Positions 1 to 64,000 of a stretch of DNA of 64,000 nucleotides are shown here, piece after piece. A program made the translations under genes and the position numbers. Below the pieces are notes generated by a model. That model saw only the letters and a list, made by a program, of their open reading frames with translations. It made no database searches and was not told where the DNA came from. The stretch lies in the IMG/VR virus record IMGVR_UViG_3300028840_003497, positions 112,268 to 176,267 of that record; one strand, written 5' to 3'. Numbering within the stretch: the stretch's first letter is position 1; the number at the start of each line of letters is the position of its first letter. Source of the stretch: a virus.

Positions 1-121
1 TGAGGTCCTGTGCAGTCTTTACCTCCTCTTCACTAACGTCCACACCGGTCCCTTGCCATGGCATCTCGATCACGATGTCGTCGGTCTTTTGTGTTAATTT
101 TTTTTCGATTTCTTTTGTCAT
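1..121 (-). CDS. Partial hypothetical protein (N-terminus only)
   Basis: The first 40 codons of a leftward gene whose 3' end lies outside the window. The start is supported by an AAAGGAGCC SD a few bases upstream and by a promoter plus hairpin at 140-204. The visible N-terminus (MTKEIEKKLTQKTDD...) is charged and hydrophilic, with no signal peptide or membrane segment. No family recognised. Confidence 0.7.
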   Translation of the reverse strand, partial: MTKEIEKKLTQKTDDIVIEMPWQGTGVDVSEEEVKTAQDL

Positions 122-139
122 GATTGGCTCCTTTTTTCT

Positions 140-204
140 CCGGCATCTTACCGGGATCGTTTACGGCCTAAAAACAGCTTAAATCCGAAGCACTGCATAG
201 TCAA
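140..204 (-). promoter_or_regulatory. Promoter with 5'-UTR hairpin
   Basis: On the - strand, TTGACT (199-204), 17 nt, then TAAGCT (176-181). Downstream, before the SD of the gene at 1-121, is a CCGG/CCGG stem (140-154). Same architecture as the recurring promoter-hairpin-SD module of this genome, although its sequence after the -35 box (ATGCA) departs from the usual AACGC. Confidence 0.6.
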
Positions 205-257
205 CCATAATTAGGGCGTTTTTAAAACTAATCAAAAATAACTGCGTATTTAAAAAA

Positions 258-848
258 TCACACAGGAGTTGTGGATATCATAAACGACGTGAATATCTCA
301 GGATCATTGAGATCGAATTCGAATTCGGCCCCACGGACAGCGACAATCCCGGACAGTTCACCGACCTCAGATCGGTCGACGCGCACGCGAAAACCTTTCA
401 TCTCTCGGAATTCCCCATGCTCTCCAGTTATCAAGTATTCGTCCTCTACCACGAACTTGCGTTCACCGAATTTATCGAACCACCCGATCACATCCTCTGG
501 GGAATCTCCGTACCCGCAGGTCAGCAAGCAAACCGCGTGGCGCATCAGGGCGTTCACAAAATCATCAAAGTGCTGGAGGCAAGACATAACTACCATTTCA
601 TCGACCATCTTAATCGACCCTGCGAGACGCCACTCCTCTCCCCAGTCTATAATCGATCCATGGACCTTCTCCTGGATTTCTCCGTTGAAGTCGAAGATGA
701 TCACATTCGTATTATCGTACTCAAACCGAGGCTTCCAATAGATATCAATGGCCTCGTCAGTCCGAACCCCCTTGATCCACAGACCTCTTCGACTTCGAGC
801 CAAATACTCCGATGGCCCGAGTCCGTTCGCTATTTCTGACTTTTTCAT
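258..848 (-). CDS. Hypothetical protein, 196 aa
   Basis: Start fixed by a strong GGAGGAGG SD 5 nt before ATG. Soluble, mixed alpha/beta composition with no membrane segment. It contains a Cys pair (VCLLTC, about residue 107) and an acidic C-terminus. No family recognised. Its 5' end overlaps the 3' end of the upstream gene by 92 nt in another frame, which is long for this genome. It is the last gene before the promoter region at 140-204. Confidence 0.7.
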   Translation of the reverse strand: MKKSEIANGLGPSEYLARSRRGLWIKGVRTDEAIDIYWKPRFEYDNTNVIIFDFNGEIQEKVHGSIIDWGEEWRLAGSIKMVDEMVVMSCLQHFDDFVNALMRHAVCLLTCGYGDSPEDVIGWFDKFGERKFVVEDEYLITGEHGEFREMKGFRVRVDRSEVGELSGIVAVRGAEFEFDLNDPEIFTSFMISTTPV

Positions 849-1095
849 ATTCCTCCTCCGTCAGAACATCAGTGCGCCACACGTATCGAAAGATCCCCAT
901 TAAATATACACAGACAGCTTTTACATCCGGACCCGGACGTCTGTTGCTCTTCTCCTCCATCCGGTCCAGATGAGATCTGATCTTCTTTGTATAAGCTGGC
1001 TTTTTACAAGGCGTAAATCTAGGAATCTTCCTGATCCCCTTCTCTCGATTGATCACGAAGTTCATATCTTTGGCCGTCCATAAATCTATTTTCAT
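757..1095 (-). CDS. Hypothetical basic protein, 112 aa
   Basis: Fills the gap between its neighbours. It is rich in Lys/Arg (for example HLDRMEEKSNRRPGPD) and has a hydrophobic stretch, VKAVCVYLMGIF. The chosen ATG has no convincing SD; a longer form would begin inside the DUF7694 gene. The 92-nt overlap with the next gene, whose strong SD lies inside this frame, leaves some doubt that this frame is coding to its end. No function assigned. Confidence 0.45.
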   Translation of the reverse strand: MKIDLWTAKDMNFVINREKGIRKIPRFTPCKKPAYTKKIRSHLDRMEEKSNRRPGPDVKAVCVYLMGIFRYVWRTDVLTEEEYEKVRNSERTRAIGVFGSKSKRSVDQGGSD

Positions 1096-1123
1096 CTTAT
1101 CAATATTGGACAGCACCCCACCA

Positions 1124-2197
1124 CTATTTCTTTTGGGATTCACGATCTTTCCGCATTTTCTCGCGCATTTCATCCAGATCGTTCTTGGCCTCCTCCTCGG
1201 ACTTGGCCTCCTTCTCAGCATCCTTTTCTACTTCCTCGTCACTCTTTTGCTGATCGATCATGCGCTGCTCAAGGGTATCGACTGCAGACGAAACCGAGGC
1301 GATACGCTTACGCTTCATCTCTTCGACGCCCATTGCCATAAACTCTGGCATCATAACGTTCTCCTCGTCGCCATTCGGAGACTCGTCGACAACACCCATT
1401 TCATTTTCCAACTCATCCTGGTCGTTCTCCGGTCCGTTCGTGTTGATTCGATTCTCACTTGGATCTTCATCCGGAATCCCGCCAAGAAGTCGTTCTAACA
1501 TCGAAGCCTTCTCCAGGATGTTACCGATCTTGACTTTCGCCATGTTCGACCACACAGCACCTTCCTCCTCCGTCGGGACCGATCCGATGCGACCAACATC
1601 TCCATCCGGCATCGCGTTCCCGGCCTCCTCGTAGGAACTCGCTGCCTCAGCCAACGATCCGAATACCTGTGTAACATCCCCATCTTTAATCACGAACACA
1701 TCCAATTCTTCTGCACTAACAGTGAATTTCTCTAATGCGTCCTCGCGCTGCAATTCCTGCATCGCCTTCGGGATCATGCCGATTGGAAATGTCGCCCCCG
1801 GAGGAAGCACCCAAAGGTGCGCCTGATGATCGGCGATCTGACCCATGCGGCGCATCTCGGACGGAAACAGTTCGACACCCTCCGCCATTCCGCTGAGCAA
1901 CTCACTCTTGATAGCCTGCTTTTCGGCCCACGGAATCTCAATTTTTTTCCTGTCATGACGAGCAATGATGAGGTGGATAACTTCCATCGGCTGCGGACGA
2001 CCATCAGGCCCTGGAACAGAGAACGCATCCGACATTGTCTTCTTCAGAAAAACGCCGTATTTATTGTTCTCGAACGTGGCGATGACTCCCATCTCCTCAG
2101 CCCCCTCCGGATTCTTGATCCGAAAGAACTCCGTCATTGGACCACTCATCTTGTTGCGATCGATCCTGTGAACTTTTCTTGTTTTTTTGCCAGCCAT
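1124..2197 (-). CDS. DUF7694-type protein with acidic coiled-coil tail
   Basis: 357 aa. Residues about 70-145 carry the DUF7694 pattern: a strand followed by RHDRK, IPWAEKQAIKSEL, then GVELFPSEMRRM and HLWVLPPGATFPIGM. This matches phage proteins of unknown function with the 'IKNEL..G...EGVELYPAESR...HLWV' signature. Residues about 250-357 are very acidic, then charged and helical (EEVEKDAEKEAKSEEEAKN), predicted coiled coil. The start codon overlaps the stop of the membrane-protein gene upstream (TAATG), so translation is probably coupled. Role unknown. Confidence 0.75.
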   Translation of the reverse strand: MAGKKTRKVHRIDRNKMSGPMTEFFRIKNPEGAEEMGVIATFENNKYGVFLKKTMSDAFSVPGPDGRPQPMEVIHLIIARHDRKKIEIPWAEKQAIKSELLSGMAEGVELFPSEMRRMGQIADHQAHLWVLPPGATFPIGMIPKAMQELQREDALEKFTVSAEELDVFVIKDGDVTQVFGSLAEAASSYEEAGNAMPDGDVGRIGSVPTEEEGAVWSNMAKVKIGNILEKASMLERLLGGIPDEDPSENRINTNGPENDQDELENEMGVVDESPNGDEENVMMPEFMAMGVEEMKRKRIASVSSAVDTLEQRMIDQQKSDEEVEKDAEKEAKSEEEAKNDLDEMREKMRKDRESQKK

Positions 2198-2391
2198 TAT
2201 TCTTCTCCTTCAATATCCATGCGCTCACATTCGAGCGTTGTGATTCTCTTCGTCATCAGAAAGTTTCCGTTCTTCTCATTCTCCCAAAGGATCTGAAACA
2301 TCCGAACTTTCTTCCTCATGGACAGCCATGAGATCAGGGTACCAACAAGCATTCCCCCAGCGAACAATCCCACATTTAAAACCCAGTACAT
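2197..2391 (-). CDS. Small membrane protein, 64 aa
   Basis: One N-terminal transmembrane helix (residues 2-24, WVLNVGLFAGGMLVGTLISW) followed by a charged tail. ATG overlaps the upstream stop (TGATG) and its own stop overlaps the next start (TAATG), so the gene is a coupled link in the 3247-1124 operon. Predicted N-out/C-in single-pass protein. Function unknown. Confidence 0.65.
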   Translation of the reverse strand: MYWVLNVGLFAGGMLVGTLISWLSMRKKVRMFQILWENEKNGNFLMTKRITTLECERMDIEGEE

Positions 2392-2924
2392 CACTTGTCT
2401 TTCATCTCCTCGGACCACCGTACAAGATTACGACGTAGAATCATCGCAGAAGCGTGCAATGGACCCCTCTGAAAAGTCGGCCCCGATTCACCTGTTTCCG
2501 GGTTTACACCGCATATCTGAGGACAATACCCCGACGGATACCCTTCCACCATAATCCACTCATCTATAATTGTGCCAATACCAGCCTTCCCTGTCTGAAG
2601 CAGGTTTGATGCCATCCGGCACTCGTTCTCTACCCAAGACCGCGCCAAATCAAATCTGGTTGTTTCCAAATTGACCATATGCTCGGACTTGGGGAGATCT
2701 TCAACTATCCCGCGACCATGCGATAGAGTTATGTCTATCCGAACAATACGCCCCTTGAACCACGCAGTTTTCAGATAAAGATCATGCTGTCCGATTTCGA
2801 TCTTTGCACTAATACCAGAGAGTCCGACCCCGCGCATCGCAGCATCGATCTCCCGCCATTCCTTGTTTTCCGAAAGGGACGGTCCATCTGCAAGCAATTC
2901 CTGTAACTTGTTTTCTTGGTTCAT
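2391..2924 (-). CDS. Hypothetical protein, 177 aa
   Basis: Soluble protein. A C-terminal motif GYPSGYCPQIC resembles LPNGYCPNSC in the 8781-9338 protein of this window; both sit in a similar 'P-x-GYCP-x2-C' context, hinting at a distant paralogue or shared small domain. The Cys pair could bind metal (inference). Start overlaps the previous gene by ATGA. No known family recognised. Confidence 0.65.
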   Translation of the reverse strand: MNQENKLQELLADGPSLSENKEWREIDAAMRGVGLSGISAKIEIGQHDLYLKTAWFKGRIVRIDITLSHGRGIVEDLPKSEHMVNLETTRFDLARSWVENECRMASNLLQTGKAGIGTIIDEWIMVEGYPSGYCPQICGVNPETGESGPTFQRGPLHASAMILRRNLVRWSEEMKDK

Positions 2925-3244
2925 ATCTGTGGAACCTCTCTTATATCCTCTGGGACATTTTTCATAGCCTCAAGAAACATCCGTGTGGCCTCACACTCCC
3001 CTACAACTCCAACCAGCGCGTTCATCGCACCCATATAGCGTCTCATAAACTGAAGGCAGTTCTGTTCCAGCATCCCGTGCCTGAGACGAATATACTCTAC
3101 CGATAACATGTGGGATATTTGTCCATGATTCGCTGGATCATCGAGGCCAAGGATTTTCTTGGCAGTGTCCGGAATTTGTTCAATCCGGGCCTCTATATAA
3201 TCCTGCGGCTCCATCGTCGCAATATTCGGTTTTCCATCAGTCAT
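2921..3244 (-). CDS. Hypothetical protein, 107 aa
   Basis: Mostly alpha-helical; no membrane segment. An upstream in-frame TTG is immediately adjacent, but the ATG is preferred. Overlaps the next gene by 4 nt (ATGA). It lies downstream of the strong terminator at 3265-3335, so its promoter must lie within the terminator region or it depends on read-through. No family recognised. Confidence 0.65.
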   Translation of the reverse strand: MTDGKPNIATMEPQDYIEARIEQIPDTAKKILGLDDPANHGQISHMLSVEYIRLRHGMLEQNCLQFMRRYMGAMNALVGVVGECEATRMFLEAMKNVPEDIREVPQI

Positions 3245-3264
3245 CAAATATCAGCCTTCAACAA

Positions 3265-3335
3265 CAAAAAAACTGCCGACTGCCCGGGTTCGGATGTGGG
3301 GGGGGACATCCGGGAGACCCGGGTCAGCCGGGCAG
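3265..3335 (-). terminator. Long rho-independent terminator
   Basis: On the - strand, immediately after the transglycosylase stop codon. An extended stem is built from stacked helices (CTGCC/GGCAG, CTG/CAG, CCCGGGT/ACCCGGG, CGGATGT/ACATCCG) around an 8-C loop. A run of seven T residues (3266-3272 complement) follows. Such a stable stem plus U-tract is the textbook intrinsic terminator and is the strongest one in the window. Confidence 0.9.
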
Positions 3336-3340
3336 CAAGA

Positions 3341-4192
3341 CTAAATCTCGTTAGACTGCGCTCCTAGCTGCCGAGCCCACCGAGTTATTTTAGCATCATA
3401 CCATTCACAACGGTAACCACGCCAGTATAACCATGGCCTTTTCGACTTAAAAATGCGCCCTCTCTTCCTCATTGCATAAGCCGCCTCCGTAGCGCTCCCA
3501 CGAACAGACAGCATATTCGCAAAATCCCGTGGGTTCGAATAAAACCTCGACAGCAATTGCGCCGTCCCGAGATCGAACCCCGATTTATTGTAATACGTGT
3601 TCATGTCTTCATTCTGAACCACGGCAAGAATCTCATCCTCTGTGTGCGATATGCATCGCTTCTTCTTCTTAAGGATCCCTAGCCGATATGCCGTCTTCCT
3701 CGGATGCGTGCCGAGAGCACATCTGTCGAACTGAGACTCGTTTCGGATCGTCCCGGCCAACCCCCAAGGATTAAGAGTGAACCCTGCATCATCGGATTCA
3801 TCGGAGACCTCGTCAGCGGCTCTCACAATTTCATATGCATAGAACAGCGCCCTATCCTCGATCTCCTTTTCTCCATCCATCAACTCTCCGCACTCCCACC
3901 ATCCATCCTTTTTATAATTGGCAATACCATCTGCCAAACGACCAATGATCTGCAATTGATGCTTGCTCAGTGGATCAATGGTTACCTTCTCTTGTCCTGT
4001 ATCTTTCTTCACATTCGCCAATGTTACAGGAAGCTCATCTGGTTCAAAAATATCGCTCCCACAAAACGGCACATAATCTCCCCCTCGATCCTGCGCCTCC
4101 AAAACAATATCAGAACTCGGCCACGCCACGGCAGCCAATGCTCCGATGGCCAATATAGAGGCCATTACAATCAATCTAATAATCTTTTTCAT
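3341..4192 (-). CDS. Secreted SLT-type lytic transglycosylase-like protein
   Basis: 283 aa. The N-terminus MKKIIRLIVMASILAIGALA is a Sec signal or signal-anchor, with possible cleavage after AVA (about residue 23). The core has GLAGTIRNESQFDRCALG (catalytic Glu about 152) and later SGFDLGTAQLLSRF (204-217), matching the ESG...GxxQ pattern of soluble lytic transglycosylases, which cleave peptidoglycan between MurNAc and GlcNAc. Likely role is cell-wall degradation during lysis, by an exported endolysin. ATG at 4192 has a GGAAGAG SD. It is transcribed from its own strong promoter (4252-4281) and followed directly by the terminator, so it forms a monocistronic unit. Confidence 0.75.
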   Translation of the reverse strand: MKKIIRLIVMASILAIGALAAVAWPSSDIVLEAQDRGGDYVPFCGSDIFEPDELPVTLANVKKDTGQEKVTIDPLSKHQLQIIGRLADGIANYKKDGWWECGELMDGEKEIEDRALFYAYEIVRAADEVSDESDDAGFTLNPWGLAGTIRNESQFDRCALGTHPRKTAYRLGILKKKKRCISHTEDEILAVVQNEDMNTYYNKSGFDLGTAQLLSRFYSNPRDFANMLSVRGSATEAAYAMRKRGRIFKSKRPWLYWRGYRCEWYDAKITRWARQLGAQSNEI

Positions 4193-4251
4193 CTCTTCCT
4201 CCTCGCCAGACACTGCACAATCCAATAAATGTTCCGGCTTTAGAACAAGAC

Positions 4252-4281
4252 ATTATACCCTTTATCTCTATTAATCGTCAA
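4252..4281 (-). promoter_or_regulatory. Strong sigma70-like promoter of the lysis enzyme gene
   Basis: TTGACG (4276-4281), 18 nt, perfect TATAAT (4252-4257) on the - strand. It lies across the end of the SWIM gene, about 60 nt before the transglycosylase start. It lacks the AACGC extension of the other promoters here, suggesting separate timing (inference). Confidence 0.75.
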
Positions 4282-4691
4282 AAGTCCCCTCGCAGAGAAT
4301 CCACAGTATGGCTCCCGCATCTCGGACAGACATGATTTTCTTTCTGATCCAACGTCTGAGGCTCTGGGGAATCCAGACCGTTCCACCCGCATTCTTCTAC
4401 CTCCAAGCGGAGATGTTTGCACGTCTCCCGGAACTTAAACCCAGGGCATGTGCATCCTATTTCTCCCTGAACAAAAGACCCGCTAACCTCGTACATAGTT
4501 TCTGGATCCGACGAAGACGGAATAGAAATCACAAACGTCTTTCGATCAGCTTGGCACGCCTGGAACGTCCTTATCTTACGTTGATGATCCTCTTCTTTTT
4601 TTACAGTATCAAACACCTGGTCCTCCCTGCCGCAATCCTCGCAGCCATCGATCAACATACTGCCGTCTTTACACCGATTTGTCAACAGCAT
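4278..4691 (-). CDS. SWIM zinc-finger protein
   Basis: About 137 aa. Contains CTCPGFKFRETCKH, the CxCx(n)CxH signature of SWIM domains, which bind Zn and usually nucleic acid or protein. A second C-terminal Cys pair (CPRCG) is present, and an N-terminal CEDCG could be a further zinc knuckle. Start uncertain: GGAGG lies directly before this ATG and sits better before a TTG at 4685; another ATG is at 4709. Overlaps the upstream DUF3268 gene by about 23 nt. Confidence 0.7.
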   Translation of the reverse strand: MLLTNRCKDGSMLIDGCEDCGREDQVFDTVKKEEDHQRKIRTFQACQADRKTFVISIPSSSDPETMYEVSGSFVQGEIGCTCPGFKFRETCKHLRLEVEECGWNGLDSPEPQTLDQKENHVCPRCGSHTVDSLRGDF

Positions 4692-5100
4692 CCTCCGGAT
4701 CAATCCCATAGATCTTACACGATCCTTTTGCAAAAATAATAGCCCGTTCACATTGCTTCTTTGTGAATCGCCCGATGTGACAATCGCTCTCCGTCATCCG
4801 CATATGAGATTGCAACTTACGATACGCTCCCCCGCGCGAGAGGTTCCCTGTCTTCCATAAAGCATCGAACCAACGATGCAATTCCCTCCTGGCATCGCGA
4901 GTTTCCTTATTAGCCGGAATCCCCAGCGGAGATCCGTCAGGATGACACCCGTGGAAACACTTGCATTTAGGAAAGTTGTCACAGCTATAAAAACGTCCAC
5001 TCCTCATGTCAACAAGATGCATCTGCCCACCGCACTGTGGACACTCCAATACCGTCTCGCCATCATTCGACTCACCAGTAAACGCATTAACTATCCTCAT
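4669..5100 (-). CDS. DUF3268 zinc-finger domain protein
   Basis: 143 aa. N-terminal ribbon CPQCGG...CDNFPKCKCFHGCHPDG, then PLGIPANKETRDARRELHRW and CHIGRFTKKQCERAI. This is the full signature of the 'zinc-finger-containing domain' DUF3268 (topoisomerase-type C4 ribbon plus a small helical region), known from phages and actinobacteria, of unknown function. Start overlaps the kinase stop codon (TAATG), so it is translated with the kinase. Confidence 0.8.
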   Translation of the reverse strand: MRIVNAFTGESNDGETVLECPQCGGQMHLVDMRSGRFYSCDNFPKCKCFHGCHPDGSPLGIPANKETRDARRELHRWFDALWKTGNLSRGGAYRKLQSHMRMTESDCHIGRFTKKQCERAIIFAKGSCKIYGIDPEDAVDKSV

Positions 5101-6779
5101 TAATTTCTCATCGACAGCTTGAATAACTGACTACCGCGTGCAAACAAGACCTCATTTCCACGTTTAAACAGACGCATATCGCCTCCTATCATCGGATCCG
5201 AGATGCGCTTCACACCGTCTACTGTCGGCGTCGCCCCGAAGAGTACCAGATCCTCCACCTCGTCGATATGAGCACAGACCCCCTTGTCCAGGGTCACGAA
5301 GTTGATCCCGGAGTAGGCGACGTCCTCGTCCTTCCAAAACAGGATCGCATTCACGTAATCGCGCTCGAAACGATAGACAAACTTGTCGTACTGGCCGTTC
5401 TTCGTACCGATCACAATCATCACCCGGTGATCATGTTTGGCATCAACAATCCGGTACCCGTCCAACTCTTTTAGCCGAACCTGATTACACATCTGCGATC
5501 CAGGAAACACCGAGGCATACCAGGATCCCAGCATGTTTTGGATCGCCACTCCATCAAACAGTTGTGTTGCCATCGGCATCACATTCGCCACAGGATGTGG
5601 GAAGACCTGCGTGTTATTCCCGACCTTCCTGATCATCAACTCGATCACGTTCTCGTCGTAATGAATGTAAAAACGGCCATCGTAGGCCATCATTGATTGA
5701 CAGGGCGCACGTTGCCCCACAGGGAGCAGCGTCTTTGCATTGACCAAGTATGCCTCCCCACCTTCACGTCGCCCGTACAAGGGATCCTGATCGCTCGTGT
5801 GGCCGAAACATCCGTCCCCCTGGATGGAGAACGGTGTCCCTCGATCCTTCGTGAGGCACACGACAGACCCGTCCATCGCAATAAGGTCGAACCCATCAAT
5901 CCTATCGTATCGAAAGATATTCCGTTCGAGGCCGAACACCTCGGATATCTTGAGTCGGTCCGTACTCGAAATATTTCGAGGAGCTACAAAGACCACCCCC
6001 AATCCTAAACCCTTCGGCGGAGGCACCCGACGACCATCCTCGAACACTGCCTTATACCAGCGCCTGTACGCCTCCGGGATCGTCTCGAAGCTCGGGACCA
6101 TCTTCGGGACCTTCACGTCGTCGTTGAACACCGAGAGGTTCTGCAGCATCCGATCTGCCATCTTCTTCACCGACGGGTGCTTGCCCTTAAACGGATGAAT
6201 CCCGGTGAACAACTGAAATGTCACAATGCCCCAGGAAAACCAGTCGGTCTCCCGCGTCCAACTCTTGGCCTGCCAGTCCCGGATGCTGTCCATGATCGCC
6301 GTCGCCGGATAACTCTTAGTCTGATAACTATCGACATCGATCCAGAAAACATCGCTCCCTTTCAGAAGCAGATTCATCTCGTTCAAATCGACCACTAGAA
6401 CATCGGCGGAGTGGATCCCCTCTAATCCGTCCTGCATATCGCGGACGATACCGAACACATCGTCGGGGCCGATTCCATTCCTCTTCTTGTACGCCTTCGT
6501 GAATAACTGACAAATGGGGGACGCATCCTTCACAAATCTCATCGAATATCCAACCGGTTTGTTGCGTGAATCCAATAGCACATTGAGAGGCTTTATGACG
6601 TTCTTGTTTCTGATCTTCGACAACTCCTCGATTTTTTGCTCTGGGATCATTTTTTTTGGGTTTGCATAGATCTTGTATGCCGTGCTGCCACGGACATACA
6701 CACTACCTTCGCCACCCGAACCCACAAAATCACGCTTCGACAGACTAACCTGACCGCCCCCCAGGATCTTGATTTTCAT
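5100..6779 (-). CDS. YegI-like protein kinase with C-terminal beta-propeller-like region
   Basis: 559 aa. The first 255 residues form a protein-kinase fold: Gly loop GSGGEGSVY (20-28), probable ATP Lys36 (TAYKIY), catalytic loop D131-LNEM-N136 in place of HRD, and metal-binding IDVDS (D148/D150) in place of DFG. Then TDWFSWGIVTFQLFTGIHPF, the substrate-lobe pattern typical of COG4248 (YegI / TerY-P-associated) kinases. Residues about 265-559 are beta-rich with repeated short strands, propeller-like. With the PP2C (7894-8781) and vWA (9338-10093) proteins it completes a TerY-P triad. Start overlaps the HAD fragment (ATGA). Confidence 0.85.
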   Translation of the reverse strand: MKIKILGGGQVSLSKRDFVGSGGEGSVYVRGSTAYKIYANPKKMIPEQKIEELSKIRNKNVIKPLNVLLDSRNKPVGYSMRFVKDASPICQLFTKAYKKRNGIGPDDVFGIVRDMQDGLEGIHSADVLVVDLNEMNLLLKGSDVFWIDVDSYQTKSYPATAIMDSIRDWQAKSWTRETDWFSWGIVTFQLFTGIHPFKGKHPSVKKMADRMLQNLSVFNDDVKVPKMVPSFETIPEAYRRWYKAVFEDGRRVPPPKGLGLGVVFVAPRNISSTDRLKISEVFGLERNIFRYDRIDGFDLIAMDGSVVCLTKDRGTPFSIQGDGCFGHTSDQDPLYGRREGGEAYLVNAKTLLPVGQRAPCQSMMAYDGRFYIHYDENVIELMIRKVGNNTQVFPHPVANVMPMATQLFDGVAIQNMLGSWYASVFPGSQMCNQVRLKELDGYRIVDAKHDHRVMIVIGTKNGQYDKFVYRFERDYVNAILFWKDEDVAYSGINFVTLDKGVCAHIDEVEDLVLFGATPTVDGVKRISDPMIGGDMRLFKRGNEVLFARGSQLFKLSMRN

Positions 6780-6910
6780 CTCAACCCCTTGTCAGGATGT
6801 TCGATCAGGACAAACTTTGAAATATCATCTTGAAAATGATTCCCGTATTCTGGGCTGTCGTCGATCATCAGATCAATCTCGTATTCCTTGCAAATCTTCG
6901 CCTTCCCCAT
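6776..6910 (-). CDS. HAD-phosphatase C-terminal fragment, 44 aa
   Basis: Short open frame KAKICKEYEIDLMIDDSPE..., resembling the last part of HAD-superfamily nucleotidases or phosphatases (K...C.e..id.mIDDsp, motifs III/IV). The N-terminal nucleophile half is missing. It overlaps the end of the nicotinate phosphoribosyltransferase fragment in another frame and overlaps the kinase start by ATGA. Either a gene remnant left by a deletion that joined two genes, or a small expressed peptide that couples kinase translation. No clear SD of its own. Confidence 0.5.
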   Translation of the reverse strand: MGKAKICKEYEIDLMIDDSPEYGNHFQDDISKFVLIEHPDKGLR

Positions 6911-7217
6911 GAATTAAGATTTCACCAGGATCCGGACGATAACTCTCCAGCCACTCCAGGTAATACCGATAAAAATAAGGACACTTGCTCCGAAGGAAGT
7001 CTATCTCGTCCTTGGTGAACTTGAGTTCGCAATATGCCTGAATCTGTTCCTTGAGCCGATCCACGAAGGATGACCCCCAAGGCGTCTCGCCCCTGTCGAT
7101 GAAACGGTATTCGACAACCGCGTCCGGGAAGAGCCGGAACACGGCGTTCTGCATGCTAAATTTATAGAGATCATCGTCTAAAAGGCTACTAATAATACAA
7201 CTATCAATATTGCTCAT
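6873..7217 (-). pseudogene. Truncated nicotinate phosphoribosyltransferase (N-terminal domain only)
   Basis: 114 aa. SSLLDDDLYKFSMQNAVFR, then FPDAVVEYRF, then CELKFTKDEIDFLRSKCPYF and YLEWLESYRPDP. This matches the N-terminal domain of nicotinate phosphoribosyltransferase (PncB), which normally has about 400 aa and makes NaMN from nicotinate and PRPP. The catalytic barrel with the PRPP-binding and histidine sites is absent, so activity is not expected. The reading frame ends where HAD-like coding begins in a different frame, consistent with a deletion junction near 6900. Follows the cysteine-hydrolase-like gene by 4 nt. Confidence 0.75.
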
Positions 7218-7221
7218 TTTG

Positions 7222-7827
7222 TTAACACTCCACGCCAAACTCGCGCTCGGCCATCCTCTGGTTGTCGATCGGAATCAGAGCACCAAGATTCGATTCGTAA
7301 AGCGCCACGTAGACATCCCCTGCCCACTCCCCCAGTGCATTGTACGGCATATTGGCGATATAGAATAGCTGGCTCATCGAGTGCTGCCCGGTCGGACCTG
7401 AGTGGCAAAGAACACCCTCCACGAATTCCGTCGCGTTCCCGAAGTCCACCTCCTTATGCATCTCATCCTTCGAGTACGACGGGAGCGGCTTGACTATGTG
7501 CATCTGCTCCCTGAACCGGTTACCACCCTCGTCGTAGTCGGCGTCGTCCCCGACGTAAATGTACGGCCCATTGGCTTCGAACTGCCATCTGGTTGGATCG
7601 AAGATCGTCCCGTCCGGCATCAGCACCCAGCCATGAACAACAAGGGTCTTGTTACCACACCGCTCGTCCCACGGAGATCCATCCTCGATGTACCCGAGAA
7701 AGTGCCCGTAGACCGGATGCCCATCGACAACCCCGGCCTTTACGCACTCGCACGCAATCCCGTAACACTGAGCCACCCAGTCCTCGACCGGAATACCAAT
7801 TTCCTCCGCCACTTTGTTAATATCCAT
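7222..7827 (-). CDS. Putative papain/transglutaminase-fold protein
   Basis: 201 aa. QCYGIACECV near the N-terminus and HGWVLMPDGTIFDPTRW around residue 65-80 give a Cys...His...Asp order like transglutaminase-type or NlpC-type cysteine hydrolases ('H-a-W-v...dG.i.DPT'). No signal peptide, so it probably acts in the cytoplasm. First gene after the promoter/hairpin at 7840-7897, with SD GGGAGG. Family assignment is by pattern only; a non-enzymatic member is possible. Confidence 0.55.
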   Translation of the reverse strand: MDINKVAEEIGIPVEDWVAQCYGIACECVKAGVVDGHPVYGHFLGYIEDGSPWDERCGNKTLVVHGWVLMPDGTIFDPTRWQFEANGPYIYVGDDADYDEGGNRFREQMHIVKPLPSYSKDEMHKEVDFGNATEFVEGVLCHSGPTGQHSMSQLFYIANMPYNALGEWAGDVYVALYESNLGALIPIDNQRMAEREFGVEC

Positions 7828-7839
7828 TTGTATCCTCCC

Positions 7840-7897
7840 GCCGTCATCTCGACGGCTATCTTACAGACACCTTAGTCCGTCCAGTAGCGTTTGTCAA
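7840..7897 (-). promoter_or_regulatory. Promoter with 5'-UTR hairpin (GTTGACAAACGC class)
   Basis: TTGACA (7892-7897) followed by AACGC, 17-nt spacer, TAAGGT (7869-7874). Then a GCCGTC/GACGGC hairpin with GAGAT loop (7840-7856) directly before the GGGAGG SD. The stop codon of the PP2C gene (TGA) is inside the -35 box. Drives the cysteine-hydrolase-like gene through the SWIM gene. Confidence 0.8.
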
Positions 7898-8781
7898 CCT
7901 ACATGAACCGCTCCCATAGACAGATCGTCGTCGTGGCTCCACCCGCGCTTCTCACATTCGCGCAGGAAGCCCTGCATTCGCCGCTTAACGAACTCTCCCT
8001 TGTACCCTTTGAACTCCATCATCTCGCGGACCACGTCCAGCCAGGGAACGCTCTGGCGATCCTGATCGACGAAGCTTTTCACTCCGTCCGAAAATACAGC
8101 CACTGTCTCGATGAAATCATCATCGTCCACGCAACCCGGATCTTCGCCATCGGTCGTCAGATCCCTCACCCCATCCGGATATCCCCGGAAATAATCCTGG
8201 CGGAACAAGTCCAGATCGTTGCTCCAGAAACATCTCTCGTCTTGCTCAATCGTGTCTCCGTTCTCGTGAACGTAGTCCACCCTCCACCCCTTCTCGGGAT
8301 CCTCTCGCATCCTCTGCTGGACCGCCATCAAACGGGACCGGCTCAAAAAATAGGACGGGTAGAGAGGAAATCCCGACGGTGAAACGATGTCAAAAATCGC
8401 GATCCCTCCTAAATGCATCCGGAACGCAATCGTCCCGTCGCCCATCCCGAAAACGTTAATCCTGTGATCGACAAACACCCCGAGCAACGTCGCATCAAGC
8501 ATCTCCTCCGGCATCCCCATTAGACGCTGGATCGCAGCTGCCGAAGCGACGATATGACGCATGTCATGTGCGTCCTCGATTCCGAGCCGCCGCAGAAGAA
8601 ACTGCTCCGCCGAAGACACAATCACCCGGGCTCCCACATCCGAGTCCTGGCTACCGGAACACCCGTCCGACACGAAGGCATACCCGAGCCCCTTTGCGCG
8701 CCCGGCAACCTCCCCAGATCTCGCGTAGTCCTCGCAGACCTTGTGCGAGTGCCCTATCGTAAATGCGTGATCAGCTTGCAT
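7894..8781 (-). CDS. PP2C-type Ser/Thr phosphatase
   Basis: 295 aa. Contains the PP2C metal-binding motifs: CEDYA (D18), FVSDGCSGSQDSDVGA (D39-G40), then DATLLGVFVD...GMGDGTIAF, ETVAVFSDGV and a C-terminal DDDLSMGAV. These place the di-metal aspartates as in active PP2C enzymes. ATG at 8781 overlaps the stop of the previous gene (TGATG), with GGAGG 6 nt upstream. Part of the kinase/phosphatase/vWA triad; likely reverses phosphorylation by the kinase at 5100-6779 (inference from the family). Confidence 0.88.
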   Translation of the reverse strand: MQADHAFTIGHSHKVCEDYARSGEVAGRAKGLGYAFVSDGCSGSQDSDVGARVIVSSAEQFLLRRLGIEDAHDMRHIVASAAAIQRLMGMPEEMLDATLLGVFVDHRINVFGMGDGTIAFRMHLGGIAIFDIVSPSGFPLYPSYFLSRSRLMAVQQRMREDPEKGWRVDYVHENGDTIEQDERCFWSNDLDLFRQDYFRGYPDGVRDLTTDGEDPGCVDDDDFIETVAVFSDGVKSFVDQDRQSVPWLDVVREMMEFKGYKGEFVKRRMQGFLRECEKRGWSHDDDLSMGAVHVG

Positions 8782-9338
8782 CAACCACCTCCGTTGGCGG
8801 CCAGGACCTTCAGGTACTCGACCACCTTCTCGTCGGTCCAGGCATGAATACCAGTTTCCAACTTGGTAACGTTCTCATCCGGAAACAGTTCTCTACCGCT
8901 CTTCTCGATCAGCGTGTCCTTCCAATCGATACTCGTCACCCTCTTGCGGTCGCCGATCTCTATGTGACCGAGGCGTGTCATCACCTTGAACCATGGTCTG
9001 TGGAGGCAGCACGAATTGGGGCAGTAGCCGTTCGGTAGTTCCTCCATAAAAATTGGACCAAGCCCAGCATCGAGAAACATCCCCATGAACCGATCTCGCA
9101 TCGCCTTCTTCTTGACCTCCGTCTCCGGGTCCAACATCACCGTCGTAGCTTCCAAACCTTCTAAGAGAGCACTCCTGGCTTCACGGAGAGTATTCCAGTC
9201 AGCGTCATTATCCAATGAACGCTGTGACATCTTCACGTAGATCATCACGCCTATCATGTCAGATCCTAAGCGCTCCTCGTAGGTGGCCAATTCGTACCCA
9301 TCGTCCAGTGGCCTCGCAGGGTCAAGTCCAGCACGCAT
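8781..9338 (-). CDS. Hypothetical protein between vWA and PP2C genes
   Basis: 185 aa. Helical N-terminal half, then LPNGYCPNSCCLHRPWF, a possible Cys/His metal site, followed by a beta-rich region and helical end. Coupled on both sides by TGATG overlaps, so it is made in step with the vWA and phosphatase proteins and is a candidate extra component of the triad. Shares the P-x-GYCP motif with the 2391-2924 protein. No family recognised. Confidence 0.65.
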   Translation of the reverse strand: MRAGLDPARPLDDGYELATYEERLGSDMIGVMIYVKMSQRSLDNDADWNTLREARSALLEGLEATTVMLDPETEVKKKAMRDRFMGMFLDAGLGPIFMEELPNGYCPNSCCLHRPWFKVMTRLGHIEIGDRKRVTSIDWKDTLIEKSGRELFPDENVTKLETGIHAWTDEKVVEYLKVLAANGGG

Positions 9339-10093
9339 CAGATACTCAGCGACGTTGGCTGCGACGCTCCTCCTGTGCCCAACGCCTGACTTTGAGCACT
9401 AATGCTCTTGCTTACAAACTCGGCCAACTTAGCGAGCGTCTTTGCATTGGCATCTTTGGTCTCGACATACTGAGTAATGCCAGCCGCATCTTTGAAATCA
9501 TTCAAGTACTTGTCAATGTCTGGGTAACTGCCCACGCCCACGCCGACAAGGATCGACACCATGCTCTCTGTCGCCTCGGATCTGGTCGCATCAATCAACG
9601 CTTTTTTGACCGCGCTTGCGCTCACCGCCGAACTGTTGTCGTCTCCGTCCGTGAGGATGAAGACGATGCTGTTCACCGCGAAATCGCTGTCGGTGAGACT
9701 CTTGGCGTAGTCGACCGCCGAGAGGACCGCGTTCTCCGACGCATCGAACAGGGCTGTCCCGCCTCCGCAATTCAGGATCCCGTCGTAGTCTCCGATATTG
9801 CAGTTTTCCAACAGCTTGTATCCGTGAATCTCATCCATCCGCTGGTTAAATGTCACCAGTCGGATCATCAGGTTGTCAGCCCTTGGCGAGAGTTTACAAG
9901 CATTGACGATCTCCTGAATCGCCTTCTCCAGATCGACACTGAACCGATCAACACTCCCGCTCACATCCACGATTAGATCGACGGTAGTGTACTCGGTCGC
10001 ACCCAACTCATCGATCCTGGTCGCGCTGTATCCGAAGGAAGTGTTCGGGAGCGACTTCTCCTCCATCATGGATTCATCATTTAGTTTCGGCAT
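9338..10093 (-). CDS. TerY-like von Willebrand factor A domain protein
   Basis: 251 aa. Complete MIDAS: DVSGS (43-47), Thr in GGGTALFD (about 113) and TDGDD (148-152). This is a metal-ion-dependent protein-interaction domain. It lacks a signal peptide or zinc ribbon and is closest in layout to bacterial TerY-type vWA proteins. In TerY-P triads the vWA protein partners a kinase and a PP2C phosphatase, both encoded just downstream. SD AAAGGAT before ATG. A TTCCA/TGGAA hairpin sits upstream at about 10110-10130. Confidence 0.85.
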   Translation of the reverse strand: MPKLNDESMMEEKSLPNTSFGYSATRIDELGATEYTTVDLIVDVSGSVDRFSVDLEKAIQEIVNACKLSPRADNLMIRLVTFNQRMDEIHGYKLLENCNIGDYDGILNCGGGTALFDASENAVLSAVDYAKSLTDSDFAVNSIVFILTDGDDNSSAVSASAVKKALIDATRSEATESMVSILVGVGVGSYPDIDKYLNDFKDAAGITQYVETKDANAKTLAKLAEFVSKSISAQSQALGTGGASQPTSLSI

Positions 10094-10177
10094 ATTCTTA
10101 TCCTTTCCACAGGCTCATCTGGAACCATTTTAAAATTTTCAGACCTAAATTTTAATCCGCCACCGACGTTTTAAAAT

Positions 10178-10978
10178 TTACCTCAAAACCTCTGCCGCCG
10201 TTGTCGTCCGCATCCCTCTCCCTGTCATCTCCGTGATGAAATCATCCTGAAGGCTCTCGAACCCTGGGACCGGGCTCGTGCCATCAGTCAAGAGCACGAA
10301 CTTGGCAATGTAACTGTCATCCGAGAATCCGTTGGCGATGTCGAGAACAGTATTGGCCAGGCAATGTGAGCCAGCCTCTCCGGCGATCAACACCTCATCT
10401 GCATCCTCCAGAGTCTGGATCAGTCGAGTGTTCAACTGCGTGCTCGGGTCGCCTGGATCGGGCACCTCGGCCTTCACACCCGAGTAGTGCTCGGTCCAGA
10501 TATTTGATCCCTTGGACACGAAATCAATAATCGCCGGACTATCCTTAACCCAAAGATCCAGAGCTTCCCGGATCGGCTCGACGATGCAGGCCCCCGGAGT
10601 CCCGATCATGCAGTGTGGCGGCCAGATACAGAGAGGGTATCGCCCACTGAACTCCAACCCCTTCGCGTACTCGATCATCTTGCGAGTAAAGGATGGCCGC
10701 ACCGGCGTCCAATTGCCCTCCTCGATGTCCTTTGCTGTGATGATCGTAAAAGGATCCGGAGGGTTGCCGTCCTTGTCGCGCCACATCAATGGATGGGCAA
10801 CGTCGAGGAGGTGATGCTGGTCCAGTGTGACGTGGATATCCTCCAGCTTGCTCCCGAGCCGAACAATCATATCAGCCACTCGCTGCATGTCCGCGTCCGC
10901 GCCAGGCACGGACAAAGCCCCCGCCGGGTCTGCGAAGTCAAATTGAGGGTCTATCAATAATAAATGCACCTTCTTCAT
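10178..10978 (-). CDS. Nicotinamidase (isochorismatase-family hydrolase)
   Basis: 266 aa. LLLIDPQFDF (catalytic Asp10), TLDQHH (metal Asp53/His), WPPHCMIGTPGA (119-130), SKGSNIW (Lys156) and GEAGSHCLANTVLDIA (nucleophile Cys206). These form the Asp-Lys-Cys triad and metal site of nicotinamidases (PncA), which convert nicotinamide to nicotinate in NAD salvage. ATG at 10978 has a GGAG SD and follows a 26-aa peptide gene by 4 nt. Expressed together with the vWA/PP2C operon. It could replenish or reroute NAD precursors during infection (inference). Confidence 0.85.
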   Translation of the reverse strand: MKKVHLLLIDPQFDFADPAGALSVPGADADMQRVADMIVRLGSKLEDIHVTLDQHHLLDVAHPLMWRDKDGNPPDPFTIITAKDIEEGNWTPVRPSFTRKMIEYAKGLEFSGRYPLCIWPPHCMIGTPGACIVEPIREALDLWVKDSPAIIDFVSKGSNIWTEHYSGVKAEVPDPGDPSTQLNTRLIQTLEDADEVLIAGEAGSHCLANTVLDIANGFSDDSYIAKFVLLTDGTSPVPGFESLQDDFITEMTGRGMRTTTAAEVLR

Positions 10979-10982
10979 TTCA

Positions 10983-11063
10983 TCACTCCTTTGCCGGACT
11001 GTCATCGTCCGGATCGTTATCGTTATCCGCCGTTTTCCCTACTGGTTCTTCTGGTCTGCCCAT
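10983..11063 (-). CDS. 26-aa acidic peptide
   Basis: Mini gene beginning MGRPEEPVGK and ending DDDSPAKE. It has an excellent AAGGAGG SD and is the first coding sequence after the promoter at 11076-11138. The nicotinamidase start is 4 nt beyond its stop. Strongly acidic and disordered. It may be a leader peptide that couples nicotinamidase translation, or a small effector. Confidence 0.6.
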   Translation of the reverse strand: MGRPEEPVGKTADNDNDPDDDSPAKE

Positions 11064-11075
11064 CTTGTCCTCCTT

Positions 11076-11138
11076 CTCGCCATCTCGGCAAGTATCATGC
11101 AGCCACTGCTGTATTACCTACTAATCCGCGTTAGTCAA
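11076..11138 (-). promoter_or_regulatory. Promoter with 5'-UTR hairpin
   Basis: TTGACT (11133-11138) followed by AACGC, 16-nt spacer, TAATAC (11111-11116). Hairpin CTTGCC/GGCGAG with GAGAT loop (11076-11092) lies directly before the AAGGAGG SD. The -35 box lies inside the last codons of the methyltransferase gene (TTG ACT AAC GCG). Drives the nicotinamidase-vWA-PP2C transcript. Confidence 0.8.
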
Positions 11139-11813
11139 CTTCTTTCTGGCAACAAAAACGAGCGTCTTCCCGTTGTTGAACTTGTCATACTGCACCTCTT
11201 CAAAATGCTCATGAAGCGTCAACATAAAACTCTGCGGAGGTATCCATTGGAATGTCGACTTGTGAGTATCAGCACCACACTTCTGCAGATGGACTATCTT
11301 GTCGCCAACCATCCACACTTCCTCAGAGTACCTGCGCCCATCTATCTGATACTCGTACCGGCTCGGAGCATCCCCTGGCCTCTGAATGAAGGTGTTAAAA
11401 ACGAACGATCCAGTGTCTTTCAGCCCCTTAGATATCCTCTCAACAGCATCCTCATTCCACCAGTAGTTCACCGCCTGCTGACAAATCGCCAAATCAAACT
11501 CGCCGGTCCCTAGAAAAAAATTGGTCTTACTGCAGCGCGTGAGATCGGAAACAACACACCGGTCAGGAGCGTTCTCCATTTTCTTGGCCCGGCTCATCAT
11601 TTTTCTTGAGATATCAACAGCAAGGACAAACTTTGCCCCTAGCTCTTTCGCTCGCACGCTCGCACGCAACCCTCCAGCACACAAATCCACCATTATCTTC
11701 CCACTTATTGGACCTGCAGCTAAAAGTAAATCGTCTACCGGCCTCTTGAGGAACCGAGCATACATTCGATCATACTCATCCCCACACATTTTAGAAAAAT
11801 CGTGTACTCCCAT
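11121..11813 (-). CDS. Class I SAM-dependent methyltransferase
   Basis: 230 aa. Motif I VDLCAGGLRASVRAKELGA (Gly-rich SAM loop), motif II acidic AVDIS, and FDLAICQQAVNYWW (motif IV region) define a Rossmann-fold methyltransferase, probably of small molecules given its overall similarity to the UbiE/Methyltransf_11 type. Substrate unknown. The start has GAGG and lies just after the CoaB/aldolase-like gene, so the two enzymes are co-transcribed and may act on one metabolite (inference). Confidence 0.8.
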   Translation of the reverse strand: MGVHDFSKMCGDEYDRMYARFLKRPVDDLLLAAGPISGKIMVDLCAGGLRASVRAKELGAKFVLAVDISRKMMSRAKKMENAPDRCVVSDLTRCSKTNFFLGTGEFDLAICQQAVNYWWNEDAVERISKGLKDTGSFVFNTFIQRPGDAPSRYEYQIDGRRYSEEVWMVGDKIVHLQKCGADTHKSTFQWIPPQSFMLTLHEHFEEVQYDKFNNGKTLVFVARKKLTNAD

Positions 11814-11815
11814 GA

Positions 11816-13021
11816 TTACCTCACCACCAGAAATTCACCGTGCCCAGCAATCGTGAATCGAATTTGGCCATTTTCATTCCACTCGACCGGGAAATCCCTG
11901 TCAGTATCTCGCACCGTCCCAGGTTGAGCATATGGAAGAGTATGCATCGGCGTCATCCTCCTCTTGTCATGCTCATGCCAGTGTATCACGGCATTAGCTT
12001 CCGGGACCTTTTTAAAGATCCTGTCAATCAGCGGCGCATTGAGAGATGCCTTGTTGATTTTAATTCTTTTGCTCGTGTATTTGTTCTCAGGGACCACCAG
12101 CGTCCTATCTTTGTGATCAACTCGACAAACCACCGTCCAGTCTAGCAGTTGAGTCTTTCCCCTCGCTGAGATCACGAATCGCCCAGTATTATCAGCCACC
12201 CGTACCGCAACACATCCAAAGAATATACCACTCTCCTGCTTGCCGAGTTCCAAATCACATCGGTAACGCGCGACCTCCTCAATGAGCCGCTTGGCCGCAT
12301 CCCGCACCGGCTCCTCTTTCGGGAGTCCGGGATGGTCTTCATAACAGAACTCTCTCCTATCCGAAATTGACTTATAGTGCTCGTCCGTTGCCATGTCGAA
12401 AATAATCTGGGCAAGGTCCTCGACGAAGAACTCGCCTCCTTCCGGCGTAACTCCAAACCTCTTATGAAGGTCCGTCGCGTCGTTGGCAAAAACGAGATTC
12501 GCCTTGGACTCGCGCTGTGTCAGTTGCGCGGCCCGGATAAGAGAATCATGATCGACCCCGCTGAGCAGCTTGAACCCGATCAGTTTCGTCTTTGGAGCGT
12601 GCTTCCGAACCGTATTGATAACCCTCGGAGCGATCCGCATAAGGACCGGCACCGGATCTCCCTCCTCGTAATTGTGAGAAGGAAACTTGCCATCCTGTAG
12701 CGTCAGCTCCTGCCACCTTTTGTCCAGTATCAGATTCGCTACCGCCGCCCCCAAGACAACCGCATCGCACGATTTCGACAATAACTGGACTTTCTCCATG
12801 TAGTCGTCGAACCCGGAATGCTTCACCCATTCCACACCCTCTAATTGAGCATCATACCTTGGAAGATCGCTGGCGAGGTAATTAACCCGAGCACCCAGTT
12901 TGCTCAGAGAATGAGCAAGACTCAACATCCAACCGCCTTTGAATTTGTTTGTGATAAGCTTGACCGCGTCCAGTTTGGCCGCTACAGCTCCGCCTGTGAC
13001 CAAAATACGTGGCCTACTCAT
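11816..13021 (-). CDS. CoaB-like (DFP) / class II aldolase-like fusion protein
   Basis: 401 aa. The N-terminal half resembles phosphopantothenoylcysteine synthetase (DFP/CoaB). It starts RILVTGGAVAAKLDAVKLITN, with AHSLSKLGARVNYLAS and ANLVFANDATD, matching the CoaB nucleotide-binding and (N)D motifs. The C-terminal part (about 265-401) has KINKASLNAPLIDRI and NAVIHWHEH, resembling the metal His cluster of class II aldolase/adducin folds. The CoaA/flavoprotein half (CoaC) is absent. ATG at 13021 overlaps the upstream stop by 8 nt. The fusion is unusual; product unknown. Confidence 0.7.
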   Translation of the reverse strand: MSRPRILVTGGAVAAKLDAVKLITNKFKGGWMLSLAHSLSKLGARVNYLASDLPRYDAQLEGVEWVKHSGFDDYMEKVQLLSKSCDAVVLGAAVANLILDKRWQELTLQDGKFPSHNYEEGDPVPVLMRIAPRVINTVRKHAPKTKLIGFKLLSGVDHDSLIRAAQLTQRESKANLVFANDATDLHKRFGVTPEGGEFFVEDLAQIIFDMATDEHYKSISDRREFCYEDHPGLPKEEPVRDAAKRLIEEVARYRCDLELGKQESGIFFGCVAVRVADNTGRFVISARGKTQLLDWTVVCRVDHKDRTLVVPENKYTSKRIKINKASLNAPLIDRIFKKVPEANAVIHWHEHDKRRMTPMHTLPYAQPGTVRDTDRDFPVEWNENGQIRFTIAGHGEFLVVR

Positions 13022-13583
13022 CGGATGCATCCTCATCATCGCTCAAAGCAGCATCCGGGTTCACATAGCCGTTCTCGTCGCGCTCAGCGACTCCTTCGCC
13101 GGGATCTCCACCACCGGACTGCGGAACATCGATCCAATACTTGATTTTTCGACCGACATGCTCCTTGTCCACGATTAAACGATTCCCAGGGCGATCCACA
13201 TAAAGATCCCGTAAACCGCTGGAAATAACCCTATGAACCTGCCAGTCGTGATACCCCTCGGTCTCGCTCGGAAACACCGACCGAAACCTCTCCACCATAT
13301 CCTCCGTCAGGGATCGGTTCGAATACCCAACATTCTCCATCTGCATGAACCGCAGAAGAGCATACCGACGGTCGGCCCTATCAAACATTTTCTTCGAACG
13401 CCTCACGTCGTTCCGTGGAGGAGAATGCTCCGTGGTATCTGGCACACCGTCAATACCAACCTCTGCCTCCATCTCCTCGATGTCCTTGATCCGACGATCT
13501 ATATCCTCGATCGCCACCACATGTTCGGATCTCTCCCGAAGAAGATCCTTCTTCTTTTTCTGAAAATACTCGCTCGCAATCAT
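13014..13583 (-). CDS. Hypothetical coiled-coil/DNA-binding-like protein, 189 aa
   Basis: The N-terminal ~55 residues are a charged coiled coil (EYFQKKKKDLLRERSEH...), the middle is a helical region with winged-helix-like composition, and the end is an acidic tail. SD GGGGAGG; immediately before it is a perfect GTCGCA/TGCGAC hairpin (13598-13612) that lies between the previous stop and this SD, the same hairpin-SD layout seen at promoters. No family recognised. Confidence 0.65.
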   Translation of the reverse strand: MIASEYFQKKKKDLLRERSEHVVAIEDIDRRIKDIEEMEAEVGIDGVPDTTEHSPPRNDVRRSKKMFDRADRRYALLRFMQMENVGYSNRSLTEDMVERFRSVFPSETEGYHDWQVHRVISSGLRDLYVDRPGNRLIVDKEHVGRKIKYWIDVPQSGGGDPGEGVAERDENGYVNPDAALSDDEDASDE

Positions 13584-13627
13584 GGTCGCCTCCCCTCGTC
13601 GCATCCTGCGACGTATCTGGGAAGAAA

Positions 13628-13927
13628 CTAGCTTATCAGTCCAGCAGCCCTCATTACTGCCTCGCTGTCGTCGAATTCTAATTCCGACTTCTGCGCCAGT
13701 TCTTCATCTGTTTTAATCTCAATCTCTGTTTTGAGAACATTGTCCCACACCATCTTAGAAATATCCGCCTCCACTTTCTTGTGACAAGCGGGACAAAATC
13801 GCAATTGAATCCTCTTCTCTTCGTTGTCCGCGCTGTACACACTCACATTAATAGAAAGCATTTCATCACGCGGAACCCACTTTCTACATTCCCCTCGACA
13901 AAATCCGTACTTGGTATTTGTGCTCAC
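13628..13927 (-). CDS. Small zinc-ribbon-like protein, 99 aa
   Basis: Cys pairs FCRGECRKW near the N-terminus and FCPACH about residue 44-49 suggest one zinc ribbon. The start is GTG, overlapping the upstream stop (GTGA), with GGAGAGG 7 nt before it. Rest is helical and acidic. Function unknown. Confidence 0.7.
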   Translation of the reverse strand: MSTNTKYGFCRGECRKWVPRDEMLSINVSVYSADNEEKRIQLRFCPACHKKVEADISKMVWDNVLKTEIEIKTDEELAQKSELEFDDSEAVMRAAGLIS

Positions 13928-14235
13928 TTTTGTTTCCTCTCCAGTGTCCGAGAAATATTTGCCAACTCCCTGGCGATCTTCTCCAATGCCTTAACCTCAC
14001 GCCGCCGCAACGCGCTCTGCCGCGCATCTTTATCCCTCTGGCAAATCATAGCCTCCGGAGCACCAAGTCTGTCACAAGCCTGCGCTTGCACATCTGGAAC
14101 TGAGCACTGATTCATTAATATTCCAACAATCATCGCCACGCCCAGAATAGTCCACACCACCTTGAGAGGAAATGGAAATCCCCGAGGCTCATCCTCCCAT
14201 GGTCTTACAAGCTTTTTAATCCGAGTTGATCGCAT
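13924..14235 (-). CDS. Single-pass membrane protein with periplasmic coiled coil
   Basis: 103 aa. Basic N-terminus, transmembrane helix about residues 24-43 (LKVVWTILGVAMIVGILM), then a Cys-containing linker and a charged helix to the end. The topology (N-in, coiled coil outside) is that of inner-membrane spanins, but sequence alone does not prove it. ATG at 14235 follows AGGAGG. Expressed from the promoter at 14247-14300. Confidence 0.65.
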   Translation of the reverse strand: MRSTRIKKLVRPWEDEPRGFPFPLKVVWTILGVAMIVGILMNQCSVPDVQAQACDRLGAPEAMICQRDKDARQSALRRREVKALEKIARELANISRTLERKQK

Positions 14236-14246
14236 CCTCACCTCCT

Positions 14247-14300
14247 GGCATCTCGCCTGGCATCTACTAGAACATTACGCCACGACGCTGCATTTGTCAA
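14247..14300 (-). promoter_or_regulatory. Promoter with short 5'-UTR hairpin
   Basis: TTGACA (14295-14300) followed by AATGC, 17 nt, TAATGT (14272-14277). A short GGC/GCC stem with GAGAT loop (14247-14257) leads into the AGGAGG SD. Confidence 0.75.
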
Positions 14301-14311
14301 CAAGATGCAAA

Positions 14312-14620
14312 CTACTTATAGAGCCCCAAAACGTCCTCAAACTTGATAACCACAAATTCATCATCATCAACAATAACGTTTGTTCCAGTAAACGTCCCCA
14401 CAACAACTGTGTCTTTGGCCTTGATTCCATCAACATCAGGTCCGACAGCTATAACCTTGGCCGTGTTCGGGGGCTTCTTGGCCGATCCAGGGATATACAG
14501 TCCGCCCGCCGTCTTCGTCTCCTCGGTGTCCACCTCATCCTTCAGAATCAGAACGTTGTCATGCAACGGCTGAAACGATGGCCCCTTGTTTTTGGAAACT
14601 TTCTTCTTCTTGTCAGTCAT
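14312..14620 (-). CDS. GroES-like co-chaperonin
   Basis: 102 aa. After a Lys-rich N-terminus: FQPLHDNVLILKDE, a mobile loop with the hydrophobic GLYIP (cf. GIVLP of GroES) flanked by TKTAG, then TAKVIAVGPD and KFEDVLGLY at the C-terminus. This is the complete Cpn10 fold. Phage co-chaperonins (T4 gp31 is the known example) replace host GroES to fold capsid protein in the host GroEL chamber. No GroEL is present in the window. ATG overlaps the upstream gene (ATGA); SD AAGGAG. Confidence 0.9.
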   Translation of the reverse strand: MTDKKKKVSKNKGPSFQPLHDNVLILKDEVDTEETKTAGGLYIPGSAKKPPNTAKVIAVGPDVDGIKAKDTVVVGTFTGTNVIVDDDEFVVIKFEDVLGLYK

Positions 14621-14823
14621 CTGTTCTGCTCCTTCCATTCTTTGCACTTCATACCCAATTTCATAACGCGCCTACGGTCGTCAGGCGTCAACATCGACCT
14701 CACCGTCTGGCAACCTTTCTTCTTTCTAGCATCAGCCATAAACAACAAATCATCCACTGTCAGAGCCTTGTCTCCAAATTGCTCGGCCAAATCAAACGCT
14801 TCGAGCATTCCTATTCCACCCAT
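14617..14823 (-). CDS. Hypothetical protein, 68 aa
   Basis: Helical, charged protein with a single Cys-rich-free core (RKKKGCQTVRSML...). Coupled by TAATG to the upstream and ATGA to the GroES gene. No family recognised. Confidence 0.6.
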   Translation of the reverse strand: MGGIGMLEAFDLAEQFGDKALTVDDLLFMADARKKKGCQTVRSMLTPDDRRRVMKLGMKCKEWKEQNR

Positions 14824-15077
14824 TATTTCCCCCGGATAATCAACATCTGACCGGTCATCAAACGCTGATCCGTAATCACGGAGATGTTATTTTCATCATC
14901 CCAATCGTACGCAAACACAGCATCAGAAATGCCTTCGATAATAGGCGCTCCAGCCTTGATAGCTGTCCCGATTGCAATACTGATTTGCTTCTCACAATCC
15001 TCTCGCGACAACCCCTGAAACGGTTTAGCTGCATGCTCCGCCCACATTCGAACCATCTCTTCTGTTTCATTGCTCAT
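14823..15077 (-). CDS. Hypothetical protein, 84 aa
   Basis: Short soluble alpha/beta protein. GGGAGG is closer to an in-frame TTG at 15083 than to the ATG, so translation may begin at either. Overlaps the upstream stop by ATGA. Function unknown. Confidence 0.6.
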   Translation of the reverse strand: MSNETEEMVRMWAEHAAKPFQGLSREDCEKQISIAIGTAIKAGAPIIEGISDAVFAYDWDDENNISVITDQRLMTGQMLIIRGK

Positions 15078-15277
15078 TGGCAAAAGAAACCTCCCTTCTT
15101 AAGAAGTTCCTCCTCGTCCGGATTGATCTCCACGACACATCTCGGAAACTCCCAAAACATCATCCCGGCAACAATCGGACCAAACAGATCCCCATCTTCC
15201 ATCCGCAACATAGGGAATGGTTCGACATCCAAAACTTCAAGCTCGACAATATGACCACAAAAATGCATCAATTTCAT
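15074..15277 (-). CDS. Hypothetical protein, 67 aa
   Basis: Starts MKLMHFCGHIVEL, a short beta-rich protein with scattered Cys (three). SD GGAG. First gene after the promoter at 15287-15344; leads a four-gene coupled operon ending with GroES. No family recognised. Confidence 0.6.
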   Translation of the reverse strand: MKLMHFCGHIVELEVLDVEPFPMLRMEDGDLFGPIVAGMMFWEFPRCVVEINPDEEELLKKGGFFCQ

Positions 15278-15286
15278 CACTGCTCC

Positions 15287-15344
15287 CGCCATCTTCGGCG
15301 ATATCTAGAGTGAGAGTCTTACCACGTAGAATTGAATTTATCAA
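15287..15344 (-). promoter_or_regulatory. Promoter with 5'-UTR hairpin
   Basis: TTGATA (15339-15344), 17 nt, TAAGAC (15316-15321). A CGCC/GGCG hairpin (15287-15300) sits before GGAG. The stop codon of the upstream gene lies inside the -35 box (GGT TGA TAA). Confidence 0.65.
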
Positions 15345-15559
15345 CCATTTTCGATGTAGCCCGGATTAATCCAACGCTCCACCGTTTCAAGTTCCTCTTT
15401 GTCCGCAACAAATTCAGTCACACCGGCATCATGCTTATCGGCAATCAGATCAGCTCGATCCCGCGTCGTAAAGATACCAAACACCGTCATCTCCGCAACT
15501 TCAATCTCACCAGTGCGAGTCTCCTCCTGCGAAGCCTTGCTAACTAGAAAAAGTTCCAT
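15341..15559 (-). CDS. Hypothetical protein, 72 aa
   Basis: MELFLVSKASQEETRTGEIE... has the composition of a small alpha/beta sensor-like or 'DUF' phage protein (FGIFTTRDRADLIADKH). ATG follows GGAGG at ideal spacing. Not coupled to its neighbours. Function unknown. Confidence 0.6.
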   Translation of the reverse strand: MELFLVSKASQEETRTGEIEVAEMTVFGIFTTRDRADLIADKHDAGVTEFVADKEELETVERWINPGYIENG

Positions 15560-15609
15560 CAATATCCTCCGTCTAAATCCTACAGCAGCCAAGCCGCGAA
15601 AGCAATATC

Positions 15610-16716
15610 CTACATTGACCTGACACATCGAACCTTCTTAGTAACCAAAAGATTATAGTTTAGACTAGTCAAACCAGTCTCGAAATCCATCATATTACTC
15701 GTGCCCCCATCCATCCAGTATGTCCCTGTATCCATGCCAAACAACTCTCCGCAATCACTCCCAGTACATGATCCACACTCATACTGACCACCAACCGGAA
15801 TATGTGTGCATTGTAATACACCCCACAAACGATGAAACAAGTGATACATCTCATTAGATTTAGGAACTCTCCACCCGGTAACACCACCCATATTCAAACC
15901 GGCACAATATGATTCTACCGCATTCCTATTCATCTCAATCGGAGAAGGAGGATCCTGCCAACACAAATCCGGCCAACTTTCTGGGTAGTCTTGATGATAC
16001 CCGTCTATCCTATCCATGAACCGTCCCCCCGCACAGTCTAGGTCGTCTCCCGTGCCGCCATCACTATCCGTGTCCGTGTCCGTATCGGCATCAGAGTCTG
16101 CGTCACCACCTCCAGAGATGTCGCAACAAAAGTCAGTACCAGGACAAATCTGCTCAGGATGTTCAATGCCTTGCGATACGCACCAAGCTTGACTCGGTCC
16201 ACAAAAGTACTCACAAGGAACGTCGGTGTCACTATCGGAATCGGAATCGGTATCCGCATCTGAATCAGAGTCGCTGTCGGAGTCACTATCGGTATCAACA
16301 TCTAGATCCATCCCTCCGTCTTCTTCACCCCCTGCGTCCTCACAACCCGCTTCCACGTCCGTCTCCCACTCCGTAGAAGTGTCCCCACCATCGGTATACC
16401 CTGTCTCAGTGTCTTCCTCCGTGTCGCTATCCGTGTCCGTGTCGGTATCGGTGTCTGCATCCAGATCACCATCCGAATCACTATCACTATCAGTATCGCC
16501 GTCAATATCAGTGTCGCCATCTCCATCTCCATCTCCATCAGAGTCCGTGTCACTATCCGTGTCGGAATCGGTATCCGCGTCGGTGTCTAGATCAACACCG
16601 GCATCCTCCATGCCGCTCTCGTTAGACTGCCAGACGCCTCCATCTCCAACGTCAAAACTGCCACCATCTCTGCCGCATGCCGAAATCAAAATCGCAATTA
16701 AAAACAACCGCCTCAT
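15610..16716 (-). CDS. Surface lipoprotein with Asp-Ser/Thr repeats and DUF1566-like C-terminus
   Basis: 368 aa. Signal peptide with lipobox ISAC (lipidated Cys14). Residues about 37-190 are mostly D-S/T/G-D repeats (DTDSDSDSD style), interrupted by a Cys-rich island (CEYFCGPSQAWC ... CPGTDFCC). The last ~125 residues contain GWRVPKSNEMYHLF, GTYWMDGG and VRCVRSM, the DUF1566/Lcl pattern. This architecture is characteristic of Myxococcota surface lipoproteins, so the gene was probably gained from such a host. Monocistronic with its own promoter; could alter the infected cell surface (inference). Confidence 0.85.
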   Translation of the reverse strand: MRRLFLIAILISACGRDGGSFDVGDGGVWQSNESGMEDAGVDLDTDADTDSDTDSDTDSDGDGDGDGDTDIDGDTDSDSDSDGDLDADTDTDTDTDSDTEEDTETGYTDGGDTSTEWETDVEAGCEDAGGEEDGGMDLDVDTDSDSDSDSDSDADTDSDSDSDTDVPCEYFCGPSQAWCVSQGIEHPEQICPGTDFCCDISGGGDADSDADTDTDTDSDGGTGDDLDCAGGRFMDRIDGYHQDYPESWPDLCWQDPPSPIEMNRNAVESYCAGLNMGGVTGWRVPKSNEMYHLFHRLWGVLQCTHIPVGGQYECGSCTGSDCGELFGMDTGTYWMDGGTSNMMDFETGLTSLNYNLLVTKKVRCVRSM

Positions 16717-16727
16717 CGTCACCTCCT

Positions 16728-16790
16728 TGGACATGTTTGGAAAAATGTCCATCCTGTAACAATGATTAAGCTATTAAGTTAGTTTGTCAA
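16728..16790 (-). promoter_or_regulatory. Promoter with 5'-UTR hairpin of the lipoprotein gene
   Basis: TTGACA (16785-16790) followed by AACTA, 16 nt, TAATCA (16763-16768). A TGGACA/TGTCCA hairpin (16728-16751) lies directly before AAGGAGG. Confidence 0.75.
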
Positions 16791-16804
16791 CTATCTTTAG
16801 AGAA

Positions 16805-17227
16805 TTAGCGAGCGGCTGCTGGCTTCTTACCACTGGAACGCCGTCGCTTCTTGCTTGCTGTCCGATTTTCATTCCTGGCCGGATTCATGGCATTTGGTCG
16901 GTTCTTTTTCTTAGGAGGAGCCATCCGCCACCCCTTCCTTCCGATCATCGTGTATCTGTATCTATTCCGCAGACGCTCCCACACGAATTTACCCTTGCTC
17001 TTCGCGTAATAGAGCTGCATATAAATGCGCTTTTCAACGTTGAAATATTTGTAAACCGGACCTGGAACCTGGGATCGTTTGCTCTTGCTCTCCTGCCAAA
17101 AACGGACAAAGAGCGTCATTGTCGGCTCATCGTACCCAATAGAATGAACATTCGAACTACTAAAATCCGAGTCCATCACTGGAAGGGTTTTCATTATAGC
17201 CTGCTTCTGTTCAATTAACTCACGCAT
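16805..17227 (-). CDS. KTSC domain protein with basic tail
   Basis: 140 aa. VHSIGYDEPTMTLFVRFW ... GPVYKYFNV ... YYAKSKGKFVWERLRNRYRY contains the KTSC signature (here SKGK), a small domain found in phage and bacterial proteins and linked to nucleic-acid processes. The C-terminal ~35 residues are Lys/Arg/Pro/Ala-rich, likely nucleic-acid binding. The start could also be 17194; SDs are weak for both. Confidence 0.75.
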   Translation of the reverse strand: MRELIEQKQAIMKTLPVMDSDFSSSNVHSIGYDEPTMTLFVRFWQESKSKRSQVPGPVYKYFNVEKRIYMQLYYAKSKGKFVWERLRNRYRYTMIGRKGWRMAPPKKKNRPNAMNPARNENRTASKKRRRSSGKKPAAAR

Positions 17228-17307
17228 TGCTCCGAAAATGATCCTATCAAAAGCAACCAATAATCACAAGAAAAAGAACCATTCAATACGTCTGCTTATA
17301 CTGGCCG

Positions 17308-17335
17308 AGGAGGGTCGGCCTAACCATACCCTCCT
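17308..17335. terminator. Possible bidirectional hairpin after the 17360 gene
   Basis: Perfect 8-bp inverted repeat AGGAGGGT/ACCCTCCT with a 12-nt loop, located between the 17360-17878 stop codon and the KTSC gene. No immediate T-run, so it may be a pause site or mRNA stabiliser rather than a full intrinsic terminator. Confidence 0.45.
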
Positions 17336-17359
17336 GGATGGGTGGGAATGTTGGGATTG

Positions 17360-17878
17360 CTATGCTGTCTCGATCTCTGGCTCCTCGTCCGCTACGACAC
17401 CGATCTCGATGTCCGCCGGTGTGGCCGCCTCGATCTCCGAGACGTTGCCCTTCCAGGTAACCTTGCCCTTGCTCGGGATACGTGGGAGGCTGTTTTTAAA
17501 CTCCGAAAAAATGGCTTTGATCTTGCCGTCGGGGTCGATCTCCTCGACCTTGGCCTTGCGAGCAGCCTTGGCCTCCTCTTTATCCTCGTCGCTCCCCGTC
17601 CAGTCGACGAGGTAGTCGCTGGCAACCTTCTCGATCAGCTTGGTAGCCGCGTCTCGCGTGATACCAGCGTGGTGGAGGACCATCGTCAGGAAGTCTGCAT
17701 TGAGGATCGAAGCAGTCGGCGCGATTTCATGGGCCTCGCCGATCTTCATCGTCCCTGTTATATGGACCGTGGTGTCGATCTCATACTCGCCCGGGTTCAA
17801 AGCCTCGCGTGCTTCTTTGGCGACCTTGCTTCTCCCGCTGACGAGCTTCGTGATTGCGATTGTTGTTGCGTTTTTCAT
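17360..17878 (-). CDS. Hypothetical protein, 172 aa
   Basis: Begins MKNATTIAITKLV with SD GGGAGG after the promoter/hairpin at 17892-17965. N-terminal helix, then beta-rich region with GEYEIDTTVHITGTM, and an acidic C-terminus (VADEEPEIETA). No membrane segment. Probably an abundant cytoplasmic phage protein given its strong promoter and SD. No family recognised. Confidence 0.7.
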   Translation of the reverse strand: MKNATTIAITKLVSGRSKVAKEAREALNPGEYEIDTTVHITGTMKIGEAHEIAPTASILNADFLTMVLHHAGITRDAATKLIEKVASDYLVDWTGSDEDKEEAKAARKAKVEEIDPDGKIKAIFSEFKNSLPRIPSKGKVTWKGNVSEIEAATPADIEIGVVADEEPEIETA

Positions 17879-17891
17879 CTTGTAACCTCCC

Positions 17892-17965
17892 GCCAGGATC
17901 TTCCTGGCCATCTTGGTTTCCCCTGCTAACATCTACATCATGCTCACTGCCGAGGCGTTTGTCAA
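17892..17965 (-). promoter_or_regulatory. Promoter with 5'-UTR hairpin
   Basis: TTGACA (17960-17965) followed by AACGC; the -10 is CATGAT (17937-17942, spacer 17) or TGATGT (17935-17940). Hairpin GCCAGG/CCTGGC (17892-17908) directly precedes GGGAGG. Confidence 0.75.
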
Positions 17966-18027
17966 CCTAATAACCCGACAATTCGTCGACTCATTCCAGG
18001 TCTGAATAGACTTGAGTTTTCGGGTGT

Positions 18028-18642
18028 TTACAGGCGAATCATGGACACCATGCGGAATGATTTAGATTTCTTTCTCCTCTTCCACCATTTGATCGCAACC
18101 TTAGACGTGCCAGTGATGACACCACCACGCTTCACGACCTTCCCAGCGATGATCAAATGCTTCTCGGCAATACGCCGATCAGCCTTTCCTATTGAGTAGC
18201 TCTTGAGAATGTTAGCGAGGCTCTTCGGAGGCAGAAGCTTGCCGGTGAAAAAGAAGAACATCTCCATTGTCGCCCGGTACGCATCAGCCTCGTAGTAAGC
18301 CCGGCTCGCATCGCTCGTGAGATACTTCATCGGCTGACTCGGATCGCGGTCGGCCTGGACAACATGCTGACACTCGTGAACACACGTTGCGATCTGATTA
18401 ATCAGCTGCGCCTGGGATCCATCCCCGATCTCGAACGGAACGTATACGCATCTCCACCCGCCGACAATGACCGTCGTCGTGTAGCTTCTCAGAAAGTCAT
18501 CCTTGGTCTGAACACCCATCAGGTCGAGCGCCCACCCAATGGCCCTCATCTCCTGAGCATCGCCCTTCTGCACGATCTTAAAATCGTATTTCTTGGCCAT
18601 ATACTTCCAAAAAGACTCGACATCTTTTCCTGTCACTTTCAT
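18028..18642 (-). CDS. Zincin-type metallopeptidase-like protein
   Basis: 204 aa. CVHECQHVVQ contains HEXXH (His-Glu-Cys-Gln-His), and AYYEADAYRATM downstream offers the third Glu ligand, the gluzincin arrangement. No signal peptide, so likely cytoplasmic. The C-terminal ~45 residues are Lys/Arg-rich. Stop of the lipoprotein gene overlaps its ATG. Substrate unknown. Confidence 0.75.
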   Translation of the reverse strand: MKVTGKDVESFWKYMAKKYDFKIVQKGDAQEMRAIGWALDLMGVQTKDDFLRSYTTTVIVGGWRCVYVPFEIGDGSQAQLINQIATCVHECQHVVQADRDPSQPMKYLTSDASRAYYEADAYRATMEMFFFFTGKLLPPKSLANILKSYSIGKADRRIAEKHLIIAGKVVKRGGVITGTSKVAIKWWKRRKKSKSFRMVSMIRL

Positions 18643-18938
18643 CAGTTACCTCCATCCCCGGCATCCGGATCGCCAGCACACTCATCCGCCGGGAGGCACG
18701 AGTGAAGTCCGTCATCTGGATCGACGCAACACGTCCATTCTATCCCAATACCAAAATCCTCGATCTCTCCGCAGTCTGCTTCTATTTCCCAGTCTGTTTC
18801 CGTGTTGCAAATCTCGACACTATCACCATTGCATCTGGTTGCATCTGATTCACATCCATCATGACACCCTGAGATCGTCACAACCAACACGAAAATGAGA
18901 CCAACCAAAACAAACACTTCTCTCATCACATTTTTCAT
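18642..18938 (-). CDS. Cys-rich lipoprotein, 98 aa
   Basis: Signal peptide with hydrophobic VFVLVGLIFVLVVTISGC; lipobox ISGC. The mature part has DATRCNGDSVEICN ... DC ... CCVDPDDG ... CLPADEC, a disulfide-rich pattern common in myxobacterial lipoproteins, and ends GDPDAGDGGN. Follows the MT-A70 gene; one copy of the 16-mer repeat lies just before its start. A second lipoprotein of host-like character. Confidence 0.75.
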   Translation of the reverse strand: MKNVMREVFVLVGLIFVLVVTISGCHDGCESDATRCNGDSVEICNTETDWEIEADCGEIEDFGIGIEWTCCVDPDDGLHSCLPADECAGDPDAGDGGN

Positions 18939-18954
18939 TGCACAACCCATTTCT

Positions 18955-18970
18955 ACGAACTCAAGTTCGC
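18955..18970 (-). repeat. 16-mer repeat GCGAACTTGAGTTCGT, copy 1
   Basis: Exact 16-mer (reads on the - strand) with an internal CGAACT/AGTTCG inverted repeat. It contains the stop codon of the MT-A70 gene (CGA ACT TGA). One of five exact copies in the window. Confidence 0.85.
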
Positions 18971-19554
18971 TTCTTTAATACCGACAAACCGCTCCTAGCC
19001 GGTGCAGCCTCTTCAATATAATCCCGAATGTCTTTTTCGTCCAGTTCGAGACCTGTCTGATCCCAGCCTGGACATTTATCTCTGGCAAATATCTCCACCC
19101 TCGGAATATCTCCAAACAGATCCACAATCCGATTCCGAACTTCTGGAGGTTTAGCCGAGTGCCGAATCATCGGAGACATGACAACCGAATGCACACTGGC
19201 CGACTTACGCTCCAGCTTACCCTTCAGTCCAAGCAAAACAAATTCACAATTACTACGCGAATAATGCCCCATCCCAGTAAACAAACCACCCGACTTGCTA
19301 TTAGTCTTCACCCAAACAAAAACAACCCCCTTGTAGTCAAACCCCCAGTTCTGCAGCAGACGAATACCGTTCAGCATAAACGGGCCTGTTACCCACAAAA
19401 AATGAGCGCAATTTTCAGCGGCCAGATCCCCCACGCGCAACAACATCAAATCTCTCATGCTCAATGTTGCATAGTGATGATCGGCTCCCCTCTTGCCACC
19501 TTTGTCCGAGTAAGACCAAGGGCAATCACTCAATATCACGTTGAACTTTCCCAA
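18961..19554 (-). CDS. MT-A70-like adenine methyltransferase
   Basis: About 197 aa. NVILSDCPWSYSDKGG has the catalytic DPPW motif in the variant form DCPW, followed by HHYATLSMRDLMLL, FLWVTGPFM and WVKTNSKSG...GMGHYSRSNCEFVLLG, the conserved MT-A70 order. Expected to make N6-methyladenine, probably on phage DNA against restriction. Start uncertain: TTG at 19554 has an AAGGGTGG SD and fits the domain; a longer form would start at TTG 19596 inside the previous gene. Confidence 0.82.
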   Translation of the reverse strand: MGKFNVILSDCPWSYSDKGGKRGADHHYATLSMRDLMLLRVGDLAAENCAHFLWVTGPFMLNGIRLLQNWGFDYKGVVFVWVKTNSKSGGLFTGMGHYSRSNCEFVLLGLKGKLERKSASVHSVVMSPMIRHSAKPPEVRNRIVDLFGDIPRVEIFARDKCPGWDQTGLELDEKDIRDYIEEAAPARSGLSVLKKRT

Positions 19555-19555
19555 C

Positions 19556-19750
19556 TCAGATCCACCCTTTCTTCTCGGCCCACGAGGAATAGACAATCAA
19601 AGTCCCATCATGTCCTTTACCGTAAACCTCGGAATCGTCATGGATCGCAAACTTCGGAACCCATTCTGGTTCGTCAAAATCTGGAGCCTCAACCAGGATA
19701 GCCTTACCACTGTCACGGATAACCTCCGCACTCTCAATCTCGTGTATCAT
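19556..19750 (-). CDS. Hypothetical protein, 64 aa
   Basis: Begins MIHEIESAEVIRDSG; small beta-rich protein with an EPEWVPKF motif. ATG has GGAGGG 8 nt upstream. It ends next to the MT-A70 gene start. Function unknown. Confidence 0.65.
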   Translation of the reverse strand: MIHEIESAEVIRDSGKAILVEAPDFDEPEWVPKFAIHDDSEVYGKGHDGTLIVYSSWAEKKGWI

Positions 19751-19772
19751 TCGAATAACCCTCCGGCATTGA

Positions 19773-19937
19773 TCATTTCTTAATCTTTCTCACCGCGAAT
19801 CGACTCGTCAACACACGGTACCTGTCCTCAAATTCAACGAGGATGCTGTTCATCTTCCCACGAGCAAGCACCCGACACTTCTGGCCCTTGCGATCTCCCA
19901 ACTTGGCCCTCCAGAACCATACATACGGATACTCCAT
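19773..19937 (-). CDS. Small basic protein, 54 aa
   Basis: Reads MEYPYVWFWRAKLGDRKGQK, continuing with CRVLARGKMNSILVEFED and ending RKIKK. Start overlaps the upstream stop (TGATG). Basic, beta-rich, resembles an SH3-like small barrel (inference). Its place in the coupled gene chain supports it as real. Confidence 0.65.
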   Translation of the reverse strand: MEYPYVWFWRAKLGDRKGQKCRVLARGKMNSILVEFEDRYRVLTSRFAVRKIKK

Positions 19938-20212
19938 CAGACCGCTGTTTTTTTCGCTTTGATTTCTCTATCCGCCATAAAATTCTTCATATACCTCCTC
20001 GATGCTGCCTTGGCACCCATCGCTGTGGGAGATCTCACAAACAACCGAGCACTACTATCCGAATCGATAAACAACATACTAGAACGTTGAATATCCGGAT
20101 ATGGATCATCGTAGATCTCGCGCGGCAATTTTACCGTTCCATCCACAAGGTTACAAACGATACAGAACCAAGGGTCGAGCTTCTTGTTTTGCAGCTTCGA
20201 AAACGTGCCCAT
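19937..20212 (-). CDS. Hypothetical protein, 91 aa
   Basis: Starts MGTFSKLQNKKLDPWFC with GGAGG upstream, overlapping the end of the ASCH gene by no more than a few bases. Contains CIVC, and a Lys-rich C-terminus. Function unknown. Confidence 0.65.
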   Translation of the reverse strand: MGTFSKLQNKKLDPWFCIVCNLVDGTVKLPREIYDDPYPDIQRSSMLFIDSDSSARLFVRSPTAMGAKAASRRYMKNFMADREIKAKKTAV

Positions 20213-20213
20213 A

Positions 20214-20780
20214 TCACACTCTGCCTCCACGTGACTTTTCCAACAAAAACTGCTGAATTGTCATTTCTAATTCCTGATTAGTATTAACCTTCCAGAGCCG
20301 TTGTTTCCCTTTCGCCGGAATCGGACTAGGGAATATTGACACGTCCGAAAGATGCCAGTGAGCCATGCCAGGAACTCCCCATCTGGGAAAATCGTCATGT
20401 TCCACTTTCTCTATTACAGCCGTTCCAACAATAGCCCCCTTCACCAGCCTTTTACATTGAGGCGACAATTCCCGATCATCATCCAGCAAGTACATCTCGC
20501 ACACACCGCCCAGAGAGTTGTTCGTCGGAATAAATGACATGTAGTCCATGTATTCACCGAACATCCATCCCCAGCCTTCACGAGACGCCATGTTGCCAAC
20601 GGACTTCAGCCCGGACCTCATCGCAGACATTCCTGGTCTACCCCCCACATGCGCGCCCGCATGTAACGCAATCCTCTCCCCAATAAAACCAGCAGGAGGA
20701 GTCCAGCTTCGATTCTCCACGGTCTTCCCCAAATACTGAATCGCCCATATCCACTCCGGCCAGATCGTAAGCGCTCTCAT
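20214..20780 (-). CDS. ASCH/PUA-like domain protein
   Basis: 188 aa. LTIWPEWIWAIQYLGKTVENRSW, then IGERIALHAGA, then AIVGTAVIEKVE, match ASCH-type domains (PUA-like RNA- or nucleobase-binding fold with G-K-x-x-E-N-R and HAG motifs). A loop insertion of about 60 residues lies between the HAG strand and AIVG. Some ASCH proteins are cytidine-derivative amidohydrolases. Coupled by ATGA to a 20-aa mini gene. Confidence 0.75.
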   Translation of the reverse strand: MRALTIWPEWIWAIQYLGKTVENRSWTPPAGFIGERIALHAGAHVGGRPGMSAMRSGLKSVGNMASREGWGWMFGEYMDYMSFIPTNNSLGGVCEMYLLDDDRELSPQCKRLVKGAIVGTAVIEKVEHDDFPRWGVPGMAHWHLSDVSIFPSPIPAKGKQRLWKVNTNQELEMTIQQFLLEKSRGGRV

Positions 20781-20839
20781 TCGGCACCTCTATCCACATG
20801 TTCTCCATCTTTCAAATTTTTCAGATTATTATCGTCCAT
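20777..20839 (-). CDS. 20-aa coupled mini-ORF
   Basis: MDDNNLKNLKDGEHVDRGAE: start overlaps the upstream stop (TGATG) and stop overlaps the ASCH start (ATGA). It exactly fills the gap between two genes, so it is likely translated, acting at least as a coupling device. Confidence 0.5.
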   Translation of the reverse strand: MDDNNLKNLKDGEHVDRGAE

Positions 20840-21147
20840 CAGTTTGCTCTCACTCTGAGCGCCTCATTGACGCAACTCCCCGCCATCTTTTTCCAGGCGT
20901 CACGGTCCCGTTCCGAGCAGTCGAGTGCGTGCTCGATCTCCGGGCACGTCCTCGACATCTGGCATGAGTGCAGGTCTGCCTGACACTTGTCGGACACATC
21001 TCCAGCGGCGTACTCATACACACGCGCAGCATCCAGCTGGTCCCTCAACTCGTCCCTCTGACGAACCGCGAAGAACGCGAGCACCGACTCCACACAGAGC
21101 ATTATCGAAACAACTAGCAACATCCACCACGGAACACATCTTTTCAT
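20839..21147 (-). CDS. Cys-rich signal-anchored protein, 102 aa
   Basis: N-terminal membrane helix (about residues 8-28, WWMLLVVSIMLCVESVLAFF) then a charged region with five Cys (DKCQADLHSCQM ... TCPEIEHALDC ... SC), likely disulfide-bonded outside the cytoplasm. SD GGGAG. Coiled-coil tendency and size resemble spanin components, but no proof. Confidence 0.65.
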   Translation of the reverse strand: MKRCVPWWMLLVVSIMLCVESVLAFFAVRQRDELRDQLDAARVYEYAAGDVSDKCQADLHSCQMSRTCPEIEHALDCSERDRDAWKKMAGSCVNEALRVRAN

Positions 21148-21151
21148 TCAT

Positions 21152-21700
21152 TCACTCCCAAGGGCAATCCACCTGTTTCACCCAGTCATTCCTCTGCAGA
21201 TCCCATTGCAAACTTGCCGTCCCGAGGAAAGTAGGACTCCCTCCCGGAGCAACAGATGCCGGGTCCATATCCATGAATTCTTTATACATGCCTTCGCATC
21301 GCTGTAGGTATGTTGCCATAAATTCCGAGCAAAACAACTCACCTTTTTTGTGTAGCGGATTCACAATCCTTCTTCCAAATACACGCCACATGTAAAGCTT
21401 AGCCAAGAACCCAGCAACGCCATCCCAATCGTACTTATCTCCAACGAGATACCTGACACGAGACATGCCACTGGCCAGGTCCAACTTGAAGAAATCGTAG
21501 CACTCCACGTAGCTGTACTCGACTCGCTCAGCCGGGATCTTTACGACACCGCGTTCGTCAACCTGGACCGCCCACCAACCACCCCATTCACCCGAGGTAT
21601 ACGCTAGGAACGCGTGGTTTACATTGCTGCGAGTAATCTTCCGGATCGCCTTTCCGTACCACTTGTCAGAAGCTGACAAACATACAAGAACTTTGCTCAT
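21152..21700 (-). CDS. NlpC/P60-like (YiiX/YaeF-type) cysteine amidase
   Basis: 182 aa. VNHAFLAYTSGEWGGWWAVQV (catalytic His with the permuted order), KKGELFCSEFMATYLQR (catalytic Cys) and a DPASVAPGGSPTF closing segment are typical of the permuted papain-fold YiiX group, which cleaves amide or acyl-ester bonds. No signal peptide. SD GAGGAA. Expected to act in the cytoplasm or in the virion; substrate unknown. Confidence 0.75.
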   Translation of the reverse strand: MSKVLVCLSASDKWYGKAIRKITRSNVNHAFLAYTSGEWGGWWAVQVDERGVVKIPAERVEYSYVECYDFFKLDLASGMSRVRYLVGDKYDWDGVAGFLAKLYMWRVFGRRIVNPLHKKGELFCSEFMATYLQRCEGMYKEFMDMDPASVAPGGSPTFLGTASLQWDLQRNDWVKQVDCPWE

Positions 21701-21701
21701 T

Positions 21702-21920
21702 CTATTCCTCCTGGTTGATCGCCTTCAGAAGAGCCTGATAAGCGATATTGAAGTTCTTGTGACGAGCTACTTGGCCTCCAATATAGTCGTCACAGATCTC
21801 CATTTTACCAGTTGGAATATGGGTAAGTCTAACGAAACAACTCTCGTCACAAAGATTACTCGAAGGGCGACACCATTCGATCTTCAGATCCTTATCTGGA
21901 ATACGCTCAGACGAGATCAT
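21702..21920 (-). CDS. Release-factor-like (RF-1 domain) small protein, 72 aa
   Basis: KIEWCRPSSN ... SCFVRLTHIPTGKMEICDD ... GGQVARHKNFNIAYQALLKAI resembles the peptidyl-hydrolase domain of release factors and PrfH/ArfB proteins ('VR..H.PTG......R.q..N...A...L'). The canonical GGQ loop before the first strand is missing; a GGQ occurs later, in the 'RSQ' position. Strong GAGGAGG SD. Could be a ribosome-rescue or translation-modulating factor; activity doubtful without the canonical loop. Confidence 0.65.
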   Translation of the reverse strand: MISSERIPDKDLKIEWCRPSSNLCDESCFVRLTHIPTGKMEICDDYIGGQVARHKNFNIAYQALLKAINQEE

Positions 21921-21978
21921 TCTCCAACCTCCTCTGCAACTCCGGAACCTCGACCCACCCGTGACCGCGCATGAACTC

Positions 21979-22506
21979 TCATCTCTCATTCCATTTCCGC
22001 CAGCAGGCCACGCATAGATGATTCGTCTCGCCACTAACTATCTTATCTATCAGTTCTTTGAGAGCGTCAGGATTAGACTCAAACCTGAACATTATTCCGT
22101 GGCTGATATGGCGTGTCACATGATCCCCGCAGTCTGGACACTTCCATCCTATCGAATATCCACCATCCCCTGCGCGACCTGTCTCGATCTCATTCAGCTT
22201 CTCCTTCGGACCGGTCCACCCAAAAGGCCACTCGTCATGGATTATTTCCTCCTCACGACCGGCCCTATCGCGAACATGCCTCTTAAATCGCGCAAGCCCT
22301 TTCCGAGACACCCGATCCGCCATGTCAGCCATGCTGGTTGGCATCGCAGATCGGCCCAATTCGCGCCTGCGATCTTCCTCGGAACGAACCTTCCACTCGA
22401 TTTCCCGGATCCGGGCCATCGCACTTTTGCGCTCGTTCTCCGGAGTTTTAGGATGATCAGCGAGCGAACGAAGCGCCGACAATTTCTGACGTGTCGCTCG
22501 CCTCAA
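21979..22506 (-). CDS. DUF2786-like helical plus zinc-ribbon protein
   Basis: 175 aa. The N-terminal segment ALRSLADHPKTPENERKSAM is like the DUF2786 helix-hairpin; the C-terminal CPDCG ... CVACW forms a zinc ribbon. Start is TTG, overlapping the upstream stop (TTGA), with AGGAG SD. A related 'DHP-x-T-x2-NER' motif occurs in the 36758-37330 protein. Possible nucleic-acid binding; function unknown. Confidence 0.65.
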   Translation of the reverse strand: MRRATRQKLSALRSLADHPKTPENERKSAMARIREIEWKVRSEEDRRRELGRSAMPTSMADMADRVSRKGLARFKRHVRDRAGREEEIIHDEWPFGWTGPKEKLNEIETGRAGDGGYSIGWKCPDCGDHVTRHISHGIMFRFESNPDALKELIDKIVSGETNHLCVACWRKWNER

Positions 22507-23069
22507 GGCTCCTCTTTCTCCAAATCAATACCGGCCACTTCAAGAACCGAATCAACAAAAATGCTCATCGCCGCATCAAATACATCTTCTGACAGTTTGT
22601 ATTCGCCACGGCCAAGCCAGTAGTCAGACCCACGCTGGTCGAGAAAATCCACCCGTCGATCGATCATTGTCCGATTCGTAAATTTAGGCCAATTTTGTTC
22701 CAACATGAGAACTGTCTCTATCATTTCATCATCTATCCGACGCACGGCCCCATTCTCACCCTTGGCATAGATCGGAAACGTAACCTCATGCTGCTCCTCC
22801 TTACCATCTACCCCGATTACCCGAACCATCACCGGATCAGGCTCCAGATTCAACTCCAGCGCCTCTAGTGTGCCAGCCAGTTCGCCCTGCAACCTCTTGG
22901 CCCGATCCAAACAGCCTCGCCGATCTTCAGGGCTTAGATTCGCACACACGGCCTCTCCCAGAGCACCCTTCGCCGCATCAAGAACCCGGCTCAAACGCTC
23001 CAGATCTATTGTTTTGTCCTGGGGCTCTTCTTCGGTACCAGGCATCGGAACCACTTTTTCATCAACCAT
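22503..23069 (-). CDS. Hypothetical protein, 188 aa
   Basis: Starts MVDEKVVPMPGTEEEPQDK with AGGAG SD. Helical and acidic, with a central beta region. No membrane segment or clear motif. Follows and overlaps the 23071 gene's stop region; precedes the zinc-ribbon gene with a TTGA overlap. Confidence 0.6.
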   Translation of the reverse strand: MVDEKVVPMPGTEEEPQDKTIDLERLSRVLDAAKGALGEAVCANLSPEDRRGCLDRAKRLQGELAGTLEALELNLEPDPVMVRVIGVDGKEEQHEVTFPIYAKGENGAVRRIDDEMIETVLMLEQNWPKFTNRTMIDRRVDFLDQRGSDYWLGRGEYKLSEDVFDAAMSIFVDSVLEVAGIDLEKEEP

Positions 23070-23070
23070 A

Positions 23071-23337
23071 TCAATCTCCTGTCTGCGATGAAGCGAGGAC
23101 GATTCCACTCTTCAGGCCGACCCATTTTACATCCACATCAACACCCGTGGAGATCGCCCTCGCAATACCCTCGGATTGAAAATGTGATATAGCCATATTC
23201 ATCTGAAAACGATCCAGATCAGACGCCTTCTCCGGACTCATCATTTTGACCTCTTCGTACAATTTAATCGCTCGCGCGGAAACATTCTCTAAGATCTCCA
23301 TGTAAGCCGCATCCGCATATTCGGTTTTGAATTTCAT
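23071..23337 (-). CDS. Hypothetical helical protein, 88 aa
   Basis: MKFKTEYADAAYMEIL..., helical, with a short beta C-terminus. Its weak SD may depend on translation of the upstream membrane protein. Function unknown. Confidence 0.6.
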   Translation of the reverse strand: MKFKTEYADAAYMEILENVSARAIKLYEEVKMMSPEKASDLDRFQMNMAISHFQSEGIARAISTGVDVDVKWVGLKSGIVLASSQTGD

Positions 23338-23349
23338 ATTAATTCTTTT

Positions 23350-23649
23350 CTATTCCGTCCCTGGCTTGCAAACGCAGTCCATCGAGCCGTTGCCGACCAT
23401 CTTGTTAATGAGCTTCAAACTCTCAATTTCTCGATCCATCTTCTCGATCATCCGATGGTACCGAGTGTTATTTTCCCGATCACGCTCTTCCCGTAAATTG
23501 TTCCCCTTGATCAAAAACGCACTATAAGCCCCGATAATGATCACCGCCGAAAACCAAATAAAGAACCACTTGATCCACGGCCCGAAATCGATCGCCAACC
23601 AATCACCCCGGACCCACCGCCACCGATTACTATTGTCTTTGTTTTTCAT
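23350..23649 (-). CDS. Single-pass membrane protein with coiled coil, 99 aa
   Basis: Transmembrane helix about residues 26-46 (WIKWFFIWFSAVIIIGAYSAF) followed by a charged helix (NNLREERDRENNTRYHRMIEK cut) and a C-terminal CVC. Topology N-in with outside coiled coil, again spanin-like. GGAGGAG SD, first gene from the promoter at 23660-23718. Confidence 0.65.
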   Translation of the reverse strand: MKNKDNSNRWRWVRGDWLAIDFGPWIKWFFIWFSAVIIIGAYSAFLIKGNNLREERDRENNTRYHRMIEKMDREIESLKLINKMVGNGSMDCVCKPGTE

Positions 23650-23659
23650 CTTGCTCCTC

Positions 23660-23718
23660 CTCGACATCAACATCGAGTATCATGCGAACATGCTACCGTT
23701 GTGCGCTGCGTTAGTCAA
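23660..23718 (-). promoter_or_regulatory. Promoter with 5'-UTR hairpin
   Basis: TTGACT (23713-23718) followed by AACGC, 17 nt, TAGCAT (23690-23695). CTCGA/TCGAG stem (23660-23677) directly before the GAGGAG SD. The upstream gene's stop TAA overlaps the -35 box (GAC TAA). Confidence 0.75.
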
Positions 23719-24016
23719 CTTCATCTTCGTTCGGTCTAACCAAACGCAACCCCGGTCGCTCCTTCTCCTGCGAACTTGAGTTCGTGGCCAAGTCTGGAAC
23801 CCAGCATTTCTCAAAGATCCTCCCGGCAATATCCAGAGCATCCCGGGACACTAACCGCAGCCTGTGGGCCAACTGAAAAAGAGCCTCCTCCGCTGTGTCC
23901 GACGTACACACTATCCGAAACGAATCCGACCCAGCCAGATCGCGCATGGTCACGCGAGCGAAATGATGCCCGTCGCTCTCGCGATCGAACTCCTCCAACT
24001 GGATCTCATGCTTCAT
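23711..24016 (-). CDS. Hypothetical protein, 101 aa
   Basis: Small alpha/beta protein, MKHEIQLEEFDRESDG..., with a double-stranded-RNA-binding-like composition but no firm match. The 16-mer repeat (copy 2) lies inside its reading frame near the C-terminus, encoding TNSSS, so this end may be a recent insertion. Weak SD. Confidence 0.55.
   Translation of the reverse strand: MKHEIQLEEFDRESDGHHFARVTMRDLAGSDSFRIVCTSDTAEEALFQLAHRLRLVSRDALDIAGRIFEKCWVPDLATNSSSQEKERPGLRLVRPNEDEVD
23770..23785 (+). repeat. 16-mer repeat GCGAACTTGAGTTCGT, copy 2
   Basis: Exact copy on the + strand, the only exact copy wholly inside a coding region (codons for TNSSS of the 23711-24016 gene). Confidence 0.85.
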
Positions 24017-24053
24017 TTCACATCTTGCCTATCGCTCACATTCACACTGATCC

Positions 24054-24209
24054 TCACTTCTCTTTTCGCAGCAACATTTTCACAAAACGCACGCTCATGC
24101 TCAACAGAAAATAACAAAAGCATGCCTCCAACACCCCCAGATCAAAACGAATCATCTGGCCAGCAAATACCATTCCAACACAAAACCACAGCCACTCTTT
24201 TACGTTCAT
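24054..24209 (-). CDS. Small hydrophobic membrane protein, 51 aa
   Basis: Starts MNVKEWLWFCVGMVFAGQ and continues with a second hydrophobic stretch, LEACFCYFLLSMSVRF; two predicted membrane helices and a basic end (LLRKEK). Start overlaps the upstream stop by ATGA. Holin-like size and topology, function unproven. Confidence 0.6.
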   Translation of the reverse strand: MNVKEWLWFCVGMVFAGQMIRFDLGVLEACFCYFLLSMSVRFVKMLLRKEK

Positions 24210-24376
24210 CGCGAACCTTCCAAAATCCTGCGTATTTCTTTATCGTACTCTCGTTTTTCTCTCTGGGATTTCTTATCAATACGCCTGTGATCCAACATAA
24301 TTGAAATCGGAAGCCATATTGCCGCGATGAGATACGCTGCCATAAAAGCCAAAGCGCAAAGTGTGTCGTCATTCAT
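24206..24376 (-). CDS. Small membrane protein, 56 aa
   Basis: MNDDTLCALAFMAAYLIAAI..., one transmembrane helix (about 5-28), then a charged cytoplasmic tail. Overlaps both neighbours by ATGA. Together with the 51-aa protein it forms a pair of coupled small membrane proteins, an arrangement seen in phage holin/antiholin sets (inference). Confidence 0.65.
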   Translation of the reverse strand: MNDDTLCALAFMAAYLIAAIWLPISIMLDHRRIDKKSQREKREYDKEIRRILEGSR

Positions 24377-24717
24377 TTCGTCACATCTGCTTTCTCTCCA
24401 ACATGAACCTCCGTCAATCCCCAACGCTCAACCCCTGCTCTTTCCGCCGAGTGATATTGGAACGCCCATTTGTCTCCGAAATGCTCAACCATCTTCTCTC
24501 TGGCACTTCTGTGTGTCCCATGAAACACCACATAGCATCTGTCCATCCTCCTGCCGTCGTGGATGTGATTGTAACCAAAAGTAAAAAACCAATCCCGCCC
24601 TGCATTCTCTTCGGTCTCTTCAACCTCTTTCAATATTTGGCAGTACCAGCAGTCATCCCCCGAACACCTGGACATGGTTCCGTTTCCCATATACTTCTCG
24701 CCCTTGAATTCTTCCAT
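24373..24717 (-). CDS. Hypothetical protein, 114 aa
   Basis: MEEFKGEKYMGNGTMSRCSG, with a possible zinc site CSGDDCWYC and a later YNHIHDGRRMD. GGAG SD at 5 nt. Resembles small Cys/His phage proteins; function unknown. Confidence 0.65.
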   Translation of the reverse strand: MEEFKGEKYMGNGTMSRCSGDDCWYCQILKEVEETEENAGRDWFFTFGYNHIHDGRRMDRCYVVFHGTHRSAREKMVEHFGDKWAFQYHSAERAGVERWGLTEVHVGEKADVTK

Positions 24718-24758
24718 CGAATCTCCTACTGCTCGCCGAGGTCTTAATCTCGGACTCT

Positions 24759-24914
24759 TCAATAATGCAAACTTACCCAAAAGTTCCCCAAATGCAAAAC
24801 CCACCAATTTCCGTCATACCAAGTGTAGTAGCATCCAAACTGAGGTATTCTCTGAAGGCCACAACAAAGCTCTCCGAGACTCAGAATCGACCAAATGTGC
24901 TCAATCTTCTCCAT
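24759..24914 (-). CDS. Small aromatic-rich protein, 51 aa
   Basis: MEKIEHIWSILSLGELCCGL, then a Tyr/Trp-rich stretch, WYDGNWWVLHLGNFW. It starts 14 nt inside the end of the upstream gene and is coupled to it. Weak SD. Composition unlike a chance frame; possibly a membrane-associated or binding peptide. Confidence 0.5.
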   Translation of the reverse strand: MEKIEHIWSILSLGELCCGLQRIPQFGCYYTWYDGNWWVLHLGNFWVSLHY

Positions 24915-25164
24915 CGCTCAAATCCGTCTTGCGAGCCCACATTTGTATATAATTGCCGATCTCGTCCCGACTGGACGAATAAAACTCCCAGCCACACCCC
25001 CTGAGCAATGATTCGGCAGATGTCTTAAAATGCACACCAAGATCTTCGATAACATGAGTCGTGCCGTCATAGTATTCTTCAACCAATGCAATCGCTACCT
25101 TTCTCGCATCTAGAACAGTAAGACCACTATTCACGACCTTTATTCGCTCACTTTTCTTCGCCAT
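24901..25164 (-). CDS. Hypothetical protein, 87 aa
   Basis: MAKKSERIKVVNSGLTVLDA..., alpha/beta, no motif. SD GGAGATG. Function unknown. Confidence 0.6.
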   Translation of the reverse strand: MAKKSERIKVVNSGLTVLDARKVAIALVEEYYDGTTHVIEDLGVHFKTSAESLLRGCGWEFYSSSRDEIGNYIQMWARKTDLSDGED

Positions 25165-25181
25165 TTCATCTCCATTCTATT

Positions 25182-25361
25182 CTATCGGCTTAGAGCCTCA
25201 CAGTATTTACCCCACAACTCGTGGGACAATTCTTGTTCAGCCTCTGTCATCAGCAAGCTCGAATTCGAACCTTGAAAAATAGCCGCTTCATGGCCTTGAT
25301 CCTCGCAGAATTTCAAAAACGCTGCAGCTTCGTCAATGTCGCTATCGATTAGTAACGTCAT
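25182..25361 (-). CDS. Hypothetical acidic protein, 59 aa
   Basis: MTLLIDSDIDEAAAFLKFCE, continuing through a helical acidic region to a TAG stop. GGAG SD at good spacing and tight spacing to neighbours support it. Function unknown. Confidence 0.6.
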   Translation of the reverse strand: MTLLIDSDIDEAAAFLKFCEDQGHEAAIFQGSNSSLLMTEAEQELSHELWGKYCEALSR

Positions 25362-25386
25362 TTCAATCTCCTATTTTGGTATCCAT

Positions 25387-25623
25387 CTAGTCGTTCTCCA
25401 GCCTGCTGACCTCCAGCCGAACGAGGAGTTGCCGCTTAGCTTCCGCCAGATCAGCCTCCAGGGCCGTGACCTCGCCGAGTGCCCTGACCAGCGCGCTACT
25501 CTTCTCGCGCCCGAGGGCACCGAGAGCCCCGCTTTCGAGAACGTCAACCAGATCAAAACTAACACTAACAAGGACTTCCCTGTCGCCTTCGTCTCGCCTG
25601 TCACAAACTTTAACCGTTGCCAT
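25387..25623 (-). CDS. Hypothetical protein, 78 aa
   Basis: MATVKVCDRRDEGDREVLVS..., a beta-rich N-terminus then a helix of Ala/Leu/Glu heptads (coiled coil). Strong GGGAGGAGG SD after the promoter/hairpin at 25637-25700. Likely well expressed; function unknown. Confidence 0.65.
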   Translation of the reverse strand: MATVKVCDRRDEGDREVLVSVSFDLVDVLESGALGALGREKSSALVRALGEVTALEADLAEAKRQLLVRLEVSRLEND

Positions 25624-25636
25624 CTTGAACCTCCTC

Positions 25637-25700
25637 CCGGCCATCGCAGCCGGTATCCTTGGGTTGTCAGTAACATAAACCAGCTTGCGGCGTTTGTCAA
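25637..25700 (-). promoter_or_regulatory. Promoter with 5'-UTR hairpin
   Basis: TTGACA (25695-25700) followed by AACGC, 17 nt, TATGTT (25672-25677). CCGGC/GCCGG hairpin (25637-25653) immediately before GGGAGG. Confidence 0.8.
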
Positions 25701-25919
25701 CCCTGTTACGGACTTAAATGGGTGTGTTGACCCATATAGTATTCCTCTCTGCTTCTTTCCTGAATTTTAAGCGGAGGCAATATATGGCGTGCCATCCCGG
25801 CTCAAGTCAAGTCATCATTTTCATATTCGACATTACCCCCTGATTACGCATAGTTAGTGGTTGGATGTAATCGCGAACTTGAGTTCGTTCAAGATGGTCC
25901 GAGATGTTATTCTCTCGAA
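25701..25919. other. Intergenic region with hairpin and possible 19-aa + strand ORF
   Basis: About 220 bp between the RlaP stop and the promoter. It holds an ATGGGT/ACCCAT inverted repeat (about 25719-25736), copy 3 of the 16-mer, and on the + strand a GCGGAGG SD followed by ATG (25784) opening a 19-codon frame (MACHPGSSQVIIFIFDITP). The mini-ORF is unsupported beyond its SD. Confidence 0.4.
25873..25888 (+). repeat. 16-mer repeat GCGAACTTGAGTTCGT, copy 3
   Basis: Exact + strand copy in the intergenic region downstream of the RlaP gene. Confidence 0.85.
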
Positions 25920-26927
25920 TTAGCGGTTGATTCTCAGCTGCGTTGTCAGTTGCGACCACGCGTACAATTCGCGCATAGCAAATTTCTCCAGATCGGACCA
26001 TGGCGTCCCCCGGACCTCAGTCGCCTCGTATGCAGCCCGAGCCTCTTCCTTCAGTTGCTCGGCCCACTCCTCGATCTCGGCTGCCGAGTACTTGCCCTGC
26101 TTCACATCGAGAATCTCCTGCGCGTAGGTCAGCGGGAACTTCAACTCGCCAGTCTCCATCAGTTCCTTGCCGCTCATCAGGAGGTGGATCAGGTTCGACG
26201 CGAACTTCGTGTCGTAGCCAAACCGCGTAAAAAGGACCACCCGGCTCGTCGCATTGTCCAGCCGGTGCCGGATCATCTTCTTGGCCTTCTTTACGGACAC
26301 CCCGCGCTCAAAGGAGAGGTCGCCGCATCTGACGTGCTTGCCTTTGCCCTCCCAGGTAAACGGTGGATGCTTCCCCTCATTGGTGCCGATCTCGACAGGG
26401 TCGATCAGCATGACAATCTCGGCCATGACTCGATGTTCGTCCTCCTTGTCCAGGATCTCTAGCCCTCGCAGAAGGTCCTTATAGTTCGCGGGCTTGATCC
26501 GCATCTTGTGAAGCTGGGCATCAGCATAAGCAACGAATCGTCGGTACGCACCCTTGTGGACGATCTTGTCCTTCAGGGCCAGCATCCGGTCCGCAAACCC
26601 ATGCTCGTCCCGGAACAGGATGTTCTCCTCATTCACAAAGATCGTGTGGATAAAGTTCGGGTTATTCTCCATCACGGTCTTCACGAACTTTCGATAGTCG
26701 TGGATCTTATAGTCGATCGCATCCTTCGTGTTGCGCCCGGTGTCGTCCTTGTCCACCTTCCCCAGATCGACCTCATCGCACCGCTGAAACCCGAAGATCG
26801 TCTCGTCCGGCGGCATAAAAATCCCAAAATAATCCTCGTCGCTGTCGGGAGTGCTCGTGCCAAAAAGGTGAGATCCCACCCGTATTTTCAGAATCGCGTT
26901 GTCCTGTGCCCATTTGCTGAAGTCCAT
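25920..26927 (-). CDS. RlaP-type nucleotidyltransferase (DNA polymerase beta superfamily)
   Basis: 335 aa. RVGSHLFGTSTPDSDEDYFG is the GS...DxD nucleotidyltransferase signature of the RlaP/COG3541 group, followed by the helical C-terminal region typical of the family (DYRKFVKTVMENNPNF). Such enzymes are predicted to add nucleotides in RNA repair and are often encoded near RNA ligases. With nine tRNA genes and a release-factor-like gene in this window, a role in tRNA repair is plausible (inference). GGAGGAGA SD. Confidence 0.8.
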   Translation of the reverse strand: MDFSKWAQDNAILKIRVGSHLFGTSTPDSDEDYFGIFMPPDETIFGFQRCDEVDLGKVDKDDTGRNTKDAIDYKIHDYRKFVKTVMENNPNFIHTIFVNEENILFRDEHGFADRMLALKDKIVHKGAYRRFVAYADAQLHKMRIKPANYKDLLRGLEILDKEDEHRVMAEIVMLIDPVEIGTNEGKHPPFTWEGKGKHVRCGDLSFERGVSVKKAKKMIRHRLDNATSRVVLFTRFGYDTKFASNLIHLLMSGKELMETGELKFPLTYAQEILDVKQGKYSAAEIEEWAEQLKEEARAAYEATEVRGTPWSDLEKFAMRELYAWSQLTTQLRINR

Positions 26928-27000
26928 GTCTCCTCCTATCTATTACTGACAGTTTATTTTTAATCATTTACCAACACACCCATCCGCATCCAACCCGCCA

Positions 27001-27441
27001 TCATGATCCAGATATAATCTTGTCCCTGTGTACTGTATACTCCGGGTCATCATCGCCTGAAGCCAAGCCCAGATTGGCCTCGGCCCACTCCAGAGCTTTT
27101 TCCAGCCGCTTAATCCTAGTCTCCCTATTAGCCAACATGATCTTCATGCTGGCAATACGATGAATATCAGTCGGTAACAACAGACCATACTCACGCTTGG
27201 CTGCATCTGTAAGCCGAAGAAACCTCGATCGAACAACTGACTTGTCTGCAGGGATTACATACCCCTTCTTCTCAAAAGCCTTCACATAATCGTGTACCGC
27301 ATTTGTCGACGAGATACCCAGGGCCTTCCCCATCTCCCGCCACGTAGGAGGAACCTCATGCTTTTGCATAAAATAGACAATAAAATCCATCATCAACCTC
27401 TGCCTGTCAGTCAACTGGCCTAACGCCTTCGATCCATTCAT
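27001..27441 (-). CDS. LexA-type DNA-binding domain regulator
   Basis: 146 aa. LTDRQRLMMDFIVYFMQKHE, then PPTWREMGKALGI and NAVHDYVKAFEKKGYVI form the winged helix of the LexA N-terminal domain. The rest is a coiled-coil-like tail (ETRIKRLEKALEW) instead of the S24 autoprotease, so it cannot self-cleave. It may bind SOS-box-like sites or phage operators constitutively. SD GGAGG; coupled to the gene upstream. Located next to the only leftward/rightward divergence, so it may control it. Confidence 0.8.
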   Translation of the reverse strand: MNGSKALGQLTDRQRLMMDFIVYFMQKHEVPPTWREMGKALGISSTNAVHDYVKAFEKKGYVIPADKSVVRSRFLRLTDAAKREYGLLLPTDIHRIASMKIMLANRETRIKRLEKALEWAEANLGLASGDDDPEYTVHRDKIISGS

Positions 27442-27442
27442 T

Positions 27443-27688
27443 TTAGTCCTCCAAAATTCGCACACTTGCTATGGCATCATAGTTACTGTCTTCTTCTAGA
27501 GTATCCCAGTATTTCCAACTATCCTCTGGACCGCCGGGAATGAGTTCTACTATCTCACCCCAGCCATCATTGTTTTTATCAATCTCCAACGGCAAACTGG
27601 CAGGCTCATACACCTCTCGCGCCTGTTCTACTCCCCAGCATTGACCAGTCCACCACTGTCCATTCGTGTTTTCGATTGCTACTTTCAT
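27443..27688 (-). CDS. Hypothetical protein, 81 aa
   Basis: MKVAIENTNGQWWTGQCWGVE..., beta-rich small acidic protein. First leftward gene of the divergent promoter pair. SD AGAGAGG. Function unknown. Confidence 0.65.
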   Translation of the reverse strand: MKVAIENTNGQWWTGQCWGVEQAREVYEPASLPLEIDKNNDGWGEIVELIPGGPEDSWKYWDTLEEDSNYDAIASVRILED

Positions 27689-27702
27689 TTTCTAACCTCT
27701 CT

Positions 27703-27767
27703 TCCGGCATCGCGCCGGACATCTTTAATTGCTGTCAGTATGTTAAGCTATCGCACAGGTTTGTCAA
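27703..27767 (-). promoter_or_regulatory. Leftward promoter with 5'-UTR hairpin
   Basis: TTGACA (27762-27767) followed by AACCT, 16 nt, TAACAT (27740-27745). TCCGGC/GCCGGA hairpin (27703-27719) before the SD. Lies back-to-back with the rightward promoter at 27794. Confidence 0.8.
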
Positions 27768-27793
27768 CTTGTTTCCTCGATAAAAATAAAAGG

Positions 27794-27860
27794 TTGACTA
27801 ACGGGGCTGTAGGCTTTAACGTACCCATCAGGCAAAACGATACTCGGGAAGATCCCGGGA
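27794..27860 (+). promoter_or_regulatory. Rightward promoter with 5'-UTR hairpin
   Basis: TTGACT (27794-27799) followed by AACGG, 17 nt, TAACGT (27817-27822), then CGGGA/TCCCG hairpin (27845-27857) merged with the GGGAGGAG SD. Same module as on the - strand, driving the helicase operon. Confidence 0.8.
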
Positions 27861-27869
27861 GGAGATTTC

Positions 27870-29327
27870 ATGAAAAACACTGACGAACAACAGGCCATCA
27901 TCAACTCAACACCGTCCACTGGGGGATCGCTTCTAGTCACGGCCTTCGCCGGTACCGGGAAGACCTTCACCCTCCAGAAGTACGCGGAGGAGCGTCCTGC
28001 GGACAAGATTCTATACGCCGCGTTCAATAAAGCGATCCAACTGGAAGCCGAGCGGAAAATGCCGATGAACGTGACCAGCAGGACAACGCACTCACTGGCC
28101 TATCGCGCGTGCGCGCTACCCTATCAGAAGGCCGGGCTCCTGCGCGGATACATCCCGCTATGGGGAGTTGCCAAAATACTGGAGACCAACATCGTGATCG
28201 CAAACTTCGCGCTCTCCGTAGTCAATAACTTCATCGCATCGCCAGATCCGAAGATCACAAGCGCCCACATCGGGCAGGAGATCCACGATTACTACGAACA
28301 GGCTGATCACATGCCACCATTTGTAGAGATGGCGAGAATGATCTGGGACGACATGAAGAGCCTTGGCCAGCGAAGTCTCCCGATGACACACGACGGGTAC
28401 CTGAAACTCTTCCAGCTCTCCGGCCCCGATCTACGCTTCGACTACATCCTGCTCGACGAGGCCCAGGACACCACGCCATGCGTCTGGGATATTATGACCA
28501 ACCAGAGCTGCCGGAAAATAGTCGTGGGCGATGAACACCAAGCGATCTACTCCTGGCGAGGTGCCACTGATGCCTTGAAACTCGTCGAAGATGCCGAACA
28601 CCTTTATCTCACCCAGAGCTTTCGATTCGGACCCGAGATCGCAGCACTGGCCACCACCATGCTGCAGCGATTCAGAGGAGAGAAAAACAAACTCCTTGGA
28701 TTGGAGTCGATCCCTACAAAGATCCATACAGGAGGCCGCCCGGAGAAAAGAACCATGATCTGCCGGGGCAACATGCAAATATTCCGATCCTCCGCCACCG
28801 AGTGCCAATTTGGAGAGAAGAGTCTGGGTTTCGTAGGAGGAGACCACCGTAATTACCGCTTCCAGACCGTACTCGACGCTTACCACGTCTTCGATGATCA
28901 GCCCGAAATGGCCAAGGATGCACTCATCAAATCCTTCGAGACATTCGAAGATCTCCTGGAGTTTGCTGGCAAAACCAAGAACAATGAATTAGAAGGAGCC
29001 TGCCAACTGGTAGAAGAGTACGGTGCAAGGATCCCCATCATATTCCACGAAGTAAAGAATAGAGACGTTGGTGCTAAGTTTGGAGACCTAGCGTTTGCCA
29101 CCGGCCACAAGGCCAAGGGGATGGAATTCCCGGTCGTCGAAATTGGATCAGACTTCAGCGCCCGGATCGAGGCCCACCAGAAGAACCCGAAAGAGGGCAT
29201 CATGAATTCCCACGAGATGAACCTGCTATACGTAGCCATCACCAGGGCCACAGAGCACCTATACCTCTCACCCAGTATTGTGGACTTCATTCAGCACGGA
29301 ACCATCAAAAAGGAGGGACAGCTATGA
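27870..29327 (+). CDS. UvrD/Rep-like superfamily 1 DNA helicase
   Basis: 485 aa. Walker A AFAGTGKTFTL (about 25-35), DEAQDT (motif II), QAIYSWRGA (motif III), a QSFRF motif IV-like region, HKAKGMEF (motif V) and NLLYVAITRAT (motif VI). All SF1A helicase motifs are present; shorter than UvrD (about 720 aa), lacking much of the 1B/2B insertions, closest to FBH1-like or phage Dda-type forms. Translocates 3'-5' on ssDNA in replication or recombination. Leads the rightward operon. Confidence 0.9.
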   Translation: MKNTDEQQAIINSTPSTGGSLLVTAFAGTGKTFTLQKYAEERPADKILYAAFNKAIQLEAERKMPMNVTSRTTHSLAYRACALPYQKAGLLRGYIPLWGVAKILETNIVIANFALSVVNNFIASPDPKITSAHIGQEIHDYYEQADHMPPFVEMARMIWDDMKSLGQRSLPMTHDGYLKLFQLSGPDLRFDYILLDEAQDTTPCVWDIMTNQSCRKIVVGDEHQAIYSWRGATDALKLVEDAEHLYLTQSFRFGPEIAALATTMLQRFRGEKNKLLGLESIPTKIHTGGRPEKRTMICRGNMQIFRSSATECQFGEKSLGFVGGDHRNYRFQTVLDAYHVFDDQPEMAKDALIKSFETFEDLLEFAGKTKNNELEGACQLVEEYGARIPIIFHEVKNRDVGAKFGDLAFATGHKAKGMEFPVVEIGSDFSARIEAHQKNPKEGIMNSHEMNLLYVAITRATEHLYLSPSIVDFIQHGTIKKEGQL

Positions 29328-29617
29328 GTGCAGACAACTGGGCGCTTTGCCCACGGTGCAAAGAGAGGGACATCGAGAGACTCCGCACTGCGGTCGAGAT
29401 GGTCAAGAAATCGTACGGCAAAGTCCCCGAGGAAGAGTACATGCAGATGAAGGAGGATCTCGCCAAGGCAGATCCGGGAAACGCCACCGACCCCACACTG
29501 CGCGAGGACTACGAAATCGGAATCGGGAAGGACGGAATGTTCTCGATAACCTTCCGGGCAAGCTGCAAATGCGGCTTCAGGTTCACGTTCTCGTTCAAGG
29601 AGAAGGTGTTAACATGA
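29324..29617 (+). CDS. Zinc-ribbon-like protein, 97 aa
   Basis: LCPRCKERD near the N-terminus and ASCKCGFRF near the C-terminus form a CxxC...CxC zinc site; the centre is helical and acidic. Overlaps the helicase stop by ATGA, with GGAGGG upstream, so it is translated with the helicase and may be a helicase partner. Confidence 0.75.
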   Translation: MSADNWALCPRCKERDIERLRTAVEMVKKSYGKVPEEEYMQMKEDLAKADPGNATDPTLREDYEIGIGKDGMFSITFRASCKCGFRFTFSFKEKVLT

Positions 29618-29696
29618 AAACTTGATATGATTCGCCTTTAGAGCGATCATGTCTTTAGATGCGGCGCAAGATGCGTCACTGTTGAAAGGATGCAAG

Positions 29697-30380
29697 ATGT
29701 ACAGAGTAAATGTAGAGTTGAACGGTTGCACGGATGTTGGAGGCAGCGACCTCCTGATGCATAACGACAATTTGACGTGGCGGGATGAAATGGATTTGTG
29801 GTTACAAGAACCCTTAAACAAGAATTCCAGCAGGGCCGGGGATGATCGTTCTCCAGCATGGCGCTGGCTCGGTTACTGCTACCACGACGGCGAAGTCGTA
29901 GGAATCCCAAGCGACAACCTGATGACCTGTATGCGGGGCGGAGCAACAATGATCAACGTCCCAGGCAAAGGCAAGAAGACATATAAAGCTCAGAGCCAGA
30001 GCGGACTCTTGGTTAACGAGATTCTGTGGCCAATCACAGTCAATGACGGCCAGATCATCAAATGGGAAGATATTGCTTCCTTGGCAAATGAAGAGGACTT
30101 TAATAAACACGTTGCCCGCGCCAACGAGCTAGGGATCGAATTGTTCGTCAAATCGGTGAGGATCGGGCAGTCCAAGAACATTCGAGTGCGCCCGAGGTTC
30201 AAAAACTGGAAAGCGAAAGGATCAATAACGGTCCTGGACGACACCATCACAATCGATCTATTGAAACGATTTCTGGAATGTTCTGGAATGTTATGCGGAC
30301 TCTGCGATTGGAGACCGTCATCGCCGAGATCACCTGGACCGTTCGGAAAATTCGTCGCCACGGTTACGAAGGCTAAATAG
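29697..30380 (+). CDS. Conserved phage-type protein, 227 aa
   Basis: Starts MYRVNVELNGCTDVGGSD with an AAAGGATG SD; an in-frame ATG at 29649 lacks an SD. The C-terminal segment DWRPSSPRSPGPFGKFVATV matches a pattern I have seen in phage proteins of unknown function that follow replication genes. Soluble, alpha/beta, no enzyme motif seen. The pentanucleotide repeat array begins 19 bp after its stop. Confidence 0.7.
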   Translation: MYRVNVELNGCTDVGGSDLLMHNDNLTWRDEMDLWLQEPLNKNSSRAGDDRSPAWRWLGYCYHDGEVVGIPSDNLMTCMRGGATMINVPGKGKKTYKAQSQSGLLVNEILWPITVNDGQIIKWEDIASLANEEDFNKHVARANELGIELFVKSVRIGQSKNIRVRPRFKNWKAKGSITVLDDTITIDLLKRFLECSGMLCGLCDWRPSSPRSPGPFGKFVATVTKAK

Positions 30381-30398
30381 GTAGACGCATGGATCTGG

Positions 30399-30707
30399 GT
30401 AAGGCTAGGCCAGGCTTGGCGTGGCATGGCAAGGCGAGGATCGTGGCAAGGCGAGGCATGGCGCGGCAAGGCGAGGCGCGGCGAGGAACGTGGCAAGGCG
30501 AGGCATGGCAAGGCGGGGCTGGGCAAGGCGAGGATCGTGGTAAGGCTAGGCGTGGCTTGGCAAGGCTGGGCATGGCGAGGAACAGGGTAAGGTGTGGCAA
30601 GGCAAGGCGGGGCAAGGCATGGCGAGGAACATGGCAAGGCAAGGCAAGGCGCGGCATGGATCGTGGTAAGGCAAGGCTAGGCGTGGCCGGGCAAGGCGAG
30701 GAACGTG
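30399..30707 (+). repeat. 309-bp GGNNN pentanucleotide array with 47-bp higher-order units
   Basis: On the + strand almost every fifth position begins GG (or GA at unit ends). Dominant pentamers are GGCAA, GGCGA, GGCAT and GGCTA. The pentamers are grouped into seven units starting G[C/T]AAGG and ending in GGA[A/T]C-type pentamers plus a 2-nt offset. Unit lengths are 47, 47, 47, 47, 47, 32 and 42 bp, i.e. 47 minus multiples of 5. No stop codon interrupts one + frame, but the Gly/Lys/Arg/Ala/Trp-rich translation looks like a by-product. G2N3 spacing would allow two-tetrad G-quadruplexes in the + strand. Confidence 0.9.
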
Positions 30708-30748
30708 GAAAACATCATGGAGTACAACAGTATCAACGGAGGAGTACA

Positions 30749-31234
30749 ATGAACGAAAACAAGAAAGATGGCCTGTTTTTCGGAGGAGTCCCCACCGATG
30801 GAGACATCCGTCTCCTGGAAAATGAGTACGGAATTCCTGAAATCGGCAAGATTATACCCTACGAGGAGGTGGCTGCCGTCATCAAGTATGACAAGGATTC
30901 GTCACGGTTTAAAACAGTGACACAGCGCTGGCGAAAGAAGATCGAGCGCGACCACAACGTCATCATTGGCACCGAACGCGGGATCGGTTTTGTCGCACTC
31001 GACAACGCCTCTCGTGTTGATCTGGGATCCGACAAATTCAAATACGGCATGAAATCTGTTCGACGCGCGAACAAGGTCGTCTCTTCAACCGACCACTCAG
31101 ATCTTACTGATGATCAAGTTCAAGTCGCCCACCACGTACGACACGTCACCGCCGCACTGGTCGGAGCGGCCAGAATGGAGTCGAAAAAACTTCGGGCTCA
31201 ACTTCCCATGCCTGTCCAGCAGAACAGAAAGTAG
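30749..31234 (+). CDS. Hypothetical protein, 161 aa
   Basis: ATG at 30749 has GGAGGAG at ideal spacing, so translation starts after the repeat array although the frame is open through it. SRFKTVTQRWRKKIERDHN is a helix-turn-helix-like basic segment; GIPEIGKIIPYEEVAAV precedes it. May be a DNA-binding protein. Last gene of the rightward operon, converging on the KilA-N gene with no clear terminator between. Confidence 0.65.
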   Translation: MNENKKDGLFFGGVPTDGDIRLLENEYGIPEIGKIIPYEEVAAVIKYDKDSSRFKTVTQRWRKKIERDHNVIIGTERGIGFVALDNASRVDLGSDKFKYGMKSVRRANKVVSSTDHSDLTDDQVQVAHHVRHVTAALVGAARMESKKLRAQLPMPVQQNRK

Positions 31235-31310
31235 AACAAATCCCCGAAGTAGTAGGAGGGGTCAGATTATAATTATCATGGATTTAATCGAAAAAGGAAA
31301 GATCGCACGA

Positions 31311-31934
31311 TCAGAATCGAAGTCTTGCCTCCTTCGTCTTTTTGATCCCTATACGAACAGCCTCATCCGCATCGTCCAACACCTCAGCAAGAAGAGCGAT
31401 ATTGCGATGCAGCCTGTCGCGGTAGTCGAGTTGATCCTCGGTGGCAGACTGCCAGTCCCCTTTGATCCCGCACTCGATCTGAACTAACCTTGCAACATTC
31501 GCAATCTCACGATGGAACACAGATTTGTTCTTCGACCTCCGGTAGAGAGCCCCGCACATTAGATTATAACTGTCCCCGCTATCGTTCCTGTACCGAATCA
31601 AATGATCGTACAACCACTGGTAGACTTCGATCTTCAACTTCGGACTGATCGCCAAGGCCATGTCGATAAACAACATCGGATGAACCCAGGTGTGCTTCCC
31701 GCGTCCGCGACCGGCGATCTTGACTTCTCCAAACCTATCCTCCAACTCCCTGATAAACTCCTTCGTTCCTTCGAGCTGAAACCAATGAGACATCTTAAAC
31801 GGAGACATCCCGTTCATGATGCGCCACTTATTCCCGGCACGAACCAAATCAGTCGCGCTGAACATCTCCGACTTGCTCTTTTGGGATATCTCCTCCCCGA
31901 AAAGCTGTCGCCTCATAATTACCTCTGTTTTCAT
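31311..31934 (-). CDS. KilA-N domain DNA-binding protein
   Basis: 207 aa. FSATDLVRAGNKWRI, then EVKIAGRGRGKHTWVHPMLF and IDMALAISPKLKIEVYQWLYDHL, the KilA-N signature (conserved in phage anti-repressor and regulator proteins). The C-terminal ~90 residues are helical and charged, an oligomerisation or partner domain. AAAAGGAG SD and its own promoter at 31971-31998. Confidence 0.88.
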   Translation of the reverse strand: MKTEVIMRRQLFGEEISQKSKSEMFSATDLVRAGNKWRIMNGMSPFKMSHWFQLEGTKEFIRELEDRFGEVKIAGRGRGKHTWVHPMLFIDMALAISPKLKIEVYQWLYDHLIRYRNDSGDSYNLMCGALYRRSKNKSVFHREIANVARLVQIECGIKGDWQSATEDQLDYRDRLHRNIALLAEVLDDADEAVRIGIKKTKEARLRF

Positions 31935-31970
31935 GATATTAACTCCTTTTGAAATGGCGTCTTTTTTAGA

Positions 31971-31998
31971 ACAATAAAGGAGCTTTTATAAAAGTCAA
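31971..31998 (-). promoter_or_regulatory. Promoter of the KilA-N gene
   Basis: TTGACT (31993-31998), 16 nt, TATTGT (31971-31976). The AACGC extension and the UTR hairpin are absent. Lies just after the tRNA array, where a weak GGCG/CGCC hairpin (32008-32022) may end the tRNA transcript. Confidence 0.6.
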
Positions 31999-32035
31999 CA
32001 CAATAACGGCGCTAATCTCGCCATTTCCAAGATAG

Positions 32036-32122
32036 TGGGCCGGGAAGGATTCGAACCTCCGAAGGGACTAGCCCGCCGGATTTACAATCCGGTGCCTTTG
32101 AACCGCTTGGCGATACCGACCC
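32036..32122 (-). tRNA. tRNA-Tyr (GTA)
   Basis: Acceptor GGGTCGG/CCGGCCC, anticodon stem CCGGA/TCCGG with loop TTGTAAA, long variable arm (class II, as expected for bacterial tRNA-Tyr), T arm GAGG-TTCGAAT, discriminator A. CCA not encoded. Confidence 0.92.
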
Positions 32123-32123
32123 A

Positions 32124-32215
32124 TGGTGCGCGGGGCGGGATTCGAACCCGCCCTGTCTCTGAAGTGTTACCCCGGGGCCTGAACCCGGTGCCTTTACCAG
32201 CTTGGCTACCCGCGC
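32124..32215 (-). tRNA. tRNA-Leu (CAG)
   Basis: Acceptor GCGCGGG/CCCGCGC, anticodon loop TTCAGGC, long variable arm of about 20 nt (class II, normal for Leu), T stem GCGGG/CCCGC, discriminator A followed by encoded CCA. Confidence 0.92.
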
Positions 32216-32216
32216 A

Positions 32217-32290
32217 TGGTGATCCCGACTGGAGTCGACCCAGTGTCTCCGGCTCTTCAAGCCAGCGCTAAACCCCTCAGCTACAAGACC
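32217..32290 (-). tRNA. tRNA-Phe (GAA)
   Basis: Acceptor GGTCTTG/CGGGATC (three G-U pairs), anticodon stem CTGGC/GCCGG, loop TTGAAGA, T arm ACTGG/CCAGT with a GTCGACT loop, discriminator A and encoded CCA. Confidence 0.9.
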
Positions 32291-32293
32291 ATG

Positions 32294-32374
32294 GACGGAT
32301 CGAAGCACATCTGCGCATTTTACATTGCCGTCGAACTGAATCGTCGGTTGCTGCCGTGTGAAATCCGATCCGTC
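32294..32374 (-). ncRNA. Structured 81-nt element inside the tRNA array
   Basis: Lies between tRNA-Phe and tRNA-Leu(GAG) where a tRNA would be expected. A perfect 9-bp closing stem (GACGGATCG/CGATCCGTC), an inner CACA/TGTG pairing and an apical hairpin CCG-x-CGA/TCG-x-CGG. No T-arm consensus and no anticodon loop, so not a normal tRNA. Could be a degenerate tRNA, a processing signal, or a small RNA. Confidence 0.55.
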
Positions 32375-32377
32375 TTG

Positions 32378-32451
32378 TGCGCGAGCTGGGAGTCGAACCC
32401 AGAACCACAGACCCCTCAAGCCTGCTCCTCTTCCAGTTGGGATACTCGCGC
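32378..32451 (-). tRNA. tRNA with anticodon GAG (Leu codons CUC/CUU), class I body
   Basis: Acceptor GCGCGAG/CTCGCGC, anticodon stem CAGGC/GTCTG (one G-U), loop TTGAGGG, variable loop only 5 nt, T arm CTGGG/CCCAG. Bacterial tRNA-Leu normally has a long variable arm; this one does not. CCA not encoded. Confidence 0.85.
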
Positions 32452-32457
32452 ATATAT

Positions 32458-32530
32458 TACGACTGAGTGGATTCGAACCACCAACTTTCGGTTCTTGAAA
32501 CCGACGCCTCTTCCGTTGGGCCACAGTCGC
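32458..32530 (-). tRNA. tRNA with anticodon CAA (Leu codon UUG), class I body
   Basis: Acceptor GCGACTG/CAGTCGT, anticodon stem TCGGT/ACCGA, loop TTCAAGA, 5-nt variable loop, T arm GGTGG/CCACT. Discriminator A, CCA not encoded. Class I despite the Leu anticodon. Confidence 0.85.
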
Positions 32531-32531
32531 T

Positions 32532-32607
32532 TGGTGCGCCCCCTCGGATTCGAACCGAGCCTGAACCGGGCTTAAACCGGATCCCTCTTCCACTGGGGTA
32601 GGGGCGC
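32532..32607 (-). tRNA. tRNA with anticodon TAA (Leu codons UUA/UUG), class I body
   Basis: Acceptor GCGCCCC/GGGGCGC, anticodon stem with four G-C pairs and a T-T mismatch, loop TTTAAGC, variable loop 5 nt, T arm CTCGG/CCGAG, discriminator A and encoded CCA. G at position 37, where tRNA-Leu(UAA) usually has A. Confidence 0.85.
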
Positions 32608-32613
32608 ATATAG

Positions 32614-32689
32614 CAAGTGCGGAAGGATTCGAACCTTCAACCTTTGGATTTGGAATCCAACGCTCTGACCAAATTGGAGCCACGCACCC
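32614..32689 (-). tRNA. tRNA-Trp (CCA)
   Basis: Acceptor GGGTGCG/CGCACTT (two G-U at the end), D stem GCTC/GAGC, anticodon stem TTGGA/TCCAA, loop TTCCAAA, T arm GAAGG/CCTTC, discriminator G as expected for Trp. CCA not encoded. Confidence 0.9.
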
Positions 32690-32694
32690 ATAAG

Positions 32695-32778
32695 CGGAGG
32701 TAGAAAGATTCGAACTTTCAAGCCAGTTTCCCGACCACAGTTTAGCAAACTGCTGCGTTACCATTACGCTATACCTCC
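32695..32778 (-). tRNA. tRNA-Ser (GCT)
   Basis: Acceptor GGAGGTA/TACCTCC, anticodon stem GCAGT/ACTGT, loop TTGCTAA, long variable arm (class II), T arm GAAAG/CTTTC, discriminator G. CCA not encoded. Confidence 0.9.
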
Positions 32779-32782
32779 CTTG

Positions 32783-32855
32783 AGTCTCGGGCCGGGTTCG
32801 AACCGGCGTCCTTCTTGGGTTGCAACCAAGTGCCTCGCCTCTTGGCTACCGAGAC
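32783..32855 (-). tRNA. tRNA-Cys (GCA)
   Basis: Acceptor GTCTCGG/CCGAGAC, anticodon stem CTTGG/CCAAG, loop TTGCAAC, T arm GCCGG/CCGGC, discriminator T (U73, the Cys identity base). CCA not encoded. First tRNA in the direction of transcription. Confidence 0.92.
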
Positions 32856-32929
32856 GTTTGCGGAGAGAGGGAACCGATGGATTTATCCAGTTAAGGCTAA
32901 TCACCATTTTGCTGAGAACCATCTCCATT

Positions 32930-33871
32930 CTATTGAACCCCTTTCTTTAACCATTTCCTTATAGCATTATCAGAAACCCCATACTTCCTCCCAGCCGCAC
33001 AATATCCATTCTTATCAACAAACTTTTTAACTTCATCAAGTATCGGTCTTGGGACTTTCCGCTGCGCAACACTAGCAGCACGTCTTCTCTTTTCACTTTT
33101 CAAATCAGAACGATAACACTCTACAGAACAATACTTTTGCCCAGTTTTGTAAGGGAAAGCATTGCTACACATAATACACGAAACAATCTTTCTTTTTCTT
33201 TCTGATAAACGATCAGCAATAATCAAACCCTGTTCCCGCACATACCTCCTAACTGCAGCCTGATTCCTTGGACTGTTTTTACGTCCAAGTTTATCAAGAA
33301 CCTCCCCAATAGAAGAACTGTTTTTAACAATCAATCTAAGAATGTCATCAGTATACATGTCAATCCATGACTCTCTTTTTCTTCTTCCTTTATGAACCAA
33401 TGCTCTGTTTTTGAAATTTTTAACTCCATAATTACTAGTTTGAGAATGACAATTAGGACAAAGAAACCTCAAATTCCCTTTGATATTATTAAACGGATCC
33501 CCGTCAATGTGATCAACTTGAAGAGTGATCTCATTACCCATCCACTCCGATAATCCACAACATGCACAAACATATTCTACGCCTGATTCAATAAGAGCCC
33601 TTCGCAAAGCATACGCATGCTCTCGGGAACCGTCTTTTCTGGATAAAACATCAGAAGGACTACGCTTATTGACAGAAATCCTGCCTTTGTTCCAACCCCC
33701 TCTTCCAGAAGCAAAATGAGAAAAATCAACACCATGTCTAACTGCCATTCTCTTCGCATGGGCTTGAGAAGAACCATGAGTAGAACTTTCAAAAATCCTA
33801 CAGACATCAGCCCATGTGGCCGATTCAGCCACAGCCTTTTCCAGTCTCTCTTTCGTATATTTCGATTCCAA
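32930..33871 (-). CDS. HNH homing-type endonuclease
   Basis: About 313 aa. VCACCGLSEWMGNE ... LQVDHIDGDPFNN ... LRFLCPNCHSQT is a zinc-bound HNH nuclease core. A second zinc finger CIMCSNAFPYKTGQKYC...C and a C-terminal helix-turn-helix (DKNGYCAAGRKYGVSDNAI) probably read DNA. The region is more A+T-rich than its surroundings, consistent with a mobile free-standing homing endonuclease beside the tRNA array. TTG at 33871 with GGAGG 5 nt upstream is the likely start; the frame is open further upstream to 33964. Confidence 0.85.
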   Translation of the reverse strand: MESKYTKERLEKAVAESATWADVCRIFESSTHGSSQAHAKRMAVRHGVDFSHFASGRGGWNKGRISVNKRSPSDVLSRKDGSREHAYALRRALIESGVEYVCACCGLSEWMGNEITLQVDHIDGDPFNNIKGNLRFLCPNCHSQTSNYGVKNFKNRALVHKGRRKRESWIDMYTDDILRLIVKNSSSIGEVLDKLGRKNSPRNQAAVRRYVREQGLIIADRLSERKRKIVSCIMCSNAFPYKTGQKYCSVECYRSDLKSEKRRRAASVAQRKVPRPILDEVKKFVDKNGYCAAGRKYGVSDNAIRKWLKKGVQ

Positions 33872-33983
33872 AACAGCCTCCGTATGGTAATGCAAAATAT
33901 TGCACCAAATACAATACCATACATAATGGTAAACGACCAAGGTGACGCTATGCCATTCAGCCACACCCCATAAGGGTTATGAC

Positions 33984-34094
33984 CTAACTAAAATATGAGG
34001 ATAAATATAGATGTAGGGACGAACACCACAACCGAGCGGTCGTAGTGGCAGGGATCGCGATCATCGGGACATTTTTTTTGATGGGCTGTTCCAT
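33984..34094 (-). CDS. Possible 36-aa ORF upstream of the HNH gene
   Basis: MEQPIKKNVPMIAIPATTTA... with an AGGAG SD at 8 nt. It is the only candidate in the 280 bp between the HNH gene and the 34153 gene, a region that otherwise shows only A+T-rich sequence that probably contains the HNH promoter. Coding status doubtful. Confidence 0.3.
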   Translation of the reverse strand: MEQPIKKNVPMIAIPATTTARLWCSSLHLYLSSYFS

Positions 34095-34152
34095 TTGTCG
34101 TCTCCTGCAAACCAGTGTCGGCTATGTTCGCCAGAAAAGTCAAGAGGAAAGT

Positions 34153-34806
34153 TTAGTCGTCCTTCGATCCATCCTCTTCCTCCCAATACTTCGCCGGGTC
34201 CTTCCAGTCAGGATAACACTCCTTGAGCCACTTCTTACACGCCGCTATCTGCTCCTTGTCAATGGCTATCGATGCCTGGTAGTCTTCCTTGCCCTCGGCG
34301 CTCACGGGCGTGTCCACGGGATCCACAGAGAACACCGGGGTGCCGACGTCAAGAACCTGGTACTGAATCTTGGTCAAAAACGCGCCCGGCATCTTTTGAA
34401 AGTCATCAAAATTCTGCTCAACAGAAAACCGATTGCACAATACAATAAAAGCGCTACGGTCGTAGAACGCAGCTTTATAAAAAACCTTGGCCCTCTCACG
34501 CCCCTTGTCATCCACCAACCTATTCCACATCGAATGGTCTGTTGGCTTCTTCTTCCAACCTTCAGGCAATTCCACGGGCCGGAAGATGGGATCGTGCGGG
34601 TATGGCTCACCGAGCTTGATTCCCCAGCCCACCAAAACATCATCCATCTCCTTGCCAGCACCAGTGTTCACCGCCGCAGGAAGATCTGCGCTGTTCACAA
34701 AACTCTGTTGACCCCTGGCCTCTTGATTCTCGATAGCCCCAGATGGACTGTTTGTGATCAATCCCTCCAAAAAGACCATCTCACCGTCTTCTTTTCTTGT
34801 TTTCAT
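34153..34806 (-). CDS. Conserved phage-type protein, 217 aa
   Basis: Contains MVFLEGLITNSPSGAIENQE..., DPIFRPVELPEGWKKKPTDH and SMWNRLVDDKGRERAKVFYK, a pattern ('DP.F....LP.GW......H..w..l.D..GR.R') I recognise as recurring in large-phage proteins of unknown function. No enzyme motif. Start overlaps the 34806 stop area, SD GAGGATG. Confidence 0.7.
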   Translation of the reverse strand: MKTRKEDGEMVFLEGLITNSPSGAIENQEARGQQSFVNSADLPAAVNTGAGKEMDDVLVGWGIKLGEPYPHDPIFRPVELPEGWKKKPTDHSMWNRLVDDKGRERAKVFYKAAFYDRSAFIVLCNRFSVEQNFDDFQKMPGAFLTKIQYQVLDVGTPVFSVDPVDTPVSAEGKEDYQASIAIDKEQIAACKKWLKECYPDWKDPAKYWEEEDGSKDD

Positions 34807-36761
34807 TATTCATCCTCCTTCGGCCCGTTTTTGTTACCGACCGTCTTGTTTCCAGCGTGGTATTCTTCCGCCATAAGCAGCATCGGAGCCCACTTTAGAT
34901 ACTCTGCACGCGTTCGAGGATCGTCGAAAAACATTCGAAAGTCCCCCGGTTTGTACGCGCTCACATTCATCAACCTCGACTCCGGACAAGTGACAGACGA
35001 ACGGATCCATGGGCTCCGCTCCTTGCCCCATCCAGAAGAATCGTAGCCCTGGCGCTCCCGGTACCAATGAAATGTCGCCTTGCGCGCCCGTGGCATGAAC
35101 TTTACCACCTCGGCCAATTCTCCAGGTCCATCATTCCCGTACGGAGAGTACAAATCAACGTTGCTGTAATCGCCCCTGATTCGCCAGTCCCTTGACCGTC
35201 GATCGTTTTCCTTCTTAGCCTCCCTCCTCATCCAATATCGTTCCTGTCCGATCGTTACAGATCCCACCTGAAGCGACTCGTTTAGATGCATACGGTACTT
35301 CTCGAAGTCAGGCTTCTCTCCGGCAACCAGTGCCCGGTCCTGATCAAACACCAACCTGATCCCCGCACGGAACCCGTCGTCCGTCCAGACCCGCCAGGGA
35401 GGGTGCGGGTGCAAGATCTCCGAGCGATCCAGTATGCCCTGAAGGACCATCACCACCCGGTTATGATCTTCGACATCCTTCTGGATATTCGCCACCATGT
35501 CGTCATAATAAATATCTTCCGGTCTAAATAATCGATAATCGCTGCTCGTTTTAGATGGTCCAAAGCCGGGCCAAGACAAATCATTGTCTCGATCAAGCTT
35601 CTCATCTTCCGTCGCAGCATTCCATGCACGTTCATTATTTCTCCACTCCCGGATCTTGCGAGCGTCCTCGTCTCGAATAGCCTTATATTCATTGTCGGAG
35701 ATGAACCCTCCTACCCTCCCAAAATCGTCAACTTTGACCCACATCTTCTGCCCGCTGGATATTAATTGCCTATCGCTATCAGGAAAGAGCTTTTCCCCAA
35801 ATTCTATCAGGGTATTGACTCGCCAGATCTGATCACCATTCCGGATGTACAAGAAAGTCACGTTGTCCATCTTCTCCGACGCCATGATACTAATAAAGTC
35901 CGATATCGTTTTACCGCTTCGGTGCTTCCTCTTCCGGCGCACACGGAATGCCACCAAACACCGCTGGAACGGTAGCAGCCGATCAACCACCCCATCTTCC
36001 AGTAGCCAATTATCAAAGTCGTCGATGTCCCTAAAATCCATCCCGCCGTGCTTGTAATTGGCAAGACACTCCTCATCCATGTAGTGGCGACGCTGGACCA
36101 GTCTCACCGGCTCGCTCAGATCCGCTGGATCCCCATCGCGGATCTTTACAGCGTCCTCGCTAATCCCGGCGTACAAATCGACAGCGAGGATCCTCCGGTC
36201 CACACGATCGATCATTGCGTTCATTTCACTTCGCTGACCCCGCAAAGGAATCGACTCAGCCTTGAGCCACTCCTCCATGCTCTCGGCAGTCTTTTCTATT
36301 TCCTTGAACAACCCCGGGATCTTGTCATCTTTAGCCTTGACCAGGGACTCGCGATACTCCGGCATCGGCTCGCCAGTTCGAACAGACAGGGCCTCCGTAT
36401 CGGATCCCTCGCCGATAGCCAACGACGGAGCCACACCGAGCCGAGACGTGAGCAATTGGAGCTCTTCCGTCAACTCGCCTATCCTCGCCCGACACGTATC
36501 CGCGTTCTTGCGAATGATAACCAGCGCATCTGGGACGTACTCACAGCAGCCCCAGAAATCGTCGAAATGGATCCGTATGTGCCCACCGCCTGTGCTCACA
36601 ATTTTGACATAGTTAGATCCGACGTGAGTAACGCACCCTAGCCACCTATCGTCTTCCTCATCGGTAACCCAGTACCACTTACCTATCTCCGGATCATCAT
36701 CCGACTTCTTCCGTGGCATCTTGTTCGACTCCGGTTTATGGACTGTAATATCATCACTCAT
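34806..36761 (-). CDS. Large hypothetical protein, 651 aa
   Basis: Begins MSDDITVHKPESNK with GGAGG SD. Residues about 20-80 form an SH3/Tudor-like beta segment (KWYWVTDEEDDRWLGCVTHV); about 90-180 a coiled coil; the centre (MDNVTFLYIRNGDQIWRVNT, FGEKLFPD) and the rest are mixed alpha/beta. No known domain recognised with certainty. Long, well-spaced and codon-consistent, so certainly real. Confidence 0.75.
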   Translation of the reverse strand: MSDDITVHKPESNKMPRKKSDDDPEIGKWYWVTDEEDDRWLGCVTHVGSNYVKIVSTGGGHIRIHFDDFWGCCEYVPDALVIIRKNADTCRARIGELTEELQLLTSRLGVAPSLAIGEGSDTEALSVRTGEPMPEYRESLVKAKDDKIPGLFKEIEKTAESMEEWLKAESIPLRGQRSEMNAMIDRVDRRILAVDLYAGISEDAVKIRDGDPADLSEPVRLVQRRHYMDEECLANYKHGGMDFRDIDDFDNWLLEDGVVDRLLPFQRCLVAFRVRRKRKHRSGKTISDFISIMASEKMDNVTFLYIRNGDQIWRVNTLIEFGEKLFPDSDRQLISSGQKMWVKVDDFGRVGGFISDNEYKAIRDEDARKIREWRNNERAWNAATEDEKLDRDNDLSWPGFGPSKTSSDYRLFRPEDIYYDDMVANIQKDVEDHNRVVMVLQGILDRSEILHPHPPWRVWTDDGFRAGIRLVFDQDRALVAGEKPDFEKYRMHLNESLQVGSVTIGQERYWMRREAKKENDRRSRDWRIRGDYSNVDLYSPYGNDGPGELAEVVKFMPRARKATFHWYRERQGYDSSGWGKERSPWIRSSVTCPESRLMNVSAYKPGDFRMFFDDPRTRAEYLKWAPMLLMAEEYHAGNKTVGNKNGPKEDE

Positions 36762-37330
36762 GCACACAGCCTCCTTGGAACCTTGATATAGTTGTCCGCA
36801 GCGTACTGAGCTACCTCCAACCACCCCTCCACTTCCTCTTTGTTATCGGCGTAGACACACAGGATCTCGCGACCCCAAACCTTCCACTTGCCGAGGAGTC
36901 CACCGGCCTGTACATCCATATTATCCAGAAACAGTTGCGTTCTGTCGATCGTCAGAAACCCCACATCCGGATCGCCTTCTATCTTAACACCAATCTCCGT
37001 GACCCTCTTCTGGGCATTCCTGCGCTCGTTGGTATTGGTATTCGGATGGTCGATCAGATTCCGGAGTTTCCGGAGCAGAACCACCTCGGGCGTCGGAACA
37101 ACCGGCTCGTCCTTGACCCGGTACGCACCGTGCCCGCTGTAAACGAAGCAATGTTTCCTGTACCGACGAGGGAGCATGTGAAAGTCAACCTCGAACATCG
37201 TCAGAGTCCTGGTCTCCATCAGATCGTCTTGCGAGGGAGACGCATCCGGATCGAACACCAGCATAGCATCTCTGTCTGGAGAAATATCTTGATTAAGGTG
37301 TGGCATCGGTAATTTTTTGAAGTGTATCAT
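36758..37330 (-). CDS. Hypothetical protein with DUF2786-like motif, 190 aa
   Basis: Contains LLRKLRNLIDHPNTNTNERR, similar to the DUF2786-like 'DHP-x-T-x2-NER' of the 21979-22506 protein. C-terminal half alpha/beta. Coupled on both sides by ATGA overlaps. Function unknown. Confidence 0.65.
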   Translation of the reverse strand: MIHFKKLPMPHLNQDISPDRDAMLVFDPDASPSQDDLMETRTLTMFEVDFHMLPRRYRKHCFVYSGHGAYRVKDEPVVPTPEVVLLRKLRNLIDHPNTNTNERRNAQKRVTEIGVKIEGDPDVGFLTIDRTQLFLDNMDVQAGGLLGKWKVWGREILCVYADNKEEVEGWLEVAQYAADNYIKVPRRLCA

Positions 37331-37551
37331 CCTCTTGCCGCCTTTTGAATAGCCATCCGGACATTGAACCGATCAGCATACATTTCCACCGAAATCTTAT
37401 CTTCCAGCGAGACACTGTCGTCCGCCCACATTCGCTCGAATAAAAGTTTCACACAATTGTCGTCGATACTGTTCGGATCTTCGATGTCACAATCCTCTAC
37501 GAATTCCATGACTAAACGGCGAACTAGGACCACAAAACCATTCCCCATCAT
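37327..37551 (-). CDS. Hypothetical acidic protein, 74 aa
   Basis: MMGNGFVVLVRRLVMEFVED..., helical, acidic. Two tandem ATGs, the first overlapping the upstream stop (ATGATG). AAGGAG SD. Function unknown. Confidence 0.6.
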   Translation of the reverse strand: MMGNGFVVLVRRLVMEFVEDCDIEDPNSIDDNCVKLLFERMWADDSVSLEDKISVEMYADRFNVRMAIQKAARG

Positions 37552-37712
37552 CTCTTCTCCTTCTTGAGATGATCCCTGAGAACATCCCCAAGACTCGTCT
37601 TCACGACAGTCTTCTTTACTCTCCTGCGAAGACGCTCCCGCTTGTCGTCTTTCTCAAACTCGCGGTCCAGAATCTTTTGAAACTCGTCATCCTCAGATAC
37701 TTTTTTTAACAT
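37548..37712 (-). CDS. Small charged helical protein, 54 aa
   Basis: MLKKVSEDDEFQKILDREFE followed by a Lys/Arg-rich helix (KRERLRRRVKKTVVKTS). Strong GGAGGTGAAG SD after the promoter/hairpin at 37727-37782, and coupled to the next gene. Possibly nucleic-acid or partner-binding. Confidence 0.7.
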   Translation of the reverse strand: MLKKVSEDDEFQKILDREFEKDDKRERLRRRVKKTVVKTSLGDVLRDHLKKEKR

Positions 37713-37726
37713 TCTCTTCACCTCCT

Positions 37727-37782
37727 GCCGAGATCGTCCCGGCCATCATGGTGTACTATAAAGCTTTGTGCGCGTTTGTCAA
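37727..37782 (-). promoter_or_regulatory. Promoter with 5'-UTR hairpin
   Basis: TTGACA (37777-37782) followed by AACGC, 16 nt, TATAGT (37755-37760). A 7-bp hairpin with a CGA loop (37727-37743, GCCGGGA/TCTCGGC with one G-U) lies directly before AGGAGG. Confidence 0.85.
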
Positions 37783-38121
37783 CTAGGAAATTCGGGCGAC
37801 GTAACGGGCGTACTTGTAACCCTCGGTGCTGATGAGATAGTGCTTGTCGCTCGGATCCACGACGACGAAGGACATGCTGGGGGGCTCGCGGTCGAAGTTC
37901 GCAGCGGCAGGAGCTTTCGGCCACTCGGCATAGACCTCCTGCCATGGGACACGTTTCAGCTTGGAGACCATATTCTTGTCCATCTTTTCGAGTTTATTCG
38001 GATCGATCTTCGGGGCGTGGCCCCATCTCGTGACCTTGCTTCCCATCTTGTCGAGGATGCTGTCCGGCAACTGTCCACGAATAAGCGCCTCATCCATTTT
38101 TCTCTCGATTAACTTCTTCAT
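37783..38121 (-). CDS. Tagged protein 1 (MKKLIERK N-terminus), 112 aa
   Basis: Starts MKKLIERKMDEALIRGQLPD, carrying the N-terminal tag common to seven genes at 37.8-40.7 kb. After the tag: a helical region and a beta-rich C-terminus (SFVVVDPSDKHYLISTEGYK). L-I-E at residues 4-6 fits the (I/L)-x-E consensus cut by T4-type prohead proteases. Candidate internal capsid protein (inference). Last gene of the 40717 to 37783 operon. Confidence 0.65.
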   Translation of the reverse strand: MKKLIERKMDEALIRGQLPDSILDKMGSKVTRWGHAPKIDPNKLEKMDKNMVSKLKRVPWQEVYAEWPKAPAAANFDREPPSMSFVVVDPSDKHYLISTEGYKYARYVARIS

Positions 38122-38130
38122 AATAACCCC

Positions 38131-38496
38131 CTACGACGTGACCATCTGAACGATCACTGGATTGGTCGGATCCGTCGTCCCAGGGGTACCGGGGGCCGTC
38201 ACAACCGCAAACGAAAGCGCCGCAAAGTCAAGCCCATCCGGACAGACAATCTGTCTCCGCTGATTGACGGGAACCTTGAAAATAAAGTCCGGGTCCGACG
38301 TGCCAACTGTCGGAGCCGCGTCGTCGTATATCTTCAGATACGCCACGTCCGCCGGGTTGCCACGATTGTCAATGTCCAACATGTAAAGGGTTCCGGCTGC
38401 CCCCGTGACGTTCGTCTCAGGCGTCGCGTTGGCTTCCGTGTCCTTGATTAATTTAGTCCCGACTGGCGAGACCTGTGTCGATACTGAAAGTGTCAT
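38131..38496 (-). CDS. Probable virion beta-sandwich protein, 121 aa
   Basis: Beta-rich with GTLYMLDIDNRGNPADVAYLK, YDDAAPTVGTSDPDFIFKVP and Gly/Thr/Pro-rich loops; typical of small phage head or tail decoration proteins. It is the only gene in the tagged cluster without the N-terminal tag, suggesting an outer location (inference). Confidence 0.6.
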   Translation of the reverse strand: MTLSVSTQVSPVGTKLIKDTEANATPETNVTGAAGTLYMLDIDNRGNPADVAYLKIYDDAAPTVGTSDPDFIFKVPVNQRRQIVCPDGLDFAALSFAVVTAPGTPGTTDPTNPVIVQMVTS

Positions 38497-38551
38497 ACCT
38501 TACCTCCAAGACCCATGGCACCATCGCCACGTTTCTTCTCTATGAATTCCT

Positions 38552-38869
38552 TCACATCTTTTTCCCTGTATCGGGATCAATCCCGCTCAGAACCATCCTC
38601 TGTGTCTCCAGGATCATCAGCATATCGTCCGCTGCTTCGGAGATCGTTCTGAAAAGTACTGCCACCTCTTCTCCGTCTCCATCCGGCATATCGAACAAAT
38701 TCTTGTTCTTCTTGAATCGGCTGTACTTGTCGTCCGCCCATGATCCTACATCATCAACCTTGTCCATCAGCTTCTGGAGCCGCTTGGCCTCTTTAGGATC
38801 CGGATCAGAAAAAGCGTCCGGGCCAACTTTGCGTTTTTCTTCCAATTTTTTCTAGATAATTTTCTTCAT
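38552..38869 (-). pseudogene. Tagged protein 2 with in-frame amber codon after MKKII
   Basis: GGAGGG SD then ATG at 38869 gives MKKII, TAG (38852-38854), then KKLEEKRKVGPD... to the stop at 38552. The codon replaced by TAG is the position of the conserved Glu in the tag. Without read-through, translation could restart at the TTG at 38845. The remaining ~97 aa are helical and charged. Either a nonsense mutation, a sequencing error, or suppressed in the host; TAG is a normal stop elsewhere in the window. Confidence 0.6.
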
Positions 38870-38878
38870 AGTACCCTC

Positions 38879-39145
38879 CTATTTCAGCAGCCCCTCGAAC
38901 TGATCGAGCAAGATGCCAGCTTCGTTAAGATGATCAATCGCCGTAAGCAGGTTGCCATCCAATTCCTGAAGATCCATAGAGTCCATCCCCCACTTCACAC
39001 GTCCCGCACGGTCGACCTGACCCTGCACAAACTTGGCGTCCGATGCAGCTCTCTTCACGCGCTCCGAGAGCTTGGAGACCGTCTTGGCAAACGACCCGGC
39101 GCGAGCCTCCGCCAGACCCTCTTTTTTCTCGATAATTTTCTTCAT
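38879..39145 (-). CDS. Tagged protein 3 (MKKIIEKK N-terminus), 88 aa
   Basis: Tag MKKIIEKK, then an all-helical protein (SFAKTVSKLSERVKRAASD ...). Similar in length and heptad layout to the next upstream gene product, with a shared 'RVK-AAS.A' block, so the two are tandem paralogues. GAGGAG SD. Candidate internal head protein. Confidence 0.7.
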   Translation of the reverse strand: MKKIIEKKEGLAEARAGSFAKTVSKLSERVKRAASDAKFVQGQVDRAGRVKWGMDSMDLQELDGNLLTAIDHLNEAGILLDQFEGLLK

Positions 39146-39435
39146 TATTTACTCCTCTGATCAACGTTTTCCGCCCAGTCACGAAGCGTCTGATTCGCAT
39201 CTTTGAGCGTCTTGATCGCAGAATTGATCTTGGTCTCCAATGCAGACGCTTCCTTGTCTGGAACCTTCCATTTAGATCGCGCTCGCAAGCTCATGTTCGA
39301 GATCACCGAGGAAGCCTCACTGGCAGCCTCCTTAAGACGATCAGCTGTTTTCTCGATATCCTTACCAAGATTCGTGGTAGACATGGAAACACGATGTCCT
39401 GCTTTGCGAGACTTCTTCTCTATCAGTTCTTTCAT
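39145..39435 (-). CDS. Tagged protein 4 (MKELIEKK N-terminus), 96 aa
   Basis: Tag MKELIEKK then helical coiled coil (DIEKTADRLKEAASEASSV), paralogous to tagged protein 3. ATG at 39435 follows GAGG; a longer in-frame upstream extension lacks an SD and would overlap the next gene. Confidence 0.7.
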   Translation of the reverse strand: MKELIEKKSRKAGHRVSMSTTNLGKDIEKTADRLKEAASEASSVISNMSLRARSKWKVPDKEASALETKINSAIKTLKDANQTLRDWAENVDQRSK

Positions 39436-40037
39436 TATTTCCTCTTCATTTCTGCCTGAACGGTAACCGTCAATGGAACCCACACCTCGGTCCTTCCGCT
39501 CGGCCACTTGCGCCGCGTAGGATCGATCATCGTGCCACTCGTACGAATACCAGCAATTTTCACGTTTGGTTTAGTCCATGATTTACGCTCGCTCCATCCA
39601 ACGACTCGCCACACCCAGTTGTCAGGATCTCCAAACCACTTGTGCAACTGCTGCCCCAGAGTCTTGGTCGCGCCTTTTACGCTCGTTCCAAACGCGTCTT
39701 TCATGGCCTTGACGTTCTTGGAGTCTGTCCCTGCGATGTTAAAGTAGTGGTTAGAGGATGCCGCATCAATAGTCGCCCCTGCACCTCCACCCTTGCCGGG
39801 CTTTAACTCCAGATCAAACTTAAAAATCGTCCCACTCTTCGTGTCCTTCTTTTTGAGACGTTTGATGTTGATATCGCCATCAAATCCAGCTTTGATCGCG
39901 GGCTTACCACCAGTCGATTTGTCACCGTTAGGAAGAATGCCCTTTGACAAAAAATTCTTCGCCTGATCGTATTCCTTACCCTCCATCAACGGTTCCACGC
40001 CGATGAACTGACCGAGTTTTTCCATGAGTTTTTTCAT
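39435..40037 (-). CDS. Tagged protein 5 (MKKLMEKL N-terminus), 200 aa
   Basis: Tag-like MKKLMEKLGQFIG, then a beta-rich protein with GTIFKFDLELKPGKGGGAG, SNHYFNIAGTDSKNVKAM and a basic C-terminus. GGAG SD. No domain recognised. Grouped with the tagged cluster. Confidence 0.7.
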   Translation of the reverse strand: MKKLMEKLGQFIGVEPLMEGKEYDQAKNFLSKGILPNGDKSTGGKPAIKAGFDGDINIKRLKKKDTKSGTIFKFDLELKPGKGGGAGATIDAASSNHYFNIAGTDSKNVKAMKDAFGTSVKGATKTLGQQLHKWFGDPDNWVWRVVGWSERKSWTKPNVKIAGIRTSGTMIDPTRRKWPSGRTEVWVPLTVTVQAEMKRK

Positions 40038-40046
40038 AACAGACTC

Positions 40047-40445
40047 CTAATTCATACCAACATAATAGCCGAGTTTCGTCCACCCTGTCTTGCCATAGAC
40101 ATCCTTGACCATCTGAATCGCAGCAACCGTTGATGCCTCTCGGACCGGCGTGTCATCAGCTCCAACAGTATCATACTTCCTATGAACCGGAGATATGATT
40201 TTAGTGTAAAGCTTCCCAGCAATGGGTCCGGCGACTTTCGTGTCGTACTCCGGAATCTTCGCCAGTTTTGAACGAATGGCTTTCTTGAATTTCGCCATGG
40301 CCGAATTGAGTTCCGACACTGCCTTGGAGACAAGAACTTCCTCTTGCTTATCCTCCGGCTCGTACAACCCCCAGAATTTCCAATCCGCCTTCGGAATCCA
40401 GCCCTTCTGGGACTCTTCTAATTTTCTGTCGATTAGTTTACGCAT
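40047..40445 (-). CDS. Tagged protein 6 (MRKLIDRK N-terminus), 132 aa
   Basis: Tag MRKLIDRKLEESQKG, then helical region (SELNSAMAKFKKAIRSK) and a compact C-terminus. ATG overlaps the upstream stop (TGATG). No domain recognised. Confidence 0.7.
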   Translation of the reverse strand: MRKLIDRKLEESQKGWIPKADWKFWGLYEPEDKQEEVLVSKAVSELNSAMAKFKKAIRSKLAKIPEYDTKVAGPIAGKLYTKIISPVHRKYDTVGADDTPVREASTVAAIQMVKDVYGKTGWTKLGYYVGMN

Positions 40446-40717
40446 CACGACATTCCATGTTTTTTGAGAAGCGTAGCGACGGATTTCCCAGTCGCGTCCG
40501 TCTCCCTGGTAATCACCATCCGGACAAACGCCTTGTTGTTTTTTGAATCGAATGTCATCGACGCCTCGTCTTCACCGGCATCGATATACACCTCGTCGGT
40601 GGCCCGATGAACCCGACGGAACCGCTCTGCCTTTAACTCCTGCCGGACACGCTCCGCCGTCTTCTCATCATCGGCCCACCTGTCCTCGCGGCTTATCTTT
40701 TCGATTAAATCTCTCAT
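40445..40717 (-). CDS. Tagged protein 7 (MRDLIEKI N-terminus), 90 aa
   Basis: Tag MRDLIEKISREDRWADD, then alpha/beta with SMTFDSKNNKAFVRMVITRE. ATG follows GGAGG. First gene after the promoter at 40739-40767, so the tagged genes form one transcript with it at the head. Confidence 0.7.
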   Translation of the reverse strand: MRDLIEKISREDRWADDEKTAERVRQELKAERFRRVHRATDEVYIDAGEDEASMTFDSKNNKAFVRMVITRETDATGKSVATLLKKHGMS

Positions 40718-40738
40718 GAAATCCTCCATGTTTTCAAG

Positions 40739-40767
40739 AGCTTACAACCCTGAAAGGTGTTTGTCAA
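40739..40767 (-). promoter_or_regulatory. Promoter of the tagged-gene operon
   Basis: TTGACA (40762-40767) followed by AACAC, 17 nt, TAAGCT (40739-40744). No hairpin before the GGAGG SD, unlike most other members of this promoter class. Confidence 0.8.
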
Positions 40768-41166
40768 CTATCTCTCCCGCTCCTGCCAGGCCCTGGAAAT
40801 CTTGCGTGAAATCTCCCGAACTTCATCGGCAGCATCACCCAACCCCTCCTTCTCCAGGAGATGAATAGTCCACCCCAGTAGCGAACCTGGATCGTATTTA
40901 TTCAGTTTAGGCTGAGATTTCTCTACCAACAATTCGCCGGTCGCACTCTCAATGACAATATCCCCGCTCCACCGATGGCCGTTCTCGCATTCATTCCCGT
41001 GCCCTCGCCGGAACTGATCCAAGCTGTGAGGAAGAACTCTGGATGAGCAACGACACCCAGACACTTTGGCCCCTCCACAAACAGGACATCCGACTTTCTC
41101 GACCTTCGAATTTTCGATGCTCACTAAATCAGACATCTTCTCAGAAAGTAGTCTTATGGTGTTCAT
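40768..41166 (-). CDS. Zinc-ribbon protein, 132 aa
   Basis: CPVCGG...GCRC...HGNECENGHRW gives a zinc ribbon at about residues 27-67; then a helical C-terminal part. Overlaps the HEXXH gene by ATGA. Function unknown; could help DNA or protein binding in the virion. Confidence 0.7.
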   Translation of the reverse strand: MNTIRLLSEKMSDLVSIENSKVEKVGCPVCGGAKVSGCRCSSRVLPHSLDQFRRGHGNECENGHRWSGDIVIESATGELLVEKSQPKLNKYDPGSLLGWTIHLLEKEGLGDAADEVREISRKISRAWQERER

Positions 41167-42881
41167 AATTTCCTCGTCGCCACAAGTGCCAACTTGCGCG
41201 CGTTCTTGGCTTTCTTTAGATCCTTGGCCGACTGGGAGTGTATTGCAACACGGAACGACTCAGCGGCCTTCTCGTGACTCTCAGCGGCCTCTAGTGCCAT
41301 CTCAGCATCGACACCGTTTTTGTTCTTGGCCTGTTTCCGGAGGTAGATCGCGTCCTGCTCGTGCCAGCCCATCATCTGCTCGGCCTCGCGAAGCTTCTTG
41401 CTCGACACGCCCTCACAGAACACGGCCAAATTCTCGGCCAGAATCTCCAATTCATTCTCAGGACCCACACTCTCACGTATTGCGCTCCGCAACCGATCTA
41501 CATGCGGACCCTTGAGCCGACCAAGGACGTAAAACGCGAAGTTCTCGGCGAATTCTTCCTCAGCATTCCGCGACGCGTAGTCAGTAGAAAATTCTGCCTT
41601 CTTAAAATTTCGTGCCCACTGCCTACGCTGCGCGCCGCTCATAAACCTAGCCCAATACCTGTGCGCCATCTCGTGCAGGAGGTCCTTCGCTCCCACACCG
41701 GCGTACATAAAATCCTTGGGTTTGGAGTAGATATGAATCTTATCAGCCCCTGGTAAATAGGCTGCTGACGCCTGCCATGTCTTTCCTGTCTGACCACCAA
41801 GCCACGATTTCGCTGCATCCTTGCCGATCTTGCGCTGCCCCTTGGAACGGCCTTTCACAACGATTACACCGTACCACAACTTTCCAAACCCCTTCTTATT
41901 TAAGAGTTTCTGAGTCCGGATTGCCTCCTTAACATACTGATGCAGTTGCTTCGGACTGCGCTGAACGTCCTGGCCACCTTTTTTCGCATTCGCTGGATTC
42001 ATCTCTATCGGAAGCGTATCCAGAACTAAAGTAACCTTTCCGATCTTCGCCTCTGGAAGCGCCTCGTAAAAACCAGAAAGTTTCACACCATCCTTGTTTA
42101 GACTATCCTGCGCCTTCTTCATAGGAAGGAGTATTTCTTTCTCTATCTTCTTGAGTTGGTTGAAAATCTCATCAAGAAGTACGCGATCAACACGCTTTAC
42201 TTTATCCCTGGTCCGTTGGAACAACGCGCGCCAGAAAGACTGCCCATCCTCCGCAGTTATTTTTTCGAAATCATTGCACCCCTTGGACATATAATCTGCA
42301 ATTCCCCAGATCATGTTTTCGACATCGTCTATCTTATAAATCAAACGCGCCTGGAAATTTCGCAAATCGTACGCTTGGACAGTCCCATCCGTATTCATCA
42401 TGGCGTATTGGCCACCGTACTCTTTGTGATCCTTTGTCTTTTTTCCAGATCCTTTATATGGCCAAAAACCCTGAACATATAGCAAATTGTCACGGAGCCT
42501 CCGGATCCGGGTGATCCCCTCGGCCAGAAATTTGTACGCATCACAAATGTGCTTCCGATCGTAATAATCCATGTCTGGGAGGGCCTTCTTCTCGCCCTTT
42601 TTCCACTGCAACCACCATTTCCGAACGCCTTTGATCCACTCCTGAGTTATCTTTTCCTCGATCAGCACTCCCATCGTGCCGGGCTCAGCGGCCTCCGCCT
42701 TGGAAATCCAACAATCGAAATCCGGGCTCTTGCATACGTTTTTGTAAATGGTGGTCACCAAAGAGTAGAACTTATCGGGATCGCTCTTTTCGAGCCCCGC
42801 ACCATATTCCTTTGCAACGATACCCTTCGCCTTTTTCCAGGCTTTTTCTCCGTCCGGCGTTCTTACAAAATTAGCTGGCAT
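41163..42881 (-). CDS. Large HEXXH metallopeptidase-like virion protein
   Basis: 572 aa. N-terminus FVRTPDGEKAWKKAKGIV...KFYSLVTTIYKN is a short segment common to phage structural or internal proteins. Near residue 70 lies MGVLIEEKITQEW, an internal version of the (L/I)-I-E tag. LLHEMAHRYWARF (HEXXH) with EEEFAENFAFYVLGR (Glu ligand) is a gluzincin site. C-terminal 100 residues are Ala/Lys-rich helices. Could be an injected peptidase, or a maturation enzyme (inference). Confidence 0.7.
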   Translation of the reverse strand: MPANFVRTPDGEKAWKKAKGIVAKEYGAGLEKSDPDKFYSLVTTIYKNVCKSPDFDCWISKAEAAEPGTMGVLIEEKITQEWIKGVRKWWLQWKKGEKKALPDMDYYDRKHICDAYKFLAEGITRIRRLRDNLLYVQGFWPYKGSGKKTKDHKEYGGQYAMMNTDGTVQAYDLRNFQARLIYKIDDVENMIWGIADYMSKGCNDFEKITAEDGQSFWRALFQRTRDKVKRVDRVLLDEIFNQLKKIEKEILLPMKKAQDSLNKDGVKLSGFYEALPEAKIGKVTLVLDTLPIEMNPANAKKGGQDVQRSPKQLHQYVKEAIRTQKLLNKKGFGKLWYGVIVVKGRSKGQRKIGKDAAKSWLGGQTGKTWQASAAYLPGADKIHIYSKPKDFMYAGVGAKDLLHEMAHRYWARFMSGAQRRQWARNFKKAEFSTDYASRNAEEEFAENFAFYVLGRLKGPHVDRLRSAIRESVGPENELEILAENLAVFCEGVSSKKLREAEQMMGWHEQDAIYLRKQAKNKNGVDAEMALEAAESHEKAAESFRVAIHSQSAKDLKKAKNARKLALVATRKL

Positions 42882-42893
42882 TTCTCTTTTTTC

Positions 42894-43274
42894 TTACCCT
42901 TTCAAGAGCCCTTTTATTACAGCTTTTAATATCACGCCGAGAGCACTTCCAACAACAGAAAAGAAATCCTTAGCCCTGGATTTCTCGTCAGCTTCCATGT
43001 TTTGCAGCAGCGCCAGAGCGTCACTACGAGCCTTCAAGGAGGCAAATGACAGGTCCGGCGACTTCCCGTTGCTCAAATCATCAACGGCCTTCTGGACGCG
43101 CTCCACGCCCTCCCAGCCGTACTTCTCGACGGCATCGCCCAGCATATCCACCACGGCGCGCTTCCAGGGTTCGTCCATCTGGCTCTGGAGCTTGTCCATT
43201 GCCTCTTCGGCCTTCTTCATTCCGACAACACCCGCGCTCCTAACCATATTCTTTAACAGTTTATCCCACTCCAT
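42894..43274 (-). CDS. Helical protein with hydrophobic C-terminus, 126 aa
   Basis: Charged helices, then FFSVVGSALGVILKAVIKGLLKG, an amphipathic or membrane-seeking helix. Begins MEWDKLLKNMVRSAG. GGGGAGG SD. May be membrane-active (injection or lysis), unproven. Confidence 0.65.
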   Translation of the reverse strand: MEWDKLLKNMVRSAGVVGMKKAEEAMDKLQSQMDEPWKRAVVDMLGDAVEKYGWEGVERVQKAVDDLSNGKSPDLSFASLKARSDALALLQNMEADEKSRAKDFFSVVGSALGVILKAVIKGLLKG

Positions 43275-43277
43275 GGA

Positions 43278-43454
43278 TTACCTCCCCTTTTTGAACTTCT
43301 TCTCGAACGGGGCCTTGCCGGGACACCGGACAAGCACCGTTTCGCTATCGATTTTTTTCACATCACAACGTGGATACCGCTGCTTGGCGTAATTCACCAT
43401 CGGATTGCACCCGCTCAGCATCACCACTAGGACCATCGCCAATAAACGCATCAT
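43278..43454 (-). CDS. Small lipoprotein, 58 aa
   Basis: MMRLLAMVLVVMLSGCNP: signal peptide with lipobox LSGC, then a short basic mature part (KQRYPRCDVKKIDSE). Start overlaps the upstream stop (TGATG). Size and position beside another lipoprotein are compatible with an outer-membrane spanin subunit. Confidence 0.75.
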   Translation of the reverse strand: MMRLLAMVLVVMLSGCNPMVNYAKQRYPRCDVKKIDSETVLVRCPGKAPFEKKFKKGR

Positions 43455-43918
43455 CACTCTCCCGCGTCGACTCCTGCATCCCCACCGTAGTCAAGTTCGT
43501 CCGGGATCGGTTGAGGCTCGCTAATACCTTTTTCCGCCTTCGGACAGAGCGACGAAACATCAGGAATCTCCGGTGGCTCCTTCGGCGGGCGCTTCTCATG
43601 GAGTCCACCAAGGTATTCCATAAAAAGAAGATGATACTTCATCCGGTACTGCACTACGAGAATCGTCTCGGCGAGATTCTGGCACTCCTCAGATGTAAAG
43701 CCCCGGACGCCGAGCACCTCGTCGCAGACACAGTACTCATCGATCATTGCCATGCCACGCTCCACCTGTTCAGTGGCAGCCGCCTCCATGAAGTTGACCT
43801 CCGCAGAGTAAACCTCTGAATCCCGGACAGACCCGGAACAGCTTAACAAGACTATAGCAACTAGAATCGTCGCAATCAAAATACCCAGTTCGCGGAAGCA
43901 CTGATCGTACATCCTCAT
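43454..43918 (-). CDS. Lipoprotein, 154 aa
   Basis: Hydrophobic ILIATILVAIVLLSC with lipobox LLSC, then a helical, Cys-containing domain (CVCDEVLG ... EECQNL) and a C-terminus ending DAGVDAGE, a myxobacterial-style tail. SD GGGAGG right after the hairpin at 43932-43956. Confidence 0.75.
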   Translation of the reverse strand: MRMYDQCFRELGILIATILVAIVLLSCSGSVRDSEVYSAEVNFMEAAATEQVERGMAMIDEYCVCDEVLGVRGFTSEECQNLAETILVVQYRMKYHLLFMEYLGGLHEKRPPKEPPEIPDVSSLCPKAEKGISEPQPIPDELDYGGDAGVDAGE

Positions 43919-43931
43919 CGGACACCTCCCT

Positions 43932-43956
43932 CCCGCGAACTTGAGTTCGTCGCGGG
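43932..43956. repeat. 16-mer repeat copy 4 within a 25-nt hairpin
   Basis: GCGAACTTGAGTTCGT (43935-43950) extended by CCCGCG/CGCGGG flanks to a near-perfect hairpin. It sits between two genes, directly before the GGGAGG SD of the lipoprotein, so here the 16-mer forms the 5'-UTR hairpin. Confidence 0.85.
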
Positions 43957-44178
43957 TTATGAAATCGTGCCCGGGGCTGTACCGCTCCCGGGCTCCACGT
44001 CGGTCACCTCGACCTCCGTGTTGGCGACTAAATAATCAATAATCGCCGCCGCCTCCAGATTGATCGCTTTCGCATCATCCTTCAGTGGATATTTCTTTCC
44101 CCATGCCTCTTTCCGGGCATCTGCAATTTTCCCGGCGAGACCTGTTCCTTTCATCGCATCTCCAGCTTCAAGCGCCAT
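43957..44178 (-). CDS. Hypothetical protein, 73 aa
   Basis: MALEAGDAMKGTGLAGKIAD..., helical, with a C-terminal VEVTDVEPGSGT tail. A longer form from GTG 44199 is possible. Overlaps the upstream gene. Function unknown. Confidence 0.55.
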   Translation of the reverse strand: MALEAGDAMKGTGLAGKIADARKEAWGKKYPLKDDAKAINLEAAAIIDYLVANTEVEVTDVEPGSGTAPGTIS

Positions 44179-44482
44179 CAGATTTCTCAACTTTCGCACT
44201 CTTGAGGGCTTCCTCTAACAACTTCAGGGCCGTGCTCATCGCCTGCGCTGCAGACCCACCATGGGCAGCAGCGAGCACCTCAAACGCGTCCCAGGTTGCC
44301 CTCGGCATCATCACCATAATCAACTCATCGGGATTGGGATCCTCGTCCCCTTCACCCGACAGAGGCCGTATTTCTCGCTCAGGAAATTCCACTTCTTCAC
44401 GATCCTTGTAGCCGTCGCCCGGCTTCGGATCCTTCGACTTAGAACCCTGACGTTCGATTACACGCCCCTTTTCAGCTTTCAT
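44168..44482 (-). CDS. Ribbon-helix-helix-like protein, 104 aa
   Basis: Acidic/basic linker then DELIMVMMPRATWDAFEVLA and a helix, resembling a beta-helix-helix (RHH) DNA-binding unit. Overlaps the tail-tube-like gene by ATGA. Function unknown; last regulatory-looking gene of the tail operon. Confidence 0.55.
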   Translation of the reverse strand: MKAEKGRVIERQGSKSKDPKPGDGYKDREEVEFPEREIRPLSGEGDEDPNPDELIMVMMPRATWDAFEVLAAAHGGSAAQAMSTALKLLEEALKSAKVEKSDGA

Positions 44483-45255
44483 CCCCATCCGTCTAGTCCG
44501 TTCTTACTACGATTACCACCAGGAGCAGGAGGATCGGCCTCGGTACTATCCCAAATGCTTCCAGGGTATTGAAATTTAGGATCCTGATTAAAACCAGCCT
44601 GAATAATAACATTATTGATCGGATCCTGCACGACCTGCTTAAAAGTCAGCGACACCGACGCCCGTCGCGGAGTGCCATCTGGGAAGGCCAGGATGTAGTT
44701 TACATCGCAAGCAGTCATCACCGCATAAATCACATCGCTCGCATCGGTGTCTGAAATCCGCGATCCAGGAACTGATAAAATCGCAATAGGAGGCGGGAAT
44801 ACCGACCGGTAACCCTCAACATCCTTATAGCTTGGATAGCAAAACGCGCGCAGGTATTTAATTTCTGCCGCGACATCCACGTTGTATGGGCGATTATCCT
44901 TTAAATACTCAGAGTTCGGTGTATTGAGCTGGAAAGGATCAAGGATCGTCTCAAACGTATTCCGATCACTGACCGGCTTCATGAACCGATGGAAGTGAAC
45001 TTCGAATGTGATCGTGCGACCACCATTACTGGCCCACTGCGCGAGCGAGTGCGACGCACCAGGGATGTCTTTAAAATTCCACCCGATCTCAATCGTGTCA
45101 GCGATCGACTCCGGCCAAAACTGAAAAGTTCTTTCCGGGAGCATCACTGTCTGATCTGTTGGGCTCACTCCGGCGATGGACATGGCTTTGTAATCCATGC
45201 CCTCTGGGCCGTACAGCATAGCCTCAGTTAACGCTCCTATAACTCCAAATGCCAT
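44479..45255 (-). CDS. Contractile-tail tube-initiator-like protein (CIS_tube type)
   Basis: 258 aa. FQFWPESIADTIEIGWNFKD, then GASHSLAQWASNGGRTITFE and ASVSLTFKQVV match the CIS_tube family, small tube or hub adaptor proteins of contractile injection systems that sit next to LysM proteins. Context of baseplate genes supports it. Likely part of tube/baseplate connection in the virion. Confidence 0.65.
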   Translation of the reverse strand: MAFGVIGALTEAMLYGPEGMDYKAMSIAGVSPTDQTVMLPERTFQFWPESIADTIEIGWNFKDIPGASHSLAQWASNGGRTITFEVHFHRFMKPVSDRNTFETILDPFQLNTPNSEYLKDNRPYNVDVAAEIKYLRAFCYPSYKDVEGYRSVFPPPIAILSVPGSRISDTDASDVIYAVMTACDVNYILAFPDGTPRRASVSLTFKQVVQDPINNVIIQAGFNQDPKFQYPGSIWDSTEADPPAPGGNRSKNGLDGWG

Positions 45256-45264
45256 CAGCTACCC

Positions 45265-45822
45265 CTATTCATATTCCATATGGCCTGAGATTAACGATAC
45301 CACAAACGCAGCGAATTCGTCAGGTTGCATATCTCGTACACCCTGCTCAACGATACTCATGTTAACTTCGCTGAATTTTCTCGGCGGCTGTGCGATACCC
45401 TCTGTTGCCTTAATATCTCTCGCTGCAGCCCTGGCCGCAATAATCCTCATCGGCAATGGAACCGGAGCGTCCTCCGTCTTGGTAACAGGGGCAGTCGGAA
45501 CCGGCCCAACAACCTCACCATCACCCAACTCGTCGAGCTGCGTGGCAATTCCATCACGGATCGTTGTGATCGATATGATCATCGAATCCAACTCTGCACT
45601 TGCCGTCGGATCTTCGTCCTCATACGCATCGCCCTCTTCCGTCTTGAAATTCTCGAACAAAATAATACTGGCGTCGAGTCTACTTTTAAGACCCTTTGCG
45701 ATCAACTTCGAAATCGACTTCCGCCGAGTGAACGAGTGCAGCAGGGAAGGAAGCACTTCCACCTCTGACAACACCTGCTGCTTGCTCGTCTGCCCCGTGA
45801 TTTTTTTGTACTTAATACTCAT
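45265..45822 (-). CDS. Hypothetical virion-operon protein, 185 aa
   Basis: MSIKYKKITGQTSKQQVLSE..., two helical blocks around a proline-rich linker (VVGPVPTAPVTKTEDAPVP). ATG at 45822 follows the previous stop closely. Between baseplate genes; perhaps a tail assembly chaperone or hub component (inference). Confidence 0.6.
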   Translation of the reverse strand: MSIKYKKITGQTSKQQVLSEVEVLPSLLHSFTRRKSISKLIAKGLKSRLDASIILFENFKTEEGDAYEDEDPTASAELDSMIISITTIRDGIATQLDELGDGEVVGPVPTAPVTKTEDAPVPLPMRIIAARAAARDIKATEGIAQPPRKFSEVNMSIVEQGVRDMQPDEFAAFVVSLISGHMEYE

Positions 45823-45823
45823 C

Positions 45824-48421
45824 TCAGTACCCCATGATATTCGGCACTCGGAACAACCAACCACGCCCGGCACCCGTCGCTGTGTTTTGCTCAGGAGCGA
45901 ACCAGATATTCTCACCATCAAATGCCGGATCAGCATAGATGTCATTCACCCCGGACCACGCAATATCAGGAACAATGCCTGCATGAAAATCGCGAACTAT
46001 CGTCTCAAGAGGTTGGCCTCCAGCTGGAGACACTGGCCAGTTTTGATTGGCACGCTGAACACCCAGTTTGGCAATAACATAGGTTTCATCCACTTCATCC
46101 CAGATCGGTGCCCAAATATTCTTCCCGTCAAAACAGGCACCTCCGATGTACGAATTTGGATAAGCAGTCGGCAGGAAATTCTTAACTTGCAGAGTCGCGC
46201 CCAACGCCACAGAGCGCTGCATTGCGACCCCAATCTCGCCAGCATTGTCACCTTGCCCAACAGCCCACACATTGTACCCGTCATAGTAAAGGCCCCTCGC
46301 GTGTGTGTACAACGCGGCATAATAGTACATTCCCCAGTTTGGAGTATTTACTGTCTGAAAGTCGCTAATGTTCAACTGGTAGATGTACTTAGCATTCAGC
46401 TGAGCACCTGTGTTTTCGTAAGTGGAAAAATAAACATTCTGACCATCAGACACCATCGGACCCATCGCATAAGTAGGATTCAAGAGAGCGGGACCGCTGC
46501 CAGTAGTGCAGTCGCCACAGCCGAAACTCATAATAGCCCCATCGGCCTTGCGTATCTTGCGTAGGCCAGCAGTCGCAGGAGTTCCGCCAAACAGATTCTG
46601 ACCACTTGCGTTCGCTGCCAAATAGCTATCGTCGATGCATATCAAACGGTTCCTTTTGTCGTACCACGGAGCCGCGCTAAATGACGGACCCACCTGTGCT
46701 CCTGCTGCGGGCCACGACGAATCAAGTGTCGTGCCAAACCCAAATTTATAAACACGACTATCGCTGAGATTGCCTGCATCCGTGACTCTGATATAGACAT
46801 CCTCACCATCGACGGCAATATCATCATATACCCACGCGCTTGTTGGAGCAGGAAGAGATGCTATATAATCGTACTCCGTCAATGTCCTCGTCACAGGATC
46901 GTACCATCCAACCCTGTCCAGAGTTATCGGCGTCAACGAACTACGCATGAGCATGACAAGAGTCGTCGAATCACCAAGACGCCAAGGAATGATCTTGTCA
47001 ATGGCATAAGGGTTCAGCAACGAGTCAGCAATATAGTGAGAATTCAGATAAGCATACGAAACTGCGTCATTGCGGGATAAGACATGCAAATGCTGTGTGA
47101 GATCTTCGTCGCGCATATTTTCGGACGCGGTTCCACGCACCCGACGATGCAGCGAATTAAGCACTGCCTGGGCATTCAAATCTTCGTCAATATCTTCCGC
47201 CAAGGGCCACAACGGTGGCGCTTCTTTGTGCTGAGATATTACCTCGATAGAGTGCGGCTGAACGTTCACCGGAGAAGCCTGAACCGGAGCCTGATCCGTG
47301 GTTGAAAAAGTTGTCTTCTTATAACCAGTTACCAAGAAATCCTGTGCTGCCTGATCTTCAGTGAAAAAAGAAATCTCCAAGACCGGGTTGTTGTAAAAAC
47401 CCTCAGAGTCAGCGTCTGTAGATGGTCTCATAGCTGTCGCACCACCCGTTAGCCATAACCTAAAAACGCGCAGACCACCTTGATCCTCCTCGAAATAGGC
47501 TGGCTCCCACTCGTGTTTATTAGGGTGCAAAAGACCGTCGTAATCGGAGGCGAGTTTGAAGTATTTACTCGCATCACTAGAGTCCCCACCTTTTCCGACA
47601 TACCAATCTCCGGTTAAAGTAACCTTAACCGGATTCGATCCAAGGGGGTCTATGTTAATCAGTTCGCTGGCAGGCTCCGCGACATACTTATTTGCTACAT
47701 CATCCATCGTAGCAAACGGATTCGATGTATCCGGGCTGTTCGCCGCGTCCATCCCCTCTTTCTGATCGTTTGAAGGAATTCTCCACGCGCTAATAGAGTC
47801 CAAGTAACCCCACCGACTATCACCCCAGACAAGCCCAGCGCCCGTCTGATCCTGTGTCGGAGCGGGAAGCCTTCTCCCGCTGAAAACGTCAGCTATCACC
47901 AGTGGATTTGTGATATCAAACGAGATGATCGAGGATCCAGGTGTCACTGGAATGCGACCGATTTTGATCACGTTCATGTCATAGTTCGAGGAGGCAACGT
48001 TGTACGGATCCTCATCCGAAACATCGTAAGTCACCACCGTCGTAGACCCTATCTGGTACTGCGCCGTGATATATGGATACAAATAGGTCACGCCAGCCGG
48101 TATGGGGATCAATGAAGTTCCGCTCAAATCTATCTGAACGTCACTGACCTCCCGAATCGAAAGAGCATACGCATCGTAGTTGGGAGCGCCGTCATTGTAC
48201 TCCGCGTAAATAGCAAAAGAGTCAACGTCGATACCGAGTCCAAGTGGATCAACTCCGAGCCAAAAACTGGCATCAGGAACAGTCGACTGCCTCGGGATAA
48301 ACCCACGGTAGCACCCACGCGGAATAGCAGTTGCCTTCTCATTCACGCCTTCGGTGACATAACGCTCCCGGTACCGGAGCTTGACCTTTTCCACACTGAC
48401 AGAAAAATTTTCAACCGTCAT
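45824..48421 (-). CDS. Baseplate/tail-fibre protein with beta-propeller-like C-terminus
   Basis: 865 aa. The N-terminal part is beta-rich tail-type sequence. From about residue 540 repeated blades are visible: DGEDVYIRV, DGQNVYFST, DGYNVWAVG, DGKNIWAPI, DGENIWFAP, each after an Ala/Gly segment, giving about five to six blades. This would be a host-contact or carbohydrate-binding propeller (inference). Confidence 0.7.
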   Translation of the reverse strand: MTVENFSVSVEKVKLRYRERYVTEGVNEKATAIPRGCYRGFIPRQSTVPDASFWLGVDPLGLGIDVDSFAIYAEYNDGAPNYDAYALSIREVSDVQIDLSGTSLIPIPAGVTYLYPYITAQYQIGSTTVVTYDVSDEDPYNVASSNYDMNVIKIGRIPVTPGSSIISFDITNPLVIADVFSGRRLPAPTQDQTGAGLVWGDSRWGYLDSISAWRIPSNDQKEGMDAANSPDTSNPFATMDDVANKYVAEPASELINIDPLGSNPVKVTLTGDWYVGKGGDSSDASKYFKLASDYDGLLHPNKHEWEPAYFEEDQGGLRVFRLWLTGGATAMRPSTDADSEGFYNNPVLEISFFTEDQAAQDFLVTGYKKTTFSTTDQAPVQASPVNVQPHSIEVISQHKEAPPLWPLAEDIDEDLNAQAVLNSLHRRVRGTASENMRDEDLTQHLHVLSRNDAVSYAYLNSHYIADSLLNPYAIDKIIPWRLGDSTTLVMLMRSSLTPITLDRVGWYDPVTRTLTEYDYIASLPAPTSAWVYDDIAVDGEDVYIRVTDAGNLSDSRVYKFGFGTTLDSSWPAAGAQVGPSFSAAPWYDKRNRLICIDDSYLAANASGQNLFGGTPATAGLRKIRKADGAIMSFGCGDCTTGSGPALLNPTYAMGPMVSDGQNVYFSTYENTGAQLNAKYIYQLNISDFQTVNTPNWGMYYYAALYTHARGLYYDGYNVWAVGQGDNAGEIGVAMQRSVALGATLQVKNFLPTAYPNSYIGGACFDGKNIWAPIWDEVDETYVIAKLGVQRANQNWPVSPAGGQPLETIVRDFHAGIVPDIAWSGVNDIYADPAFDGENIWFAPEQNTATGAGRGWLFRVPNIMGY

Positions 48422-48424
48422 TTT

Positions 48425-51400
48425 CTACCTCAAATACTTCGAAACGGTGAAGGTGAATCGCACGTCTCCATACGAAATCCCACCCGTGTCCAGCGCCTCG
48501 ATTTTGACGGGGCTGTTGTTTCCAATAAGGGCTGTCACATCCAGCCCGTCTACTACGTTATACCACACATCAGGATCGCTCACGTTCGTCGTGTCCATCA
48601 CATCCCAAACAGGCAGCAGATTCACTACTCTAGTCCAAACCACAGTTCCATCATTTGTCGTATTCCCAATTACAGTATCCCAAGTTGGCTCAGCACCGCC
48701 ACTCGTTCCCGTAGTAGTACACTCATATCTGTCACCAGCAGAAGAATAAACATAATCACCAAGTTCATATGCAGTATCCGACTCCCAAGGAGGAGAAATC
48801 GCAGCCTCATTAAAGAGCTTCATGTGCTGTTGCTGACCGAGGCTCATATCGCCTCGCTGATCCACCTTCATTAGAATCTTGGACGGCATCGTGTACAATT
48901 TACCATCCACAGTCGCATCGGGAATCGGGCCAATAACCTCAATCACAGTATCACTGCCATCATAAGTCACTCCGACAGCCGAATACTGACCATCGTTCCC
49001 GGTCGACCCACGGATCGTGAACACATCTCCAGCAACCACCTCAGATCGATGATCTCCATTGATAGTAAATGTGTCGCTTCCGATGTCGACCCCAGAAATA
49101 TCCGCAAGATCATCGGACAGAAATTCCCCGACCAGATTCTCGTCGATCGTGTTGCCGCCGGAAACATTCTCCAGGACCCACTCCTTCGTGATAGCCCAAT
49201 CCACCACCCTTGCGTGAATAGGAACAATTGAGGACCGAAATTTAGTCGCTCCCCCCACTCTCGGCGGGGCAATTTTATTCCTCATCCTGCTGATAGCCGC
49301 ATCCAGCATCTCGTCCGTATCGTAAAAGTCGTAAGCTTCTGCCGTCGGCTCGATCTCCACGCGCATCTTATAGGATCTGCAGAAGCAACAGTTTCCCATA
49401 TCAACCTCCGGGTAGTATCGGACCGCGACATCGGTCCACCCCATATCCCCATCGGCCACCGCACTGGATATTACCTCGTTTACAACGACTTCAGTATCCG
49501 AACCGGCCAAAGTAACAGTAGCCACTGTGTAGATCTGATCATTCCCAGTCGACCGCATCACCGCAACGGAATCCCCGGGCGAAATAGTCGCAGTATGATC
49601 TCCGGAGATAGTAAACTCCTTGCCCGGCTGATCCACCGCGATAATGTCAGCATGACCCACAGTCGGTCCCGGGTATGGGTTCCCACTGGAATCCTTGCCG
49701 ACCCCGACAATAATAGTCCACTCCCCAACGTCTTCATCGGTCGTCGGTCCGGCAGCCGTCAAAGTCCATGGAGTATAAACATCGTCAATCCAAAAAACAC
49801 TATCGTCCAGCACCGGAGGAACTCCCTCCGCCTTGTCGTACTCGGTCAGACCGAATGGACCCTTGATCCAGTTAAATGCGTACTCCTGACACCGCATCAT
49901 CCTGACCACCACCCGATACCCAGCCACGAAACCGTAGGAGGCGGCCTCTGTGTCCGTCAGGAGCGTCGCAGAAACCACCCCGGCAGGATCCCTTGGGGTC
50001 GCCGAGGAAGGGTGCGGTGGGGGCGCTACAAAAGCGTAGAAGCCCTGCGTAACATCGAGTCCATATGCCAGGGCGATCGAGTATCCGTCCGTCGATGTGT
50101 CCTCGTACATCACCGCATTGTCCATCAAGGTCGCCCACATTGACGTATCCGGATCCCATAGCTCTTGATCTCCGGAGATGTCATCGAACCGAATATAGCG
50201 CGGATCCACGTCCGTGTAGAGTTCTCCGTGGTAAACGAACTGATGATAAGATGAGAGAGAACCCCACAAACCCGAATCACAAACAGCCCACATCGCCCGA
50301 GCGTACACCGTGAACAAACTGATTTCACCACGTATACGGTAAGAATCCTGTGTCGATTTCAGCCCATGATACTTCGTAATATTTGCGATCGTAGACCGCT
50401 GCACAGCCTCGGGATCGTTCTTATCATTGTCAAACCCAAAATCCCGGGCCAAATAGTCGATAATTCTCGGCGGGTAGAATGGCAGATAGTACCCACGCAC
50501 ATTCCACTTCGCACGGATATCACTATCCGAAATCGAAACATCTCCAGCCGCCGTCAGATCAATAGCAATCTGCCCGGTCTGATAGTTGATCGTCCCGTAG
50601 GAAGTTGTCGTGTCGATCTGTCCAGGTGTCCCGCTCTCCGGATACAAATTACCCGTCTCAGTGGCGACCCCGTCAGGCACATCGTAGAGGTCGAAATCCA
50701 CGCCTCCAACCGACAGATCAAGTCGCACACGGAATTTAGCATCAGCAGTCAGCCATGGTGACCCGCCAGTCGTATTAAACTCAATCCTCACCGGAGTGTA
50801 TGGAAACTCAGCATCCGGAGTCGCCGACGCATCACCTTCGCCAATATTCGTCCAGTCCGTCCTCCAGACAACTCCATCCGTAAAGTAGTCGAAGAAGATT
50901 CGGAGATCCCCCCCCGCTACCCACACCTCATTCGCCTGGGAATTATCTGAATCGTATGGTGTCTCGGGCCAATCAAAACTGCGTGTTCTAACGCGCGCAA
51001 CCTTATAAGGAACTTGATCCCAGGTCGCTTCCCACCATCGAGCAACCTTCGAGATCGGAGCATACGGCCACCATCCCCACCACTCCTCCAGCTCATCCTC
51101 GTCGGAAGTGGGGATATCATCCTCGTCATGGTTCGGCATGTCTCCATAGACCTTCTCGCCGACCAGCCTGACAACCTGACCCCAGAAAGGATCCTCATAG
51201 TTGAACGCCTCAGTGAAGTAGAACCACTCCTCTTCACCCGCGCGTGCGCGAACCTCGTAAGGCTCACGCTGCCGAGGGAGCGCACCGATTTGCTGCAGGA
51301 ACGATTCGCACTCGTCCCCCCATGCCTTCATCTGACTCTCCAGATGGCCTTCAACGTCCAGCTGTCGATGCTGGCCTGGAATCTTCTCCCAGAAAACCTT

Positions 51401-51460
51401 CCGGCCCCAGTATCCCTGGCCAAAAAATCCGTAGCTGCTTGGATCACTCGGTCCTGGCAC
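48425..51460 (-). CDS. Baseplate wedge protein, tail-protein-I-like
   Basis: 1011 aa. FLQQIGALPRQREPYEVRAR near the N-terminus and IIDYLARDFGFDND ... RSTIANITKYHGLKSTQDSY (about 370-400) resemble the conserved core of P2 gpI-like wedge proteins. Long beta-rich inserts carry repeated FTISGDH/FTINGDH-type strands (two related ~70-aa modules near 660 and 830). Role: link between baseplate J and fibres. Confidence 0.65.
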   Translation of the reverse strand: MPGPSDPSSYGFFGQGYWGRKVFWEKIPGQHRQLDVEGHLESQMKAWGDECESFLQQIGALPRQREPYEVRARAGEEEWFYFTEAFNYEDPFWGQVVRLVGEKVYGDMPNHDEDDIPTSDEDELEEWWGWWPYAPISKVARWWEATWDQVPYKVARVRTRSFDWPETPYDSDNSQANEVWVAGGDLRIFFDYFTDGVVWRTDWTNIGEGDASATPDAEFPYTPVRIEFNTTGGSPWLTADAKFRVRLDLSVGGVDFDLYDVPDGVATETGNLYPESGTPGQIDTTTSYGTINYQTGQIAIDLTAAGDVSISDSDIRAKWNVRGYYLPFYPPRIIDYLARDFGFDNDKNDPEAVQRSTIANITKYHGLKSTQDSYRIRGEISLFTVYARAMWAVCDSGLWGSLSSYHQFVYHGELYTDVDPRYIRFDDISGDQELWDPDTSMWATLMDNAVMYEDTSTDGYSIALAYGLDVTQGFYAFVAPPPHPSSATPRDPAGVVSATLLTDTEAASYGFVAGYRVVVRMMRCQEYAFNWIKGPFGLTEYDKAEGVPPVLDDSVFWIDDVYTPWTLTAAGPTTDEDVGEWTIIVGVGKDSSGNPYPGPTVGHADIIAVDQPGKEFTISGDHTATISPGDSVAVMRSTGNDQIYTVATVTLAGSDTEVVVNEVISSAVADGDMGWTDVAVRYYPEVDMGNCCFCRSYKMRVEIEPTAEAYDFYDTDEMLDAAISRMRNKIAPPRVGGATKFRSSIVPIHARVVDWAITKEWVLENVSGGNTIDENLVGEFLSDDLADISGVDIGSDTFTINGDHRSEVVAGDVFTIRGSTGNDGQYSAVGVTYDGSDTVIEVIGPIPDATVDGKLYTMPSKILMKVDQRGDMSLGQQQHMKLFNEAAISPPWESDTAYELGDYVYSSAGDRYECTTTGTSGGAEPTWDTVIGNTTNDGTVVWTRVVNLLPVWDVMDTTNVSDPDVWYNVVDGLDVTALIGNNSPVKIEALDTGGISYGDVRFTFTVSKYLR

Positions 51461-51507
51461 CCTTTGCCTCCTCGTTAAACACTAATTGTCTCCCTGAATA
51501 TTTCATA

Positions 51508-52470
51508 TCAGGAAACCCTATCAATATCTTCTTCCCACTGAAGCCAAACACCGGCAACTCCAACATCCTGTGCATAGTCATCATCACCATGACTGACATC
51601 TCTATTAATCTTCAGGAATAATCCATCTCCTGCGTTCACGGCCATGTCATCTGACCAGTCAGTAATGAACCTGTCGTACTGATCCGTTACACCAGCGGCA
51701 TACAAATCTGCTAAAGACGAAACCACCGGAGTCGGTGTTAAAGTACCTCCAAGAGTTCCGCCCTGAGCTATTTCGAAATTAGCCAGTTCAAAAGCAACAC
51801 CCTCACCAGAAGCCGGTCCAGTAGCCTCAGAAATCCAACCGACCACCCTGTAAGCAAACGTATCATCGACAACATTGCCCGGCATCTCCATCATGATGTT
51901 TACATCCTCATCAGCTGCGTCATCGAATTTTCGTATCCGTACTGACCCAGGTGAATCTGTCAGAGTCTCCGCAGCAGCTGGTGGTGTACCTCCGTCAATA
52001 AAATCCTCTATAGGTACAAACATCTGTTTCTTTACACGTTTAGGGCCATTGAAAAAACATTGCGCACCCGTGGTTACATCTGTCCACAGACCTTGACCGT
52101 TTTCCGCGAACCAACCCGTAGCTCCATCAGAACGCAATTTTATCAGGCCGAAATATTCCGATGTTCTCACATTGTTTACCGTAGAGCCGATGGCTCCTGG
52201 AAACGATATGGCCTGCCCAGAGTGCGCCTTGATGTCCATACTAGCAATGTTGATTATGACTATCCAATCACCCATTTTAGTGAGCGTTGCGTCAGGGGCC
52301 GTAAACACATATGGAGGGCTGCCTCCGGGATACGCCAGGAAATACGAGTACAGATCATCTACGGTCAGAACTCGATCTGCTGTGACCTGGGTCATGCCCT
52401 CAACTAAAGCTGCATTTTTCAAAGACCCAAATTCAAAACCTAATGGACCGTCTGTTTTTATGTCTTTCAT
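51508..52470 (-). CDS. Tail-fibre-region protein, 320 aa
   Basis: Beta-rich protein with Gly/Ala/Thr-rich composition (GKT-free), sections such as DWIVIINIASMDIKAHSG and GPASGEGVAFELANFE. It follows the large fibre gene and likely belongs to the fibre or its attachment. No domain recognised. Confidence 0.6.
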   Translation of the reverse strand: MKDIKTDGPLGFEFGSLKNAALVEGMTQVTADRVLTVDDLYSYFLAYPGGSPPYVFTAPDATLTKMGDWIVIINIASMDIKAHSGQAISFPGAIGSTVNNVRTSEYFGLIKLRSDGATGWFAENGQGLWTDVTTGAQCFFNGPKRVKKQMFVPIEDFIDGGTPPAAAETLTDSPGSVRIRKFDDAADEDVNIMMEMPGNVVDDTFAYRVVGWISEATGPASGEGVAFELANFEIAQGGTLGGTLTPTPVVSSLADLYAAGVTDQYDRFITDWSDDMAVNAGDGLFLKINRDVSHGDDDYAQDVGVAGVWLQWEEDIDRVS

Positions 52471-52480
52471 TTTAATCTCT

Positions 52481-55400
52481 CTACGGTGCTGGGGTGTACA
52501 GCTCGTCTACAGTTAAAGCGCACAGCCAATCCACGTTCTTACCTATATCCCCTGTAGCTAAGACCCTAATCTCATCCGGTGTCGGCGTCGTGTTTATATC
52601 GAAATCTATATCCCAATCCGCTTCGGCGTATCCTGATTCATTGGTCTGAGTAACTGTTTCTACGTTTAATGAACCGGTCACTATGGCTCCATCAATAACC
52701 CCAAACTCACCCTTCCATGCTCGCATAGCTGTATTCTCGGAAGCCGCCGTGATACGGAAACTAATCTGCAACGCTTTACTGGTAGGAAGCGGCAAACCCG
52801 TACCTGAACTGGCATACGAATAAAGGTTCATGGCTGTCTCGGTGTCATCAGTAGTGCGTAGAGTCAACTCGATGTCCACCACCTGTGCTCGACCAATACC
52901 TGCACTAGAACCATGGCGCGTTCCCTTTACTGAAGCACCATACCATCCTTCATTGCCTTCACCGTATCGACCGAGAATCCTTTGAAAATCATCGTTGCCA
53001 TCACCGTTTAGCCCGTCAAGGATCGAGTAAACCCCAGCAGTAATTGCATTAGGATATTCATCGCTGTGACGGATTCTGCCACCAGACGAAAGGTCGGCAT
53101 GCAACCCTGCGCCCATACTTCTCCACCAGTCAACTCCCTGAATGCCATTAGTCCAGTCGTTGGCAGTTGAAGAGAAACCAATGTCGATCAACTTTTGCAA
53201 TGTTGCATCATCACCCATCAACGCCTGAGCATCTCTCGCAGCCTGAGCAGATCCCATAACAACAGTGGAACCTGGGAACCAAGTCACTCCCTGCATACCA
53301 AGAAGTCCCTGATGAATACCTATGCTATCTGGTGCGCCATCGATCATTCCACCGTATCCAGACGATCCGTCAGTAGGGTCATCATCGGGGTCGCTGTCTG
53401 CCAACGCAGTATTAGACAACGAGGTCAGCATAACCTCACCACACAACGTCATTCCAGTTAGTTTGGAATCAACTGCAAAAAGTCTGAGTGCATTGCGCTG
53501 TGCAGCAGTAGGCGTTGCAGCTTCTTTCTGTCCTCCCCAACGATGACCTGAAGTGTTTTGAGAAACCCTGGTTAGATACGTATCAACATCACCTGTAGGC
53601 ACACCAGTGTTTCCAGAAGGTACAGTTTGGAGATCGCCCTCGGCTAATATATTTTCTAAGAACAGATATTTTGTTTCAACGGCTCCAGCTGCGGGAGTTG
53701 TATTTTGAATGTACAGATCTCCAATACTGCCGAAAGTCCCTACGCCCTTAATTATAAGCTCTGGCGGATGTGTTGTAGGGCTCGTAGTAGCCGCCCAATC
53801 AGCAAACCTCAAGTCCCAGGTGATGACACCGGTAATCGATGCACCATTTCGTAGCTCAATTTCAATTTTCTGAAACGTCTGTCTAATTGTCAGAGCATCA
53901 CTGAACGTCCCGCCTGTAACCACGATTCGTGGGTTCCAAACAAACGCTGTAGCATTCAACGGCGTCATAGCCGCCCAATCATCAAACACCTTGTCCAACG
54001 TAGCGTATGGGAATTCTTTCGAGCCATCGCCTTGTGTATCGTCACCATGAAAACCGTCGACATATATCGTGTTGTTGACCCCAGCTTCGTAATCCTGTCG
54101 CCGTGGAATATGATACCAACCTCCCACACCATACCAAGCAGCCGCTCCCGTAGTCACACCAGACTTCATAAACGAATGCCTCGTATACGCATCACCATAA
54201 AACGGATACGGTGTCCTAGCTACATTCTCGGAACCTACTCGCAACACTGACGAAACCGAATAAGCCCGATTGCACTTGATAAATGTTGGGCTCTGTGACG
54301 GATAACCAGACACACCACCAATAGCATTCTGAATCAACCCACCGTAACTGCCTGAACCATCGGACGGGTCCATATCTGAATCAATGTCATTCAGAGTTGT
54401 GTTAGATACATGTGTTATATCGACTTCACCACATAAGGTAGACATTCCGTAATAAAACAAACCGTTAACAATTCTCAACTTCAACTGATTACGGCCTGCA
54501 CCGTACACATCATATGTAGAACCGCGTACCCCTCCAACTCTGCCAACGAACGTTCCACCAATACTATAGAGGGTCGTAGCTCCTGTCTCCACGGAAGCGT
54601 CATCGGTTGGCAGATTAAGAAGGTTTCCAGTAACCGCCACGTTATCTAAAATCACTGTCTGATTCGACGTTGGTCCCGCCGCCGCACTTGGATTAGCATT
54701 GACTATGTGCAAGTTTGTTATCGCCCCAAGACCTGCATCACCACTGACAACTAAAGTAGCATTCGTTCCGCCGCCAAAGGCTTTGTCCGTATCCAACTCC
54801 CAAGTAAAAGTTCCCGTGATAAGCACCTTGCCATTTAACTTCAGTATCGTGTTCCACCGCATGGGGAGCGTCCCAGCAACATATGAACCTGGAGCAAAAA
54901 TGTACCTTATAGGCGTGTTGTATTCACCGACCGTCGTGGGGTCTCCCTGTTGGGCTCTGGCATATGTATAAGACGCATAGGGCAACCCTGGAGAGCCATT
55001 GTTCGGCGCTGCATCTAAACCGTTCGTAACGTCAATATAAACATCCTGAAGACCGGCAGGCATACCACCGCCATCATTCGCAGCCCACTTCATTCCGCCA
55101 GATTTCGTACTATCAGCTACTAAAACAAAATCATTGGTCGGCCCAGTATCTAGCTTCAAATTCGCTTCATCAATAACGTTATCTGCAACTGTAGCTGGGA
55201 AAGAACCTGTGCCACTTCCAGTGACTTCACCGGTCAACTCAATAGTCTGATCTCCTGTATTGCTGCCTGACAGCGAAACACCAGAATCTTTAATAATCTT
55301 TCCAGTAGATCCATCGAATTTTGCAACATTATCATCTGTCGCACTACCTGGACCAACAACATCTCCTGATCCGCCAGTAGCCGATATCTCCAACGTCTCG

Positions 55401-56005
55401 TTGCTGCCTGGATCTACTTCCGTAAGGGAAATTCCAGAACCCGCAACTAGCTTGCCGTTCAAATATCCAGCTGTAGTATCGTCTAGAGAAACTTTCACAG
55501 TATCCCCGATACTTCCGCCACCGGTAGGAGCAAATAGCCTCTGAGGTCCACTAGCAGTAGTCAGCTCAACACCCGTGTACCAAATAATATTATAGGAGTC
55601 GTCCACGTACCCGACTGGAATCACCTCCGGCGCGGTGTCCATACCCTGCGGATATACCTCCCAGCTAATATTCTGTGGCCCAACAGCCCCAGGAGTGAAT
55701 GTCAACCCCAACACAGAATCCGCATCCAACGAGATCTGCTCCTGCGCGAGCCGGATCTCCGTGAGGTGTGTACGCGAAACAAAGACAGCGGGACCGCTCA
55801 TCGACATAATATAGTTGCCAGGAGTCGGCTCCGTAATTTCAACGTTCGGCAACTCTTTCATAATAAGCTTCGCGTTGCTCATCGATGCGAAGACAGTGGC
55901 TTCAATATTCCGGATCAAATCCGAAAATATTTCCTGCCACTTCTGCCAGTCAGCATTCCACGCCGGGATAGGCCAATTAAATCGTTCGGTTTCGTTGCTC
56001 GCCAT
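52481..56005 (-). CDS. Tail fibre/spike with internal duplication, 1174 aa
   Basis: N-terminus (about 1-120) is a baseplate-attachment segment (ERFNWPIPAWNADWQKWQEI). Residues about 190-310 hold collagen-free fibre repeats (SGSNTGDQTIELTGEVTGSG). Two related modules follow at about 325-620 and 640-930, sharing YVD-G...DP..G...PYA, 'TLCGEV', 'SNT.L.D.D.D.DP.DGS..YGG' motifs, each beta-helix-like. C-terminal ~200 aa are a beta-sandwich-like tip. Receptor binding is the expected role. Confidence 0.75.
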   Translation of the reverse strand: MASNETERFNWPIPAWNADWQKWQEIFSDLIRNIEATVFASMSNAKLIMKELPNVEITEPTPGNYIMSMSGPAVFVSRTHLTEIRLAQEQISLDADSVLGLTFTPGAVGPQNISWEVYPQGMDTAPEVIPVGYVDDSYNIIWYTGVELTTASGPQRLFAPTGGGSIGDTVKVSLDDTTAGYLNGKLVAGSGISLTEVDPGSNETLEISATGGSGDVVGPGSATDDNVAKFDGSTGKIIKDSGVSLSGSNTGDQTIELTGEVTGSGTGSFPATVADNVIDEANLKLDTGPTNDFVLVADSTKSGGMKWAANDGGGMPAGLQDVYIDVTNGLDAAPNNGSPGLPYASYTYARAQQGDPTTVGEYNTPIRYIFAPGSYVAGTLPMRWNTILKLNGKVLITGTFTWELDTDKAFGGGTNATLVVSGDAGLGAITNLHIVNANPSAAAGPTSNQTVILDNVAVTGNLLNLPTDDASVETGATTLYSIGGTFVGRVGGVRGSTYDVYGAGRNQLKLRIVNGLFYYGMSTLCGEVDITHVSNTTLNDIDSDMDPSDGSGSYGGLIQNAIGGVSGYPSQSPTFIKCNRAYSVSSVLRVGSENVARTPYPFYGDAYTRHSFMKSGVTTGAAAWYGVGGWYHIPRRQDYEAGVNNTIYVDGFHGDDTQGDGSKEFPYATLDKVFDDWAAMTPLNATAFVWNPRIVVTGGTFSDALTIRQTFQKIEIELRNGASITGVITWDLRFADWAATTSPTTHPPELIIKGVGTFGSIGDLYIQNTTPAAGAVETKYLFLENILAEGDLQTVPSGNTGVPTGDVDTYLTRVSQNTSGHRWGGQKEAATPTAAQRNALRLFAVDSKLTGMTLCGEVMLTSLSNTALADSDPDDDPTDGSSGYGGMIDGAPDSIGIHQGLLGMQGVTWFPGSTVVMGSAQAARDAQALMGDDATLQKLIDIGFSSTANDWTNGIQGVDWWRSMGAGLHADLSSGGRIRHSDEYPNAITAGVYSILDGLNGDGNDDFQRILGRYGEGNEGWYGASVKGTRHGSSAGIGRAQVVDIELTLRTTDDTETAMNLYSYASSGTGLPLPTSKALQISFRITAASENTAMRAWKGEFGVIDGAIVTGSLNVETVTQTNESGYAEADWDIDFDINTTPTPDEIRVLATGDIGKNVDWLCALTVDELYTPAP

Positions 56006-56009
56006 CTCG

Positions 56010-58265
56010 TTACCCCTGATATAGCGTGTTCCCGTCCTTGTCAGTGATTAAGAGAGATCCGTACTTAATCACCTGATTTGGAGCGGGGAACAAATTGCCC
56101 TCACCATCAATGACAGAAGGTGTCAGTGAGGGACCAGTAATTTCTACATTCGCGCGGACAATCCCATTGGATGTATCCATCACGTTCTCGTACAAATCGG
56201 ACAAATACAGCGGCTGATTAAAATCTCGACCCTTAAGCATGCCGACGATCGTTGCCACCACATCCGAGACAACCTCGGCCTCGATGTACGCGTCCTTATT
56301 GACTTCCAACAAAACCTCTACCGCAGCAGGAACCAGGATTGCACTGCCGTCGATCACCTCAACGTACTGCGTGACTTCTTTAATCTGCGTCAGATAGGTC
56401 TGTAGACCAGTCATCAGCCCCACTGAAGGAGCCGAGTAGTTGCCGTCCACATCCAGGCTCAAGATCGGAACCTGGACATAATTGCTCATACAATCCGCAT
56501 CGAACAGAGCTCCAATTCGGTCCTGCATCAATACCAATTCAGGAAGGATTAGATCCTCCAGGGTCTGCGCCTGCCCAACCATCGTACTGATCTGATCCTG
56601 TAGCCCGCCAGATCCCTCGACAATCGTGTCGATGGAAGTAATGTCAGCAGACATATCGCTAATAATCGACGGGATTGAAAAGTCCGGTGGAGTAGCCACT
56701 TCAGTGATTGAGACATAGGCCGGGTTCAGAAAGTTATTGATCGCCGTTGCCAAGGCAATATTCGCTGACCCAGCAGACGTCTGAGACTCCAAAGAGTTAT
56801 CGCTCGCCAGCCCAACAGACCGCAGCGTCACATTAATCCTCCGGATAACCTCATCCTCCTCGACGGTAGGCAATCCAAGCGTCTCCACATAAACGATCAG
56901 GTCATTCAGCTCTGTGTCAGCATCCGCGCAACTCGAAACAGAAAGGGCAGAGTTTGCCTCGGAATTTGCCGAAGAAGACTTCGCCGACGTGGCCTGAGTA
57001 ATCGCCGTGCCAATCTCGGATTCCAAATTCGTCCGAACCGTCTCCAGATTAGTAACATCATCCTGCAGCCCAGTAATGAGCGGAGACAGCGAAGCAGCGT
57101 CATCGCTCAGCGTCTGCTCAAGGGCGAGCATCCCAGTAAAAGGACCGCCCCCGTTCAAATACTGATCCAGGTGCTGCTCAACCTGATCAACATACCCGTT
57201 GAAGATAATATCATCGTAGGATGTGCGTGGGTTGAACGCATACGACTTCGCAACCGATCCGTAAGTTGGGTCGGTGTAACTATTCGACAGAGCCTCGTAA
57301 TCCTGCTCGGTAATCGCCGCACCGCGTGCTGCAAACGCAAACGGAGCCAGCCTCTTGGCCCGCTCTGGATCCTCTGGATCGGTTCCGCCGTTCGCCCCCG
57401 TCGGATTGGTCATTGTGAAATCCACGGCGCTCCCGCCGATTGTCAACGTGTCGAGTGAGGATGTGATCGTGTTTGTTTTAACGTTCCCCTTCTCTCCGTC
57501 GATGATCACGAACCGGATCTTGACCTCCGCTCCCAAGGGGGGAATGTTTCCAGCAATCCCATCTCCAAACTGAGCAATTGGCGGGTCGTCGTTGTAGCCC
57601 ACCTCGTAGTGGTTGGTCTTCTCAAACTCCAAGAATGGATACTCGGTCCACAAGAGACCATCCACCCAGGAGTCCACGGTCCCGTTCCCCAGGAATCGAT
57701 CCGTGCCAATATTAGTCATCCGGTACTGCTGGTTTTTAGATCCATCTGATGTGTAGGTCAGGAGACGCGTCTCGCCCTGCCGCACCGCAATATTTATCGT
57801 CGCACCCGGCGCGAGCGCCACCGGCTGGTTGTACTCGGCGTAGGACTCGTAAATCAAACCGTCAGGCCCCTGGAAGCGCCACCGTGCTGGCATCGTAAAG
57901 GGTCCAGTAGTTCCGTCTGGGAAGGTCAGAACAAGGACTGTGGAGGCAGCAGCTGCCGCTCCCATCTTGTATCCAATCTGCTTGACCAATCTCGCCACTG
58001 CAGCCCGCGTCCGCGCTGTCTCCAGGAAACAATCACTCGCTGTCCGATCCAGGTACCACTGCAGCTGAGCCGTTGCATACGCCATTAGCTCAACAAACAT
58101 AATCGCCTGGGTTGTCGTCGCATAATCGTTGTAGACGCTCTGGTACTCAACCTTGAGACGACGAAGCAGCGAGTCAAAAATGCTCGGGTAGTCCCTGGCC
58201 GCGTACTTAACCTCGTTCAGAGGAACGAGATCTTGAACCAGAGGATTATAGGGATCCGTTGCCAT
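56010..58265 (-). CDS. Baseplate J / T4 gp6-like wedge protein
   Basis: 751 aa. KYAARDYPSIFDSLLRRL at the N-terminus, PPIAQFGDGIAGNIPPLGA (FGDG..G..P..G), GEKGNVKTNT and AARGAAITEQDYEALS are the conserved baseplate-J blocks. A long coiled-coil insert follows (about 380-560), then the C-terminal wedge domain with repeated beta strands. Assembles the baseplate wedge ring with gp25-like protein encoded next. Confidence 0.88.
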   Translation of the reverse strand: MATDPYNPLVQDLVPLNEVKYAARDYPSIFDSLLRRLKVEYQSVYNDYATTTQAIMFVELMAYATAQLQWYLDRTASDCFLETARTRAAVARLVKQIGYKMGAAAAASTVLVLTFPDGTTGPFTMPARWRFQGPDGLIYESYAEYNQPVALAPGATINIAVRQGETRLLTYTSDGSKNQQYRMTNIGTDRFLGNGTVDSWVDGLLWTEYPFLEFEKTNHYEVGYNDDPPIAQFGDGIAGNIPPLGAEVKIRFVIIDGEKGNVKTNTITSSLDTLTIGGSAVDFTMTNPTGANGGTDPEDPERAKRLAPFAFAARGAAITEQDYEALSNSYTDPTYGSVAKSYAFNPRTSYDDIIFNGYVDQVEQHLDQYLNGGGPFTGMLALEQTLSDDAASLSPLITGLQDDVTNLETVRTNLESEIGTAITQATSAKSSSANSEANSALSVSSCADADTELNDLIVYVETLGLPTVEEDEVIRRINVTLRSVGLASDNSLESQTSAGSANIALATAINNFLNPAYVSITEVATPPDFSIPSIISDMSADITSIDTIVEGSGGLQDQISTMVGQAQTLEDLILPELVLMQDRIGALFDADCMSNYVQVPILSLDVDGNYSAPSVGLMTGLQTYLTQIKEVTQYVEVIDGSAILVPAAVEVLLEVNKDAYIEAEVVSDVVATIVGMLKGRDFNQPLYLSDLYENVMDTSNGIVRANVEITGPSLTPSVIDGEGNLFPAPNQVIKYGSLLITDKDGNTLYQG

Positions 58266-58275
58266 TTACCTCTCC

Positions 58276-58713
58276 TTACGCCGCATTCTGCATGATCGAC
58301 CCGACAGGAATTGGGACCTGCATCTGCGCCGATTGGTTCGCTATTCGATACCAGATGTCCAAGAGAATCGTAGACTGCGTGCCATCCTCATTCTTGTCGA
58401 TCGTCGGTAATACACGCAGCACTTGAGCCTCCGGTACCCACTGTTCAATCGCACTCGTCACGACAGCAGAAATTCTCGCCATCGTGATTGGCGTCAAATT
58501 TTCAAAGACATAGGAATGAATGTTCACTCCGAAGTCCGGATTCATAACTCTCTCATTTTTCCCAGTTAAGAGCAATGACGTGATGTGGTAAAACACAACC
58601 TTCTTCGGATCGGCCATCGCCGGAAATCCCGTCGCCCCTAATTGAAATGGAAACGCAAGACTCAGCGTAATCTGAGCATCCGAAACTGGGGGTGGTTGGT
58701 TTGCATTAGTCAT
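58276..58713 (-). CDS. gp25/GPW-like baseplate wedge protein
   Basis: 145 aa. RVMNPDFGVNIHSYVFENLT then ITMARISAVVTSAIEQWVPE gives the gp25/GPW core (NPDFG...l.e...) that nucleates sheath assembly. N-terminal extension of about 20 residues. Follows copy 5 of the 16-mer repeat. Confidence 0.88.
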   Translation of the reverse strand: MTNANQPPPVSDAQITLSLAFPFQLGATGFPAMADPKKVVFYHITSLLLTGKNERVMNPDFGVNIHSYVFENLTPITMARISAVVTSAIEQWVPEAQVLRVLPTIDKNEDGTQSTILLDIWYRIANQSAQMQVPIPVGSIMQNAA

Positions 58714-58730
58714 TACTATATCCTATCACC

Positions 58731-58746
58731 ACGAACTCAAGTTCGC
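58731..58746 (-). repeat. 16-mer repeat GCGAACTTGAGTTCGT, copy 5
   Basis: Exact - strand copy between the Pro-rich gene stop and the gp25-like gene SD. Confidence 0.85.
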
Positions 58747-58751
58747 AGCCA

Positions 58752-59111
58752 TTATCCTAAATCCAATGGACATGACGGTGGTTCCGGCATCTCCGGCAAT
58801 CCCGGAACCGGAGGAATCCCAAAAGGAGCCGATGGAATCGGGAGTGCCAATGATACTGTCGGAGGCTTCAAAACAATCCCTGGCAAGCTCGGAGTATCTG
58901 GCATCTCCGGCAGGCTTGGAAACGGTGGGATCCCAAATGGAATTGATGGCTTTGGAATCGCCAGTTTCAAAACAGGAACCTTGATCCCAGGGATATCGGG
59001 GTCCGGCATCTCCGGCAGAGCAGGATATGGAGGGATCCCAAATGGAGCCGATGGGATTGGAATCGCCAACGCCAAACTCGGCGGAATCGGTATTTTGCAT
59101 TTGCTCGCCAT
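58752..59111 (-). CDS. Proline-rich triple-repeat protein at spike-tip position
   Basis: 119 aa, about 30% Pro. Three imperfect repeats of about 36 residues built on IPIPSAPFGIPP-(Y/F/V)-P-x-LPEMP, then a linker with IPG. Only Cys residues are near each end. Gene order places it between the spike (OB-fold) gene and the gp25-like gene, where PAAR spike tips are usually encoded. No PAAR motif; may be a polyproline spike or linker (inference). The frame is not a by-product since the repeats are exact at protein level. Confidence 0.7.
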   Translation of the reverse strand: MASKCKIPIPPSLALAIPIPSAPFGIPPYPALPEMPDPDIPGIKVPVLKLAIPKPSIPFGIPPFPSLPEMPDTPSLPGIVLKPPTVSLALPIPSAPFGIPPVPGLPEMPEPPSCPLDLG

Positions 59112-59114
59112 GTA

Positions 59115-60089
59115 TCATCCTATGAAAACCGTATCCGACAATTCGTTGTACATCATCGGTGGTGGAGTCGGCCCAACAACAGTCGCGCCAATCGGGGATG
59201 GCATAGTATGCTGATGAACAAGACTCCAGTTCATGAACTTCATCCCGCGCACAGCAGGTTCCGTAGCATTCTTCCCGAGCTTCACCGATCCTGCATTCGC
59301 AACAAACTCTTTAGAACAATCAGCGATCACGTTGTCTCCAGTGATCGTGTGATTTTTTCCATCAATACCGTAGGCACCTCCGCTTTTCGTCGCTAATGTA
59401 ATCTTGTCGTCTCCCAGCATTAGTAACGACGTAACTTCACCATCTTCATTGGCGGTCATCAGAGACGTCTCGGGCTTCTCCCCATTCATATAAAGAATAG
59501 ACCCGAGTATGTTCGTCAGCATGGTATGGCCTTCCTTCGTGAAAGAAAGGAACATCGGGCTTTCTGCACCCTCGCCATCGCCACGACCAATTGTCAGATG
59601 TAAATCTTCCGGATCGTCGCTCATCCTTAAATAGTGGCCAGTCTTAGTACGGATCCCCTTGTATAGTGCGTCCGCGTTGGCAAAGGTATCCGAGACATTC
59701 TTCGTCGTCATGAAACCACCGATGTAAACCGGAAACTCGGGGTTCCCGTATCGGAACATAATCCAAACATTCGTCCCCACGTCTGGTGGATGAAAAACAC
59801 CAGTTGAATTTCCCGTCTCGGGATCGGTCCCGAGCCCAGGCATAGAAGGCATCATCCAGTAGTCATTAGAGACGTCATCTTCTTTCACCAATTTAATGGC
59901 CGGGCACATCGCTCGCACACGCCCGCGTTGCTCCGGGTCAGCATTGTCAATCACAACACCGTCATACAATCCGTAATAGCGCCCAGCAAACCACTCCAGC
60001 CCACGCGTCATATCGGACAACATCTCCTTCATCCAACCCACCGGGTCCGTGATCATCTGGAGCGCATTTCTGGTTTTTCCTGCTGTCAT
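59115..60089 (-). CDS. gp5/gpV-type spike protein with OB fold
   Basis: 324 aa. GLYDGVVIDNADPEQRGRVR, then WMMPSMPGLGTDPETG...GVFHPPDVGTNVWIMFRYG, is the gp5/VgrG OB-fold at about residues 37-130. The rest is a beta-helix with short repeated strands (SLLMLGDDKITLATKSGG) and a C-terminal point (HQHTMPSPIGA). The central spike that pierces the outer membrane. Overlaps the hub gene by a base (stop/start). Confidence 0.85.
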   Translation of the reverse strand: MTAGKTRNALQMITDPVGWMKEMLSDMTRGLEWFAGRYYGLYDGVVIDNADPEQRGRVRAMCPAIKLVKEDDVSNDYWMMPSMPGLGTDPETGNSTGVFHPPDVGTNVWIMFRYGNPEFPVYIGGFMTTKNVSDTFANADALYKGIRTKTGHYLRMSDDPEDLHLTIGRGDGEGAESPMFLSFTKEGHTMLTNILGSILYMNGEKPETSLMTANEDGEVTSLLMLGDDKITLATKSGGAYGIDGKNHTITGDNVIADCSKEFVANAGSVKLGKNATEPAVRGMKFMNWSLVHQHTMPSPIGATVVGPTPPPMMYNELSDTVFIG

Positions 60090-61414
60090 TAGCTTGGCAT
60101 CTGTCCTTCTGATGTTTCCTTTTGTTCACCGGCCTTGATCATGCTTCCCTCCCGACGAGCAACAAGAGACATCTCCCAAGATCCTGCGGAGTAGGAATGT
60201 GTCAGTTTGTCAATTGCGTACACATCGTCGTAAATTAATCCAGCGCCCTTGAGCCTACAAAGGTTCCCAGTTCGCTCATCAGGCAGACCAATGCATGTGA
60301 TCGTTCCATTCTGAGCCGCGTTACCCTGACGCTGCCGACTCTGCACCTGAGCCTTTGCCATATCCTCTGCGCCTGCAGCAACAGGCATACTAGTATACGA
60401 ACCGAGAGACCCATCTGGACGCGACTCGTTATTCTTTATCCCGTCAACATCCACATCCTCCGGAGCATTGTCTGTAATAGATCCTTTGATAGCAACTGGC
60501 TGATCCTCCGGCGAAACTGCGATACTCTTTATCTCCCCGGTTGATTCGTCGGTATAACTCATGTCCACACCGTGAGCTGCTGGATCCGGTTTTGATGCGA
60601 GCCACGTTGTGTCAGACACGCCCTCCGGGCTCCACGCGAAGCATGGGTACACGTCGTTCGCCTCGTCAATCTGGCCTCGGATCATGTAGGTCCGAATTAG
60701 TTCATCCTGATCCGTACCTTTAGACGCTTCCGCAGCTGTGTATACAAACAGATTGCGCGCATTATCCTTCGCACCAACTTTTGGACCAAGCCAAAAAACA
60801 AGATTGAACTCATTACAAATCTTCTTGACAATTTCCCAGTACGACAAGCACAGAAGGCTGCTCGAAAAGTCGAATGTCTTCTTTCGGATCGCTTTCCCGC
60901 GTCTATCTCCGATTACTTTGTACGCGTTTAGCACCCCAGACGAACCATTGGAAATAACAGGCACAACCCCCATCCCCTCCGCGCACCCTTTGAGGATCTT
61001 GATCGGATCCCACCCGGCAGCTTTCAACACGTCCGGTGAAACAGGATACTCTCCGCTCTCAGAAACGCCCTGTACAGAAATCTGCCCGGTCACTCCGTTC
61101 GAGTCTATAGAGAGGCCATCGCCGCCAGTTTTGAGAAAACCGTTTACCCAGTTCGTCCACACGTTCGCACCGGCATACCCAATACGAGCCTTCACCACAT
61201 TGTTCTGTTTGAAAGGGCTAGGGACTTGCATCATGCCTATTCCGTACTCGTATGGAATATCAAATCCGATCGTAAACACAGTAACACGTGGCCCACGCTC
61301 GTAGTTTATTGTCACCGAAGTCAGAAACGGATAATCTGGAGTGGTCCACTTCCATTCTTGTTTGCTCTCGGGATCGGTGATAATAACCTGCGCCACTGGG
61401 TCAGTGAAAATCAT
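60089..61414 (-). CDS. Tail hub protein (gpD/gp27-like)
   Basis: 441 aa. FTDPVAQVIITDPESKQEW start; VTINYERGPRVTVFTIGFDI, then WVNGFLKTGGDGLSI..., QISVQGVSESGEYPVSPDVL resemble the double-domain hub of late control gpD/gp27. C-terminal segment IDKLTHSYSAGSWEMSLVAR matches the typical hub ending (H..s...w.t.l...R). ATG at 61414 follows GAGGCGAAGG and overlaps the LysM gene by ATGA. Confidence 0.8.
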   Translation of the reverse strand: MIFTDPVAQVIITDPESKQEWKWTTPDYPFLTSVTINYERGPRVTVFTIGFDIPYEYGIGMMQVPSPFKQNNVVKARIGYAGANVWTNWVNGFLKTGGDGLSIDSNGVTGQISVQGVSESGEYPVSPDVLKAAGWDPIKILKGCAEGMGVVPVISNGSSGVLNAYKVIGDRRGKAIRKKTFDFSSSLLCLSYWEIVKKICNEFNLVFWLGPKVGAKDNARNLFVYTAAEASKGTDQDELIRTYMIRGQIDEANDVYPCFAWSPEGVSDTTWLASKPDPAAHGVDMSYTDESTGEIKSIAVSPEDQPVAIKGSITDNAPEDVDVDGIKNNESRPDGSLGSYTSMPVAAGAEDMAKAQVQSRQRQGNAAQNGTITCIGLPDERTGNLCRLKGAGLIYDDVYAIDKLTHSYSAGSWEMSLVARREGSMIKAGEQKETSEGQMPS

Positions 61415-61800
61415 CTGCCTTCGCCTCTCAGAGTCAGTCCTTGTGTAAGCAGCTTGCTCTCCACCCAGTCCCGGTTCGGAATCTTCAATTTCATTCCCTT
61501 GTAGAGCTGCGCGTCGGGGAGGTCGAGATGGTTGCGAGCCGCAATCACATACATCATCAGCGGATCTTTGTATTCCTTGTTGGCAATTTGCTGAAGCGTG
61601 GTCCAACTCTCATCGACAACATACTCACTCTCGTTATCCTCTACACCAGTCCAATCCGGCATAATAAACGGACCCCTGAACCTCACCAACGAGTCCCGCT
61701 CCACGTCGAAAATTAGATGTTCCTTCATAAACTGCATCGGAGATCCAGCATCAGACTTCAGAAGGTTTTCCCTTGGCTGTGGATCAGTTGATCTCGGCAT
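61411..61800 (-). CDS. LysM/gp53-like baseplate protein
   Basis: 129 aa. EYVVDESWTTLQQIANKEYK and VIAARNHLDLPDAQLYKGMK constitute the LysM-like gp53 core (typical of T4 gp53 and contractile tails). Binds near the hub/sheath junction in known systems. Followed by the hub gene. Confidence 0.85.
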   Translation of the reverse strand: MPRSTDPQPRENLLKSDAGSPMQFMKEHLIFDVERDSLVRFRGPFIMPDWTGVEDNESEYVVDESWTTLQQIANKEYKDPLMMYVIAARNHLDLPDAQLYKGMKLKIPNRDWVESKLLTQGLTLRGEGR

Positions 61801-61809
61801 GTATATCTC

Positions 61810-64000
61810 CTAACTCGGCAGCACAACACTCATGCCACCAGAACTGTTAACTTTGCTATTTTTAACCAAATCAGACTGAGCAATCGCGTCCGTATCCTTC
61901 TGGATCCTCGCCAGCAGAACCCGTGTCTTGTGGCCATCCGATGCGATGGCAGCAATCACACCACCGAGACCAGGAATATTCAGCGCCGCTTCAAACGTTT
62001 CTTTGGCGCTCAGGCTCTGCTCGCCCTCTACCTTCACGGTTCCGAGATCCAATTTCCCACCGAAATCCCTGGCCATGGATTTAGCAATCCCCGACAACAT
62101 CGACTTCTTCTCGGCCAGCTCGTTTACCTTCTTCCCATACTCTTCCATGGTGAGGAGAATTGAATCGTTAAGAACCTGAGAAACCGCATCTTTAACTATG
62201 GAAGCACCGTCTACAATACCATCCGAGAGAAGCATCATCATCCCCAACCCGCCATTGTAGAGAGGGTTTCCAGCCTGCGCTGAAAGTGGACCTTCCTCTG
62301 GGGGAGAATTCGCCTCTACTACTCTCCGCACACCATTAAGAGCATCTTCAGCTGATTGCTTCACAACTGGTGCAGCCTCGTCTATACCTTCAGCTACTCC
62401 GGTGAAAAGTTCTTTCCCACTCTCAACCGCATAACCCATATTCTCAGCCTCAAACAATGCCGAATCTATAAGAGCCTTATCTCCAGAGGCTAGTTCTCCA
62501 GTCATGCGACGCATATCTTGCGTATTCTGAATAATGGAATCTTTAATTATCTGCATTTGCTTATCAGCATTTGCTACAGCTTTTTCACTCGTTGTTTCCT
62601 CTCCCATTAAAGTTTTCGTGAAAAAATCACCAACTGAGGTTGTCGTAAACCTCGAAGCTTCTTCTTTTTGCCTTGACAGTTTATTGAACACCTTTTGTTT
62701 CTCTTCCAAGGTCCCTGTCCTAGCAACACGCTCTCCCTCGTTGGTACCCGAGAGGCCCATCATTGTGCTCCATTGCCTGTCTGCCTCTCCCTCCAATTCC
62801 TTACTAATGGCTGTGCCTATTGCTATACCCAAACCTCCGGCAGCAGCTACCAGCATCCCACCCGGCCCCATAGCCTCTGCCAGATTACTAACTAATGAAC
62901 CAGTGACATCAAAACCGGCCTTGAGCGCACCGCTAATCGCAGTGCTGAGCAGGGATCCTCCTCCCATAAACAAAGCAGCTAATCCACCTGCAGCCGCAAC
63001 ACCACCAATACCAAATTCCTCCCAAACAGCAGAAAAAACATCCTTCAATGCGTCTAGTATCTGACTCCCTACTCCACCTTCCTTGGTAAATGCTTTGATG
63101 CCACCTATGATGGCTGGCAAGATCTTATCATTCCACCATGAAGGCCAATTAGTACCAACCCAGTTCGCCAGCGTAGCCCATGCTTCTTTAGCTGCAGGTA
63201 AAACTTCGTTCTTCCAGACAGGGACAATATATTTCGTCCATATTGGCTTGATCGTTTCCCAGATGGCTTTCCGCTGTCCGCTGTCCAGCATGAAAAATCC
63301 AACGATCCCACCGGCTGCAATCCCAAGAGGACCAAACATCCCCATCGTCTCCATTAATGGAGCCATAGCACCACCGACGTCTTTGATCTTGTCGAAAACG
63401 AAATCAAATTTAACGCCCATTTTAGACGCTTCTTTAGCATTAAGACCGAGTTGCTCTCCAAAGGCCAAAAACACCCCGCGAGTACCCATTTGATCAAAAA
63501 TAGAAACCGCATTCATCAACGGTCCCCATGTCTCATCAGATCCCAGCGATTTAAGTTCTTTCCCAACTTCGCGATACGCCTTCATCTGATTTCCGACCAA
63601 CCCCCTGACGTTGGCCCTGGCAATCGATCTAACCTGTGTCTCGAAACCCTCTTTTGCAAGATCAAACGCTTCCTGCAGCGTTCTTCCACTAGAATAGGCC
63701 TGATTCCCGTATTTCTTGAGAGCATCCTTCCCCTTGACAGACATATTGGACATTTTTTCAAGGGCCGACGTCCCAGTATCCGTATTGCTGGCCAACCACC
63801 CAAGACCAGCCGCGCTGCTCCCCATTGCCTTGTTCAACTCACCAAGCGCGTACTGAACCTGCGGCGTCTTGTCTCCGCCCATCTTAGAAAATATGTTATT
63901 GATCTTTTGAACCCCGCCAACAACATCCTTGGACCCATCCATAATAATGTCTTTGGCCTCGTCGCTCGTAACGCCGAGTTGAGTCAGGAATTTAAACAGC
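61810..64000 (-). CDS. Tape-measure protein (C-terminal 729 aa; 5' end beyond window)
   Basis: The frame is open from the right edge; no internal start is needed. Contains N-terminal region LFKFLTQLGVTSDEAKDII..., an Ala/Gly-rich, transmembrane-like centre (GGIVGFFMLDSG, GGVAAAGGLAALFMGG, GGMLVAAAGGLGIAIGT) and Trp-rich helices (IWETIKPIWTKYIVPVWKNE), then a coiled-coil C-terminus. Determines tail length and channels DNA. Its position before the LysM gene is standard. Confidence 0.8.
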   Translation of the reverse strand, partial: LFKFLTQLGVTSDEAKDIIMDGSKDVVGGVQKINNIFSKMGGDKTPQVQYALGELNKAMGSSAAGLGWLASNTDTGTSALEKMSNMSVKGKDALKKYGNQAYSSGRTLQEAFDLAKEGFETQVRSIARANVRGLVGNQMKAYREVGKELKSLGSDETWGPLMNAVSIFDQMGTRGVFLAFGEQLGLNAKEASKMGVKFDFVFDKIKDVGGAMAPLMETMGMFGPLGIAAGGIVGFFMLDSGQRKAIWETIKPIWTKYIVPVWKNEVLPAAKEAWATLANWVGTNWPSWWNDKILPAIIGGIKAFTKEGGVGSQILDALKDVFSAVWEEFGIGGVAAAGGLAALFMGGGSLLSTAISGALKAGFDVTGSLVSNLAEAMGPGGMLVAAAGGLGIAIGTAISKELEGEADRQWSTMMGLSGTNEGERVARTGTLEEKQKVFNKLSRQKEEASRFTTTSVGDFFTKTLMGEETTSEKAVANADKQMQIIKDSIIQNTQDMRRMTGELASGDKALIDSALFEAENMGYAVESGKELFTGVAEGIDEAAPVVKQSAEDALNGVRRVVEANSPPEEGPLSAQAGNPLYNGGLGMMMLLSDGIVDGASIVKDAVSQVLNDSILLTMEEYGKKVNELAEKKSMLSGIAKSMARDFGGKLDLGTVKVEGEQSLSAKETFEAALNIPGLGGVIAAIASDGHKTRVLLARIQKDTDAIAQSDLVKNSKVNSSGGMSVVLPS

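What the first reader, a model, noticed from the sequence alone, without database searches (positions are those of the whole stretch)
37783..40717. A family of seven neighbouring genes sharing an N-terminal tag M(K/R)xLIE(K/R)K
Seen: starts MKKLIERK, MKKII*KK, MKKIIEKK, MKELIEKK, MKKLMEKL, MRKLIDRK and MRDLIEKI, after which the proteins differ completely except for two helical paralogues. Established: T4 internal proteins (IPI-IPIII, Alt) carry a short N-terminal capsid-targeting sequence cleaved by the prohead protease at (I/L)-x-E. Inference: L-I-E or I-I-E at positions 4-6 fits exactly, so these genes probably encode internal head proteins targeted by a shared propeptide and injected with DNA.
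Basis: partly seen in the sequence, partly recalled or inferred. Interest (0 to 1): 0.85.

Follow-up and report, generated by a model that had tools for sequence, protein, structure and literature searches.

The report
Phage head-targeting tag on many proteins
An uncultured T4-like virus of bacteria puts the same short starting tag on at least 17 mostly unrelated small proteins, most likely an address label that loads them into the virus head for injection with the DNA, which would let one read the injected proteins straight from the genome.

Summary
The window belongs to a 176 kb T4-like phage record. Six intact genes plus one with a TAG stop inside the tag lie at 37783-40717. One more tag is at 17227 and ten form a second late-gene cluster outside the window: 17 intact tags, with no matches on the other strand or in a reversed-pattern control. 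The tag recurs in related phages. Freeing position 6 over five genomes leaves 35 E, 2 D and nothing else; codons vary synonymously, so selection acts on protein. The genome encodes a gp21-type prohead protease (S77), gp23-type capsid protein and gp20-type portal. Tagged proteins are small, mostly unrelated, and basic (median pI 9.4 versus 5.4), like mature T4 IPI-III (9.0-9.7). One correction: LIE at residues 4-6 is usually followed by K/R, whereas a second [LIM]xE|[AGS] site at residues 10-22 is enriched and often kept in relatives (NLEE|ASF, FISE|G, PLME|G). This matches T4 IPI (tag, linker, ITE|A), so the tag is probably the address and the second site the usual cut. Virion content and cleavage are untested.

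The parts
37783..38121 (-). tagged gene, 112 aa, MKKLIERK; candidate second site M-D-E|A at residues 9-11
   Evidence: no Pfam/PHROG family above cut-off
38552..38869 (-). tagged gene with the tag interrupted: MKKII-TAG-KKLEEKRKVG; open again from a TTG at 38845 (97 aa)
   Evidence: relative with intact tag in G001, L055:6066; only tag-plus-TAG case in the genome
38879..39145 (-). tagged gene, 88 aa, MKKIIEKKEGLAE|A; helical paralogue 1
39145..39435 (-). tagged gene, 96 aa, MKELIEKK; helical paralogue 2
39435..40037 (-). tagged gene, 200 aa, MKKLMEKLGQFIGVEPLME|G
   Evidence: relatives in G001 and G005; in the N-terminus M1, E6, G9, G13, E15, L17, E19 are invariant
40047..40445 (-). tagged gene, 132 aa, MRKLIDRKLEE|S
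   Evidence: G001 relative MRELIERKIQE|A
40445..40717 (-). tagged gene, 90 aa, MRDLIEKI; no second site
   Evidence: G001 relative MKELIEKA
16805..17227 (-). tagged gene far from the clusters, 140 aa, MRELIEQK followed by a KTSC domain
   Evidence: PF13619 E 1.1e-14; tag kept in G001 and G002
38493..38555 (-). 20-codon ORF with GTG start, VKEFIEKKRGDGAMGLGGKV: possible tag remnant
   Evidence: weak
41163..42881 (-). neighbour, 572 aa, with an internal tag-like MGVLIEEK near residue 69 and a HEMAH motif; membership uncertain
   Evidence: no family

Best explanation
The tag M-[RK]-x-[LI]-[IL]-E-[RK]-x is a capsid-targeting sequence of this clade of T4-like phages. It sits at the N-terminus of small, mostly basic, mostly unrelated cargo proteins and takes them into the prohead core. 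The S77 prohead protease, here one polypeptide with a long helical part that looks like the scaffold, then removes the N-terminal peptide after an (L/I)-x-E. Where a second [LIM]xE|[AGS] site lies at residues 10-22 this is probably the cut; where none is present the cut may be after E6 (as the order of residues in T4 Alt, MELITE|L, would allow) or the tag may stay on. The mature proteins are packed with the DNA and injected; by analogy with T4 IPI and IPIII some should counter host defences. Shown here: the tag, its spread, the invariant E6, the protease and T4-like head genes, the enriched and often conserved second site, the basic bodies. Inferred: targeting, cleavage, injection, anti-defence role.
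For: 17 matches on the coding strand, 0 on the other, 0 in control; ten related records have 2-17 pattern matches each, 66 in all, 64 of them on the main strand of their record, against 3 in the reversed control. Position 6 freed: 35 E, 2 D, no other residue. Prohead protease, gp23-type MCP and gp20-type portal. Protease N-termini in relatives keep an early LIE|[SAT] and a later LxE|[AGS], the same two-site layout. Second site within residues 7-35: 20 of 52 tagged against 15 of 209 untagged, Fisher 1.2e-7; no such excess with other P3 classes or with P1 D, Q, R or A (P1 K did run above the untagged rate). Relatives keep NLEE|ASF, F[IL]xE|[GSA], PLME|G, and G003 keeps LDE|ASYDNK although its start differs. 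Body pI 9.37 against 5.36 for untagged of the same size range (1.2e-10) and 5.70 for untagged neighbours (1.3e-5); T4 mature IPs 9.0-9.7. T4 IPI has the same layout, MKTFKEF...ITE|A. T4 literature: CTS targeting by the N-terminal part and processing by residues 8 and 10, cleavage at L/I-x-E (PMC9026906); T-even IPs differ except for the CTS (PMC3012670); IPIII needed in the cytoplasm of ECOR17 (PMC9391042).
Against: No virion or proteomic data. Beyond M1, K/R2, a hydrophobic residue 4 and E6 the tag does not match the T4 CTS. 32 of 52 tagged proteins lack the strict second site. A few tagged genes lie far from the late clusters (17227; G005 23.8 and 154 kb), and those two in G005 are acidic. 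No body matched a known internal protein. Gene calls and start sites are my own.
Confidence: 0.83

Rival explanations
1. One reading: the tag itself is the whole propeptide and the protease cuts after Glu6 (LIE|K/R).
For: L/I-x-E is the gp21 consensus (PMC9026906); E6 is invariant; the clade's protease carries the same LIE at residues 5-7 of its own N-terminus; T4 Alt begins MELITEL and loses a short propeptide.
Against: Position 7 is basic in 34 of 44 unbiased cases while the protease's own candidate sites and the enriched second sites have S, A, G or T. In T4 IPI the E6 of MKTFKEF has F, not L/I, at P3 and the fitting site is further on. LID occurs in a few tags, and Asp at the P1 position blocks T4 processing without blocking targeting (PMC9026906).
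Confidence: 0.3
2. The tag is an address for another partner (tail or baseplate, membrane, or a host protein) and has nothing to do with the head.
For: Cluster 1 lies beside the presumed baseplate end and cluster 2 beside presumed tail tube genes; direct proof of head location is lacking.
Against: Shared (L/I)xE grammar with the prohead protease, enriched cut sites, basic bodies, same layout as T4 IPI.
Confidence: 0.1
3. The shared starts are a translation or mRNA signal, not a protein signal.
For: The motif sits at the start codon, often behind a purine-rich stretch.
Against: LIE is spelled with many synonymous codons (TTAATCGAG, CTGATAGAG, TTGATTGAA) and E6 is invariant as an amino acid.
Confidence: 0.02
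4. The genes are ordinary paralogues that diverged except at the start, and the tag is a relic.
For: One pair in the window is related.
Against: Other tagged bodies of this genome give no BLASTP match to each other, and relatives with well conserved bodies keep or restyle the tag.
Confidence: 0.04

Closest known systems
T4 internal proteins IPI, IPII, IPIII and their capsid-targeting sequence (MKTYQEFIAE|A; MKTFKEF...ITE|A)
   Same: Short N-terminal sequence on small basic unrelated proteins; K at 2, hydrophobic at 4, E at 6; (L/I)xE|A site after the tag; gp21-type protease
   Different: Tag sequence differs (LIE[KR] instead of [YF]xEF); at least 17 cargo genes in two clusters instead of three IPs; bodies without detectable relation; protease joined to a scaffold-like part
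T4 Alt (MELITEL) and T4 gp67 (MEGLIEAI)
   Same: Hydrophobic-x-E within the first six residues; gp67 even has L-I-E at 4-6
   Different: No basic residue at 7 in either; gp67 is a core protein that is degraded, Alt is a large enzyme
phiKZ / SPN3US head propeptides
   Same: Protease of the same broad kind, propeptides on packaged, ejected proteins
   Different: S/A-x-E cleavage, propeptides mostly over 100 residues (PMC5694885, PMC9026906)

Membership tests
T4-type capsid-targeting sequence / internal proteins | Short N-terminal sequence shared by otherwise unrelated small proteins | tested here: met
T4-type capsid-targeting sequence / internal proteins | gp21-family prohead protease and T4-type head (gp23, gp20) in the same genome | tested here: met
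T4-type capsid-targeting sequence / internal proteins | (L/I)-x-E cleavage site closing the propeptide | tested here: inconclusive
   L/I-x-E present in nearly all tags; strict second site in 20 of 52, enriched over 15 of 209; which one is cut is unknown
T4-type capsid-targeting sequence / internal proteins | Sequence MK-T-[YF]-x-E-F | tested here: not met
   only M1, K/R2, hydrophobic 4 and E6 agree
T4-type capsid-targeting sequence / internal proteins | Basic mature proteins | tested here: met
   median pI 9.37 against 5.36; T4 9.0-9.7
T4-type capsid-targeting sequence / internal proteins | Bodies related to IPI, IPII or IPIII | tested here: not met
   no PHROG family and no Pfam family above cut-off for the tagged proteins scanned except KTSC; T-even IP bodies are themselves unrelated to each other, so this row weighs little
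T4-type capsid-targeting sequence / internal proteins | Present in the virion, cleaved, injected; tag sufficient for packaging | not testable with these tools
   needs virions and a cultured phage
phiKZ/SPN3US-type propeptides | S/A-x-E site and mostly long propeptides | tested here: not met
   P3 of the enriched site is L/I/M; site at residues 10-22

The most novel reading that the evidence does not exclude
The LIE core of the tag imitates the protease's own N-terminal LLIE, so cargo is recruited by docking to the fused protease-scaffold rather than to a separate scaffold as thought for T4: one short peptide would serve as address and protease ligand, and the clade would carry a large, fast-changing set of injected proteins addressed by it.
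Probability: 0.2. Interest if true: 0.75.

Novelty: new variant of a known kind. Interest (0 to 1): 0.62.

Why it matters
In T4 only three internal proteins share the targeting sequence; IPI blocks a host restriction enzyme and IPIII is needed in certain hosts. A tag that can be read from sequence gives a list of likely injected proteins for a whole clade of uncultured phages, at least 17 in one genome, nearly all without a known family. That makes injected early-acting proteins searchable from metagenomes and gives a second natural capsid-targeting peptide to compare with that of T4.

Tried and rejected
DNA similarity to cultured phages: none. Tag pattern in Caulobacter phage Cr30, cyanophage S-RIM12, Listeria phage LIS04, T4, a marine single-virus record and a 595 kb phage: numbers about those of the reversed control or weakly above it, no cluster seen. 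Scans with tagged proteins in viral contigs found few or no relatives, so relatives were taken from records found with the protease. Structure models of two tagged proteins were poor (mean pLDDT 43 and 61); the tag came out helical in both, but with low confidence in the first; the fold search gave nothing. T4-type late promoter TATAAATA: one hit, on the wrong strand. Another strain's copy of the interrupted tag was not found in viral contigs. The HAD-like look of the tagged G005 protein (L063:494) was not confirmed by Pfam. Literature searches found no report of this tag, within the open-licence papers held.

Full report
Where it lies. The window is positions 112268-176267 of a 176,267-base IMG/VR virus record. 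Almost all genes run on the minus strand (249 of 255 called). The record has a gp23-type major capsid protein (PF07068), a gp20-type portal with intein domains, a tail sheath and a prohead protease of family S77 (PF03420), so it is a T4-like myovirus. Its capsid protein is at best about 31% identical to any record of the phage collection, and no DNA match to the tag region exists there.

The observation. Six are intact; the seventh has TAG for codon 6, with a TTG start just behind it. TAG is an ordinary stop in this genome (76 of 255 genes). A relative of that gene in record G001 has an intact tag. The tag is not confined to the region: one more is at 17227, on a KTSC-domain protein, and ten are in a second cluster at genome 6-16 kb, which in the gene order follows the tail sheath and presumed tail tube genes.

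More than chance. Ten of 255 called genes start with the medium-strict motif against 0.07 expected (P about 7e-19). The degenerate DNA pattern gives 17 matches on the coding strand and none on the other strand or in the reversed control. In ten related records, found through the protease, the pattern matches 66 times, 64 of them on the main strand of the record, against 3 in the control. To avoid counting what was selected for, each position was freed in turn over the genes of five records: position 6 is E in 35 and D in 2 with no other residue; position 7 is R or K in 34 of 44; position 4 is L in 33 of 39; position 5 is I in 27 of 38. Codons vary synonymously, so this is a protein signal.

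What carries it. Apart from one pair, the tagged bodies of this genome show no similarity to each other, and apart from the KTSC protein none has a Pfam family above cut-off or a PHROG. They are short (median 112 aa) and basic: median pI 9.37 against 5.36 for untagged proteins of 50-330 aa and 5.70 for untagged genes within three genes of a tag. The mature T4 internal proteins are at 9.0, 9.6 and 9.7. The contrast holds within G000, G001 and G003 on their own, not significantly within G005.

How it probably works. In T4 the first ten residues of IPIII are enough for packaging; the N-terminal part carries the targeting, residues 8 and 10 the processing, and gp21 cuts after L/I-x-E (PMC9026906). 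IPI has the same tag type, then a linker, then ITE|A at residue 19. Here, too, a second [LIM]xE|[AGS] is enriched at residues 7-35 of tagged proteins: 20 of 52 against 15 of 209 untagged N-termini (Fisher 1.2e-7) and 16 of 148 windows inside the same proteins (3e-5). Relatives often keep this site where the residues before it differ: MRDLLEKMKYVKGDNLEE|ASFDD and MKKIIENLTAKGAENLEE|ASFDN; FISE|G, FIAE|S and FLDE|A before a basic stretch; PLME|G twice; LEE|S and IQE|A. In G003 the relative of the first keeps LDE|ASYDNK with a different start. The protease of the clade itself mostly begins MPNLLIE|S...LTLTE|A or close to it, that is LIE followed some ten residues on by a second site. I therefore take the tag as the address and the second site as the usual cut. 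Tags without a second site may be cut after E6; this cannot be decided here.

Known or new. The layout and setting are those of the T4 capsid-targeting sequence, so it probably works like one. The letters are different and the bodies unrelated, so it is filed as a new variant and not as the T4 sequence itself. Six cultured or named records tested show no comparable set of tags. Papers held describe the T4 case and its meaning (PMC3012670, PMC9958956, PMC9391042) and the longer propeptides of giant phages (PMC5694885), but not this tag.

Limits. Gene calls are from my own scoring script, the related records are not independent samples, and several are fragments. Some tests (52 tagged proteins) mix genomes of different relatedness, while the untagged comparison set is from this genome only. 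Whether any tagged protein is in the virion is unknown.

Noticed in passing
genome 40163-41788 (L007:1163-2788, minus): The S77 prohead protease is one 541 aa protein whose C-terminal two thirds look like a coiled-coil scaffold; in T4 these are gp21 and gp22. RaK2 gp092 is annotated as prohead core scaffolding protein/protease (PMC3622015).
   Followed up: partly
genome 43878-47747, 47751-51041, 52091-55006 (minus): Intein splicing or homing-endonuclease domains in the portal (two splicing stretches plus HNH), in the large protein next to it (probably terminase) and in a SNF2-type helicase.
   Followed up: partly
window 41163-42881 (minus): 572 aa protein with a HEMAH motif like a zinc metallopeptidase; its N-terminal 60 residues recur at the start of separate proteins in G001 and G005.
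   Followed up: no
window 32035-32855 (minus): Cluster of nine tRNA genes, four of them for leucine.
   Followed up: no
window 27870-31234 (plus): Short island of genes on the opposite strand with opposite skew, led by a helicase-like protein (MKNTDEQQAIINSTPSTGGSLLVTAFAGTG).
   Followed up: no
L054:405-761 (record G001): Staphylococcal-nuclease homologue (PF00565) without a tag, directly before a tagged gene.
   Followed up: partly
genome 10194-10535, 193 kb in G001, 52 kb in G003: Related proteins with a tag-like start but G, D or S where the cut-site E would be (FISG, FIAD, FISS): possibly targeted but uncut.
   Followed up: no
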